A stretch of 64,000 bases of DNA, from the NCBI GenBank assembly GCA_000467715.1, contig AJFK01000037.1:85302-149301 (forward strand), given 5' to 3'. Below are positions 1 to 64,000 of the stretch, in pieces. The translations under genes were made by a program, and so were the position numbers. How positions within the stretch are numbered: position 1 is the first letter of the stretch; every line of letters starts with the position of its first letter. The notes under the pieces are model-generated. The model did no database searches, had not been told where the DNA came from, and was given only the letters and a program-made list of their open reading frames with translations. This stretch comes from Hysterium pulicare CBS 123377. Taxonomy: Eukaryota; Ascomycota; Dothideomycetes; Hysteriales; Hysteriaceae.

Positions 1-538
1 AAGGCAGCTTGGAGTGCGTAAAAGAGGTTAGAGTGCATCTTGAATCCTGCAAGAGCAACCTATCAGACCGTTATAGCGGGCAGAGTTTCTGCCGTCTTAC
101 TGATCTGCACTCGAATTTCCGTAAGAAACATGCGCGAAAAGCGCACGCTAATAAGGAAGTAGTATACTTTATCGAGAACGAGTCTCGTGCCGTCTAGTTG
201 TACTGGGCCGTCGTCAACAGGGGGTGGAAGTAGGGTGTGCTGCTCAATATTGGGCGAAAGCAGGGTTATGGATATACGTCAGCGGTCAGCCATTGGAAGT
301 TTATGGAAACTTAGCTTGCCGGTCTGGCTGCCCAGTTGAACGCACAATCGATGGCTGTAAGAGTCTCGAGTTTTCTCTCTGTGACCCCTGAATCGTCTGC
401 ACGGTGAGGGTAATCCCCCCACGCGCCCCCATTGTCCAAAAATCGTTCTGAGAAACAGCCGGGTCGTTTCAGATTTCTGGTTGCAAGCCACGTGATTGAT
501 CGCAATGCCAAGGCTTACTGACTCTAGGCTAGTGCAGG
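1..538. other. Gene-free left edge
   Basis: No convincing coding frame is seen. The stretch lies upstream of the HET-domain gene and probably holds its promoter and leader. Short open frames on both strands have no recognisable motif. Confidence 0.5.
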
Positions 539-3361
539 ATGTCGCGGGTCGCCTTCAGCACTTCGCGCACTTCTATCCCTATCCATCACAATGTCAACAT
601 GTCGATACATGTACTTGGAAAAGCATATAACGCTATCACTCCTGTTCAGGCCGATGATCCGACTTTTATCTTAGTTGAACGACCCGGCAACCCGGAGCGC
701 CCGCCAGAGGAGGCATCCACCACGAGTAAATGCCATTTCTGTATACAGGATAGACAGAAGGTATGTTAATCTAGTCAGGTGGAACATAACGAGATAGCTA
801 ATTTTATCTTTCATTAGTGTGAGTGGGTTGAAGGACACTCCAAATGTACGCGTTGCGAGAGACTGAAATACTCGTGCTCGCTGCGCAAGGTCGAAACCTA
901 CCGCCGAACTCTAAGTAAACGTAAATGTGTATTTTGTCGGGAAGCAAAGCAGAAATGTTTGCCTATTGCTCGAGCTTGGCCTGAAAAATGCGACAGATGT
1001 GTATCTAAGGGCCTGGAGTGTTCTGAGCCACGAGCCTTTTCCAAAATCGACGCACAAAAGCGAGCTCGAGATGGCTTTTCCCCGCAGGATACACAGCTAT
1101 CTCCGACAATTTCGGCAGATATCTCTGACGGTAGTGTAATGCCTCAAGGAGATCAGCAAGGGAGTATGACCTGGCACAGCGGACCAGATTCCGAATTCGT
1201 GACTGAACATACCCAGCCTCACTCCTCAATCCTCAATCCTCGGCCCGCTTTTAGGGATATTGTTCGTCGCTCTGAGGTGTCATTTAGCCCACCCAAACGG
1301 ATGCGATTTGTGGATGCCGTGAGGGAGGTGAGAGAGGCGAGAAAGATGTCAAAGGGCACCGATTACTCATACCCACGTTTGACACATTCAAACGAGATTC
1401 GATTGTTGGTTTTGCTGCCGGCTGGAAGTGTGGACGAGGAGATCGCATGCTCGCTGGAAATTTGTCGACTTGGCGATCGACAATTTGAAGCCTTATCGTA
1501 CATTTGGGGCTACGACGACCCGAGCCATCGAATCACAATATTGTCCGCAACAAAAACATCATCACTTCCTGTCCGACCAAACTTACATTCAGCCCTACGA
1601 TTTCTACGACATATAGATCGGCCACGTCTTCTATGGGTCGATGCGCTGTGCATAAACCAGCAAGATGCTTCGGAAAAGAATGCACAAGTTTCTATGATTC
1701 CTCGTATATTACAAGAAGCTACAAATGTCTGCGCGTGGCTTGGGAATTCGACTGAAAATACTACCCTAGCTCTTGAGTTCATTCGCCTCCTTGTCACATC
1801 ATCTTCCTTGGATCATTTGCTGGCTTCTCAATTTTCGAAGAATTGGATAGCACTTATGGAACTGATGGCGCATCCTTATTTTCGACGTCGATGGATCGTG
1901 CAGGAAATTGCTCACTCAAGAAACGCATCTCTCCATTACGGTGACAAATGCTTACATTGGGACGACTTCGCCGATGCTATCATAATAGCAAACCACATGG
2001 AATCGGAATCGCACGCTATCTCGAGGTTGGTTCGCAATCATCGTGCGCTACACGATAATGTAGACTCGCTAGGAGACATCGCTTCATTAGGGGCAAGTGC
2101 GTTTGTTATGGTTGTTAGCAATGTTTTCCGGAAGTCAGCAGACGGGGAGATTCTTCAACGAATGATGACATTGGGAGATCTGCTATTCCACTTATCATAT
2201 AGTATCTCGACTGACCCTCGGGATGCTGTATACTCGATTTTGGGACTCGCTAGTGACGTCCTCATTAACTCTCCTGGTGAGCGATTTCGGGCGGTGGTAA
2301 TGGAAGCATTTCGAATGCAGCACCATAGAGAGCTTTCATATCAATCGTCACCATGGAGATTGGACCCTTTCGATAATTCTCCTGGTGAGCGGTTTCGGTC
2401 GTTGGTAACGAAAGCCTTTCAAAGGCAGCGTCATGCAAAGCTTTGGTATCAATCGCCGACACGCTCTCTAAAGATCGATTACATGAAGACCACTCTCGAA
2501 ATCTTCAAAGAATCCCTTCGACACATCATCCTGAGTTCGAAATGTTTGGATATCTTATGTCGACCGTGGGCACCAGCTCAAGTGGCCCCATTTCCGTCTT
2601 GGATCTCGACTTTAAATCGGGCTGCGTTTGAACCACACCTTCGAGGCTATTCTTTAGTTCGCATCAATGCCGACCCTCTTGTCGGGCCACCTGGGAAGGC
2701 ATACTTCAAGGCATCAGGAGACAGCAAGGCTTTCTGCAGCTTTGATGAAAACCCCGAGCATCGTGAATCACTCTTCGCTAACGGTTTCGTTCTCGACAAG
2801 ATTCAGGAAACACGGACCGAAGCCGTCGGAGGCAACATACCCACGAAATGGATGCAATTCGGGCACTGGATCGACACCACTAAAGCTCCACCAGACTGCT
2901 TCTGGCGCACTTTGGTAGCAGATCGAGGTCCTCGCGGAGAAAACGCACCAACATTCTACAGACGGGCATGCTACTCGCTTTTCGTACAAAATGGTACAAG
3001 CTCGGCTATTAATACAGAGAGACTTGTCTCGAACGAGCCCTATTCGATCCTAACAGAATTCGTTCAGCGGCTGCAAGCAGTGGTCTGGAACAGGCAAATG
3101 ATAAGGACGGAATCGGGCGCGCTGGGACTAGCGCCAGACTCGGCGGAACCAGGAGATCTGATCTGCATATTGTATGGATGTAGTGTGCCAGTTATCCTTC
3201 GACAAATCTCGCAGGGTGACCTAGCGCGAAATGGCACCATGAATCGACTTTTCACCTTTGTGGGAGAGAGTTTCGTATACGGCATGATGGATGGAGAGGC
3301 TATGAGAGCACGGGAGCTAAATCCATTATCATATCCCGAGGTAACCTTTGAAATACGTTAG
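539..3361 (+). CDS. HET-domain protein with two N-terminal Zn2Cys6 clusters
   Basis: Two exons, 539-760 and 818-3361, give 921 aa; the 57-bp intron (GTATGT...TTAG) is phase 0. The splice joins two halves of a cysteine cluster: Cys65, 68, 75, 84, 87, 94, spaced C-x2-C-x6-C-x8-C-x2-C-x6-C. A second cluster follows at Cys111, 114, 121, 132, 135, 142 (C-x2-C-x6-C-x10-C-x2-C-x6-C). Both fit the fungal Zn(II)2Cys6 spacing. A HET domain starts near residue 297 with FEALSYIWG and the WVDALCINQ motif, then DPRDAVYSILGLA further on. HET domains trigger cell death in fungal non-self recognition. Zinc clusters normally bind DNA, so the pairing is unusual; they might instead mediate protein contacts. A 36-aa segment is duplicated in tandem near residues 559-630. 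The function of this particular protein is inferred. Confidence 0.85.
2270..2485 (+). repeat. Intragenic 108-bp tandem duplication in the HET gene
   Basis: Two adjacent in-frame units start at 2270 and 2378. Each begins with codons for SPGERFR and carries an A-F-x-x-Q-x-H core followed by YQS. The copies have diverged at many positions, so the duplication is not recent. It lies just after the DPRDAVYSILGLA motif. Confidence 0.8.
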
Positions 3362-3973
3362 AGTGGTCTTACTATACTTACTTTTCTTGCGAGCTAGCAA
3401 GGGGGAATTAGTTATTAGCAATAACGATCTCTATTTTGGAACGTAAATCGTACTATAAACTAATGGTAAACTTATGAAGCCACAAGATATACAATAATAA
3501 AAAATCTAAATATTCAGAGAGAAGAGGTGTAAGGGCATTGATAATATTAAAGCGAGAGAAATGCACAACCTGTACAATACTATATCAACAATAGATCATT
3601 AGCTGGTCTGTTGTAGGATATAAAACTATTCTGCACATACCTCGACTTTAACCATCATGTCGGGTCGGCAGAATTGAAAGACTTGATGGTTAATGATGTT
3701 CTCCAAGTCTAGGAAGATGATGGAGCATTTTGTTCTTGTATGTCTAAAGGACATTGAAGGCAAGGGTGACGTTGAGACCGAGGTCTGGGCTCCGCGTTTC
3801 GAAGTGCGGAGTGTCGATCCCCGAAGCTAAGAGTAATGGTTTCCGGTCGTGAATATTCGCAGCATTGAGGCTTGCGGAACCTGTAATTGAAACCACCATA
3901 TAGGTCTCAGCTGCTTCTCTTAAAAGCCGCCTTGAAAGTCAAGAATTTGATACCCCTCGGATGTCCTAGGGCT
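3362..3973. other. Gene-free AT-rich spacer between convergent genes
   Basis: It separates two convergent 3' ends. AT-rich sequence near 3360-3620 probably contains 3' untranslated regions. No coding frame with support is seen. Confidence 0.5.
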
Positions 3974-6401
3974 TCAAACTCCATCCAAAGAATCCAAAGG
4001 TGTGAACGAATCATTCATGAACCCAAAGAGCAGGTCTTGGCCGGGCACTCCAAAATCAGTAAACGGATGCATATCAGCCAGATCATCAAAAGCTGGGGAA
4101 GATTGTGGAAACATCTGTAAAAGTTCGTCGATCTCAGAGGAAGAGATAGTCTGGTTGGAAGACATTGTATCTGTGAAGAGATAACACGTTAGCTCAATCT
4201 TGCTCTCAATCATTGACCCAAGGCAAATTGACATACCTGGGACTTCAGCGACCCCATTACTAGCCATAAGTTTCCGAATAATCCGTGCTGGATCCGAGAC
4301 TCCCGAGTTTGGAACAGCCAGCTCATCAAGAAATCTCAGACTCATAGCTAGGATGGACGTATCACCTCCATCGTTCGAAGTTGCTGCCGTGTTGCGCACG
4401 TGAATCGTACATGCAACATATACAGCGTAGCTGAGAAGGTAGGGTGCTCTCCGCAGAGGGTATGCTGACTGGTAAGCCAAAGTAAGACTGGTTATATTTC
4501 GAGCTGCAGCCGTGCATCGCTTCCATGAATTTGCAGGTGTTATTGTAGGGTGGAGGTGGCCATTAGTGATAAAGGGTCGGTGAAGCAAGACGATGAGAGC
4601 ATAGTAAGTTGTTAGAAGAATGATGACATTGGGTGCAACTGAAGAAGGAGAACGAGTCGGTTCCTTCGTCCAAGGCTCAAATACCAAGTGAGATGGTAGA
4701 TTCTGGTACCACGCAGCGAGCACCTTATCGATTGAATCAAGTTTGGCCTTGGAGTTCTCAGGCGTAGCACCGACGACATAGAACTGGTTGATAATCCTAG
4801 CCATTATTTTGGAAAGTGAGCAGAGCTGCTGGAAGGTGGATACGGAATGAATATATGCTGGCATCGAAGGGGTTGTAAAGTTCAAGGGCGAGATCTTGGG
4901 GTCGACATATGGCGTCCACGGTTCCATTTCCTCAAATGTATCCATAAAGTCCCGAGATACGTGTGAGTCGTGGGTTTGAATGGTTATAGGTCTGCCAAGA
5001 TACAAGCTTTGCATCTTGTCGCAGATGAAAGCTCCCCAGAAGACACGCCGGCGTATTTCAATCTCTTCGGCGTTCCCTCTGTCCCTACTGTCTAGGTGCA
5101 AGCCGAGGTCATAGACCATTCGCAGAGCATAGCCCGTGTATAGCCAGCCCTTCGCCGTCTGCCCTCGAGCATTGATGGTAGAGCCGAGGAGCAGAAGCCC
5201 AGTAATTGTGGGAATACTGGAATAACTGAGAAGAGACTCCTGAAACAGTAGCTCGTCACATCGCCGAAAGAATCGCCCACCAGCAGATGTTGGGTCTGTA
5301 GGGTCATCCCGCACTTCGGCACGATCTGAGTATTTACTTGAACAAGCAAAGACAGCATTGAGAAGGAAGTCGGAGCAGTATGGCCCACCAGTGATAAGTT
5401 CTCGCATGAAAGTTGGTCGATACGTGAGAAGGAATGTATGATGCTGACGATTCCAATGGAGATCAAGTAAGTGCAGAACTAAATCTCCAGAAACCCCGCG
5501 TATGCTGTCATTGCGGCGAAGGCTTAATTCTTTTTGTCTCTCTATGGCGGCATTGGCTATGAGTTGATATCGATCAGGCCGTGTCGATGGCGATTCCTCT
5601 GTCTCTATGGGCCGTGGTGGACTGGGGCCGTGTAGCACAGATGTTAGCCCAAACACACCAACTCGGCCTCGATCGTCCACGGAGAAGAAATTGGCCACGT
5701 CAAGGTCTTCGTCTGATAGGTCCATGTCGCCATCACTGTCCGTTCTCTTCATCGTGGTCGAACTAAGCGGCGAGTTTTGCATATGATTCCCAGTCGGAGC
5801 ATGAGCATGAGCATTTCGAGCTACTGTCGCCAACGTAGAATCTGGTAGTTCAAGCTTACCATTGGTCAGTGTTAGTGAATCCAGGGTGGCGTTTCGTTCG
5901 TCCGCGTTCGCATGTTTCAAGAAGATGAGAATATCTTCAAAGGTAGACTTTTCCCGCTGAAGTGCATTTATGATCGCTGTCGATGGTCTGTTTCTTGACG
6001 TCAGCAAGTGGTCGTGAGTAACACTGGGTGTAGTAATTCGTTGGAGTCTACGCTTCGCATCATCCTCGTGACGGCTCTTGCTGTGTGCGCAAAAGGAGTA
6101 CACTACCACCAGCAGACGTTGAGTTTTTCATCTTTATGAGCTTCTATTGTTGAATATGCAGGAAAAGCGAACCCAGAGTCAACGTATTATTACACTCATT
6201 ATGTATATCTCGATATTGAGACACCTACCTCGGTTTGCGTGGAGGAACCTCATACACACAACGTCGATTGCCCGCAACACAATTGCTACAACTCGGTCTA
6301 GCTGTATCACATTTTATCTTCCGCATTCGACAGAACTGGCACGCCCGAGCCAAGGTTTTATGGTGGGATGCATTGGATGAAGGTGATTTCGGAGACGGCA
6401 T
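3974..6401 (-). CDS. Zn(II)2Cys6 transcription factor with fungal_trans domain
   Basis: Three exons on the minus strand, 6401-6229, 6080-4237 and 4170-3974, give 737 aa. Intron 1 (148 bp, GTAGGT...ACAG) and intron 2 (66 bp, GTATGT, branch GCTAAC, TTCACAG) preserve frame; intron 2 has no stop and would read through if retained. The N-terminus carries a zinc cluster, Cys21 to Cys48, with the basic core CRMRKIKC. The middle holds the helical fungal_trans region: a LTYRPTFM stretch, then the GWLYTGYALRMVYDLGLHLD segment typical of NirA/XlnR-like activators. The start chosen is the ATG 19 codons before the first Cys. The gene is divergent from a flavoprotein dehydrogenase across 387 bp, so it may be its pathway-specific regulator. 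The target is unknown. Confidence 0.88.
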
Positions 6402-6788
6402 GACAAACAACCGTTCGGGTCGTAACAGATCGGTTCATTACGCAAGGAAGCCTTCAATGTGATTGAAAAGGGTGCTAAGAGGGATATATATTACCCCTGA
6501 TTCGTGGTGGTGTTGAAACGAAGAGTTGAGGTTGAAGAAAGATGAGAGAGTGGCACGTGCGTATGTCAAATCTAGCACCCTATTCCTTTCTTGCATTAGC
6601 GCATCAGTGACGGGAATGAATGCCCCGACTACATCATCATTGCTCCTCACTCCAAACGACGCGGGAATAATTGGAGAATTGGAAATGCTGAGTGTATATA
6701 TAAGCGTTGCAAGTTGTTTTTCACAGAGATATGAGTAGCCCTCACTTCTAAATCCCTCTTCACTACTTTGACTATCCATCATACAACC
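6402..6788. promoter_or_regulatory. Shared divergent promoter region
   Basis: This 387-bp region separates the zinc-cluster activator (minus) from the flavoprotein dehydrogenase (plus). It is compact enough for coordinated control. No specific binding site is assigned. Confidence 0.55.
6695..6704 (+). promoter_or_regulatory. Candidate TATA box of the flavoprotein gene
   Basis: TATATATAAG lies 85 bp before the ATG at 6789, a reasonable distance for a fungal TATA element. Confidence 0.45.
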
Positions 6789-8384
6789 ATGTCCCCAGCC
6801 CAAGAAACCTCCTGCGAAGTTCTAGTAATAGGCGGTGGCAATGCCGGCTTCTCAGCCGCCCTATCAGCCTTCCAATCCGGCGCAAAAGAAGTACTCCTAA
6901 TCGATAAATGCCCCGAAGACTGGGCAGGTGGCAACAGTTATTTCACAGCCGGAGCATTTCGAACGGTTCACGGCGGCTTGCAGGATCTGTTACCCATTGT
7001 CAACAACGTGGATGAAGAGACTGCCAAAATAATCGACCTGGACCCTTATACGCGTCAAGACTTTCAAACCGATCTTAACCGCGTCACGGCTGGTCGCTCG
7101 GATCCAGAACTTGGGAGAATACTTGTGGAAGATAGTAATGAGACGACTAAATGGCTAGCGAAACAGGGGATTAGATTCCAGCTTTCTTTTAATAGACAAG
7201 CTTATAAAGTAAATAATCGCTATAAGTTCTGGGGTGGGCTACATATCAAAACTGAGGATGGAGGAAAAGGTCTCATGATGGATCACCAAGCTGCCGCCCA
7301 AAAGCACGGAATAAAAGTTCAGTACTCCACCGCTGCCACACAACTCCTCACAGATCCAAGCACCGGCGCCGTAACAGGAGCCCTTGTTGAAAGCGGAGGG
7401 AAACCAAGAACCATCAAGGCGAAGACCGTAATATTAGCAGCAGGCGGCTTCGAAGCTAATCCTCGGATGCGATCGCAATATCTCGGTCCGGGATGGGATC
7501 TCGCTTTAGTGAGAGGAACACCCTACAATACGGGTGATCTTCTCGAAATCGCGATGCGAGACGTATCCGCCAAACAGTCAGGCAATTGGTCTGGTTGCCA
7601 TTCCGTAGCATGGGACGCGAACGCACCACCGAACTCTGGAGATCGTGAAATCTCGAATGAATTCACCAAGTCAGGTTATCCCTTAGGTTTGATGATCAAT
7701 AATCAGGGGGAGCGATTTGTGGATGAAGGAGTGGATCTAAGGAATTTTACGTATGCTAAGTTTGGAAAGGCCATTCTTGCCCAGCCGGACGGGTTTGTAT
7801 TCCAGGTTTGGGATCAGAGGACGATTTCAATGCTGAGAGACGAGGAGTACCGGGACGAGATTGTGAAGAGGATAGCAGCTGATAGTATTGAGGAGTTGGC
7901 GGAAAAGTGTTGCGAAGTCGGGTTGCTGGCTAAAGAGAAGTTTGTTGAGACGATAAAGGCGTATGATAAGGCAGTGTATCGCCATCGCGAAGAGAATCCA
8001 GATGCAAGATTCGACCCTGCCATCAAAGACGGTCTCTCGACGCAGTCTCAAAAATCTGGGCTTCAACTACCAAAATCAAATTGGGCTTTGCCAGTTGACA
8101 AAGGCCCTTTCCTCGCCGTAAAAGTGGCTTGCGGCGTCACTTTTACATTCGGTGGACTGGCAGTCAGCGCCGAAACTGCGGCTGTTATTCGTGGGACTAC
8201 CAACCAGGAGGTTCCAGGTCTATTTTGCATCGGCGAGATGATGGGTGGACTGTTTTATGGTAACTATCCTGGCGGATCAGGCTTGACCTCTGGTGCAGTG
8301 TTCGGGAGGAGAGCTGGAAAGGCGGCTGCGGAGCTAGTAACGTCGAGTTTTCAGCCTGCAGGGTCCTTCCGCTCGAATTTGTAA
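6789..8384 (+). CDS. FAD-dependent dehydrogenase, tricarballylate dehydrogenase (TcuA)-like
   Basis: A single exon encodes 531 aa. The N-terminus has the dinucleotide-binding motif VLVIGGGNAGFSAAL (near residues 11-25), then an acidic strand end and WAGGNS, as in the fumarate reductase/succinate dehydrogenase flavoprotein family. LAAGGFEANP and the C-terminal GLFCIGEMMGG and GNYPGGSGL segments are the second and third FAD-contact regions. The overall pattern resembles bacterial TcuA, which oxidises tricarballylate to cis-aconitate, but a fungal enzyme may use another carboxylate or a 3-ketosteroid-like substrate. The start is the ATG at 6789; the open frame continues a little upstream without another ATG. 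It sits back to back with a zinc-cluster activator. No signal peptide is evident, so it is probably cytosolic. Confidence 0.85.
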   Translation: MSPAQETSCEVLVIGGGNAGFSAALSAFQSGAKEVLLIDKCPEDWAGGNSYFTAGAFRTVHGGLQDLLPIVNNVDEETAKIIDLDPYTRQDFQTDLNRVTAGRSDPELGRILVEDSNETTKWLAKQGIRFQLSFNRQAYKVNNRYKFWGGLHIKTEDGGKGLMMDHQAAAQKHGIKVQYSTAATQLLTDPSTGAVTGALVESGGKPRTIKAKTVILAAGGFEANPRMRSQYLGPGWDLALVRGTPYNTGDLLEIAMRDVSAKQSGNWSGCHSVAWDANAPPNSGDREISNEFTKSGYPLGLMINNQGERFVDEGVDLRNFTYAKFGKAILAQPDGFVFQVWDQRTISMLRDEEYRDEIVKRIAADSIEELAEKCCEVGLLAKEKFVETIKAYDKAVYRHREENPDARFDPAIKDGLSTQSQKSGLQLPKSNWALPVDKGPFLAVKVACGVTFTFGGLAVSAETAAVIRGTTNQEVPGLFCIGEMMGGLFYGNYPGGSGLTSGAVFGRRAGKAAAELVTSSFQPAGSFRSNL

Positions 8385-8486
8385 AAGATTGTAAGAGATT
8401 TAGAACACTTTCCCGTAGGAAGATGTTTCTGATCGGGGTTGAAAGACTCATACGTCAAAGCCTTCCATCTTCACCCTTGCTGAGAC

Positions 8487-10393
8487 TCATACTAACTCGA
8501 CGGTCTCTCGTTGATGACAGTCGCATGCAGGAGTCCCATGCCTCATTCGTCCAATAATCTGATCATCTTCTATCACAAGTCCCACGCCATTGGGAGCTGT
8601 GATCTGGTACGCAAGGCCCGGTATGCGGTAGAGTCGAGCCCGTTGCTTGGGCTCTCTCCATAAAGTGACTCTGAATGGCATCGAAGCCTCACAGAAATCA
8701 CAATGTGCTACAAGCAAAGAATATTCGTCGTACTGGCAGAGTATGGAGCAGTACTGCAAGCGACTGGGTTTAGCAGCGATCGAACTCCCTAAAGCATCAA
8801 GTTCGGCAAGCGAAATGATTTCATCGCATATCACACGGCACTCAGCGGCATTTTCGCTTTTGCTTGTTTCGATATATCGCTTCAAACAGTGTTCCAATTT
8901 CGATTTGATTGTTGCAACTGGGGTGACGGGTAGTCATAGCCACTCGTTGCATATTCACCATCAGAATTTGGTTCTTTATGCCAATAAATTCCACGATCAT
9001 AGATTTGTTCCAAAGAATCTAGAAACTTTGATGCCGATATGCCTACCACGTCAACGATACGTGGAAGAAGATCGGCGAAACCGTAGCGATTTTCTTGTCC
9101 GAGATCTTTCCATGAAAAATATGCCGTGATCTTTCCCACCGACTCGATTTCAAGGCGAACTTTGTTTCCTTGTAGACTCAAAGAAACTGCAGGAGAACGT
9201 GTCTGATGGCCCCACCCCCACATAGCTTGATTCATAGCGGTATGTCCCTTCAGCCAGGAGACGTTTTCGTATGGAACTTCGTCGCTAGGGTGGAGGAGTA
9301 AAGGGGTAATATCCTTCTTTTGTAGGCACAATCAAGACACCCAAAGACACGCTTCTTGAGAGCCTTCAGGTAGCTGTTGCATCAAAGTCTTATAGTCGTC
9401 GAGCCGAAGAAGAGTGTACGCGGCAACAAACCTATCACGGTAAGATCTGCATGATTGGTTCCCAATCATGTCATAAACCGTTCCTAAATGTTCGGTCTTG
9501 TCCGTTGAATCGTCTAACAAAAACCCTGGCCATTTCCGATGCCACTCCATCTCGTGAGAACCAAAATAATCTCCAATACTTTGATGGTCCTGGTATGGCA
9601 CAGTGTCTACAACATGTATATATTGGTTATTGATTGTTTGTAATGAGACTGTCATGAATTGATATTCTCCATCTAATATGGATGCGACTCGGCAGACATT
9701 GTACTCCATCATAATCCACATTCGGTCGAACCATTGTGCACCGAAAAAGGCCGGCAGAAGATTCCAAACCGCGACATAATCACTTGAAATGAGTGCTTGA
9801 TTCAAGTTCAGAGACTTTAAGTCGTCGAGGTGTAGGATCGTAATAGCAGGATACTCGAATATATGAGGAAGGATAGTTAAAAGCCCTTGCTGAGTGTTTT
9901 GCTGCCATTGCGGTACACTGATATAGTCGTGCCAAAACTCTACATCGAGCCCATATTGCTGGGATACCGCAATTAGGACACGAATCGGGATTTCGTATAC
10001 CAATTCGGCTGCTGCGTAGTTTGCCGTACCGGACTGATTGGCATCGGCAACGGCTTGATGCCATGCATGAGAGATAGGGAAGTACTGACGGCCTTCGATC
10101 TTGAGACATTCGAAATGCATATTGCGTATCCGGACTGGAGGTAAGACTTTCGTCGAAGGTGGTCCATGGAAAGGACCGGATTCGAGGCCAAGTGTCCGAA
10201 TCGGGGGAGCTTTGGCGATATCGAAGTCATGCCCGCAAATCATACAGGGAGTATTGAAACCATTGCTCCAGCATATGCCCAAGAAGTCTTCGCGACGAAG
10301 CTCAAGCTTTTGGCTGCCAAGGTGGATAGCAAGAAGGTCATTGGGAAATGAATGACTGCCCTTTGAGATAGAGACCTTTTGGTCTGTAATCAT
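8487..10393 (-). pseudogene. HET-like protein gene interrupted by an in-frame stop
   Basis: The reading frame from the ATG at 10393 runs to a TGA at 9332-9334 (353 codons), then continues in the same frame to 8882. A second frame (8897 to 8487) supplies a plausible C-terminus. The first part has a diverged HET-type region: FPISHAW, then EFWHDYISVPQWQ where canonical HET proteins have WIDALCINQ. The last part contains LYRIPGLAYQ and IIGRMRHGTPAC, which look like the end of a fungal HET-related family. The change of frame near 8900-8940 could be a very short intron (41 nt, GTGAAT...CCAG) or a frameshift. No intron of normal size removes the TGA. An upstream Lys/Arg-rich extension without ATG is also open. 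It is probably a decayed gene, although the copy is otherwise well preserved. Confidence 0.65.
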
Positions 10394-11212
10394 TCTTGCA
10401 GTCTTCTTCGTGGTCCTCCTTGTGATCGTCTTTGTGGTTTTCTTCGCGGTTCTTTTCACGGTCTTTTCCCCAATTTTTCTCGATGTAATTGTCTCTTGCG
10501 GTTTAAATGACGTGAAGTTGAAAACCGTAATGCTACAGTATGTGATGGCAGAGTAATGACGAGCTTGCCTAGAAGGCTGAAGATTTGTGTAACGCTACCA
10601 AGAATTGTGGCCGAGCATGCATAACCAAGTACCTTCTTGTCTTAAAAAAGCAACCAATTGAAGTAATAAATAAGCGAAACTTCGTGTACCTAGGTAGGTA
10701 TAACTGGACGGTGCACATACACTATCTTTGGCAAGATTGTCGTTGTATACTGAACCATTTGACCTCTACAACAGACCCAGAATAGATATTATTACCGCCA
10801 GAGTCTGCTTTCACGTCTTCTCCTCATACCCGATTAAGGCTAGTAGGGAAAAGCGAACAGATGGACAGGCCACGAACTGTGTCGCCAACGTGAATAGTAA
10901 TGTTGTCGTTCAGCGATGGAAAAGGTGTGTTGAAGTTGCTGGCTTGACGTTAAAGCGCCAGATCCTTCCAAACATCGCTGATGCGAATTATGCCTCCAGG
11001 CTTACACACCAACAATCATCTGTTAGCAGCCTCTAGATGAGAGTAAGTTTCTTAAGGGATTAGTTCGATAGGTGGACAGAGCACATTATATTGCATTCTC
11101 GGTGACTTGAATGCGCAGCATAATCTCAGTAAGAGGCTCACTAGATTTCTAAATCCTCGTATCAGTTTGCTGATAGCAACAAGAGAGATGACAATGCTTG
11201 ATAGCTCAATAG
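10394..11212. other. Gene-free spacer
   Basis: It lies between the 5' end of the HET-like gene and the 3' end of the Rad57-like gene. Only short unsupported frames are present. Confidence 0.5.
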
Positions 11213-12676
11213 TCATAGTTCTGAGTTGCTTTCATTATTAATGTGCCTCAGGCCACTGCCCAATACCTCGAATTCCACGCCCAAGTCAGGAGCTGGTGCT
11301 ACCCAGGGAGCAAAGACAACCTTAAACCATCTACGCCACTTCGTAATGTCCTTCTCGTTATCAGTCCATGTATCTTCTCCATTGACGGATGCAACAGGTG
11401 GACGAGTGGTGTACACAGGATCTTTGATGAGCGCAATCCGACATGATATTTGGTTCGCCCAAACCAGACCAAGCGAAGGTGTCTTGAGACTATGCGGGCG
11501 CGAATTCAGTTCATCCGGCTGATCTCCCCAACCAGTAAACCAACGTTGTTGGTGGTCAAGTGCTAAAGGGTCGGAAGAAATCAGTGCAGCCTCAGTTGCA
11601 TGTGTGGAAGAAGTTCCTGGATTCTGTCCAGTAGCTTCGCCATCGGCCTTCTGACTGTTGTAAGAAGTGTTCCGCGACACAGCAGTTGATGTATGGTTTG
11701 AACGTGCCGTGAACCTGTCACCAACCTGGTTTGCCACTACAATAGCAATGCCTTCGGTCCGCGCAAGGTCACGCAGCAGGGCTCCTAACTGGACAAGCTG
11801 TGCCCCGCGTTTGGCCATCGACGCAGCTCCTGCACGACAACCACCCTTCTCGAATTCCGCGCGATAATTTGCAGCGACGGAATCGATGATGACAAGTCCA
11901 ATGCCATGTCTCTTGATCGCGACAGGTAATTGATAACGCAGTATGTGATCTTGTGATTCTAAATCTGGGGTTTGTATGCTCAAAATGCGCGAGAGTGAGG
12001 GCTTTTGGTTCGCAGGAAGGGTGGACAGGGATGGGTGTGTCGACAACAGTTGGGTAAGTCGAGTTGTTGCTAGAGAGGCTTCGGTCGAGATGTAAATAGC
12101 AGCGTTGGCCAGTCCCTGCGGAGGTGGAAGTTGGGAGGAGAGGAGAAGGGTAAGCAATAACTGGGTTTTGCCGGCGCCACTAAGAAATGTCAGTCAATAC
12201 GACGAACACGATAGATGAGCCGCAAAGTTTAAAAAATGGGACAATAGATGAGACCAGATTGTCCGTGCAGATATGAGATCTAGGCACAATCTAGGTGGAC
12301 CATACCTCTCTCCAGTGACTTCAACAAGGTATCCAGTTGGAATACCACCACCCAATGCAGCATCCAACTTTTCATCCAAGGTGCTGATAGTCTTCCATTT
12401 ATCGGTTACACGGTCGGCAGTCTCTCTGGGCGACAGAAATGCATTGGGTCGAGGTTCCTCATCTCCGAAACCAAGTTGCCGATGTAGGCCCACCAGGATA
12501 GCTTCGACAAGCTTCCTCAGATCGCCAGCAGGTATCTGGGCTCGCTTGGCAACATCGACAGCATCGAGGGTGAGCAGGTCGTTGGTAGTGATCAGAGCTC
12601 TGTCCAGTGATGGAAGCAGGTGCGTGTAGGGCTTGGTGTCGAAGTCAGGTAAAACCTGAAGCAGGTCCACGGTCAT
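11213..12676 (-). CDS. rad57: Rad57-like RecA-family recombination ATPase
   Basis: Two exons, 12676-12306 and 12179-11213, give 445 aa. The 126-bp intron (GTATGG, branch TTGACTGAC, TTCTTAG) splits the Walker A motif; joining the exons restores GESGAGKT. Walker B is LVIIDSVAANYRAEF, closely matching Rad57/XRCC3. LDAALGGGIPTGYLVEVTG before Walker A is the usual Rad51-paralogue lead-in. The N-terminal ~100 residues are helical, as expected for the small DNA-binding domain. Rad57 acts with Rad55 to stabilise Rad51 filaments in homologous recombination in the nucleus. An XRCC3-type assignment is the main alternative; the family (Rad51 paralogue) is secure. The C-terminal tail (about 170 residues after the ATPase core) is longer than in yeast and has no recognised motif. 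Confidence 0.85.
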
Positions 12677-14122
12677 CGGTCATTTGCGGGGTCGCAATAA
12701 ACGGCATTCATAACGCGGCTCTGCGGAGAAGCATGTGCGGCAGTCATCCAAGGTCCCGGGTGAGACGTTTCCCCGAGAAGATGGGGAGGATGCGATGGTG
12801 GCGTTGAGAAAAGCTCGGTGTTGTCTGTCAGAGCTGCACTGTAAGTGTGACAGGCTCTGCCGGGCGTGTGTTTGGGGGGTCACGGCTGGCCCAAGCAGTG
12901 AGGCAGCCCGTTGTGGACGCGCATCTGGGCTTCTGGCGGCTGTCGTGCCCACTCGTAGGGGTTCCTCTTGCCCGTCGCTTGCATCAGCATTGCTCCTCGG
13001 GTTACACAGAACAGCCCACACACGCACCACCTGGCTAGAAGCCGCTGCGTTCGAGCTGCGTCCCCCGCAATACTGACCTTCACTAACGGGGACTATCCTG
13101 GGGCAGGCCATGTTCTTGTGCAGCCTTCCCTGAACCTGCTGCGGCATTGACGTCCCCAACACCGCATGCCTTGTCCACTGCGCGTCCAAACCACCTCCTC
13201 CACCAGCACAGCTCTATCGTCGTGCTTCCTCGAGCAGGTGAATATCGCATAACATCGCATGTCCTTTGTCCCGTGCCGCATTGCTTCGACAGAATCTCCC
13301 AAGCGACTTTCTCCAGACATCTGAAAGCGACCTAAATAGCCGGTCGAGCCTATCGATCGAACGGTGCGTCTTTCTAAGCCCACTTTACTGACACACCTTC
13401 CTCTCGTCCGCGCCCTATCTCAGAGAGACAGCTCTCCAGGGTTCCTGGTTATCCTCGGTGCAAAACCATCAGAAACACCATCCTCTTGGCCGGAATTGTT
13501 GTATAGTTGCCCCGGAGTCAGCGGGGCAGTCCTTTTCCGGTGCTTTATCCTCGTCCTGCAGTCCTTGGTGCAGATTCACCACTGCGACATCGTCGTGTAT
13601 GGTAAGTACAACGGGAAGATCACACTGACTGCACTAGGACCTGATACCCTCGATCTGCGCACATCCGAAGTACGCAGCCGCTTGTTGCAACGGTAAGTTT
13701 GGTTCCTCTCCTTAAGAAGTCGTTTCGCCTGGCTCTTCCATTCGTTCCCGCGTGCCTTTTACAATCTCACTATATGCGGGCCATGTTCCGAATCGGCGGC
13801 CCACTACCTCTGCTCTTTGGATTAAGTTGCCCGTAATTTCGAAAGCTTATCGCGCGTTTCACATGCTCTACGTACCTCTGCTCGCGGGGTCGGCTTTCTT
13901 TATTCACTTGCCCCATTCGTCCTGCTCGGTATAAGAACGATACGTCTCTCCCTGCGCCTCGTCTTGCAAGGGAGTACCGCTGGCTTACGACCACGCAGCG
14001 CACCCAAATGCCTGCCTATTGTCTTCAAGATTGTCATTATTTTTACCGCAGTGCTTTGCGGTTTCTCTCCATCTCCACTTTTATCTCACCCCTCTACGCT
14101 TAGCTAATATTCTCTGTCCATC
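12677..14122. other. Divergent promoter region, GC-rich in part
   Basis: This 1.4-kb region separates the Rad57-like gene (minus) from the carnitine acetyltransferase gene (plus). The part at 12680-13400 is richer in G+C and is open in several frames on both strands, which looks compositional. Pyrimidine-rich sequence nearer 14100 fits a leader region. Confidence 0.5.
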
Positions 14123-17100
14123 ATGCCAGTTCGAACTTTCACTCAGCCCAGCTCCTTGAGCGAGTCTCTGGCTACTGCAGGTTTCAAGATGTCTACCGCT
14201 CAGATGAACGGAGACTCCCGGTCGAATGAAGCGGCCAAAGATACTCAACAGTCGTTCTCCGCAGAAGCAAAATCACCTCTTGCTTCGCATACAAACCCAA
14301 ACTCAAAGCCGGGCATTACTTTTGCATCTCAAGACAAGCTTCCTAAACTTCCCATACCAGAGCTCGACAGCTCGTGTAAGAAATACATCGCAGCCTTGAA
14401 GCCACTACAGTCTCCGAAAGAACACAATGACACCAAACTGTCAGTGAACGATTTCCTCAAGTCTGACGGACCGGCCTTACAGGAGAAGCTCAAGAAGTAT
14501 GCGAACGGAAAGGCCAACTACATCGAGCAGTTCTGTATGTATTCTATGATATCACCATTCAGCACTATATCTCCACTTCATCTACATTACTCTCGTCAGA
14601 ATTTGCGAACTAAGCACTGACCATTTTCTAGGGTACGACTCGTACCTAAATTTTGATAATCCGGTGGTGCTTAATTTAAATCCGTTCTTTCTACTGGAGG
14701 ATGATCCCACCCCAGCAAGAAACAACCAAGTCACTCGGGCGGCGTCCCTGGTCATGTCGGCTCTTTCGTTCGTTCGCGCCGTGCGAAAAGAAGAATTACC
14801 ACCTGACACTGTCCGAGGGCAACCTCTTTGCATGTATCAGTACTCCAGATTATTCGGAACCGCAAGAATACCGACCGAGAATGGCTGCCAAATTGGCCAG
14901 GATCCGACGTCGAAGCATATCGTTGTCCTATGCCACGGCCAGTTCTATTGGTTTGATGTCCTTGATGATAACTCCGATCTCATTATGACAGAGAAGGATG
15001 TGGCGCTCAACTTATCTGTGATTGTCGAAGATGCGTCAGAGGTTCCCATTCAGGAAGCTGCCAAAGGCGCCCTCGGTGTGCTGAGCACAGAAAACCGCAA
15101 AGTCTGGTCAGGTCTCCGAGATGTCCTCCATCGAGAAGAAGGATCCAATAATTCGGATTGCCTAAACATCGTCGACTCGGCCTTGTTTATACTCTGCCTT
15201 GACTACACTGAGCCTCAGAGTGGTGCAGAACTTTGCATGAATATGCTTTGTGGTTCAAGCAAGGTTGAACGGGGAGTCCAAGTAGGCACGTGTACCAACC
15301 GTTGGTATGACAAGCTTCAAATCATTGTTTGTAAAAATGGTAGCGCTGGGATCAACTTCGAGCATACTGGCGTAGATGGCCATACCGTCTTGCGATTTGC
15401 AAGTGACGTATATACGGACACCATTCTGCGCTTCGCAAGGACGATCAATGGACAGGCTCCAAGTCTCTGGGCTTCCACAAGCCCAGACCCTGCGAAACGA
15501 GACCCAGAAAGTTTCGGAGACGTCCAAACGACACCTCACAAGCTGGAATGGGACATGGTTCCTGAATTAAGCACAGCTCTTCGTTTTGCCGAAACGCGTC
15601 TAGCAGACCTAATCCAGCAGAATGAGTTCGCGACTTTAGACTTCCCGCATTATGGCAAGAATTTTATGACTTCCATGGGCTTTTCTCCGGATGCCTTCGT
15701 TCAGATGGCCTTTCAAGCTGCTTACTATGGACTCTACGGCAGAATGGAATGTGTTTATGAGCCAGCTATGACCAAATTCTTTTACCATGGACGAACGGAA
15801 GCCATTAGATCCGTTACGGACGCGTCCGTTGAATTTGTACGAACTTTCTGGGGCGAAAACCCAGCGTCCGCAAAGATTGAAACTCTAAGAAAAGCTTGTC
15901 AGAAACACGTCGAAATCACTAAGGATTGCGCAAAGGCTCAAGGTCCTGATCGCCATCTCTATGCTCTTTACTGCATATGGCAGCGTGCAATTGACGAGGA
16001 AGGAGCTGAAATGGCCAGCAGTGACGGAATGGATTCAACACGACCATCAAGTCCCAATGGGTCTGAGAAGGTCAGCTCCGTCATCGGGTCTCCAGCTCGA
16101 AACTCTATCATTTCTGAAGATGGTTCCGTGTCCAGTTCACCTCATGGACATCACACTCAGCACTCAATGCCCACTCTATTCGCCGATGCCGGGTGGGATA
16201 AGCTCAATACCACCATTCTTTCTACATCAAATTGCGGGAACCCTTCGCTTCGTCAGTTTGGATTTGGTCCTACGTCCGGGGACGGCTTTGGCATAGGCTA
16301 TATTATCAAAGACGGCGGCATATCTATTTGCGCTTCATCCAAGCACAGACAAACCTCTCGTTTCATAGACGCTCTCGAGTCCTACTTCCTAGAAATCCGG
16401 AAACTCCTCCGACAACTCAAACGACGTGGTGCATCTGCCGACAAGACGGCCTCGCGAGCACGAGAAGCCGAAGACCGCCCGAAAGCGGCGCGCATAAAGA
16501 GTCGCGGTCGTATCATTCTCTCGGACGGCAAAATACAAACACCAGCAACAGAAAGCATCGCAGAGTCCGACGACGAAGGTCTTGGCGGCTGTAGGACACC
16601 CCCTTCCTTATATTTAGACCAGTATCCAACAAACATGCCCATCATCCCAAATTTACCCCCTACGCCGCCTCATTCACCACCGTTTAAGGCGTCGATACTT
16701 AGCTCACCGCGAAAGCGGCTGCATGTCAGCCAAGGTCGAAGATGCAGAGCGGTGGTGAAGAGGTTGCATCCGCATGCATTTTCTTAGATGATTTATTTTT
16801 CTTCTCTATCTATGCTTCCCTTTACTCATTTATTTCTCTGTGTTTTCTTGCGTCACCGCTACGGCTGTTATACACATATACCCGCCCAATAGAGAAGACG
16901 TGTATTCCAAATCGCTGTCAATCCGCATCCGCATCCATTCCTCTCCGCGGTAACTTGCCCCGTTTTCATTTTTACTGATTCTTCTCTCCTTTTCTTAGAT
17001 GGCTTCTTCGATGCGGGCATGCTGCTCTCGGCGCTCAAAGCGAAGGAAGAGACGCAGCCTCCGCCCAGCGACCCAGATGTGGTGAGGCGGAATATTGGGA

Positions 17101-17126
17101 GGAGATTGAAATTGGCGGACTATTGA
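14123..17126 (+). CDS. facC: Carnitine O-acetyltransferase, FacC/Yat2-like
   Basis: Exons 14123-14534, 14632-16734 and 16999-17126 give 880 aa. Intron 1 (97 bp, GTATGT...TCTAG) is clear. The second intron is less certain: its acceptor (CTTTTCTTAG at 16998) is strong, while the donor (AAG|GTCGAA at 16735) is weak. Without it the protein stops at 16787 (855 aa). The third exon reads GFFDAGMLLSALKA and ends NIGRRLKLADY, which resembles the C-terminus I recall for fungal carnitine acetyltransferases. The choline/carnitine acyltransferase core is clear: PKLPIPEL near the N-terminus, YSRLFGTARIP, the likely catalytic His in FEHTGVDGH, and the STSNCGNPSLRQFGFGP carnitine-site region. It transfers acetyl groups between CoA and carnitine, moving acetyl units made from fatty acids or acetate. 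No C-terminal peroxisome signal is seen, and the long Ser/Pro-rich C-terminal part fits the cytosolic FacC/Yat2 type. Confidence 0.82.
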
Positions 17127-18260
17127 GATCGATGCATTGGGTTTAGGTTTCCGGGAAGAAACGTATAGCATGAAATATAGTTGGGATAAATGTATTATGG
17201 TTAGGATGGATGGAATGGGAAATTTGTAAATTTGATATCTGTCTTGATGGGTGTTGATTTGGAGGGATTGGATGGAATGGCATTGTTTGATATCGATATT
17301 GATATTGTGGGATCAGCTTATGGAAGCACGGGAGATAGGTTCAATTATGAAGTATCTATACTGAATACTTTTGCATCGCAGTTATCGGTTGTTAACTTAT
17401 CAGTGAATGATGCACGTGATGCCAAGCTTTTCCCGAGTCAACGTCATCTTTTCATCTTTCTCCATGCTCGCATTCTTTCACTTTCCTTCGAACTTTCAGT
17501 TAATCGCGAATCGAACGTTGAATCTTTTCGAGCACAGGGTAATATCACGTTTCGCTTATGAGCGTATGCAGTTGTAATGGCAGGACGAATATCTGCGGTT
17601 GGAAGGTCAATTCGGGGACGCGATGGTACAGTAAATTCCGAGCGTAGGAGCTTCAGGTGAATATGCTCAATGTTTTCGTTTTTTTCATTTCAAATGAAAA
17701 GTCCGGTAGAAAGATATTGGTAATGCTCAACCACGCGTTAGCGGTGATTACTTTCAAAGCTCTCGATTATGGTTGATTTCATTGGTTGATGTAACGGTGA
17801 TTCTTTGATTTTGCATTCAATTCTCGTTGGTCTTAGAAAATTCAGGTGCATTCTCAATTTCCCAGAGCCGTTCAGGTACAGGAGAAGAAAACTAGGGGCA
17901 GTGAGCGTCATCCACCTTGACAGACTGCCCAGGTGGGTCTTGGGTGAAAGTCGGCGGTGGATTTTCGGTTATAGCATCATAGTCTGCTCGCTCGCTTCTC
18001 TTCACGCTGGCTGTCCCATTCAAGGTTCATTATTCTCGTCCGCCAGCATTACTTCGCAATACTTCTCAACAACTCAACCTTTGCACAGCGATGCTTTCAC
18101 CCACTCAGGAGAACGTTTGAACGCCGGGGCTCACGCTGAGAAACACCAAACACCAACCGTCGCCAAGCAATTCTTCCTCGACTAGAAGGCCACTCTGCGC
18201 AAGTCAAGTCTGCACGGCCCTCCTGCGCATTTGGTAATACGCCAACTTGGTTCTCAAACC
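17127..18260. other. Gene-free spacer before the RING array
   Basis: It holds the 3' untranslated region of the carnitine acetyltransferase gene and the promoter of the first RING gene. A 109-codon open frame at 17232 has no recognisable feature. Confidence 0.5.
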
Positions 18261-19616
18261 ATGTCTTTCAATTCAAGAATGGTGGCGCCCAACCTACTGA
18301 TGGCCGCCTCATATAATGACTTCCTCATGAACCATCTCAGGAAGTGTAAACCTCACACTACGCCATCTGATCCTTGCCCTATATGCCATGAGGCATACGA
18401 CAACTCTCACCATAGAGCTATACGAGTGACGAGAATCCAAGGCTGTTCGCATGTCTTTGGCATAGACTGTTTACACGGTTGGCTCACGAGTGGTCGACCG
18501 AACTGCAATACTTGCCCTATTTGCCGCCACATCTTCTGGCTGCGAGTACCTCGTCCTCTTGTTCCTCGGATGCCAGCAGCTCCTATCCGACAAGCGCGTT
18601 CGCCTCAGGTCGTTCCAGAGATCAGAATCGATTATCTGCCTTCTCATAACGCCAGTCCGAGGATTGAGATCACGCCAGAAGAGCGCCACCGAATGAATGA
18701 AGAGCTTCGAGCCAGGGTTGACGCAGAACTCGAGCAGTTGAATGACAGGTTCGATGAAGAGGTAGCTGGAAGAGTCGCTGCTTGGACGAGAGCGCAACAT
18801 CGCTCACCGCTCAACGATATTACAGAACAAGTTTGGGCCGACCGACGCGAGGCTGCGCCGACCCTTTCAGCGGTTGCTGAGTCTGACTTATCCGCACTGC
18901 CCAATGTCGGCGCACCTCGTACTGGTCGTCGCCCGGAAACTTTTGTCCCACCTGCACCTATAGCAACTGCATTTACTCCATCAAACTCAGAGCACCCGGC
19001 ACTTTTACTAGAAGATTCTGCGGCGAGTCTCTTGGAGACGCGTTTGAGTTTCATTGCGGACGATATTGCAGAGCTGAGGCGACGACGAACTGAGGTTTCC
19101 AACGCACGGGTACAGCAGGGACGGGAGCTTGAACGTCGCCAGCAAGCGCTCACTCGTCAAGAGGCACGACTCGATGGCCGAGAAGCTCAAATGAATTTCC
19201 GAGAGGAAGGTCTGAATAACCACTTCAGGCGACTTACTATACGACGAGCTGAACTGAATGGCCGTGAGCTCCGGTTAAACAATCGTGAGGAAGGCCTGAA
19301 TGGGCGAGAAGAGGGACTGAATGATCGAGCCGGCCAACTTGATCGTCGTCAAGCAATCCAGAACGATCGATTTGCGCAGCTTATTCGACGCGAGAAAGAA
19401 ATAGAGCGACGGGAAATTGAGCTGAACCTCGGCCGGGCGAATTTCAATCGTCGAGTTTCTGAGACCGAGAAGACTCTGGCGGAACGCGAGGCCGCGATGG
19501 ATGAGCGAGACACGGAACAAGATAAATTGCAACTCGAACTCATGGACAGGGAGACGCAGCTGAATGCTCAAAAGGCGAGTTTGGAGAAAGGTGTGACGGA
19601 ACAGCTGGATCGATAA
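18261..19616 (+). CDS. RING-finger protein with long heptad coiled coil
   Basis: A single exon encodes 451 aa; the start is the ATG at 18261. The RING begins at Cys39 (CPICHEAY) and continues through CSHVFGIDCLHGWL to CPICR. Cysteine and histidine ligands 1-4 and 6-8 are present, but the fifth ligand is Gly. About residues 245-451 form a charged coiled coil made of a degenerate seven-residue unit of type L-N-x-R-E-x-x, repeated many times. The family is presumably a ubiquitin ligase, with the coiled coil giving dimers or a partner-binding rod. It is the first and longest gene of the array. The middle (residues 105-245) is low-complexity and probably disordered. Confidence 0.8.
   Translation: MSFNSRMVAPNLLMAASYNDFLMNHLRKCKPHTTPSDPCPICHEAYDNSHHRAIRVTRIQGCSHVFGIDCLHGWLTSGRPNCNTCPICRHIFWLRVPRPLVPRMPAAPIRQARSPQVVPEIRIDYLPSHNASPRIEITPEERHRMNEELRARVDAELEQLNDRFDEEVAGRVAAWTRAQHRSPLNDITEQVWADRREAAPTLSAVAESDLSALPNVGAPRTGRRPETFVPPAPIATAFTPSNSEHPALLLEDSAASLLETRLSFIADDIAELRRRRTEVSNARVQQGRELERRQQALTRQEARLDGREAQMNFREEGLNNHFRRLTIRRAELNGRELRLNNREEGLNGREEGLNDRAGQLDRRQAIQNDRFAQLIRREKEIERREIELNLGRANFNRRVSETEKTLAEREAAMDERDTEQDKLQLELMDRETQLNAQKASLEKGVTEQLDR
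19150..19600 (+). repeat. Degenerate 21-bp coding repeats (heptads)
   Basis: The DNA repeats a unit encoding variants of LNxREEG. Examples are two neighbouring copies near 19285-19320. Copies differ at synonymous and non-synonymous sites, so this looks like expansion followed by divergence. Confidence 0.65.
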
Positions 19617-20179
19617 ATGACAAGTGACGTGGCTTCGATCGACCAAGCTGGACGTTTCCTTCCGGGCGTGGCATGTTTTTGCAACAATCAGTAGTGTTCT
19701 TCTCTTTTATGTGAATGTTGGCAAGTTGTCGTCACATCAGCGAATTTGTTCGTCCTCAAGGTAGGGCAGCTCACCTTACTTGAAGGATAATAATTCTGTA
19801 GCTTCGAATCTTTGCTTTGTTGAAGAGCAGTTTTCCCATGTATTCTATTGGAGGTTGGACCTGGCAGACTAGTGAGACGTGTATTTGTGAGTCAAAAGCA
19901 GTAAGATTATCATCGTAAGTACTAACATTCAATGATCTAGTTGCACGATGCTTGCATATCTGGATCTGCCTTTGTGCATTGTGCGTACACATAACAACAA
20001 ATCATTTGACACCCTTTCACGTACAGGTAGCTTGCTGAAACTAACTTCACACGAAGATCATATATCATGCTGATTTGTATCCCTTTATAAACTCCCTTGC
20101 CTTCTTATCTTCCTTTCTTCTAGTTTGCGAAACGCACGATCAGCACATTGCTCCGTCTAAATTCTCTTACTCCGCCGAC
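19617..20179. other. Spacer between RING genes 1 and 2
   Basis: No coding frame is supported. It contains a candidate TATA box at 20086. Confidence 0.5.
20086..20091 (+). promoter_or_regulatory. Candidate TATA box of RING gene 2
   Basis: TATAAA lies 94 bp before the ATG at 20180. Confidence 0.4.
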
Positions 20180-21091
20180 ATGTCCCGCAACCTACCAACG
20201 TGTTCCGAATTCATCGACCAACTCGAGCCCATTGTGTGTGGCATTTCTCATGACACCTTCGATGTTGAGAATCCGCCGGTTCGTACTCCTTGCGGCCATT
20301 ATTTCTCCAGACCTCTTCTCATTCAATGGTTCCAGTCTGATCGGTCAATGCGCAATACTTGCCCAATATGCCGGACAGAATTATGGAAGAAGGATGAGCA
20401 ATCGATACCTGATCGCGACATTCGTGATATGCTAGAGGCTAGATTCCCAACACAAACGCAGTTAATGCAAGTTGCGCAGTGGGTGTGGCAAAAGTTGTGG
20501 AATAGGAGGACTTCTCGGCCCTGGTCACCTGTCGATGGTGATGATGTTGATAGAACCGTTCAGCACTTCCTAGGACTTGCAGAACATCCTGACCACACAG
20601 GGCCGAGCCTTGAAATTCTCTTGCCGCACGTTCCTGGAGCTGGAACCCGCGGCCATCGATTCATCCTGTATACCAGCTGCGTGATGTACGTTACGTGGTG
20701 GCGCAATCAACAGCGCAATCTTGAGCGTGAAGACCTGGATACAGAAGGCATCACCACATTATGGCGGATGAGCGATTTCCCCAATCGAATCTTCGACTGG
20801 GATGCAATTGCAGTCGCAACGCAGACGAGGCCGAACGAGGACACCAGGGTGCGTCGATGGTTTCAGTACAACCTCTGGCTTCAGATGTTCTTCCTTATGC
20901 GAACCCACCCCCAATCTATAGACGACAACAAGGTCATCGAGTCCCGTGTTGAGCGTCTAGGGAAGTATCTAAAGCTAACAGGATCGCCGTCTCCATGGTT
21001 CATGTTAGAGATCAAGCGCATGTATAAGCACATGATCCATGTAGCGTCATCGACACCTCATCTAAGCTCACTTATTCCCCTGACTTATTAG
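20180..21091 (+). CDS. Degenerate RING-finger protein
   Basis: A single exon encodes 303 aa; the ATG at 20180 is preferred over the longer open frame, which lacks an ATG. The RING-like region reads CGISHDTF, then CGHYFSRPLLIQWF, then CPICR. Compared with its neighbours the second cysteine is Ser, the fifth ligand is Ser and the sixth cysteine is Leu. Zinc site 1 therefore keeps one of four ligands, while site 2 (Cys-His plus Cys-Cys) is intact. The rest is helical, with several W and R residues and a D-G-D-D-V-D-R-T-V segment resembling the C-terminal module of the other paralogues. Ubiquitin-ligase activity is doubtful; a scaffold or pseudo-ligase role is possible. Confidence 0.75.
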   Translation: MSRNLPTCSEFIDQLEPIVCGISHDTFDVENPPVRTPCGHYFSRPLLIQWFQSDRSMRNTCPICRTELWKKDEQSIPDRDIRDMLEARFPTQTQLMQVAQWVWQKLWNRRTSRPWSPVDGDDVDRTVQHFLGLAEHPDHTGPSLEILLPHVPGAGTRGHRFILYTSCVMYVTWWRNQQRNLEREDLDTEGITTLWRMSDFPNRIFDWDAIAVATQTRPNEDTRVRRWFQYNLWLQMFFLMRTHPQSIDDNKVIESRVERLGKYLKLTGSPSPWFMLEIKRMYKHMIHVASSTPHLSSLIPLTY

Positions 21092-22012
21092 GGAATCCCG
21101 TGTAACGAGGCCTCGCATTGGAGAGCACCCTGAGCTCTTAACTTATTAAGAACGATAATTTTTGGCACAGCGAGACTTTGGGTAGCATCCTGCGCATGTG
21201 CAAGGAAGACAGAGAAGCCGATATACCGGCCACCGCAGCGCCCTTTACAGAGGAATATCATAAGTAGCAAATTGAAGCCATATTTTTGATCTCGCTTTTT
21301 CGTAAGTGTATGTTATTTACTCAAGTAAAAGTATACGAGGAAAATACGTTGAATGAGAACTAAACACAAAATCAAAGAAACACCATGACATCATTCAATG
21401 GGATCAACCATAAATGAGAGTTCTAAATATAATCATGACTTACGCGTCAGTGTATCGATAATACTTTCCCCACATTTTCAAAGGTGTTTTCAACATTAGT
21501 GTAAACTATCATTTAACAAAACAGCTATCTTTCTCTAACAATGCTTCGACTCATGGAGATGAAGTCTTTGCTACGCTTGATGCATTGTTCATGTAAAGAG
21601 AATAGATACCACGTGGACATTAGAATCAGGTGATAGGGCCTATTCAGTATAGAAACGTATCCCGGATGGTCGGGGAGCGATTCATCTCGCCTACAATACA
21701 CTCTGTTGGCTTACCAATTGATCCTACACTAATATTCATCGTTCACACCTACCTTGTATTATAGTTTATTCACAACTTCTACGCGCTGAGCATATTTCCA
21801 CGCTCACACTACCTCAAACACTGTACATCCACATCGACGACGGCAATAATTTTTCAGTATAAAAGCAATATAATGTGCTCTTTGCTCTCCTTTTATTTTC
21901 CTTCACATAAAGCGCACTTCCTTCCACGAACGCACAAACCTAGGCGCGATTTTCACCATCAGCTAATACTTTCGGCTCCAAATCACCTCTTTTTTCAACA
22001 CACCCACCAAGC
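21092..22012. other. AT-rich spacer between RING genes 2 and 3
   Basis: About 0.9 kb without a supported coding frame. It probably contains the 3' region of gene 2 and the promoter of gene 3. Confidence 0.5.
21858..21865 (+). promoter_or_regulatory. Candidate TATA box of RING gene 3
   Basis: TATAAAAG lies 155 bp before the ATG at 22013. Confidence 0.4.
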
Positions 22013-22903
22013 ATGTCTCAAAACACTTCGCTCCCGACGCGACTCCACTTCCTTTTTGGCCATCTAGTTCCTCTCGGACCCACCGAGCATCCTCCGGAAC
22101 CACAATGCGAGATCTGCCAAGAAGATTACAATGATCGGCATGCACCCGTCCACTTCGAGGATTACGCTCCCTGCAGCCATGTTTTCGGTCAGTCTTGCAT
22201 CATGGATTGGTTCCTGGAAAACCCTGATGCGAACACTTGCCCCAAGTGCCGTCGCGTTCTCTTCCAAGGGAACGGTTATAGACATAGAGACGCATATTCG
22301 GGTTCGGATTCAGATTCGGATTCAGATTTACACTCAGATCCAGATGAAGACTCAGATTCAGATGAAGACTCAGATTCCAATGAAGACGAAAACGAAGATG
22401 AAGATGAAAATGAAAATGACCCCGAGAACGTTTGGGATATGCGATGCTTTTCTCATAACCTACGCAATTGGATGGAGCTTCCGGAGGCATCTAGGCTTAT
22501 TCAGGAACGTATTGACCACATTCCCTGGGTCAACGGATGCGAGCATAACGCAGCCATTGTTGTCTTCGTCCAAGAACTCTGGGAGGCACTTTATGACGTG
22601 CGGGGAGGACAACATTCTTCTATCGACAGCGATGATATATCTGACACGATAGAGGCAGTCCTGGTCTCACACAACTTTCTGTATCTCGGGTATGAGTGGA
22701 TGACTCTAAGGGCAGTTGCCCGAGACATGGTGCGTATGCAGTTCAATATCCGAGGATTCCATGAGATGAGCGATGTGCAGTTAAGGAGCTTTACTGAGCG
22801 ACTGAGGAATATGATGACACGGGTCCATATCAGGGCAGACAATATATTTGACTCCACCGCTTTGGGTCAACCTTACTACACGCCATTGGGTCAACCTGAC
22901 TGA
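22013..22903 (+). CDS. RING-finger protein with acidic Ser-Asp tract
   Basis: A single exon encodes 296 aa. The RING starts near residue 32 with CEICQEDY, then CSHVFGQSCIMDWF and CPKCRRVLFQ. Ligand five is Gly, and His39 in the D-R-H-A-P segment matches the conserved His of the paralogues. A tract of about 45 residues made of Ser-Asp and then Glu-Asp-Asn repeats follows (near residues 97-140). The C-terminal ~150 residues are helical, with a tryptophan-containing E-L-W-E-A-L segment and the S-D-D-I-S-D-T-I segment that resemble the shared module of its neighbours. The likely role is ubiquitin conjugation; the substrate is unknown. Confidence 0.8.
   Translation: MSQNTSLPTRLHFLFGHLVPLGPTEHPPEPQCEICQEDYNDRHAPVHFEDYAPCSHVFGQSCIMDWFLENPDANTCPKCRRVLFQGNGYRHRDAYSGSDSDSDSDLHSDPDEDSDSDEDSDSNEDENEDEDENENDPENVWDMRCFSHNLRNWMELPEASRLIQERIDHIPWVNGCEHNAAIVVFVQELWEALYDVRGGQHSSIDSDDISDTIEAVLVSHNFLYLGYEWMTLRAVARDMVRMQFNIRGFHEMSDVQLRSFTERLRNMMTRVHIRADNIFDSTALGQPYYTPLGQPD
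22300..22425 (+). repeat. Coding microsatellite (Ser-Asp / Glu-Asp)
   Basis: Imperfect GATTCA/GATTCG hexamers pass into GAAGAT-type repeats, all in frame inside RING gene 3. Such tracts change length by slippage. Confidence 0.75.
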
Positions 22904-23848
22904 GAGAACTGCCCTTGAAGGTTTGGCGTATTACTGCAATTACTTTAGTCCGTAGTTCTTCGCTGAAATCCTCAGGCTTAGCATGACAACCTGTGTGTTC
23001 CAGCCGAATGAGTTTATAATAGCAATCCAATATCATGGGTTTCAAATATTCGAAAAACAATACGTGAGTGCTCCAGACTTTGATAAGTTTTTTGTAATGT
23101 CTGCCGTTCCTCCGGCTAAACCTGTTGAGATCGAGTGGTTGGGTGCTAGTACCAGCCACCTTTCCCCTATATAGTCCCTCCGCGAACACCTACAATCAAG
23201 CATTTTACCTCTCTACCTCTCTCTCGCGTGTCTGTGTGATTTAATTTCAATAAAACCTCATCCGGAACAGGAAGAATTGGTAGTCAAAGAAAGATGTCAG
23301 GGTAGACGATATCAAGACCAAGACCAAGTCCGAGACTGTATTTAGCTTCATTCCTCAAGGCTCTTCTAGACAAACCGGCGTCACCTGTTAGACTGAGGGC
23401 AACCACAAGCTCGGCAGCATTTTATGTAAGTCACATTGTAATGATTGTGTGGAACGTGGGGAGACGTTTTGCGCTGACCACGATGCTACTGTTCAGGGGT
23501 GGCCACAGCACACGACTTATATAGAACTATGGGAAACATCGATGTGTGCACAGGGTCTGAGTTCATTAAAGTCAAAGTACCCATCGATGACGGTGGGTTT
23601 CTCGCCACCGAGGACCGGACGTTAATAATCTCACATTCGAGATTCCTACATTGTGTAAATACATTTCACTTTCCTTTGACCTTCACAGAACCAGTGAACA
23701 TCCTATTTTTCTGTGCTTCTATGTCCGCATAATGTATATTCATCAATGTAGACACAAATTACCATGTATAAATTCCATAAGAGCAAAGGCTCTCCTGCTC
23801 GTCTTCCATCTTCCTCCCATACCTGTTTCAAAGAAGGAAAATCTGAGG
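22904..23848. other. Spacer between RING genes 3 and 4
   Basis: It contains no frame with recognisable homology. The segment 23649-23705 is similar to 24719-24775 upstream of RING gene 5, so the upstream region took part in the duplication. A 77-codon open frame at 23499 is not supported. Confidence 0.5.
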
Positions 23849-24487
23849 ATGCCTACCCATACTCACGCTCTTCCAAATAGAAACGAGTTCCTTGCGAACA
23901 ACCTCCTCGAGCAGGATCCAACATGCGGAATCTGTCATGAGCCCTACGATGAGACGGACCACCGTCCGGCAGCTTTCTTAGGTGGATGCGCGCATATCTT
24001 TGGAGGACCATGTATTCGGAGATGGCTTGAAGGGCGCGCGGGCAATTATAACAAGTGCCCCACCTGTCGAGAGGTTCTTTTCCAACGCGATCTGCCCCCG
24101 AATACTATCTTGATTCCTCGGCCTCGCGAAGATAATGCTACGGGGGACGACCTTTCTGACTTGCCAATCGAAGAGGCCATGAGACGAATTCAGGAGAGCA
24201 TGACTGGATTAAGGGGTTACGATGCTTCTCGATTGTTCCTTAGGGGCGTTCTCTTGATAATCCGACATTGTGTAGCAAGTGCAGGACATACAGTCACCGA
24301 AGACATGCAAGACGGTATGCGGCGAATAAATGTTCTCATTAACTCGGATGATAATGCTACGCTGCTACGGATTCGGGAGGCCCTGCCGCCATCAGGTGTC
24401 GGGCAAGAATTTTCGCAATTCGAGTGGGGAGAATTCATTGTGCTGCGAGTACGAGACATATTGATCTCGTCGGGTCTGGCCGGATGA
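23849..24487 (+). CDS. RING-finger protein, short form
   Basis: A single exon encodes 212 aa from the ATG at 23849; an open frame without ATG extends upstream. The N-terminus (NEFLANNLLEQ) precedes a RING: CGICHEPYDETDHRP, CAHIFGGPCIRRWLEG, CPTCREVLFQ. The fifth ligand is Gly. One C-terminal helical module follows, with A-R-L-F-L-R-G-V-L, the T-E-D-M-Q-D-G-M-R-R-I centre and a final L-R-V-R-D-I-L-I-S. The next gene (24956) is the closest paralogue, sharing most RING residues and the GGPCIRRWLEG block. It is probably an E3-type protein; the target is unknown. Confidence 0.8.
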   Translation: MPTHTHALPNRNEFLANNLLEQDPTCGICHEPYDETDHRPAAFLGGCAHIFGGPCIRRWLEGRAGNYNKCPTCREVLFQRDLPPNTILIPRPREDNATGDDLSDLPIEEAMRRIQESMTGLRGYDASRLFLRGVLLIIRHCVASAGHTVTEDMQDGMRRINVLINSDDNATLLRIREALPPSGVGQEFSQFEWGEFIVLRVRDILISSGLAG

Positions 24488-24955
24488 GTTCATAATAATG
24501 AATCTAATACCATATATTTCGTATTTTAGACAAACATAACAGGGGTGCTCCAGCGTGTGATTTCGCTCTTTACATTTGCCCTAGAGTTAGATTTACTGTC
24601 ACAGAAATAGTTTGCCATATGTTTCAACTCCTATTCGCCGTTTTTGATAAGTGATTTCAACTTCCGTGTGGTCTGATTAGGCTCAACTTACTGAGATTTC
24701 ATCAACTGTACGTTTCTAACATTGTGTATTTACATCCTACTTTCCTCAAATTTTCACAGACTTGATCAATATCCTGAGAATCCAATGCTTGCAATTTATA
24801 TCCTATTTCATTGGCATGAATCACCCGAATACCTACCCAGACACTTTGTATAATACTCAAATTTATCCACAGTAAACTCAGAACTCTTCTCCAGACCCAA
24901 GTTCCGCAAAAGCTACCACCCACAACTTCAGGCTTTCGAAAAGAGAAGCTAGAAA
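24488..24955. other. Spacer between RING genes 4 and 5
   Basis: It contains the upstream block similar to that of RING gene 4 (around 24719-24775). No coding frame is supported. Confidence 0.55.
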
Positions 24956-26101
24956 ATGTCTACTTCTACCGCCGCTATCGTTAGTAGAGAAGACTTCATC
25001 GCCAACCACCTGCATGAGCAAGCCCTGACCTGTGGTATCTGTCGTGAGGCCTACAACGAGACCGATCATCCTCCGACAGTTTTCTCGGGTAGCAACACCT
25101 GCTGGCATATTTTTGGAGGACCATGTATCCGGAGATGGCTGGAGGGGCAGGAGGGCAATTATAATACCTGCCCAGCCTGTCGAACAGTTCTTTTCCAGCG
25201 TGACCTAGATTCGAACGAGAACGAGCTCTCGCTATTCAGTCTCCTTTCCACTGAAGATCTGGCGCAACCGCCTCCAGTGAGCCACTGGACCGACGGAATA
25301 GAGGAGCTCCTGGATATGGCCACAGAGGTTCCCGACCTGATTGGAAGCCCTGTGGATAATGCTCGATCCTTCGTCTACAGCGTTCTTGAGCGGCTAAGTT
25401 CTGTTCATACATCAAATCCAGAGCATACAGCTAGCGAAGACGTGCGAGATGGCATTGAGCGGTTACAAATTCTCCTTTACTCGGCGAATCGCGCTACCTT
25501 CCTCCGAATCAACGAGTATACTACCCCAGCGCATGATGGGCATAACCACTGGACACTCGAGCAGACGGAAGAAATTGTGTTGCAGTTGCGAGAGCTTTTG
25601 ATCTCTGTGGACGAACATCAACAGCAAGGCGATGACCAGATGCAAACTGCTGAGGAGCAAACGACATTTCGAGCTCAGGAAGAGGCCTTGCTTCCTGAGG
25701 TACTTCACGATGAGCAAGGTAATCCTCAAGCATCAACAATCGATATTTCGACCGAAGCGGTGCACAGGTTAACTCTCGAGATGTGGCAAGCTTGCTGGGA
25801 ACTCCATCAAGATGGCCAGAGGTTAGAATCGGGCTTGGTCGATCATACTGACGTATGCAACATGCTCGACCGGGTCCTCCCACCTTCCCAAGATCTCGAT
25901 TATCTGAGGAGGCAATATCGTAATATCCTAGCAAGCACACTTGCTTACGAGATGTTAGGATTGCATCAACAAAAAGGCAGCCTCCAGCCATTGGATGATC
26001 CAACGCTATCCTGGTTCTGTGAAGTAACCTTGAAGGAGGTGTTCAGGAGCTATGATGAGGATACTAATAACTTCTTTCATGTTGAAAATGAGGGGTCGTA
26101 G
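24956..26101 (+). CDS. RING-finger protein with two C-terminal helical modules
   Basis: A single exon encodes 381 aa. The RING is near residues 26-82: CGICREAYNETDHPP, CWHIFGGPCIRRWLEG, CPACRTVLFQ; the fifth ligand is Gly. A first helical module (about residues 125-220, with A-S-E-D-V-R-D-G-I-E-R-L) matches the single module of the preceding gene. After a Gln/Glu-rich linker, a second module (about residues 260-345, with VHRLTLEMWQACWELHQDG) matches the C-terminus of the next gene, 26722. This copy therefore joins the two module types found separately in its neighbours. The high similarity of the RING to the 23849 gene indicates recent duplication. Confidence 0.8.
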   Translation: MSTSTAAIVSREDFIANHLHEQALTCGICREAYNETDHPPTVFSGSNTCWHIFGGPCIRRWLEGQEGNYNTCPACRTVLFQRDLDSNENELSLFSLLSTEDLAQPPPVSHWTDGIEELLDMATEVPDLIGSPVDNARSFVYSVLERLSSVHTSNPEHTASEDVRDGIERLQILLYSANRATFLRINEYTTPAHDGHNHWTLEQTEEIVLQLRELLISVDEHQQQGDDQMQTAEEQTTFRAQEEALLPEVLHDEQGNPQASTIDISTEAVHRLTLEMWQACWELHQDGQRLESGLVDHTDVCNMLDRVLPPSQDLDYLRRQYRNILASTLAYEMLGLHQQKGSLQPLDDPTLSWFCEVTLKEVFRSYDEDTNNFFHVENEGS

Positions 26102-26721
26102 AGTAAGTCGTGTAGAAATTAGTCAGCACATTCAGAGGGTTATTATAATAGATAGGTTCAGAAGCTTGCTCCGCCTTTCGTCAATGAACTCAATTCAAGC
26201 ATGTGTTGTATGAGAGCATAACTTTCAAAGTTGCTTGTGTGATAAGACCCCGTGTATTGGCTTCGGCGATAACCAGTGATGGAATTCAATTGAAATTAAG
26301 AAGTGGGAATTGAAGTCGAGGTTGGGGTATCGAGCTAACCTCCTTCAGTGTAGCGTCTAAGGTACTTTAGATCCCACTTCATCACAGTTCATCGAACAAT
26401 CATGACAACTCTACTCCAACCCATGCAAACCCCAATAACCTCACTGATAGATGTTTCCTAGCGTATGGATCTTCTCTTGAACTTCGTACATTGTACATGT
26501 ACAATTCACAGGATGCCCCCGAGCTGTCAAAGAACGGGTGGATTTCATCCGAATCGTAATCTTTCCCAATTTCACAATGCATTCTAATATTGGAGCACAT
26601 TCCAGGCAATTTATTTCTTTTTCTTATATGAAGGCTTTGGTTCCTCTCTCTGATAACCTCTTCAACAACTCACACCATCTTCCCCTACTCCGTAATCAAC
26701 TTCTACAACCAACTCGAAAAG
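26102..26721. other. Spacer between RING genes 5 and 6
   Basis: No supported coding frame is present. A stretch near 26487-26512 (ACATTGTACATGTACAATTC) is a near-palindrome and recalls the ACATTGTGTA block upstream of genes 4 and 5. Confidence 0.5.
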
Positions 26722-27669
26722 ATGCCTTCCAACCGCGGCCAACTCCCAAACATGCAAGAGTTTATCGAAAGCAAGCTCCTCGGGCAAGAGCTTACTTGTG
26801 TAATTTGCAGCGAAGCTTACGATGAAGATGATCATTGTCCGGTCACTTTCTCTGACAGTCTGTGCGCACACATGTTTGGGCGTACCTGCATTATAAAATA
26901 GTTCGAAACACGCACAGGCAACTCTCATAAATGTCCTCTCTGTCGCAAACCCCTTTTCAAGAAAGTCCGGCCCGAGATCTCAAATACGATTGATGAATAT
27001 GCTCGTTCACATGCTGTGGTGATGGTTGCGCGGCAACGCCTTGATGCAGCTATGAATCGTCTAGCCGAGCATAACCGCCAAGGTCTACGCGCTAGGACTG
27101 AAACTAGTCAGGCTAGAATAGTGGACGCATCTTCAGAATCTCCAGTGTTAATGCATTCGGTAAATCTGGAGAGCAGCCGCAATCAGGTACAGTCGCTGTC
27201 TCAAGATGGAGCAATCTCTGCTGAGAATGAGCCCGTACATCAAGAAATTGAATCCTTCGTAGTAGACCTAAGGGACAGTATGGCACCCTCCAATGCGCAA
27301 ACTGCTCGCCCATTAGGACAAGTGATTGAGAGTCAAATACCCCCATCTATCCAGATGACGACAGACCGCACGGTCAATTTATCGCCAGAAGGAATAGAAA
27401 GACTGACCTTGGAAGCTTGGCAGACCTGCTGGACGCTCTTTCAGCAGGAGGAAGCATCGTCGACCGGGAGGATCACGCGCGCGGAGATCCTTCGTACGCT
27501 CGAACCCTTATTCCCTCGTTTGCAAGTTCCTTACGGAATTGAGAGTCTGCACAGAACTGCTCGAAGTATGATGCGATATCATGCTACCAACGAAACGTTT
27601 CTGTCCTTAACTAACTTTGAACTCAGAATCTTCATGCGTCGGGTTAGGCGCTTGCTTTCGATCGAATGA
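26722..27669 (+). pseudogene. RING-finger paralogue with a stop at the conserved Trp codon
   Basis: From the ATG at 26722 the frame encodes a RING: CVICSEAYDEDDHCP, CAHMFGRTCIIK, then a TAG at 26899-26901, then CPLCRKPLF and 256 more codons in the same frame to 27669. The paralogues have Trp (TGG) exactly at the TAG, as in CIRRWLEG, so one G-to-A change explains it. The downstream frame is otherwise open and retains the C-terminal module (IERLTLEAWQTCWTLFQQ). If translated to the stop it would give 59 aa ending inside the RING. The loss looks recent. A read-through product or a sequencing error cannot be excluded from the sequence alone. Confidence 0.75.
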
Positions 27670-28349
27670 TGCACAATGCTGATTTCTTTATTGGTAGGCA
27701 GTACATCGCTAGAAGACTAAAATAAGTTGGGGTCTAGTTAGATGACTTACGCCGTATGTAAGTGACACAAATATAACTTATCACAATGAACTATTAAGGC
27801 CAGTTGTCTCCCGTGACTTCCACTTGACTAAGGATCTTATCCGAAATGAAGCTCATGTGTTCTGAAGTCGAGATTTCACTGGAATGTTCCATTCCTCTGA
27901 GCAAACATAAGGAGCAAACGGTGATTATGGGCAATATTAGACCCCTGAATTCTTCGTCTAAAGTCACGGCTTACAGTTGAACGGATTTATATGTGCGGTA
28001 ACATTTTAGAAGTACATGATTCAAGCATTCACCAAAATGCTTGATAAACTTGACTTCTTGTATAGTGATTCCACATTCAGTGATGCAAAGAGTGTCTCCT
28101 CTCGTCACACGAGATGATTATATAGACGAACAAAACTGAGTAGCTCTGCGGTTCCTTCACCTGGTCAGTCATCAATTATCAGTTCACAGTCTATTCCTTC
28201 ATTTTATTATCAACTCGACTATACTATACCCTACTCTCCCCACTGTTTCTTCTCGAACTCCAAGTCTTTTAGCTACAACTACGCAAAAAGACCAACCTCT
28301 ACCAATCTCTATCAACTCCTACAAACCACTACAAATCTCCCAATCGGCG
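27670..28349. other. Spacer between RING genes 6 and 7
   Basis: No supported coding frame. Pyrimidine-rich sequence from 28190 to 28340 probably forms the leader of RING gene 7. Confidence 0.5.
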
Positions 28350-29135
28350 ATGTCGCCATCTATCCCTACCGACCGAGACGTTTTCATCAGAGATCATCTC
28401 GACACACTAGAATGTGGCATATGTATGGAGAGCTTTACTGAGGAACATTACCCAGTCCGTATTTCGGGGATTGCTGGATGTTCTCATGTATTCGGTGCTC
28501 AATGCCTGATTCAGTGGATTGAATCAGATAACGGGAATGCACACACTTGTCTAGTGTGCCGCACTAAGTTCTTCCAGCCGGAGGAAGCTCCAGATGATGG
28601 AGGTCCGGGAGAGGCTGCTCAAGAGGAGGTAGATCGCAATCATGCAGATTCAGACCAAGAAGATACAGATGAGGAAGGTTCCGAGGAGTTAGATGCAGAA
28701 CGGGGAGCTTCAGAGGACGAGGGGAGTGCATACATGCCTTCCGACGACGAAGGGGAGAATGCTTCTCCCGACGAAGGCAGTTTCACAGACATTCAAGCAA
28801 AGACCTTCATCCTCCACTTTTACCTACAAATGCGTCAACGTTGCCGCCGGCCGAACTTGAACAACGCTCACTCTCTCCGCCCAACGCCCGCGAGGTTTGC
28901 GCTCACTCGTCGTGACATCGATGCGGGCATCCAGCGCGTTCTTCAGACAATGAACAAGCGAATTCAACGGAGCCAGCATGACCAGCTCGTCATAATCGCC
29001 TTGAAATTTCCCGGTAGGATTGCAGCAGATCCTGGGTTGCTTGAACCCTTGAGGATATTACCGAAGGTTTTTGAAAAATGGGAAGAGAAGGCAGAAATCC
29101 TTCAGGTGCTTGGCGCTGATGAAGCTGGGGAATGA
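28350..29135 (+). CDS. RING-finger protein with acidic linker
   Basis: A single exon encodes 261 aa. The RING lies near residues 22-76: CGICMESFTEEHYPV, CSHVFGAQCLIQWIES, CLVCRTKFFQ; the fifth ligand is Gly, and Leu replaces the Pro of CPxCR. An Asp/Glu-rich stretch of about 60 residues follows, then a helical C-terminal part with LTRRDIDAGIQRVLQTM, which aligns with the module centre of the other paralogues. It is the last gene of the array. Confidence 0.8.
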   Translation: MSPSIPTDRDVFIRDHLDTLECGICMESFTEEHYPVRISGIAGCSHVFGAQCLIQWIESDNGNAHTCLVCRTKFFQPEEAPDDGGPGEAAQEEVDRNHADSDQEDTDEEGSEELDAERGASEDEGSAYMPSDDEGENASPDEGSFTDIQAKTFILHFYLQMRQRCRRPNLNNAHSLRPTPARFALTRRDIDAGIQRVLQTMNKRIQRSQHDQLVIIALKFPGRIAADPGLLEPLRILPKVFEKWEEKAEILQVLGADEAGE

Positions 29136-29516
29136 TGGTAATTGAATTCAGGAAGGAATAGCATAAGAACCTCTCTTTTCATTCAATGATCTCTTACTAG
29201 TTCATGCACCAGAGTAAAATTTGATTTATTCCAAGGAAACGAAACTTTCATGCATCTAAACAAGCCAGAGCTACCAATCGATAGGTTTTACACTATGTAC
29301 GACTCTTAGAAGGCAGGCAGATAGTACAAATAACAATGTTTGATGCCTTGCTCTCCCCCTTTTTTGAACATGTGACCAAAACATGTGACCCCTATCTGTC
29401 TCACGGGACATTTTAGCTAACATTCATCAGACAATCATGGGGTGTATAAACCCAAAGTTACTCGTCCTAGCTGGAGGGCCTTACAGTGACCTGCACCCTA
29501 AATTTCTAACCCAACA
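29136..29516. other. Spacer after the RING array
   Basis: About 380 bp with no supported frame; an open frame from 29437 overlaps the next gene in another frame and is ignored. Confidence 0.45.
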
Positions 29517-30347
29517 ATGTCAAATCACAGACGCGAAGGCTCTCCTATCAGAACTCAGCATCATCGCCCGCATAGGCCCTCAGCTCAACGCCACAGGCCA
29601 AGGATTGGTAGTGACGAAGACCAGCCCAGCAACGAACTCCTCCCTACCACTCCAAGCCTGCCCGAATCAAAGGCTGAACACGGCCGCCGTCGTCGAGAGC
29701 CACAAAACCACATGCAAAACCGTCAGGCCCAAACCCCTCAGCTACACGAGAACAAAAGCCGGAGTGGTTTAGGCTTTACCAAGCTGCTTGTTTGGATCCT
29801 TGATCGAATCGAAGCGCATCGCTCGCGATCTCGTCAATTGCATGGGACGCCCAGCCGTCGATATCATCATAGAGAGGAAAGTCGTCATAGAGGTAGAGGT
29901 AGAGATAGAGATCGAGATCGAGTCGCTCAGGATCATCGAAACGGTCGGCGAGCGGGAGATAGGGAGCGTCGCCGTAGACAAAGCCGAGGGCCTGAGCGTG
30001 GATCTGTGCACGAGGACCACAGTGCTGGGTATGAGGATGGGAGATCACGTACTGACAATGAGAATACGGACGCTAGAGACCGCGAGGAAAGAGAGAGGCG
30101 CTTGGATGTTGATGATGAAATTGGTTCCAACAATCACTACACAACAAGGGGAAGGAGTGAAGGAATGATCATGCGTAGAAGTAGAGTGGATAGTGGTACT
30201 ACAGAGCAGATTGTCCCGCCGCAGACTATCTTCGAGACGAGAAGGGATGGTAGGGTTGAAGTAGGCCCTCCCACTTGTCGGTTTGTGCCGTCAAGGACTC
30301 TGTATTGGGCGAATGAGGAAGGGAGGGTTGAAGTACCTCCGAAGTAG
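29517..30347 (+). CDS. Arg-rich hypothetical protein
   Basis: One open frame encodes 276 aa. It is rich in Arg, Ser, His and Asp, with an Arg-Asp run near residue 130 encoded by repeated GATCGA-type hexamers. No known domain is recognised. A short hydrophobic segment (FTKLLVWILDRI) lies near residue 93. The C-terminus (VEVGPPTCRFVPSR) resembles the VKMGPNPIRFK end of the next gene, so the two may be diverged paralogues. The Arg-rich region could bind nucleic acid, but this is only composition. Confidence 0.55.
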   Translation: MSNHRREGSPIRTQHHRPHRPSAQRHRPRIGSDEDQPSNELLPTTPSLPESKAEHGRRRREPQNHMQNRQAQTPQLHENKSRSGLGFTKLLVWILDRIEAHRSRSRQLHGTPSRRYHHREESRHRGRGRDRDRDRVAQDHRNGRRAGDRERRRRQSRGPERGSVHEDHSAGYEDGRSRTDNENTDARDREERERRLDVDDEIGSNNHYTTRGRSEGMIMRRSRVDSGTTEQIVPPQTIFETRRDGRVEVGPPTCRFVPSRTLYWANEEGRVEVPPK

Positions 30348-30685
30348 TAAGTTCTCGACTTTCAGTTATTTGATCAAACAATGTACGTGAGAGAACATCT
30401 TTAGTGCAATATCTTTGGTGCATGTTGCAGTGATTGAGGCCCTCATCTCGAAGAGCACCAAACGTTAAGTGAAGGTATGATCTACGCACCAAGGCTTAAG
30501 GAAGAGAATGACACCAAAGCATGACATTCACTTCTCACCTTCTTCTCTCACCTGATCTCTGCATATGACTGCCCGCTCTCCGATAACGTCGGTACCCCAT
30601 CAGCTCCGTTACAACCCCCATAAGCTATAAATACAGCCGCGCTCATCCTCTGCCGCTCTGGCATCATAGCCGAGTTCCACTCACC
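30348..30685. other. Spacer with candidate promoter
   Basis: It has no supported frame. It contains a TATA-like element at 30626. Confidence 0.45.
30626..30633 (+). promoter_or_regulatory. Candidate TATA box
   Basis: TATAAATA lies 60 bp before the ATG at 30686. Confidence 0.4.
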
Positions 30686-31353
30686 ATGCCAACACACCCG
30701 ACGAAAGTCGAAAGATCCAAGGAGAAAGAAAACCAAGCAGTTTCCCCGTGGCTTGAGTGGCTCGCTTGTCGGAAAACCCTAGGGCAATTGGATCTTGGAA
30801 AGCCGTCCTCCAAGAAGCCTCCTATAACGAAAGCTAGTGCTGATCGAGAAAAACGTCATGCTAAACACGGACTACAGCCTCGACCACCCAGTAGAGAAGA
30901 TAGGCGAGCCCATGACCGCCAAGCCGGATTGAATAGGCAGAGACGAGGGAGTAGAGAACGCAATCAAACGGAGACTGGCCGTATAGATTCCGACCGTAGT
31001 GCACCCAGGTCTAAAAATGTATCTAGCACAGATGCGAGATCCAGTGAGGCCCTTCCAAGAACAAGGAATCAAGGTGACGTAAGCGCCAACCTCCAAACCG
31101 AACGACCAGAGATATGGCGACCGAAACCGATGGCGTTTTAAACGCAGCAAGTAGCACTGGTAGAGCGGACTCTGCCTCCAACGATGCTGCAAGTCGTAAT
31201 GGAGCCCTCGTGCGAGCGGGGAGCTCAAAACAGGAAAATACTAACAATAGAGAGACTGAAATTCAAGGGGAGTCGGAGTGGGTTTTGATTCCTCCAAACG
31301 CTACTGTGAAGATGGGACCAAATCCGATTCGGTTCAAGGTAAGTAAGCGGTGA
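30686..31353 (+). CDS. Basic hypothetical protein, probable paralogue of the preceding gene
   Basis: The proposed exons 30686-31073 and 31148-31353 give 197 aa. The 74-bp intron (AAG|GTGACG ... AAACGCAG) is inferred because it joins two overlapping frames that both look coding. The first exon alone stops at 31141. A further GTAAGT donor at 31339 directly follows the RFK codons, so a last small exon (for example from 31396 or 31410) is possible and the C-terminus is unsettled. The protein is Lys/Arg/Ser-rich and lacks known domains; ESEWVLIPPNATVKMGPNPI near the end recalls the preceding gene. Confidence 0.45.
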
Positions 31354-31785
31354 ATTATTATAGAGTGGGTACTTTAGGGCACGTTGTGATAGTAGGATGA
31401 AACGAGCAGTACTTGATGAAACTGAGAGTCAAGATGAGCTGGTACGCGGTCTTTACAACCCAGCGGAGGAAGAAATTCGGTGGAGGAACGCTCAGAGTTG
31501 ATGAATTGTAGTTCAGAAGACTTCAGTGGATACCTTTCATAGTGAGAGATATCAAGTGTGTAAACCTGTTCATAGCATCTTGCAGAAAGAAAAAAAACAG
31601 TATTTGTAAATGCAATGAATGTTCAAAGTAACTCGAAACCCCAGCGCAACGATATCCACGTTGACGATATCATAAAAAAGAAAAATATATGGTATGTCCA
31701 GTAGCAAAAGGGTATCCTCTCAAAACGCCGTTCCCAACTTACCACAAAAAGCCTCCAAAACGCCTCCCAAGAATGACCCGACTTC
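31354..31785. other. Spacer between convergent genes
   Basis: It may contain the last exon of the preceding gene (up to 31512). Otherwise no coding frame is supported. Confidence 0.4.
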
Positions 31786-33051
31786 TCACTCAGCGAACTT
31801 CATCACAGACCCATTAGGCTCGCGAGGCTCGCCATTCCCGAGCATATAAGTCCCCTCTTTCTCAAAATGTCTGCTACTTGAATGCCAACTCGGCAGACCC
31901 TCCGGGTCCTCATCCTCGTCCTTGCAACCCCTCCTACAACCTCCAGCTTGTCTCCAGCTCGTGCCCGCCCACTTCATACATCTAGCGTACTCGGCGCACC
32001 TCTCTGTCCTCTTCTTCTTTTGAACAGAGTAATCGTGTAAGGTGCGGCGATCGAGCATGCGTCGCAACGTAATGGTAGCTTTAGCGCAAAAGTCATCGAC
32101 GCCTAACCGATGCATGGATTCGGCTGTGGTTTCTAGAGACTCGAGGTGGTAAAGGATTTCGTCCGAGTCATGAAGCCAGGGTGTTGACGGGAGGCTCTTC
32201 CCTTTAGGGTCTGAGAGTGTGGTTCCGCCCGAGTCGCTGACGGGCGTCAAAGCGACCAAGACCACATCGTCCAGATCCTCGAAGCTGGAATGATTGTTTA
32301 AGTCGTCTTCTAATAGCTGTTTGTTGAGCTCCTGAGTCCCGTATAGTACTATATCCTTCAGCTCCATGAGCAGCTCGAATATCATCCTTCGAGGGATAGG
32401 GCGCTGGTCGAGGAGCGCTTGGATGGAGGGCAGGAATTTGCGGATTATTTCACCGCCGGTGTAGAGGTTCTTGTCGCGGCAGTAGGGCGCATTTTCTGCC
32501 ATTTGGATTTCTATTTTAGACATCTGGCGCGAGACACCGGCTGCGATGTGTCGGACCTGGATGAACGGGTTGTTGGCGGCGGAGGATTGGAGGGACGTGG
32601 GGAGATCTGTTGGACGATATGAGCTTCCATCGGCACGACAATCAAGATGACATAGGAAATAACATTGATCTAGCATAAGATGTGAGGAGAAGATATATAG
32701 AACTGCATGAATACCTGTAAAAAGCGTCTCCCCAGTCAACGCAACGAGCGCCTCAGCTAACTCCTTATCCTTCTCCGCCAACTGTTTTTTCTGCGCCTGC
32801 AAGCTCCTCCATGGCACAACAAATCCTATATTACTCCCGCCAGCCTTGCCAGTTCTCTGGTCTACTGCTTGCGCATCTTCTGCATATGTACCGTTGCTGA
32901 CAACGCCCTTCTTCTTCTTCAAGTCCTTCTTCAAGTCGGTAGGCTGATACTGGAAGGTTAAGAGCAGGTCGTTGTTGTCCTTGGTCGCGCGAAGGTTCTT
33001 CCAGACGGACAGGACCGAGTGCGTGCTGAATATGTGTTGGTAAGGCCCCAT
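31786..33051 (-). CDS. Conserved-looking protein of unknown function
   Basis: Exons 33051-32715 and 32606-31786 give 385 aa. The 108-bp intron (GTATTC...CAACAG) contains no stop, so an unspliced reading would add 36 residues including an unlikely Cys/Leu/Tyr-rich segment. The N-terminus carries a Lys-rich run (DLKKDLKKKKG); a short coiled coil (SLQAQKKQLAEKDKELAEAL) precedes the intron. The middle is helical, and the C-terminal third has a Cys-rich stretch (Cys in RCAEYARCMKW and GGCRRGC). No family is recognised and no signal peptide is seen. Confidence 0.65.
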   Translation of the reverse strand: MGPYQHIFSTHSVLSVWKNLRATKDNNDLLLTFQYQPTDLKKDLKKKKGVVSNGTYAEDAQAVDQRTGKAGGSNIGFVVPWRSLQAQKKQLAEKDKELAEALVALTGETLFTGIHAVLYIFSSHLMLDQCYFLCHLDCRADGSSYRPTDLPTSLQSSAANNPFIQVRHIAAGVSRQMSKIEIQMAENAPYCRDKNLYTGGEIIRKFLPSIQALLDQRPIPRRMIFELLMELKDIVLYGTQELNKQLLEDDLNNHSSFEDLDDVVLVALTPVSDSGGTTLSDPKGKSLPSTPWLHDSDEILYHLESLETTAESMHRLGVDDFCAKATITLRRMLDRRTLHDYSVQKKKRTERCAEYARCMKWAGTSWRQAGGCRRGCKDEDEDPEGLPSWHSSSRHFEKEGTYMLGNGEPREPNGSVMKFAE

Positions 33052-33756
33052 GCTGGGCGGGTCATGGTGAGTTGGGTGTGCAGAGGGTGAATGAGTGAGA
33101 TTCGGAGACGTGGGGTTCTGTTGGCAGCCTGCTTTTGTTTACAAACCCCTGTCAACAGACCTCCGGATGAGTGGTGGGACTGACGTGGTCCCTGCGCTGG
33201 CCCTGCGTTTAGGGCTTCGGATTGCCGATCTTATTGAGCTGCGCATTTATCAGGGTCCCATGGCGTTTGGGGCATGCGATTTGAAACATTCTGAGAATCT
33301 CATGGCGGAAATAGTGTACATTCCCTGAAAGGGGTCGCACTGCGGTTGTCTGGTGTTCTGTAGGCTGATTAGGAAGTCTGAAAGTATTCATGTTGAATTA
33401 CTGGTGGCATCAATCAGATTCAAAACGACACCGGGCTATGGATTTCTTTCCATAGAGCAGTTTGGTGCCTTTGATAGGCCACCGGAAGCCTTACGAAGCA
33501 GTGAAGCTCATGCGCCTTCATCTATTCAAGACAACATGACCCCCTATCCATAGCCGTTTACCCCTAAATCTTATGTTACAGTTTCCACGAATATCATTCC
33601 AATCCATTGATGATTATACAAAATTCAAGGTACAGTACCGCCAAAGCTTCATATGCTGTGCATGCGTATACGCCGAAAAACACCAGGAGTTATGCAACGC
33701 TTTGACGTACCGACATTAAAGCGTGATAATCATGAAAATATTGACCATCCTCGTAC
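33052..33756. other. Gene-free spacer
   Basis: It lies between the 5' end of the unknown gene and the 3' end of the PP5 gene. Short frames on both strands are not supported. Confidence 0.5.
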
Positions 33757-35394
33757 TTAGATGAGCCCCATTAGGCCGTTTGCCGCATACTGCATCGGCT
33801 TGACGTTTGGATGCGGTACGGCCTCGAACTTTGTATAATTGAGTTTGTAGTCCGGTCCAATCTTGATAAAGGCGCCCTTGTTGCCAGTGCTGTCGCAGTA
33901 ATGAGGAGCTGAGAAGACGGTGATGCAGCGACCATCATGCTCGACTTCATAGCCTTCCATACGAACTTCGTGACTTCGAATAACAGCTTCAAGTCCGTTG
34001 GCTTCGCAAAACCGTTTTGTGACATCTGGACCAAATTGTAGACCAACGCCGCGCTTGCTAGGTCCACGTCCAGGTGTTGTTTGGGGATCCGTCCACAGCA
34101 TTTCCATCATGAGGCCAGACTGACCCGGTTGCCGCTGCTTGAATCGGTTCAGTTTTCGAACATCATCGAGGTTTACTGCGTCATCGGAGAACAGTCCACC
34201 ATGCAGAACGAAGTATTTCTTGCCGATGAGTGTTGCAAGGGGCAGAGCGGAGAATGATTCTGAGAACAACTTGAAAACTCGTTCTGTGTATTTGGCACGA
34301 CACTCTCCTTCAAAGCCGTACATTCGGTTCATGTCATCTGTCTCATGGTTTCCGCGATTTAGGAAGAAAGATGTGGGATATAACCATTTGTATGCGTAGA
34401 GGGTGAGGGCAACTTCGGTGGACCACGAACCTCTATCGACAAAGTCGCCGTTGAAGAGGAAGGAATTTGTCGCGCTGGGTTTCCCTGCAAGCCGGAAGAT
34501 TTCGAGAAGATCGAAGAATTGACCTGGACGGAGTTAGATCGCGATCGTTGAACATCTGGAGCGGAATAGGATTTGAGCGGGGCAAAGGGGATTGACATAC
34601 CATGAGTATCGCCACAAACCGTGATCTCGTGCTCGTGTTCAACATCCACCTCCACCATGGTAGGCTCCTTCTTAACAATCTCCATGACCTCCAGAATAAT
34701 CTGGAACACATATTTCTTGGGTATCTTCTTCCCATCTTTGAATCGCTGAATCATGTCCTCGACGAACTCAACAGTCATCTCCTTGTCCAGTTTCATGCCA
34801 TCGTATGATGCATCCACTGACATCGAGTCAATATCCAGTCCCTCGGCTGCCGACGGAGCATCCTCGATTTCGATTGCCTTGAGGAAAGCATCGCGCTTCA
34901 CCACCTTGTCACACTCTGCCATGCGCAATTTAGCGGCTTGGTCATTGGGGGCTTTCTTAACGACCAACTTCCAGTCGCGCAGGGCCTCTCGGTGGTGTAA
35001 GATGGCAGTGTTCGCAGAGGCGCGGCGATAATAGGCCTGGTGGACGGATAATAAGCAACGTGAATGTCAAAAGGCAACACGAGGAGTAATGGAAAGGTAA
35101 GGAATACCTTGACATTGTTGGGATCAATTTCAAGCGCTTTGTTAGCATCGAGAATAGCCAGGCCGTACGATTCCAACTTGATGTTGGCCTGTAGAGAGCC
35201 GTTAGCGATGGTCGCGTGGATGCATGAAAGTAGGCTGGACGCACTTGCGCTCGGTTCGTGTAGAATGATGGTTCCTGGTCGTACTTCTCGATAGCTTTAG
35301 TATAAAAGTCGACCGCTGCGGCCCAGTCTTGAGCCTTGAAGGCTGCATTGCCCTTATTTTTGAGCTCTGTTGCCTCCTCGTGTGATGTCGGCAT
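33757..35394 (-). CDS. ppt1: Serine/threonine protein phosphatase 5 (TPR-PP2A-type)
   Basis: Exons 35394-35245, 35188-35108, 35036-34601 and 34523-33757 give 477 aa, the usual PP5 length. All introns are 56-77 bp with clear borders (for example GTATGTC...CCAG at 34600-34524). N-terminal TPR repeats are visible: ATELKNKGNAAFKAQDWAAA, then a second with YGLAILDANKALEIDPNN. The phosphatase core has GDTHGQFFDL, GDFVDRG, the metal-binding GNHE and SAPHYCDSTGNKGAFI. The start is the ATG before PTSHEEA. PP5 is regulated by Hsp90 binding to the TPR and acts on chaperone clients and stress kinases in cytoplasm and nucleus. The gene is divergent from spt4. Confidence 0.96.
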
Positions 35395-35956
35395 TTTGGC
35401 GATGATGTAGGTGCGGAAGCGACAGCTTTTGTAAGTAGCGAACGAGGGGGCAAGAGAGGTATAAGCAGATGAAAAGCAGACTGATGTAGGAAGTGGGAAA
35501 GAACTTGCTAATGGCCGAGCAAGGAGCAAGCTAAAGGAAGACTCGAGAAGGCCGAGTAGTGAAATGTAGGTTGCACGAATACCTATCAAACTTCGTTTCG
35601 CCTATGATGATGCTTTCCGATGCCTAACCTAAAATAGCTACCTAAGTACTCGAATGATCTGACTTCTATAGAAACGTAAATCTATACACGGAAGATGAAA
35701 AGAATACTTGAGACTCTCTAGTGAGGTAAATTAATGTGAATTGCGATACAAAAATGAAATTAAGAATCATAGACGCACAAAGGAGCGATGATTGGCCTGG
35801 CAAAACCTCGGTCACTTACTGTATAGTTTCCGAGTGGCTGACAAAGGAATTCAAAACCATCACCGCTTTCAAGAGAATCGGAATATCAAAGCGCAAACAA
35901 CCTCGCACAGCACCCCCTCCCACATTCCCGCTCCTCTCCTCTCCAACGCACCCAAA
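35395..35956. promoter_or_regulatory. Divergent promoter region of ppt1 and spt4
   Basis: 562 bp between two divergent housekeeping genes. No specific site is assigned. Confidence 0.5.
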
Positions 35957-36455
35957 ATGTCCCAAACCAACTTCATCCCCACAAACCAATACCGCAATAT
36001 GCGCGCCTGCATGATCTGCAGCATCGTCCGCACAACACAGCAATTCATGACCTCCGGCTGTCCCAACTGCGAAGCCTTCCTCGAAATGACCAGCAACATG
36101 GACGTCATCCAAGAAGTCACGAGCCAGGTGTTCGACGGCCTGATCACGGTCTCCGACACGAGCAGGAGCTGGGTCGCTAGGTATCAGCGGCTTGAGGGGT
36201 ACGTACCGGGGGTTTATGCTGTGCAGGTTGAGGGCGTGGTGAGTTTATATGTTTGAGGTTGGGAGGTTTGAGGGGGTTTTGGCTGATTTTTGGGTCTAGT
36301 TGCCTGATGATGTGATTTCGGCGGCGGAGGCGGCGGGGGTTACTTATATCCCGTAAGTTGAGTCCTACTTTGTGCTATATATAAAAGGGTTGGTTTTAAC
36401 ATATATATCCAGTCGGGATGGAAGCGCCAACGAGGCTTCTTTGCCGGTCGAATGA
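35957..36455 (+). CDS. spt4: Transcription elongation factor Spt4
   Basis: Exons 35957-36238, 36300-36352 and 36413-36455 give 125 aa. Introns (61 bp, GTGAGT...TCTAG; 60 bp, GTAAGT...CCAG) restore the conserved C-terminus LPDDVISAAEAAGVTYIPRD. The N-terminal zinc finger has Cys in RACMICSIVRT and GCPNCEAFL (C-x2-C...C-x2-C). The central block (TSQVFDGLITV, then SWVARYQRLEGYVPGVYAV) is diagnostic. Spt4 binds Spt5 to form the DSIF complex, which travels with RNA polymerase II. Length is slightly above yeast Spt4 (about 102 aa), as usual in filamentous fungi. Confidence 0.95.
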
Positions 36456-37055
36456 TACCACGGGGACGATCCAGATATTGATTGCTTTTCTGAAAATATT
36501 GGTTGTGCTGTATGCACTTCAAGCGATGGTGTTGGGGTTATTGAGCATACTTTATGGAGTTATACTGCCTTTCTAATTGGGGCTATTCACACGATGGGCT
36601 GGCTTAGCTGGAAAGGTGGGACATGTCAGCGCACAGATACTTGCGTACGGAATTGGTGAGGGACCTCGATTTTGTAGCAACCTTCTGGAATTGCATGCAT
36701 GACTCGTAAGAAAACAAAGAAATAAAAAGAACTCCTCTTCGAATCGTTGACAAGGGTATCTTGAGGAGCCCTAGAGGCCCGGAAATTGTCTCCGGCAGTA
36801 ATAGATGACATTGTTTAAAGACTCAAAGTTTCACGTATGTGACTAGTTTATGGACCAAAATTGAAGAAGAAGAGGCCATAACAGCCATCTGAAATTCGGG
36901 GTATCTAAAGGTTCCGACCTTCATAAGTACGCCATTGAATATGCAAAACCATCCTATGCAGAGAGGTACGCCGATGCATTATCCCAGTTCATGACGCCAA
37001 TTCATGACAAGCCACCCAGAAGTACGACGCCCAAGCCCGAAAAAAAGGAAATTGC
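36456..37055. other. Spacer between convergent genes
   Basis: 600 bp between the ends of spt4 and mid1; no coding frame supported. Confidence 0.5.
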
Positions 37056-39204
37056 TCAAAACATAAGTAGAGCGACAAAGATGACCATGTAAGCAAGACC
37101 CAAGGGTGCAGAGTTGTTGACCGCTTCGCCCGTCACTGTATTCACGTGGAACACTCCCGGGTAATTGCACTGAAGTTTGGAAGGATCCGGATCGCGAGCA
37201 GCATAGCTCATGGCGAGGTTCTTGCCTGTAGGACACGAGAACTGCAACTTGGCCGGGCAGCTACGGACCAAAGCGTAGCACAGGTCGTCACAAGGTAAAA
37301 CTTCGTTGTATGGACCAGGCTTGATGACGTTATCGATAAGGGGATTGCGAGAAGTGTTGTAGCCAAGTCGACTTGTGAGGTTGGCTTGCGCTACATTTTT
37401 GGTATTGTTGATGAAATCAGCAGCAATGTTCCGTGGCAGTAGCGAGGGCGTCGTTGAAGAGTAATCCTCGCACCGAGGGATCAGTACACTGCAAAGCCAG
37501 GATTTGTAGTCATTGGCACAGTCCGTGCAGTTCTTGGCGAGAGAATATTGCGCAGTTCCTGTTGTATTGCAAGCAATCTGGGCGAGACTCTTCGTAAAAT
37601 TCGCGTAGTAGTCTTGGGCCTGGGTGTCGTAGAGGTTGGCAAGCCCAGTAGCGTTCCAAGCGGGATTCGAGGGTACTGCATACGCAACGCTGCTACAAAA
37701 GCTGAGGTTGTAGAGTAGTTGGCAGTTTCCATCTGTAGTAATGATTAGCCTAATACTCGCTTTTTATAAATTCGCTCCAGTGGCACGTACCAGATTTAGT
37801 GTTGAAGGTCATCTGTTGCCAAACCTCCCCTCCGCCTCCAACAACCGCATTCCCTTCTACATCCAGGGAATCGGTTGTGCCATTGCCATTCATAGTCAAG
37901 AAAGCAGAATAACTAGAGCTTGCGTTGAGGCCTTCGATATGAAATAGTTGCTTTGGTCGACTCCCCTCTCCCCACTTTGTCATCCCGGAGGCGATCTGTA
38001 AGTCCGCGGCATCAAACTGTTGTTGAAGTCCACAGAGAGATTTCTCCAGGCCTTGAACAGCCGAATTGTTCTCATTGAAGGCATACAGTGTGAAAGGCGT
38101 ACCCATACCCATCCATTTGTCATTTACTCCTTGTGATGAATTCTCGCTTGTCAGGTTATGGGTAACGAGTAGCGCAGAATGCGTGTCCGTATCAACGAGA
38201 TATGCAAAGGACGAAGTACCGTTATAGCTGTGATATGAGCGATCAATGGAAGCCGCCACCTCAAAATGATAATTGCCAGAATAGCTGGGTGGCAGTGGTG
38301 GAGCATAGATGCCAATATTGACATTTGAGTTCGCCGTGAAATTGAAGCCAACAAAGCCAGCGTCAAATGAGATAGGTGAGGCTACGAGACCTTGATCCGA
38401 GTCGGGTCCGGGCTTCTGGTTTCCGGACGAAGTTGAAACGTAGAGTGTAAGCTGCGGTGGAGGACCAGACACAGTTCCGTTGGCGGTAGGCTGGCGACAA
38501 GTATTCACGGATAAGTAGACTTGATGTCCGGCCTGTCTCTTTGTGAAGGCCTCGTTATCATCTTCAAATGCGCGTTCGTCCCGCTTCAGATCGCCGGAGG
38601 AGTTGTGGTCGGGTCGCTGGGATTCAGACTTGTCGGACATCTCTGTTTGTTTGCCAGAAGGGTCTATTGGGCTGACACCAAGCTCATTGTTGTGTTTGTG
38701 CAGTCCTCCCGGATCAGCGTTGTCTACGGCAGACTCAACTCTATCATTCGACTGAAGATTCGGGCTTCTACCATCCAGAGAAGATGGAAGGCCGGCCCCT
38801 GGACTGGCATGCTTTCCTTCGATTTCGGACTGCGCAAAGAGAAAGTTATGGGTCGAACCAGGATTGAGGTCCATGGGCATTTTGACATTATTCGTGAGAG
38901 AATCGACCCCGTCAGCGGCTCTACCGATTATGCTCCGACCGAACTGAGGAAATTCCGGCTCATACTGCGCATCCTCGAGGCTATCGTCAAGATCAAGACC
39001 CTGTAGATCTCCAACCAGGCCAGGGTGATATTGGGGTGACGACGGACGGCCCGCATAGTTGCTCTGGTGGTAAATGTTGATTTCAGCAGCTTCGGCCCAG
39101 ACCGTATGCCATGGAGACCTCACCCAGATTGCTAGGACGAAAACCAACGCCATGATGCAGGCGAAAAGGCGCCTCTGCAACGGCGTCAATTCTGGAATCT
39201 GCAT
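37056..39204 (-). CDS. mid1: Mid1, regulatory subunit of the plasma-membrane calcium channel
   Basis: Exons 39204-37791 and 37732-37056 give 696 aa; the 58-bp intron (GTACGT...CTACAG) is phase 1. The N-terminus has a hydrophobic segment (RLFACIMALVFVLAIWV, residues 12-28) serving as signal or anchor. Many N-glycosylation sequons follow. The C-terminal half is Cys-rich with the Mid1 pattern: CQLLYNLSFCSSVAYAVP, NCTDCANDYKSWLCSVLIPR, and PCDDLCYALVRSCPA. The extreme C-terminus is hydrophobic (LGLAYMVIFVALLMF), which may be a membrane or GPI-type signal. Mid1 works with the channel Cch1 in calcium uptake under mating, membrane or ER stress. Confidence 0.94.
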
Positions 39205-40188
39205 TGTGAATATCGTGTGTTAGTTGAGCGATCTTGAGGCGCACGGAGGCGCAGGATCCCCCTGAGGTTGTGCCAATGAGAGAAGCTGGTAGTCGTCCGC
39301 CTCCAGACGCTCCCGTGCCTCGGTTCAGAGGGATGTACCGGATGCGGAATCGAACAGCGATCGTGGTTGGTGAGTGTTGTGGTGTAGAAAGAAAAGTTGA
39401 TGGAAGTGCTGATGAAAGCTCCGAGGACGTTGCCAAGCCAAGGGTTTCAGCCCTATGCGGTAAGTTTCATGGAGGGGCCCGAAGACATGGATGTGGAAGC
39501 ACCATCAACCACAAGATTTGTCGAATACTCCTGTACGACTTCATGTTTCCCAGATAGAGATCCATGAGTTGTGTCATCCTCGGCTCGGATGCACTGCAGG
39601 TAACGTCGAGGAATTGCAGCTGTACCAGATGAGAAGTCACGCCTGCAGCGACAAACCCCATGGCCATGGATACGAATCTGCACCTAGACTTGCTGACCAC
39701 CTCGACGATTTGGAAACATATATAAAGCATCGAGGACAGCCTCAGTTTGATCTATGTACTCCTCACGGGATACGAGTCTTAATTGCAGGATCTATGGCTT
39801 CGACGACTGGCCCGGGTGGCAGCACTAACGAAGCGCAAAGACTGACAGAGCAAACAGACATCAAGGAACATATATATATACGGACAAGTGCTGATAACAG
39901 AGACAGGATATGCATATGATCTTATCTGGACTCCTATCGGTTGCGGCTCGATATGTATGTACACCACTAATACCAGCATTCATCCCAGCTACTGCCAGCA
40001 CGAAGCCGAACCTAGGGCCGATAGCCGTGGTACAAATGAAACGTACGCCTCAAGAAATGCAGTTAGCCGTCGTCTAAGATCTTCTAGAATGTTTATCAAG
40101 AGCCAGCCGAGGTCTATGCGGGAAGCCAACAAGTTCTACACAACACCAAACACCAGATGCGGGGGAACGAGCAAACCTATTTCAATCC
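39205..40188. other. Gene-free spacer
   Basis: About 1 kb between mid1 (5' side) and the acyl-CoA synthetase 3' end. A short (TA) run lies near 39870-39880. Overlapping open frames on both strands lack recognisable features. Confidence 0.5.
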
Positions 40189-42570
40189 TTACAACTTTGC
40201 CCTCACCTTACCACTCGCCTCCTCTTTCAAGGCTTCTTCATACAATTGATCCAGATCGTCGCGGAATTTCTTCGCTGTCTGCGGACGCTTGAGCTTGAGC
40301 CTACAATTGTTCTGGTCAGCTTCCTACCACCAAAAAAAGTGCCGATAGCAGATGCGGCAGGAGACATAGGAGGGAGATACTCACGTAGGAGTCAAGAGCT
40401 GATTCTCAATGGTGAACGGATCGATAAACAATCTGATCGCTTTCACCCTTTCGTAGCTGTTGAACTTGTTCTTACGTGCAACCTTTTCTAGGTCCTTCAG
40501 AGCAGCCTTGACAACCTTGGGGTTTTGCGCTGCTTGTTTCAGTTTCTCTACATCAGTCGGCTTAATGTCCTCTCCAAGAATCTTGCTGGCGAATGCTGAG
40601 AAACCATCAGGCGCTATACCAAACAGGCCGACGAGGAAGCTTTGATGCGAGTCACCATGGACGTATGCGATTTGCATCCATCCACAGTTAGCAAGAAATA
40701 CGTTCTCAATGCGCTCGGGGGATATATATTCGCCCTGCGCTAGCTTTAGAACATTCTTTCTGCGGTCAATTATCTTAAATCGTCCCAACTCATCCACCGA
40801 GCAGATATCGCCAGTATGGAACCAGCCGTCTACGTCTATAGCCTTGGCAGTCTCCTCTGGGTTCCGGAAGTACTCGCGGAACAGGGTTTTGCTACGGATG
40901 AGAAGCTCGCCTCGTGGGTGTGGTTTGTCTGTGCTGAGATATTCCATATCCGGTACATCGAGGAGACAAACCTCATTGCTCGGAGCAACAGCACCGCAAT
41001 TGCCAGCGGAGAAATCCCCCTCAATTTGTGCCAAAGATACAGCATATGTCTCGGTCAAGCCATACCCTTGCAAGAAATGGTTGCCAAATACTACTCGGAG
41101 AAATTGGTGCAGCTGGGGATCCAAGGGAGCCGAACCGGATACCATTGTTTTACATCTATCAAGACCGAAGGCTGAGACCACCTTGCGCGACCATACACGG
41201 TCATACAAGGCATGCTTATTGGAAGGAGACTCCGGATTCTTGAGCGAAGCAAGCTTGGTCGAGACTACATGTCGCGATAAAGCTCCCTTGAAGCCTGATT
41301 GTTGTACCGTGGCCTCTTTAATTGCAGTTCCGAACCGATTATAAAGGCGAGGCACAGCCGGAAAGGTCGTTGGCCGCAGAACCTTCATGTCATCAACGAG
41401 CTCGGCGATATTGCCGTGGAAATAACCGATCGCCGAACCCGCCATTAACGCTGTATGCTCACCGACTCTTTGGTAGATATGTGCCAATGGAAGGAAGGAT
41501 AATATGACCTGTTTGGGCGTTGTCCCCATGATGACAAGACTCGAATTGGTCGCAGCAGTTGCGTTCGCATGCGTCAATGTAACGCCTTTTGGATCTCCCG
41601 TCGTTCCGCTCGTATAATTGATAGTTATAATATCCTCTGGCTTTGGAGGGTTGTAAGATAGCGGCGATTGCTCCCCTATAGCCTCAACATCTCCAATATA
41701 GTGAATGGTCACTCCCATATCGTTGGCCAGTGAGTTGAGGATCTCGCCCTTGGATTGTCCAGGCTGTTCTCCCGCTGATATAGGATCAAGAACGATTATC
41801 AACTTCAATGTCGGCAACCTTGGTTTCAGCTTCAGGAGAGCTGTAACATGGCTTAGAGATGTTACGACGCAGTTCAACGAGGCGTGATTGATAATATACT
41901 CCGTCGTATCCGGGCCAAGGGTATCATAGATGGAAACCGAGAATAACCCTTGCGACATGCAGGCAAGATCTATAGCCACATAGTCAGTCTTTCTCCACTC
42001 ACATATACTCTAGGGGCAAAGGATATCCATACCAGTAATCTGCCATTCAGGGCGGTTCTGGCACCATAACCCAATACCATATTGAGTATCCGTTACGCCA
42101 ATCCCCTTATGCAAATGTACTAATCCTGCTCCTAAGTTTGCTCTTCGCTTTTGTATAGTTTCATAATCTTCCCATTGATATTGTCCGAATGTTTTCGTTA
42201 CGGGGTCATAAGGTCGTAGTCCGAGGCATCTGTTCTTTGGGTATCGGGCAGCTACACGAAACATTAGACTTATCCCTATGCTGCTATAGTTGTAGGAGCA
42301 ACGTACCTGCTGCTTCAAAGGCTTCATGCGCTGTCGTTATCTGCAACATAGACCCGTCAGTTCATATCCACACACCAAGTCTCTGTTATTCCCACTTACA
42401 GCAGGATCTAAGGTCGACATCAACTCGTCCTGAAATCTCCAATGTCTATACACAGCACTGCGCCCTTCGGCCTTCGACCCAGGCAGAGGAACACTGTACG
42501 GCTGTCCCTTAGGCGGAGGCTTCGCCAATTCCTGCGCCCGCTCTATCGACAAGCTATTCGACGAGAACAT
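40189..42570 (-). CDS. FAA2: Peroxisomal long-chain acyl-CoA synthetase (Faa2-like)
   Basis: Five exons, 42570-42400, 42340-42307, 42251-42033, 41969-40385 and 40300-40189, give 706 aa. The second exon is only 34 bp. Borders are clear, for example GTAAGT at 42399 and GTGAGT at 40384. The AMP-binding core has the P-loop TINYTSGTTGDPKGVTLTH, the QGYGLTETYAV motif, and the HTGDICSVDELGRFKIIDRR signature followed by KNVLKLAQGEYI. The last exon ends in V-R-A-K-L; AKL fits the peroxisomal targeting signal PTS1, so activation of fatty acids for beta-oxidation in the peroxisome is likely. A frame that ignores the last intron would stop at 40381 and lose this signal. The N-terminus (KPPPKGQPYSVPLPGS) matches fungal Faa2-type enzymes. 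Confidence 0.93.
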
Positions 42571-43785
42571 CTTCCTTCCTCTTCCTCAAGGAGCCTGAAA
42601 ACGGCGAAATCGAAGCTGTTGTCAAGCTTCGTCAGTGGCGGAAACGGTGGTTGTCGTTGCAACAAGCAAGGCAGGCCCAAATCGAAGGTGGTAAGGCGGA
42701 ACAAAGGATGACCCGAAGGAGAAACGCAGTGTACGAACTGTTTCATCTCGCCCAGTCAGTCAGTTGGCTCTTTCGAGAAAGGTAAACGCAGCTCTGTCGG
42801 CGAAGCCGAAGGAATACTCACGCTCGTGATTTGCAGGGCAGGGCTTAGCACGCCACAACTCAGCTTGCAGTTGGCGGGGGCGGGGAGTATGCTGAACAAC
42901 AAAAGCTCCAATAAATACTATGCAGAATGTTGTAAAAGTCGAAGAGAAAGCTTTCCAAGAGGTAACGTGGGTAAAGTAATTAAGAAGTTCTCGTAAGGAG
43001 ATTGTTACGAAAAGACCCTCGAGTCTGCTGGCTCCACAGCTCTCTGGCCAAAAAAGCTGCTGCTGCTGCGGTGTTAGGCTACGCGAACATGCCTCGGTAC
43101 GACATGGGTACAGCTAAATTCATGCTGCTCCTACGACAGCCAAGGAATCGCGGAACGGATCTTCTTCAATTGTATCGAAGTCCGAGATTGGGCATCGCAA
43201 CAGCAATCCATATACAAGCTGCGGCCGTAATTCGCAAGCTGCTTCCTGAAATGGTGAACTGGAGTGTATAGGGGGCTTCTGCACATGCCCTTGAAACAAG
43301 TCACATAGAGGAGTTGCTCTGTGCAGATTCACGCAGCTCCGTTCATGATGATGGCTTGCACGCGCTTTCACATGCGCCAGATGCAGGCATGGGGATTCCC
43401 AGATCCCGATCGCCGCTGTCCTTTCTTTGCAGGCACGGGGCCTAAACGCCACGCCCGCAATGCCACATGCCATGCGCTATGCGCTGATGAGATCGTCGTT
43501 TTGCCGGAACGCCGGATCGTGCTGGTTGACGTTAGAGACTGCGACGGTGCGCAATCACGAGATGCTTGCTGGTTTTGGGACGCTGTTCGCACGAGATGCA
43601 AGCTGCTCCACAAGTTATTTTGTTCCGAGGTGTTTCGAGTGCGTGTGCATGTGAGGAGATGCGTGGGTGATTAGAAGCGCACCCGAAGTTCAATAACAAA
43701 TACAGAAGAAAGCAATTATATGCGTTGGAACTAGGTATCTATGTATCAATTTCTTCACTTTCACTCAGTCAACAGTTCCAGCCTC
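42571..43785. other. Gene-free spacer
   Basis: 1.2 kb upstream of the acyl-CoA synthetase and downstream of the sulfhydrylase. The part at 43320-43670 is GC-rich and open on both strands, which appears to be composition. No coding frame is supported. Confidence 0.5.
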
Positions 43786-45724
<1,939 letters not shown>

Positions 45725-46797
45725 GATGCGTCGCGTGTGAAAGATGTAAGAATAAAAGTAGATTTTCGATCAAGGTAACGGAACTCGCAAATGTTTCGGA
45801 TAGATGAGATGTGTAGCTCTGTCAATACAGACGTGTTCGGTGGGTCCTTTGACAAGGAAGAAAAGAATTTAAGAGAGATTGTGCAAGGCACCCCTCTTGT
45901 CACGTCATGCAAAAGCAAAAGCGGTTATAGCTGAATGACACAAGGGTAATACGAGGTTGATACGAAAGTAAATGGATTCCTAGAAGGGTAGGTAGAACAG
46001 TACGAGTTCCCAAGGAGCTGAAGTATATATCGATCTATTCTTAAGTACTTCCCACCCCACTCATCCTCTTCAGCTCGGAAAATGTCACTCGATATTCAAG
46101 TCTCGGAACATGATGCTAAGCTTAGCATGCCCGAAACCGGCATCATGATGAAATGTCTGTAGGGGCTACAAGGATTTTTGGCATCACGAGTAGTGAGCAC
46201 GCAATATCTTTTACCCCTCCAACGAACCCCTCGCTAGCCCGTTTCCGGTGCGGTGTCAGGGTATCGCCCCGCACTGGAATGCTGCTTCTGGTACACAAGG
46301 GTGGGTGTTTAAGTTGATGAGGTCAGCGTACTTGGTCGACGTTATTGATGGACGGGTGGAGAGTTGGGGACGGGCGTGGGAGTAGGGCGTGAAAGCTGGA
46401 ACGGTGGTGCGGTTTACCACGTGTTTGATAAGGTTATACGCATTGCTGGGACACCATACTGAAGGGTCTAAGCCATCTTCAGCGGTAAACTTGGAAGTAA
46501 GTCAGCATTGGGGACGATTCCTAACGAGGTAAGTTCTCCTTGTAGCTTACTAAACGAGACTCCCAATGCGGAAGCATGAGATAATGGACCGTGCTATGCA
46601 AGGAGTGCGAAAAACACCATTACAGTTCTCTAACACAAATACAAACTCCCACATCAAAACTTCAATGCTCTCCGTGCAACCTCTCAACCGCCATCATCTA
46701 CTCCATCGTCTTCACATCCCTCACCATCAAAGTTTCTCACGTCCTAACAACCATCTTCATTGTCTGGGAAATCCAGCGAAGGCGGAGCGGGACTGTA
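45725..46797. promoter_or_regulatory. Upstream region of the sulfhydrylase gene
   Basis: About 1 kb without supported coding frames. A CACGTG hexamer at 46418-46423 and a near-palindromic GCATCATGATG stretch at 46140-46150 are the kind of sites bHLH or bZIP sulfur regulators use, but single matches are weak evidence. Confidence 0.35.
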
Positions 46798-47094
46798 TCA
46801 TATCTCTATCTCCTCATCTGTCTCATGACTTCCAAGAAGCTGGCGACGCAAGAGTTCTCGAACTTCTCTGTCGAGAGCCTCATGGAGGGTCGTTCGTAGC
46901 TCGCTCACGAACGGTGAATGGGCTGTGTCTAGATCCTCATCATCTGCACGTGATGGTGGTCGTGGTGTGGGAGATTCTGGAGTTTGAGTTCCTAGAGTGT
47001 CCAAGAAAAAGGTATTGTAGACCATAACAGCAGTTGCGAACCCCGCCGTAAGCCACAAGATATCTTTCCCGGTTGCAAGAGTTGGAAACTGCAT
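46798..47094 (-). CDS. Small one-helix membrane protein
   Basis: A single exon encodes 98 aa starting at the ATG at 47094. One hydrophobic segment (ILWLTAGFATAVMVYNTFF, about residues 12-30) is followed by a Pro/Thr-rich linker and an acidic/basic amphipathic end (HEALDREVRELLRRQLL). No family is recognised. It is the first of three short proteins of the same plan on this strand. Confidence 0.5.
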   Translation of the reverse strand: MQFPTLATGKDILWLTAGFATAVMVYNTFFLDTLGTQTPESPTPRPPSRADDEDLDTAHSPFVSELRTTLHEALDREVRELLRRQLLGSHETDEEIEI

Positions 47095-47856
47095 TGAGGA
47101 TCTCCTAGAGATGAGGTGTGGAATAGATAATGCCGAGTCAGTATGCTATTGGATGAATAGCTGTTAGAAGTACAGGAAAACTCAGACGCTATGGACAGCC
47201 GTTACAGAGAGTGATTATATGTCTTATTTCAAGAGCCTTTTTCTACTATAGAGAGAAAGAACACGGAAGAAAAGAGCAAACCCGTTATTTCGCTAACGGA
47301 AATAAAGGAAGACAACGAGGCTTAACCAAATCAATCGTCTTAACAAACAGTTGTTTGACACCCTGACGTCTCTTGATCAAGCTTGAAGCATCACTGCTTG
47401 AGCCCTCCTTTTCTGACCTTCTCTACAGGCACACTGGCGCAACAGTACCGACCGTTTTTAAAATTTAAACAATTGGACCCCTAGAACCATCTTCCGTATT
47501 CTTTCTTCAAGCAGTGAATCGGCATCCCCATTCAAACACTTCTCCATCGCTATATCCAAGCTTCTCCCTCTGCCTCCTTTTCCTCATCCGACTTCGCATC
47601 GCTGCATCTTCTTCTATCCGTTCCCCCACATACTACTCCTCCCTTAATTGACTTATCATCCGAACTCTCCAACAGATCAATATCATCCTCATAAACAACC
47701 TCCATTATTCTTAAAAACAATTGAGCAAACTGTAAGCATCATTGCTAAAATCCACAATTCATTTGACCAACACTTTCTATTCCAATCCTATCCGTAGAAC
47801 CAAACACCTAAACTTCACATGCATGCAACATGCCTCCTTTCACCCTCCCCTCACAT
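47095..47856. other. Spacer
   Basis: Pyrimidine-rich on the + strand from 47480 to 47850; no supported coding frame. Confidence 0.45.
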
Positions 47857-48282
47857 CTACCCACTATGAGACCTCGTCCCACCATGGGCAACGCTCGGCG
47901 TCGGAATCCCCGTCGTAATCCTCTTCACCAGTCCCCCTCCACTCGCATTCCCATCACCACCACCACCAGCAACTCCCTCCCCATCCGGCAGTTCAACCGC
48001 ATCTCGACGTCCAATCCCTCCATTAGGATCACCGTTGGAATCTACGTTCGGAGTTTCGCTTGCCGTTGATTCATTCACTTCATCCACTTTAGCCTCAGCC
48101 TTCCGCTGCTCCCCATCCCCCGGGCGTTCAGCACGAGCGTTTTCAACGATGATGAGGACGGGATCGCAGTGGATGCGGATATTAGGACCTCGGAAGAGGA
48201 CGGCGAGGCATGCGGCGCCGAGTAGGACAGCCGAACCTAGGAGGATATGGGAAGGTTGGATTGTGGGTGTCAAGGGCCACAT
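47857..48282 (-). CDS. Small one-helix membrane protein, Gly/Asp-rich tail
   Basis: A single exon encodes 141 aa from the ATG at 48282. A hydrophobic helix (ILLGSAVLLGAACLAVLF, about residues 13-30) is followed by a hydrophilic, probably disordered tail rich in Glu, Asp, Asn and Gly, with a GGGGDGNASGGG run. No family is recognised. The layout matches the two neighbouring small genes. Confidence 0.5.
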   Translation of the reverse strand: MWPLTPTIQPSHILLGSAVLLGAACLAVLFRGPNIRIHCDPVLIIVENARAERPGDGEQRKAEAKVDEVNESTASETPNVDSNGDPNGGIGRRDAVELPDGEGVAGGGGDGNASGGGLVKRITTGIPTPSVAHGGTRSHSG

Positions 48283-48472
48283 TGTGTGATTATGTGACAG
48301 TGTAGATAGTGAAGATGGTAAAACAGACGGAAGGGGGAAGGGAGAGAAAGGGAGTTATATTCGGGTTATATTGGATTCTGGAAGGGTAGGGAAAGAGCGT
48401 GTTTGAGCAATCGGGATGTTTGGTTTGGAGTAGAAATCGGGAGGGCTGGAGATGGGGATGGCTACTCATGGA

Positions 48473-48539
48473 AAGGTTATCATCGCACCCAGGAACCAGT
48501 TGAGCTTGGAGACGGGCATCAAATCTAGTTCACTGGCAT
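48473..48539 (+). repeat. Diverged direct repeat, copy 1
   Basis: It shares with 48856-48922 the landmarks AAGGTTATC, AACCAGTTGAGCT, GAAATC/CAAATC and AGTTCAC at matching spacing, giving roughly two thirds identity by eye. Confidence 0.6.
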
Positions 48540-48855
48540 TTAAGGGGGACTGATGGATGGTAATGTCATAACATCAGAATTAGGACATATGGTAGAGGGC
48601 TCGATTAACAACTATCTAGCTTAAGACTTGTAGATTTTCAAAGGTGTATCAAGGTGTCCTCTCCCAGCCTCTATGGGGTTTGTCTCACTCTCAGCACGGC
48701 AGCTTTAATCCAAAGCAGCCCCAAACTCAGGCTTTATTGTGCTTTTGCTATTTTCCTAGAAGAGAAGGGAAAGGACAGACGCTTGTACTGACAGCAATGG
48801 ATATAGGAGTTGTTTGTTCTGTAGATTCTAGAAGATGTGTATGCGTATGCATACC

Positions 48856-48922
48856 AAGGTTATCGCTGCACCTGTAAACCAGTTGAGCTCTGCGAAGGAT
48901 CTGAAATCCAGTTCACCGCCAT
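48856..48922 (+). repeat. Diverged direct repeat, copy 2
   Basis: Partner of 48473-48539, about 380 bp apart. It may be the trace of a small local duplication. Confidence 0.6.
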
Positions 48923-49090
48923 AAGAGCTGCCAGTTTGATTGTATTGCATTTCAGCTGGTTTAGAGTGACTAGTATGAAGCTTAACGTTAAGAACTCTCA
49001 AAGCCAACCCCAAACAATACCTCTAGACTTCAATCCCCATATCAGGCCATTCCCCCATCCCCCTACCGCCCCATCGTCAACCCCGGCCCC

Positions 49091-49600
49091 TCAATAACCT
49101 CCCCATCTCCCATCTCCCACCGCCTTCGCCTGCTCATACCACTCACCACCCCCATCCCTCGGACCCCTAACCAACCACCCCACCGTCCTCTCCATCTGCA
49201 AAATCCCTTTCTCCTCCAAATCTTCCTTCTTCCCTCCTTGCTCCCGCCCCATCTCTCTAACCCTCTCCAACCCCGCCACAGCCCCCCTCAACCGCTCCTT
49301 CGCCCTCTCCACCGCCCTCTCCGAAACCTCTGCGTCCGCAGTATCACTAGCAGCGCAAGCTTCGACTCTCTCCACCGCTTTCGAGGCTAGGCGGACTGTT
49401 TCCATGGCTTCTTCTTCTTGTTCGGCGATTCTTTGTGACGGAATGCGGGGTGCGGTTTGACGTGCCTGGATGACTTTTTGGCGATGAGTGCGGTTGTTGT
49501 AGGCTTCGATGGCGATTACGAGGGCCATGAGGAGGACAAGGAAGAGGATTGGGAGGTAGGTTAAGTAGAGAAGGTCGGAGAGGAGGCAGTCGTCGGCCAT
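49091..49600 (-). CDS. Small one-helix membrane protein with charged coil
   Basis: A single exon encodes 169 aa from the ATG at 49600. One strong hydrophobic segment (LLYLTYLPILFLVLLMALVI, about residues 10-29) is followed by a long charged helix with Ala/Glu/Arg heptads (AVERVEACA..., RAVERAKERLRGAV) that may form a coiled coil. The end reads GWLVRGPRDGG. No family is recognised. Confidence 0.55.
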   Translation of the reverse strand: MADDCLLSDLLYLTYLPILFLVLLMALVIAIEAYNNRTHRQKVIQARQTAPRIPSQRIAEQEEEAMETVRLASKAVERVEACAASDTADAEVSERAVERAKERLRGAVAGLERVREMGREQGGKKEDLEEKGILQMERTVGWLVRGPRDGGGEWYEQAKAVGDGRWGGY

Positions 49601-52600
49601 TGTTGTTTGTTTCGGGGCGTGAGTTGGTTTTGGTTTGTTGTGTTTGGAGCTGAGAAAGTTGGTATGAGGGGTTGTTTTGGGGTGCGGGTATGTATTGGTT
49701 GATGGATTTTGATTACGAATAGAGGGGATGAAGAAGAGGAAGAAGCGATGACGAAGTTGTCATGTGGTGGCATTCACTGAGGGTTGGGGCGGGGATCTGC
49801 ATTCACTTCACTTCACCTACTCGTCGCTTTCATCCTGGAGGTGAATGGTGAATTGTGATTTCACCATGAAGGCACTCTCCGTGATTCCCAAATGACCATT
49901 GATGTGCAAGCTTATTCATATCGAGCTTGTCGCAACGCAATTGAAAGGAAATTCCAATTAGAAGGGCTTCTTCTGGAATTAGATTAATACAGATCCAATC
50001 ATGAATGAGAGACACTATGTTCTGACTTGGGGTCACCAAATTTGCTGCCTGCTGCAATTCAGTTCTCTCGAGAACTCATTGAGGCCGACGGAATTATCGC
50101 TTAAGATTTGTTTTTCGCGGTCATTATGAAGATTAGTAGGAACCTTCGTGCCTAACAAACGAATAGTGAACTTTACGGCCAGCAACATGATTATTCCGGA
50201 GTTGTAGAGGCATCTGTCAAGTGCAAGCCTGTAAGTTTGAGAAGATGTATAATAAGCGAAAGTGGAATGTGAAGGAGAAGAGTTGAAAATGCAAATGTGA
50301 GGGAAGAGGATTATACTAAGAATCTAGGTATCAATTGATGTAACAAACCGTCGGTTACCTGCCGGCTTCGGCCTACAGTGTGATGACCCTTTACGGTGTT
50401 CAAGGGTTTGAAATATGTACGGAGCTCCATGTAGTTTAGAAAGTCCCTCTTGCAGGAGCATCGGGTCCTTGCGGTAGAGGCAAGCCGCAGACAGCGTTAC
50501 AACAGTGCAAACTGTCAGTCGAAGTGCCCTAAGCGATGCATTGGTGTAACATCCAAGTGCAGATCCATCTGTGACGAGGGATGAAAGGAGGGTCATGGGG
50601 TACTACTCAGTCGACGGGTGTGATGAAGGTCAAGGAGGATGTTACCTATAGTGACAGTCTCCTATACAGCAAGAAGGATCCCTTGTGTTCAGAAACCAAT
50701 ACAGACTGGGGGCTCCGTCGCACATACAACATAAAAAGGCCAACAACAGCTACTTGAACCATGGATCTCAAAGGCGCATGCACGTGGAGCTGTCAGTGAC
50801 CAGTATCATACGCATGAGACATGTCAACGAAGTGTCTGCACGTGGAATATGCCAGAAGCCGATTCTCAGTTAAATTACAGGTCGACATATTTGAGTGGAG
50901 GTTGTCCAATGATAAGGAAGACTTGGCATCTGCAAGAAGAAATCAAAACGTGACCTGCATTGGACCTGGCGCGATGCTCGGAGATACTGTCCTTCTTTTT
51001 GCTCTCGTCTGCTGCCGATGGCGAGTGCATATTCTCGTTACGATATCCAATCTTATGCGTGGAAGATTGGTCGTAGGGAAAGTCTGTTCCTCCTCTTTCG
51101 GGCCGTAACTCTTGCTTGAGACATTCTTCTATCAGGATGACGTTTCTTCAATATGCTTCGAACAGGTTCCACATTTCATGTTGGATGAATGCAGTACCAT
51201 GCTGGATGATCCAATTCCCAACGCTCGAAGGTCGCAGGTTGATAACGTTTGTCTCCGCAAGTGATATAGGTGCTCGGTGAGCAGGTACCAACTCTTACAA
51301 CGCCTCTTAACGTAGGAATAAGGACAGCACTATTACTCTCTCTCGCCTTGACGGAACCCCACTAAAGACGATAGATGCGAACCGACTCATACTTGGTATC
51401 CAGTCATGCCTCGACGGAGTGGAAAGTTGCATCGGCACGGTTCGCAGAAACCTAGCAAGCTCTCAAGATGACTGGATGCCATGCATGGGTAGAGTTGCTC
51501 TTGATGGGTAGTTCGAAAGTGATCTATGGTTCGAAGGCGACAATTTCCGTTATCCCAAGATGTTATCTGGAATGTATTGCACGTGGAAACGTCAACATCA
51601 TCCGGCTCTGGAATTGGACGCTTCGTGGCCAGCCACCGGGTCATGGGAGTGTACCATCAAAAATGGGGATCTGAAGTCGAGGACAACTCCTGTTCGTCCA
51701 TCATGCGGACCCGGAGACACGACAGCAGCGGAACGCACCATGATATATCCATAGCCGGCTCTGTGAAGCCGTCAAACCAGCGCCCTTTACCCTCTTCATG
51801 CAAGTAGGACCGGCCCGATCAGGAAAGCAGATCCTTGCGCCACCGTGTAGATGAAGGGTGCACTTGCACAGAAGTCGCCAACCGACAACTCGAAGCGTGA
51901 TCTAGCGGACGGAGATGGCTAGATCGGCTCTTGCGGTGGTGTTGCAAAGCCGTTGAGCGACAATCCGCACATCTGACCATCACATTCCAGCCAGTCGACG
52001 ACAGGCGATCCGCACCCAGTCCAATCAAAGTCCGGACGGGCGCCAAGCTCTCTTGCTTGCATCCGACGGTAGGGAACAGGCTCTGACCAGTCTCCCTCGC
52101 TCCGGTCATTGGTTCCAAGATGCTCCATCACCTGAGATGGGGCGGCGGCTGATGGTGCTGTCGGGGAGGGCGGTATTGGGCTGTACATGCGAAGCAATAT
52201 CGCAGCCTCTTACATTATGATCACTCGGCCTGCCAGAAAACGGGGGTTGGTCCTCCACCAGTCTGGCCGAAGGGCAGGGTTAGACTTGCCAGTCCCGTGA
52301 AGCCAGCGTTGGGAAGCCGCTAACGAACCCGCCGAGCTCCACTTCTCTCCCTTGATGTGGGCCGCGGATCTTCTCAAACACGGCCGCTAAAAAACACACC
52401 ACCACGTTGAAAAAGCAACCGTTTTATTGAATGCGCTTTCGACAACACCGCTTCCAAGAGTCCGCCGAACTCAATTCCCATCTTGCCGACTGCCGGGTAT
52501 GCGACTTCCTATTCGACGTGCGTGCAGAAACGATTCATTTTGGCTGTTGTTAACCCCTGGCCATGCCTGGAATACCTGGAACAGCAGAGCCATTCGCGAA

Positions 52601-54342
52601 GTACGGCAGCAAAGTCTCATCTTCGAACATGATGGAAATGCAGACAAGCCCTTTCTTAGATCCGGATAAAACAAATGCATGATGCACCGTTCCAGGTTTA
52701 GCAGATGATTTCAATAGCATCTACTCCGTGCAAGCGTCCCAGATCGTGAGAAGATCTTGTCTGAGGTCCACGGAAGGACTGCAGAAGCCATGTCGAATGA
52801 TTATGCACATGCTTCCCGAGGTTCTTGAATGACTGCCTATATGTCTCTGTCGATCTGGCAGAAGGCGCAAAGCTGAAGATACTGCACGACAATGTTATTA
52901 TCGATTATCGATTATCGAGGTCTGGCCTCGACGCCCACAAAGCATTGTAACCTTTGCGAGCCACCACCACACCTTCAATGCTAGGGAGTACAGCTGTTAA
53001 GAAAGAATCAATTGCTGAAATATTTCGCAGTCGATCAAAGGATCGAATTGTCCGGATGCCCAAGCGCTTGTTCCCAATTTTACTCCAAACGAGTCGACCC
53101 GTGCGGGAGGATGGAGGGTTCCCAGCTGTTCCGTGCGGGTTCCCAGCGGGTCTGTACAAAATGCGAAGGGTTCCATGCTCGATTATGGGCAGAACGACTC
53201 CATGTCTCTATTTCTGTAGTCGTAGAAATCGTCCACGAGGTGTTGAACAAGAATAGCGATACATAAATACGATCCCATAAATTGAAGCGCCAGCAGACTG
53301 GTCGCATAGTAAGTAAGTAAGACAGCAGTCAGATCAGTCATGCAGTTGTGCTCACCAGGAACGGGAGCGCACCCTCAGCCCATGCAGAGCTGCCAGGGTC
53401 GGTCTTTGGTGGCTGCGCAGAGACATGGGGAGTCGGGGCGCTATGCTCGGGGCATTCGCTGCTTTCGCAGGCAAAGCCGGGTGGCCTGAGCAAACCGGCT
53501 GAAATGGTGCTCGCTTGTTACACAAGATGGTGGGTCTGAACGGTGCCGGCTCAGTGGGATTTCTTCCCAGAGAGCCTGTCCGTGTCGTTTAGCCTTCGCC
53601 CTCGTCGCTCTTTGTTCCTCACCCTCCCCAGCCTCTCTCTCCACCCTCCTAATAGCAGCACCACACGGCGACGGGAGCAGCGAACGACGGCACTCGACAG
53701 CGACGACGAGTGCGATAACTATCTGTCCTGTCTGAGTCGTGCCTCTGCTGCCACTGCTGCTCTGCCGCAATCCATCCATACCTTGAGAACCGCGGCGCTG
53801 CGACCGACGATCCCATCCCCTCATTCATCCTCCCACATCCCATAAACTGCGACGCTGGCAAACATCGCAGCCCGGAATCGACCGACGAACCTTCGTTATA
53901 CTTTATTTTCTGGTGGTGAGTACTTTATTAACGCTCGCTGTCATCCAGTCTTCAACCCGTCCTGTCTTATCCTCGCCTCTGGCGCCCCGATACCACGGCA
54001 AATCGCCAGACTGGCCCTTCTCCTGGTATTGCTCCACAACAACAACAACACCAACTAATCAATGATCAGGTCGAGTGAACCGTGGTAAAATACGCAGTTG
54101 CGTCGCGTCGCCCGTTCCAACATACGATAACCACCCATTGTCTACAAAAAGTAAGTCGAAACAAGCGCTTCTGGGAGTTTAACAACACGCTCCCATATTG
54201 AGTCTGCTACACGTTATGAATGCCCAGTACTTGTAAACTTCTAATCGAGTTACGTGCTCCATACAAAGCAAAGCAAAGCTAACTGGATTTGAAAATCCTA
54301 CAGGAACCCTCTTGTAATCGAAGCATTGCCAAGTAATCAACC
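49601..54342. other. Long gene-free region upstream of veA
   Basis: 4.7 kb with only short frames on both strands, none with recognisable motifs. The right end (53560-54342) has pyrimidine-rich sequence and a probable 5' leader intron. Three TTATCGA copies lie near 52892-52916. No transposon ends or coding remnants were recognised. Confidence 0.5.
54151..54303 (+). other. Probable 5' leader intron of veA
   Basis: A GTAAGT donor at 54151, branch-like GCTAAC at 54278-54283 and TCCTACAG acceptor ending at 54303 lie just before the VeA start codon. The size is 153 bp. No ATG-led coding is interrupted. Confidence 0.55.
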
Positions 54343-56217
54343 ATGGCAACTATCATCCCAGTTCCGAATGAAACGAACAGTCAGGCGTCGAGGATGACGA
54401 AGGAGGGGAAGAAGATCACATATGCTCTGCAGGTGATCCAACAGCCTGAGCGTGCTAGAGCATGTGGATCAGGAGCGAAGTGTAAGTTTATAACCCCTCG
54501 ACGCATCCACACCACAAAACGAAGCTCACTTTATGCAGCCTCGGCCGACCGTCGCCCAGTCGATCCACCTCCGATTGTCGAATTGCGAGTCTTCGAGGGA
54601 GATGGCCCGAACAAGACCGAGGTCACTTTCTGTTACAACGCAAACTTCTTCCTGTTTGCGACCCTCGAAAATGCAAGAACCATTGCACCGGGACGCGTTC
54701 CACCTGCCACCCCGAGTTTCCCAGTTCTCACCGGTACTCCTGTCGCTGGCATGGCCTACCTCGATCGACCCAACCCCGCTGGATATTTCATCTTTCCGGA
54801 CTTGTCGGTTCGACACGAGGGCAAATACAGATTGAGCTTTGCGCTCTACGAGGAATTGAAGGATGTCAAGGACATGGATGCTGATGATCGCCAGTCTCTC
54901 AACGCTCATCCTCCCGCTCCTGTTGACGCGCATGTTTCGCATCGCCTGGAAGTTAAATCATTGCCATTCACTGTTTTCTCGGCAAAGAAATTCCCAGGCT
55001 TGACCGAAAGCACGGCATTGAGCCGTATGGTGGCTGAACAAGGTTGCCGCGTTCGCATTCGACGCGACGTCCGCATGAGACGACGAGAGAACAAGTCGTC
55101 CAAAGATTGGGATGAATACGACGAGGAAGCCGCATACGAGCAAGCTCGACGAACTGCCACGCCAGATGCGTATGGTCAACAAAATATGCCGACTCCACAG
55201 CCAATCATGGATGCCGGTGACCGTCCACGATCCGTCTCGAATGCTAGCGCTGCGTCCTTCGCCCCTCCCCGCCGTCCAAGCATGGAGGATATGGCCCAGG
55301 GCTACCAGCAACAGAGCAACTATAACCACATGGCTCCTCTTCAGTCCCAGCCAATTGGCTATTCTTCGATGCAGCAGTATGGATCGACCCAGAATCATCA
55401 ATACCAAAGCCAATTTGCTGCTCCTCAGCCAGCGCCCATGATGCAGCCACCGCAGGCACCCTACCAGCACCAATCCCACTATGGCCACCAGGGGCAGTCT
55501 AACATGCACATGAGCCAGTCTTACGGATATTCACCGAACCAGGGTTACCAACAACCACAGTATGAGCAGCCAGCTCCTGTTCGACACGACTCCATCGACT
55601 ACTCGCAGAACGGCCATGACTATCGGCGTCCGTCTCTGCCCCAAAGCACTCAGCAATATCCTGCTCCAAGCCAATTGATTTCTCATTTTGGGATGGAAAC
55701 ACAATACAACCGACCGCAGCATATGAACCAGAGCATCCAACCTCTGCAGCCTGCGCACCACAACCCACCTGCCTCTACTCCAAATGCCATCCACATGCCC
55801 AATGGTCACGCCTTGGCACCCTTGAAGACATTGCAGCCCCCGAATGAGAAACAAGAGCCTGTCTCCCCTTCGTATCAAATGAGCAATCCACTTTCAGCTG
55901 CTCCGTTGTCCGCCACCTCAGAGACTCTTCCTCCCCACAGTTATCTTGATGCTTCCAGACCACCACTGGCAAAGTTTGCTGCACAACCTCCTCCAACGAA
56001 TGCTGGTACCAAGCGATCTTTCTCCAGCACGTTTGACACGAAGCACATCAATGAGCGCTTGCAACAAGGAGCTCGCCCAAACGTCGCAGCGCCAAGCTAT
56101 GGATATGACACCAATGACGATTCCCCTGATATCGAGGAAGGACTGGACGAAAGGGCCATGAGTTATCGGCGCGCCGACGGAACGCACCGTCAGCGTCGAG
56201 TTCCTGATCTAGCATGA
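54343..56217 (+). CDS. veA: Velvet-family developmental regulator VeA
   Basis: Exons 54343-54481 and 54539-56217 give 605 aa; the 57-bp intron (GTAAGT...TGCAG) is phase 1 and restores the conserved block [19 protein letters not shown]. The velvet domain spans about residues 22-235, with [43 protein letters not shown] and the end [29 protein letters not shown]. The rest (residues 260-605) is Gln/Pro/Tyr/Ser-rich and probably disordered, with a KRSFSSTFD stretch near 550. VeA enters the nucleus in the dark, binds VelB and LaeA, and controls sexual development and secondary metabolism. It stands alone, with large gene-free regions on both sides. Confidence 0.96.
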
Positions 56218-57209
56218 ACCGACCGAGAGAATTTTTCTCTCCTTGCATGAAACTCTAGTCTACGTACTGAATGATGTTCTTATTACGGAATTGGTGTTAG
56301 GTCTTGGCGGGTTTGCTTTGGATGCGCGCGGGCTCTAGCACTATACCATACTCTTCCACGATTTCCGATTTCCAGCAATGTCTCCGGCGGAACCGACACA
56401 GTCCGCTGTTTATTCACCAACCCGATTTTCTTTGTGTTACTCTTTGCGATTATTTTGATTTTCGAACTCTACTCTCGACCTGTTGATTCCCTTTCGAGGG
56501 GACTCACGCCGAAGTCCTACTACTCCTTCCAAATTTTCCTTATTTGACGTTGGACGAGGCTCTAACCAAGCAATTTTCATTGCAGACACAAATAATTTCA
56601 TTTTTACTTTTGCTTTTTCCGCACCGTTTCTATTTCTTTGCTTGTAGTTGTAGCAGACAGAACGGAGGAGGGTTTCGCACCCAACATCCAGGTCTCACTC
56701 ACGCACCGGAGTCCAGCCACAGGAGAAGAACGAAGAAAGATTAAGCTCGCGCAATGCAGCAAACCACTACGGGGCACGCTCCCGCTTCCAACCTACCTTA
56801 TTTCCTTTATTGTTGCCGTGATTTTCCTTGGTTTGCTTTCTACAAAGTTCGAACCTCCTGGATCCGCCTTTTAAAGGCCATCCCTTTTCCTTATTGCGTA
56901 TACTTGGATGCAGCTGCGGCCATGTGTGTTTTTCACTCAACGAATAGTGTTGGATTTCTGGGACCGCTTTGTTTCCGGGATTTTCGGGTCAGAAATCCCC
57001 TAGAGTCAAATGTACGGACGGCTTGTGGGGATGAGAAGAAAGGGAATTTGACGAGAGAGGTAGAGAGGGATGGGATTGAAAAGTGGATGTTGAAAGGGAG
57101 GTCGAAATCTTTTTGAAATGCTTGCTTGCTGGCTACCTACTACTGGGATAGACTCCTCGTTTTGGCCGCCCCTTCCGTAGCATTAGTTTTTTTATTCTAC
57201 TTATCCTTA

Positions 57210-57210
<1 letters not shown>

Positions 57211-57246
<36 letters not shown>
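57211..57246 (+). repeat. (GTCT)9 microsatellite
   Basis: Nine perfect tetramers. They are open in all frames by chance and non-coding. Confidence 0.9.
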
Positions 57247-57247
<1 letters not shown>

Positions 57248-57847
57248 GATGAACTGGGAGGAATGGAAACACAAATGGGAGAAATCTTTATTTTTCATGA
57301 GAATGCTCTGGGTTCCATGTGCCTTCGTACAATGTGATCATTCCTATCATTCCATCCTCAAATCTGACTCTCTATCGAACTCGCCTAAGATTAAAAAAAG
57401 CCCATTCTCCTACCCAGGACCACCAAATCCAGATCCCGCCCACCCATCTTCCAAACCCCCTTCCTTCATTTCCCTCCCCTCCCCTCTCCGCGGTAACTGC
57501 ACTGCTGACCCGACCCAAGCCCGACCCGCAACAAGTTGGGTGACCAGGATCCGCGTCTCACATCTGGCCCACCCACCTAATTTAATTTACCATCGTGACG
57601 GCTCCCCGTATTCCCCATACGACATCTCGTTATCGATAGCAATTGGCCTCTTGGCCCCAGCGCGGCTTGATTTGTATTATGAGGTTGACGGATATATCAG
57701 GGGGGGTATATTAATTTCATGATCCTTGATGAAGTTTGACCCGATTGGTTTAATGAAGTGCTGGGTTCTTTGTGGGTCCCTGGGAAGCAATGGGTTTGGC
57801 CGGGGCCATGCGTATATGATATATCCGGGTGGGTGTAGTACTGTACT

Positions 57848-57881
57848 GGGATGGGATGGGATGGGATGGGATGGGATGGGG
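57848..57881 (+). repeat. (ATGGG)n microsatellite
   Basis: Six perfect ATGGG units in a G-rich strand. The G-triplet runs could form a quadruplex. Confidence 0.85.
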
Positions 57882-58907
57882 AGACGTTATTTACTTACCA
57901 CATATTGCGCATGTGATGGAAGGGTTCTGGAATATTGGATTACTGTGGGGCTGCGTGTGTAAATGAGGGTTGGATGGGTGGTTTGAGCATGACCATATTC
58001 TGGTGTCAGACGAGAGGTTTGGAGAGCTGCACACTAGGTAACAAGGAAGCAGGTTGCTCATTTTAGAAAATACCTAGGTCATTCTACTAAGCAATGTACT
58101 ATTCGAGTTTCCTGCCGAACCTTCCACCTACTTGATAGAATAGTTTGAGCTCATCTTCGCTTCACCCATCCGGGCTACTAGACTCCAGTACCACGTTGAG
58201 GTGTGTGCTCGTCGCTGGAGGGGTTACAAGCTCATGCTCTCTGGTATCTGATGCTGTGTATGAGGCTTAGATGTGAACGCTCTGTGGCGATTGATGTAGT
58301 TTTGGGAAGTGAGTATCGTCCCGCAATGTGAAACCATCATACTTTAGTCTTGAGCCTTGATACCCATCATTGTGGGATCAGTTGAGAGAGAAGCCCGTTC
58401 ATTGACGGGAACGCCTGATGTAGTGCGTTACCTTGTAACCCGTTAGGTGGAGTCTGACGTATGGATCATGAGTCCATGGAACGTCTGTGGCGTATTTGTA
58501 TGTCTTCACTTTTTAAGAGAGATTGTGGTCATGCCACTGACCTTCATACTGTCTGAAGCCATGGTTGAAAGTCTTTTGGAACATGGAAGGCACTGTTATG
58601 AATCAGTGTGTGAACCTCTTCGCTACTCAGTAATTGAGGAGTGATATTCGAGTTGATGCCATAACCTAGAGCGTTTGTCAGCGTGATAAAGCTAGATAGC
58701 CTTTTGATTCTCAGGCGATGCGATGCTCTTTGACATTGTGCGACTTGGTAGTCATTGAAGATGTCTCTGTGAAGCTCTGCGACTCTGCGAGACATGGTGG
58801 TAGCTCAAGAGCTTGACAGCTCAATGGCTTTGTGATGCCCCTCGGCATTGTGATGCTCTTATGGCATTGTGAGGCTTAATAAGCTCTCTGTGAAGTACTA
58901 TGGCTTC

Positions 58908-58979
58908 AAGATGCTCTTTGGCAGTAAGATGCTCTCTGGCAGTAAGATGCTCTTTGGCAGTAAGATGCTCTTTGGCAAT
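58908..58979 (+). repeat. 18-bp minisatellite, four units
   Basis: Units start at 58908, 58926, 58944 and 58962, each of type AAGATGCTCTTTGGCAGT with one or two differences. They sit inside a larger degenerate repeat (about 58790-59060) with repeated blocks such as GTGAGGC, CTCTCTGTGAAG and TATGGC. Confidence 0.8.
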
Positions 58980-59961
58980 GTGAGGCGTGATAGCTCTCTG
59001 TGAAGCACTGCGGCTTTGTGATGTCCTATGGCAAGGTGAGGCTTGGTATCTCTCTAGCCTTTCTGTGTGGCACCTTGCTCGTGGTAACTCTGTTATGACG
59101 TACAACTTTGTGAAGCCTGTGGCTTTGTAGCTCAGCGGAGACGGGGCATCTCGTACTCATGGCAAACTTCGTAGCTGCCCAATCCCCACAAAAACCCCAG
59201 GGTACCTCTGAGTAAAACATGCCAGGGACCACAAGGGCCTACCAGGACGTCCCCGAAGGAACATCCGATATCTATTGGCTTCTTCCTCCAAGGCTCGGAG
59301 TCAAAGGAACGACAAAACAGTGACTCCTCACCCCGGTGTCGGGCGATAACCGCCTACTGCAGAGGGCCTGTGCTGTGGGTTTTGTTTGGTTGGGGCTTTT
59401 GTAGTGGTTGGTGATATAGTGATGTCGATGGAGCTTGTTGAAAGACTTTTTGAAAGCGCTTTGTAGCTCGTTGGAGAGGAAGGATTTGATGGCTTGGGTA
59501 GTGCGTTGGAGGTGGAGGATGGTTAAGGGTGGCAAGGGCTGAGGCGGCTGTTTGCCATGTTGTCGAAGCGTGGTGGTGATGAGGAAGATAGTTGGGGAGT
59601 GTTGAAAGAGCAGGGGGATCGACTGCTTTTTATGTTCGGCCAGGTGCGCGTTGAGTCCATAGTGTGGTGACTCAGAGGTAGACCCAAAGATCATGCTGGA
59701 CTCATTGACTCTTGTCGCCAACGGTGATAATAGCGCACCATAACCAAAGAACCAAAACCAATGAGAACCTTGGAACTCAACGTGAAACTAAAGAAACACC
59801 ATTGCGTGGTTGAGCTTCATCAAGCTCTTCTTCAATGTTGAGGCGGGCAGAAATATTCTGGAAGGAACCAAGCAAGGGTCACGTGCAGCTACCCCGGCAA
59901 AAATCACGATGACATGTAGTCTGTAGGACCAGATTAGGACGAGGCTGCAATGATTAAAGAA

Positions 59962-61262
59962 CTAATCACTCTCCCCCATCAACTCCGCAAGCTCCGCCTC
60001 TTCTTCTTCAGTCAACAGACTCTCTTTTTTCTCCGGCTCCTTCTCCTCGACTTTCCCCATTCTCTCATCTTCAGCCTCCTGAATAGCCTTCGCGAGATCT
60101 TGCGGCTTCAAGCTCCATTGCCTGATCGTCCCGTCAATGCTCACACTAACCACTTTCTGTCCTGGTAGTAACGCTAGTGCAGTCACCTCCTCGAAATGCC
60201 CGGAGAACGTATGATGGAGCCTCCCACTTCCTCTCTCCCAGACCCTGACTTCTTCGTCCCTACAAGCTGTGATGATCCATCCACCCTCTTCATCCACAAG
60301 TACGTCTCGAACGAAGTCAGGGTGCGATAGCTCGGTATCTACTTCCCAATTTCGATCCCTAGAAAGACATTTGGTCGTCTTGTCAGCAGAAGCAGTCCAA
60401 AGATCGCCATCATTGTCGAATCGAATAACATCGACGCTGGTTTCGTGAGCCAATATCGGCGAGGGCGCATTTGTGATCTCGGAAGCGGAGGTATAGGTAG
60501 GAGAAAGTGTCCATCGGCGGATCTCGCGGTCTGTACCGGCACTGAAGAAGATCACGTCGGAGCCAGAATACTCAGGACTTGGCAATGCCCATGTGTCTAT
60601 AGCTAGAGCCAGGATACCCCGCGTATGTCCCTTCAATGTATGCAGCTTGTCTCCTGTTGAGACGTCCCATATGCTTATGTTGGCGTCCGATGAACCTGAT
60701 ATGAGGACCTCTCTGCCATTTAATGAGACGGTAGTGATCGCCTTGACGAAGTCACTATGGCCTTGAAAGCGGCGTCCGGGTTTCCGTGTACTAAGTGACC
60801 ATGACCAGATAGTCTTATCCCAGCAGCCTGCAAACAGCGTGTGCGATGTTTGGGATATGCAGAGCGAGGTTACGGGTGCTTGTGGTCCAGAGTAGGTCGC
60901 GGATGTTTCACGGGTCTAAGCAATCCAGAAATACATTAGTACGAGTTGCCTCTAGAAGAACCGTAATATATGTTTCGTGCAGAGGCAGATGTCTTACAGA
61001 CTTCGAGCACTATCCTCTTAATATTCCCCGCGGCCTCTGCGATATAGATACTTCCACCATCCTCTGGATCGGCCGCAATAGCTAATATTTTAGAGGGTAG
61101 CTTGATCGGGTTTCCATGAATGTTCTTTGATTTAGTTGCCTTGCGAGCTGATTCAGTGAGGGAGTCTCTGGGGACTTCGAATTAGTTTGCAAGAGCATGT
61201 TCGCGAGAGCAAAGGGCTCACGTTGTTTGGAAGAAGTGTCCAGGATCATTTGATCGCGACAT
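59962..61262 (-). CDS. WD40-repeat protein
   Basis: Exons 61262-61222, 61167-61002 and 60915-59962 give 386 aa. The first exon has only 13 complete codons. Intron 1 is 54 bp (GTGAGC...CCCAG). Intron 2 is 86 bp; its donor (GTCTGT at 61001) is weak and GTGCTC seven bases earlier is an alternative, but the acceptor (GCTTAG) is good. WD-type repeats are visible: VTSLCISQTSHTLFAGCWDK, ISGSSDANISIWDVSTGD, FSAGTDREIRRW, ITACRDEEVRVWERGSG, and VSVSIDGTIRQWSL. An acidic tail (LTEEEEAELAELMGESD) ends the protein. The cellular role is not identified; WD40 propellers usually serve as scaffolds. Confidence 0.85.
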
Positions 61263-61750
61263 GATTGGAAGATTGGAAGATGGTTGGTGTTGGTTTAATC
61301 TCCTCGCGCAAATTTGGCGCCGAATTCAATTCGCAGTCGGTATATAGTTGATCCATTCCGACTACTTCGGATTCTTTAGATGCTGGTTTTTGTCTCTCAT
61401 TAGTATACCAGTCGGTCATGGGTACCTCTAAACACAGATTCTCTCCACCTCTGTGCTGTTCTTTGAGAATGCAGTCACAAGTTTGGGGTTCCAATTGGCT
61501 ACTTCGCACCACAATCTCTGATTACTGCACTAGTCTTCAACATCTAATAAATAACCAAATTACCTGCTTCTAAATATCTATAAAACTTTTAGGACTATGC
61601 CAAATCAGGCCAGCCTACAGACCCTGCTGGAAGATGCTCTAGCAAACAAAGACTGCAGCGAAATAGCAAGGTCTAAACGACAGGCTCCTAAAGTACTAGG
61701 TACACTGGTCCAGATTTTCTCCTACATGGTCATAGACGATGGCTGTGCTA
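61263..61750. other. Spacer between the WD40 and GH94 genes
   Basis: 488 bp with no supported frame; an open frame from 61597 overlaps the GH94 end and is ignored. Confidence 0.5.
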
Positions 61751-64000
61751 TTACTGCGGTACGAAGACGGATAGCTGATAGGTCTCCCCCGGCTGGAAGT
61801 CCGTGATATGGGCCTGTGGCAGAAACTTGCCATCATGCTTGACCTTGACTTCCTTCACGTCTGTACGTTGAATATCCAGTACGAATGTCGCACCGCGGAA
61901 CAGGCGCGTGACCTTAATACCATTCCAGCCTGATGGTAGCTGTGGCTGGATGCGTAGACCATCCGCATCACCGCGCAGGCCACACAGTCCCTCGATGAAG
62001 CAACGGTAGGCCCACGACACGGTGCCCGTGTTGAATAACTGGCTGGAGCGGCCTGCAGTACGCGGATACTCATGCCATGCACCACGGTAGTAGTTCGGAA
62101 TGTACACGGGCAACTGACCGCGCTGTAGGTAGTCCGCTTCGCTCGGGCCTGGTAGCAGTTGGCGCAGCAGCTTGTAGGCACGATCTTTCTCGCCGATGGT
62201 GTAGAGGCTGTGGATGTAGAAGACGCCCGCATGATTGTAGACAGATCCGTTCTCCCCCGAGCCAGGATACTTTTGCGTTACGCGGCCTACATCCTCACGC
62301 ATGCCGCTGAATGGCGGCGCAAACATGGTCACACCGTACGGTGTGCTCAGTTGTTCGTCTACTTGCGGCAGCATCTTGGAGCGCTGCTCAGCACTGGCAG
62401 CACCGCCTAAGATTGACCAAGCCTGCGGATTGAGCCAGATGCGGCCTTCGCGGTCCTTTTTGGTACCAAATATTACCCCATCGTCCGTGATGCCGCGAGC
62501 AAACCAGTCGCCGTCCCATAGGTGGGTGTTAGCGGCTGCGTTGACTTGCTGCGCACCGGCTCGGTACCGTTCTGCTATCTCAAGCTTCCCTTGCTGTTCG
62601 CAGACGGCGGCCCATATATTTAGTGCAAAGCCTGTGGCCACAGTGAGCCAGCCCGATACGCCTATTCCCTTGGGGCCTACCATGTTCATCGGGTCACACC
62701 AGTCACCCTCGGCGATGAAGCTCAGACCGCGGTGGTCGCGTTCGGACAGAAGCCAGTCCATGGCGCGGCTAAAGCGCTCAAACACGGTAAGGTTGTCGCC
62801 ATTCACGCTCCGGACCTGCTGATTCAGCAGTTCATAGTCTCCCGTTTCAGCCAGATATACTTCTAGCGTCACTGGCAGCCACACACAATGGTCAGTGTGC
62901 GGTATCTGGTTGATATACTTCAGCTCTGCGCCTTCAGCTAGCAGGATCCCGTCCGGCATGGCGCCGCTGGCTTCCTGCTGCCCCAGGGCCGTGATGAAAG
63001 CTTTGCGCGCCACCTCGGGCTTTATAAAGCTCATGCCCATGTTGTCCTGCAGGTAGTTGCGCGTCTGCGGATCGGTGGTCAGGCGGTTCACATCGCCGTG
63101 GTAGTATACCTGGCGCGGCAGCCAGTTGTTGACGAAGTTGTCCAGATCCTTGTCGGGCGTTTCGATCTGCAGGCAGCCGCGCCCTTGTTCGATATACCGC
63201 GCATAGTCTCTGGTGGCCTGAGCGAAGACTTCCTTGCTCAAGTATTTGTTGCGCATGGTGCAAATTTCCGCGTCATCGAAGGCCGGACCGAACAGGAAGC
63301 GGTATTCGCGTTGCTCGTCCGACTCCAATGCCACGCGGTACTGCACAGCAGCTACCGGAGTTTCGTAGCGCGCGTCACCGCCCTTCAGGTCTGGCTCCAT
63401 CAGCGCAGAGGGGGCGTGCAGGCCGCCCTCGCCTTCGAACGCTTGCTGCATAGTTTCCCACGCGTCGGGAGGCGTCTCACACATGAAGTAAGTTTTATCC
63501 TTGAGGAACTTATTCTTCCAGTAGTCCGCCGCCTTCTGGTATGGTGTGATGCAGCTGGCCACCACGCCGCCCAAGTCCTGACGGTATTCGGCGGATAGGT
63601 TCATCCACGACATGTAGCCGATCGGGAAGTAAGGATAGACACTGATCTTGCGCGGACGGCCAGATAGATTGGTCACCTTGATAGTCCACAGTTCCGCCAC
63701 GTCTTGCATCGGTAGGACTAAAGTCATTTCAACGCAGATGCCTAGGTGCTCCACGGTCCATGCGATGTCGCTCTTGCCCACCGAGAAAACGAAACGATCT
63801 ACTGGGGCGCGCACTGGTTCGTACGGCGCAGAGAACAGCTGGCCTGTTTCTTCGTCCTTGATGTAGACAAAGCGGCCCGGATGATGCGCGTAATAGTTTT
63901 GCTCCGGTTGCATAAAGGTCTTGGCTTCCAGGTTGGGCGCATATGAGTACTTCGCAGGCTCCGGCTGCATGAATTGTGCCGTGGCGTAGCCACGGCAGGG
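61751..64000 (-). CDS. GH94 phosphorylase, cellobionic acid phosphorylase-like (partial)
   Basis: The frame is open from the window edge to a stop at 61751 with no intron: 749 visible codons, so the N-terminus (perhaps 40 residues) lies outside. An ATG at 63970 is internal, because upstream codons (GYATAQF) still look like family sequence. Landmarks are [19 protein letters not shown] near the start, [16 protein letters not shown], the [14 protein letters not shown] block, [16 protein letters not shown] (holding the probable general acid Asp), and [22 protein letters not shown]94 enzymes split beta-glucosides with phosphate. This pattern fits the NdvB-type cellobionic acid phosphorylases known in Xanthomonas and Neurospora, which give glucose 1-phosphate and gluconic acid. 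The family is mainly bacterial, and the gene is visibly richer in G+C than its neighbours. Confidence 0.85.

What the first reader, a model, noticed from the sequence alone, without database searches (positions are those of the whole stretch)
18261..29135. Array of seven RING-finger paralogues
Seven RING genes lie head to tail on one strand over 11 kb, with no unrelated gene between them. Their bodies differ widely: coiled coil, Ser-Asp tract, acidic linker, one or two helical modules. This birth-and-death pattern is what one expects of a lineage-specific ubiquitin-ligase family under diversifying selection, perhaps in immunity, incompatibility or host contact.
Basis: partly seen in the sequence, partly recalled or inferred. 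Interest (0 to 1): 0.85.

Follow-up and report, generated by a model that had tools for sequence, protein, structure and literature searches.

The report
Fungal RING-G ubiquitin-ligase gene array
Seven neighbouring genes in a fungus each carry a ubiquitin-ligase-type RING zinc finger; in six of them one of the eight usual metal-holding residues is a glycine, a form reported as rare in plants and flies, and the tails attached to the RINGs differ from gene to gene.

Summary
The array is real. Seven RING genes lie head to tail on the + strand between 18261 and 29135, with no other ORF of 150 aa or more between them. Two are impaired: R2 lacks three ligands of the first zinc site, and R6 has a stop inside the RING. 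By its best hits a flanking gene places the fungus among Dothideomycetes near Zopfia/Mytilinidion. PF13639 matches 104 places in the 37.2-Mb assembly, 47 of them in 14 clusters.

A genome-wide core-motif census gives 25 RING-G cores against 19 RING-H2 and 18 RING-HC; plant and fly surveys report 1 of 477 to 6 of 139.

In RING-G members a His (sometimes Cys, Glu or Asp) recurs just before ligand 3. I propose that it replaces ligand 5; this is sequence evidence only, not shown to be independent of descent.

Tails carry two helical modules: R4 has A, R3 and R6 have B, R5 has both. The array is not one local expansion (AU p 0.003). Diversifying selection could not be measured; a tie to HET genes is not supported. 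Most likely: soluble RING E3 ligases with a shared E2-binding head and variable substrate-binding tails.

The parts
18261..19616 (+). R1: RING-G gene (RING about 18375-18527) with a long charged coiled-coil-like tail
   Evidence: weak RNase_Y_N and SMC matches of the tail
20180..21091 (+). R2: degenerate RING gene (about 20237-20374); ligand 2 is Ser, ligand 5 Ser, ligand 6 Leu, loop position Asn; second zinc site intact
22013..22903 (+). R3: RING-G gene (RING about 22103-22252) with Ser-Asp tract (about 22298-22405) and helical module B (22547-22822)
23849..24487 (+). R4: RING-G gene (RING about 23921-24070) with helical module A (24152-24472)
   Evidence: model
24956..26101 (+). R5: RING-G gene (RING about 25028-25183) with module A (25286-25609) followed by module B (25748-26053)
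   Evidence: model
26722..27669 (+). R6: RING-G gene interrupted by an in-frame TAG (26899-26901) inside the RING; the part after the stop stays open and carries module B (27379-27666)
28350..29135 (+). R7: RING-G gene (RING about 28410-28562; Leu in place of the Pro between ligands 7 and 8) with acidic linker and a tail that is not like that of its closest RING relative

Best explanation
The array encodes a family of soluble, single-subunit RING-type E3 ubiquitin ligases. Each begins with a short segment (predicted helix in the R4 and R5 models, pattern around R..F[IL].N.L) before a RING that recruits a shared E2~ubiquitin. The tail after it differs from member to member (coiled coil, acidic tract, helical module A, B or A+B) and most likely chooses the substrate or the partner protein. 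The RINGs are of the RING-G class: Gly stands at metal ligand 5. I infer that zinc site 1 is completed instead by a residue in the loop before ligand 3 (His in all five intact window members; Cys, Glu or Asp in some relatives elsewhere in the genome). The family grows and decays by tandem duplication, relocation between clusters, exchange of tails and pseudogene formation. Shown: RING sequence match, the Gly, the recurrence of the loop residue, module sharing, clustering, non-monophyly of the array. Inferred: E3 activity, zinc coordination, substrate role of the tails.
Confidence: 0.66

Rival explanations
1. Old, stable cluster: the genes duplicated long ago and now do seven fixed housekeeping jobs, each conserved in related fungi; the low similarity reflects age, not turnover.
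For: The closest tandem pair (R4/R5) has dS above 1; no recent near-identical copies at DNA level among the fetched loci.
Against: R5 and the family profile find no close relatives in a database that holds many dothideomycetes, in which a flanking gene finds relatives at up to 89% identity; one member is interrupted, another degenerate.
Confidence: 0.15
2. Non-catalytic RINGs: with ligand 5 missing, zinc site 1 is weak and the proteins act as scaffolds or as competitors of active ligases.
For: Gly at ligand 5 in all five intact members; R2 lacks three ligands of site 1; R7 lacks the E2-contact Pro.
Against: E2-contact residues are mostly conserved across 26 RING-G ORFs. In R4/R5 the RING changes about three times more slowly than the tail. 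A review states that most plant RING proteins, also those with substituted ligands, have E3 activity in vitro (PMC6969932, passages). RFWD3, a RING-G protein by my recollection, is an E3 for RPA and RAD51 (PMC11346458, passages).
Confidence: 0.15
3. Recognition family: the tails diversify under positive selection for non-self or partner recognition (incompatibility, mycovirus or host contact).
For: Tails differ in kind; in R4/R5 the tail changes about three times faster than the RING; birth-and-death.
Against: dS saturated, no dN/dS above 1 in the two pairs where it could be estimated; no excess of HET genes near RING loci; window members are not secreted by sequence.
Confidence: 0.2

Closest known systems
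RING-G / C3HGC3 RING class (plants, Drosophila; human RFWD3 by recollection)
   Same: Gly at metal ligand 5 with the other seven ligands kept (definition in PMC3166285, passages; here). A plant-labelled RING-G protein, P0001, also has His 6-7 residues before ligand 3 (by eye).
   Different: RING-G is reported as rare: 1 of 477 RING domains in Arabidopsis (PMC6969932, passages), 7 of 1272 in wheat (PMC8169666, passages), 6 of 139 proteins in Drosophila. Here it is the commonest of the three core types counted (25, 19, 18). RFWD3's WD40 part (review PMC11346458, passages) was not found in the window proteins searched.
RNF4 / RNF13 / RNF12 / RNF38 RING domains
   Same: Best sequence (RNF4) and structure-alignment matches (RNF13, RNF12, RNF38), including the helix before the RING
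   Different: RNF4 has Cys at ligand 5; the others have Cys or His there and unrelated tails by general knowledge
ATL-type plant RING-H2 families
   Same: Large single-subunit E3 families with diverse architecture (PMC3161093, listing and start of abstract only)
   Different: RING-H2, not RING-G; plant; membrane-anchored (recalled)
Drosophila C3HGC3 expansion
   Same: Lineage-restricted growth of RING-G genes (5 of 6 without human ortholog)
   Different: Members average 54% identity there; here the other four intact window RINGs show 34-40% identity to that of R1, with different tails

Membership tests
RING domain (zf-RING_2, PF13639) | Match above Pfam's curated cut-off | tested here: met
   R1-R5 and R7 above 27.3 bits; R6's part after the stop gives no match, the R6 RING place scores 32.8 bits with its stop read through by the tool
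RING domain (zf-RING_2, PF13639) | Eight Cys/His metal ligands | tested here: not met
   Ligand 5 is Gly in R1 and R3-R7; R2 lacks ligands 2, 5 and 6
RING-G (C3HGC3) | Gly at ligand 5, other seven ligands present | tested here: met
   R1, R3, R4, R5, R7 by strict pattern; R2 fails; R6 is interrupted
RING-G (C3HGC3) | Two bound zinc ions | not testable with these tools
   No coordinates or metal data; models carry no zinc
RING-type E3 ubiquitin ligase | E2-contact residues (Ile, Trp, Pro) and Arg after ligand 8 | tested here: met
   All four in R1, R3, R4, R5; R7 lacks the Pro. 26 RING-G ORFs: Ile 21, Trp 18, Pro 24, Arg 19
RING-type E3 ubiquitin ligase | Ubiquitin transfer in vitro | not testable with these tools
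   Needs protein
RFWD3 family | RING followed by WD40 propeller | tested here: not met
   No WD40 match in the six proteins and the after-stop part of R6
Lineage-specific expansion | Absent or different in number in related species | tested here: inconclusive
   Protein searches negative or nearly so with a strong control, but word-based and without genome context
Gene family under diversifying selection | dN/dS above 1 at sites or lineages | tested here: inconclusive
   dS 1.05 and 1.20, or not estimable in three of five pairs; ratios 0.48 and 0.38 where estimable

The most novel reading that the evidence does not exclude
RING-G is not a RING with a missing ligand but a rewired cross-brace: the fourth ligand of zinc site 1 has moved from its usual place in the sequence (ligand 5) to a His (or Cys/Glu/Asp) in the loop before ligand 3. 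One dothideomycete has made this rewired RING its main clustered E3 type, with tails built from exchangeable modules.
Probability: 0.4. Interest if true: 0.62.

Novelty: new member of a known kind. Interest (0 to 1): 0.45.

Why it matters
RING-G is listed in plant and fly surveys as a rare oddity. The 2011 fly survey says no orthologous RING with a solved structure was available and takes two-zinc binding for granted (PMC3166285, passages). A fungus with about two dozen RING-G cores gives natural variants that show which other residue changes along with the Gly, and so makes the metal-binding question directly testable. The array is also a compact example of modular tail exchange: R5 carries both modules that its neighbours R4 and R6 carry singly.

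Tried and rejected
Link to heterokaryon incompatibility: 150 HET places were scored in the genome (lower bound, of 226 candidates), one of them in the window gene at 818-3358. RING loci near HET genes: 5, 7 and 9 of 73 within 5, 10 and 20 kb against 3.2, 6.0 and 11.2 expected. Rejected.

RIP as the cause of decay: RIP indices of the array lie close to those of the rest of the window (2-kb windows). Rejected. An intron that would remove the R6 stop: no splice sites of normal spacing seen around it (by eye).

Segmental duplication: window against fetched loci at DNA level gives only short repeats and the R7/C152 RING. Rejected at the detectable range.

R7 tail like that of its C152 RING relative: not borne out (E 0.55); the dN of that tail rests on a forced alignment and is not used.

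Module A or B in other fetched RING ORFs: only weak B matches, L031 (E 0.019) and L021 (E 0.86), so among the fetched loci the modules look local to this array.

NCBIfam: only low-complexity or sub-cut-off matches. Rfam and tRNA: nothing in the window.

Literature: searches for RING expansion in Dothideomycetes or fungi listed no paper whose title or abstract start reports such arrays; searches for C3HGC3 or RING-G with fungus found no fungal census, and the one fungal paper that names RING-G (PMC7072944, passages) only lists the class. This covers the open library only. Two RFWD3 searches showed no zinc-site study in their listings.

Phylogenetic test of the Gly/loop-His link: too few independent pairs.

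Full report
What is there. Stop-to-stop ORFs and Pfam show seven RING-bearing genes on the + strand between 18261 and 29135, each with RING and tail in one frame. The spacers are roughly 0.5-1 kb and hold no other ORF of 150 aa or more. R6 is interrupted by a TAG within the RING. R2 keeps the second zinc site (ligands 3, 4, 7, 8) but has Ser at ligands 2 and 5 and Leu at 6. Upstream lies a carnitine acyltransferase gene (14550-16784); ten further ORFs scanned gave HET, a fungal transcription factor, a Rad51-like protein, calcineurin-like phosphatase, Mid1, AMP-binding, Velvet and WD40, and no match in two.

Which organism. The carnitine acyltransferase next door is 89% identical to that of Zopfia rhizophila and 88% to Mytilinidion resinicola, with other dothideomycetes following; this is one gene's best hits, not a phylogeny. 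The window lies on contig C31 of a 37.2-Mb, 596-contig assembly.

Genome-wide family. PF13639 matches 104 places, 95 of them marked over the cut-off, five of those only with their neighbours in the frame (a lower bound). 47 of 104 lie within 10 kb of another, in 14 clusters; random scattering gives 5.6 on average and at most 21 in 2000 trials. The longest runs are 11 (C290) and 7 (this array), against 4 at most in the trials. In the fetched loci an iterated RING profile finds 77 domain hits in 73 ORFs.

The RINGs are of an uncommon class. In the five intact members the residue that should be ligand 5 (His or Cys after C-x-H-x-F) is Gly. The alignment to RNF4 puts RNF4's Cys there, and a strict pattern finds 26 RING-G, 24 RING-H2, 6 RING-HC and 1 with Asp among 57 ORFs from the fetched loci (loci chosen by me). 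A genome-wide search for the core C-x-H-[FLIMV]-[FY]-X-x-x-C, X being Gly, His or Cys, gives 25, 19 and 18 places; the same patterns read backwards give 3, 2 and 3. Six of the 25 are in this array (R1, R3-R7). Surveys give RING-G as 1 of 477 RING domains in Arabidopsis (PMC6969932, passages), 7 of 1272 in wheat (PMC8169666, passages) and 6 of 139 proteins in Drosophila (PMC3166285, passages). I found no fungal census, so I cannot say whether this fungus is unusual among its relatives.

A candidate replacement ligand. In the 26 RING-G ORFs a motif X-x-[PA]-[V or similar]-x-[I or similar] can be placed before ligand 3, and X is His in 15, Cys in 3 (all of cluster C276), Glu in 6 and Asp in 2. 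Among 31 other RINGs the motif could be placed in 24, and X is never His or Cys there; in the seven where it could not, at least two have a His nearby (frame chosen by eye where several fitted). A blind rule that ignores the motif gives 19 of 26 against 8 of 31 (Fisher p 5e-4). In an alignment of ten RING-G members the Gly is in ten of ten and the His in nine; both are invariant in the five intact window members. R2, which lacks three ligands of site 1, also lacks this His. Against this: the test that respects descent has only three usable pairs and shows nothing, one RING-HC of C232 has a loop His together with Cys at ligand 5, and L030 keeps the His although ligand 1 is gone. The tree, made from 69 columns and poorly resolved, needs nine changes between Gly and other residues, three of them forced by well-supported branches, so the class may have arisen or been lost more than once.

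Tails. R4 and the first half of the R5 tail share module A; R3, the second half of the R5 tail and the R6 tail share module B. In the R5 model both are all-helical, in the R4 model module A too (low confidence). R5 thus joins what its two neighbours have singly. R1 has a long coiled-coil-like tail and R7 an acidic linker. R7 and its closest RING relative on C152 are 63% identical in the RING but show no detectable tail similarity. None of the window members has a membrane or signal-like stretch by simple hydropathy, whereas several RING-G members in C276, C188 and C180 have hydrophobic stretches of membrane type.

Evolution. The intact RINGs of the array are not one clade: R4 and R5 group with the two genes of C274 (98/95), R7 with C152 and C73 (98/92), and forcing one clade is rejected (p 0.0031). 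In R4/R5 dN is 0.22 in the RING and 0.65 in the tail, with dS 1.1 and 1.3. This fits constraint on the head and weaker constraint on the tail; it is not evidence for positive selection. R5 finds no homologue at E<=1e-3 among 3661 candidates, and the ten-member profile finds one among 7150 (plant-labelled, itself RING-G), while the neighbouring gene finds 2798 at E<=1e-20 among the 7995 scored. This suggests lineage restriction or very fast change, with the limit that the search needs shared five-residue words.

Verdict. A real and sizeable RING-G E3 family: ordinary in plan, unusual in RING class, with a testable idea on metal binding.

Noticed in passing
window 17710-17831 and 21352-21447: Two copies of a short interspersed repeat of about 125 bp flank R1-R2 in opposite orientation; the first has 40 further scored matches genome-wide (201 candidates), and copies also lie in the C290 and C440 arrays.
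   Followed up: partly
window 818-3358: HET-domain (heterokaryon incompatibility) gene of 847 aa; the genome holds at least 150 HET places.
   Followed up: yes
L023 (C276:52001-62000): Four RING-G-like ORFs in tandem, one cut short by a stop; the three with a strict RING have Cys instead of His at the loop position and membrane-type stretches in the tails; a HET fragment with stops lies beside them.
   Followed up: partly
L009-L012 (C290, 33 kb): A whole contig rich in RING-H2 genes: 11 PF13639 places and more RING-like ORFs.
   Followed up: partly
P0001 (UniRef, labelled Aegilops tauschii): Plant-labelled protein with two RING-G-like segments; the second has His 6-7 residues before ligand 3, as in the fungal family.
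   Followed up: partly
L031 1-708 and 494-1099 (C73:62401-63500): RING-G ORF overlapped in another frame by an ORF with a weak module B match (E 0.019): possible frameshift or intron.
   Followed up: no
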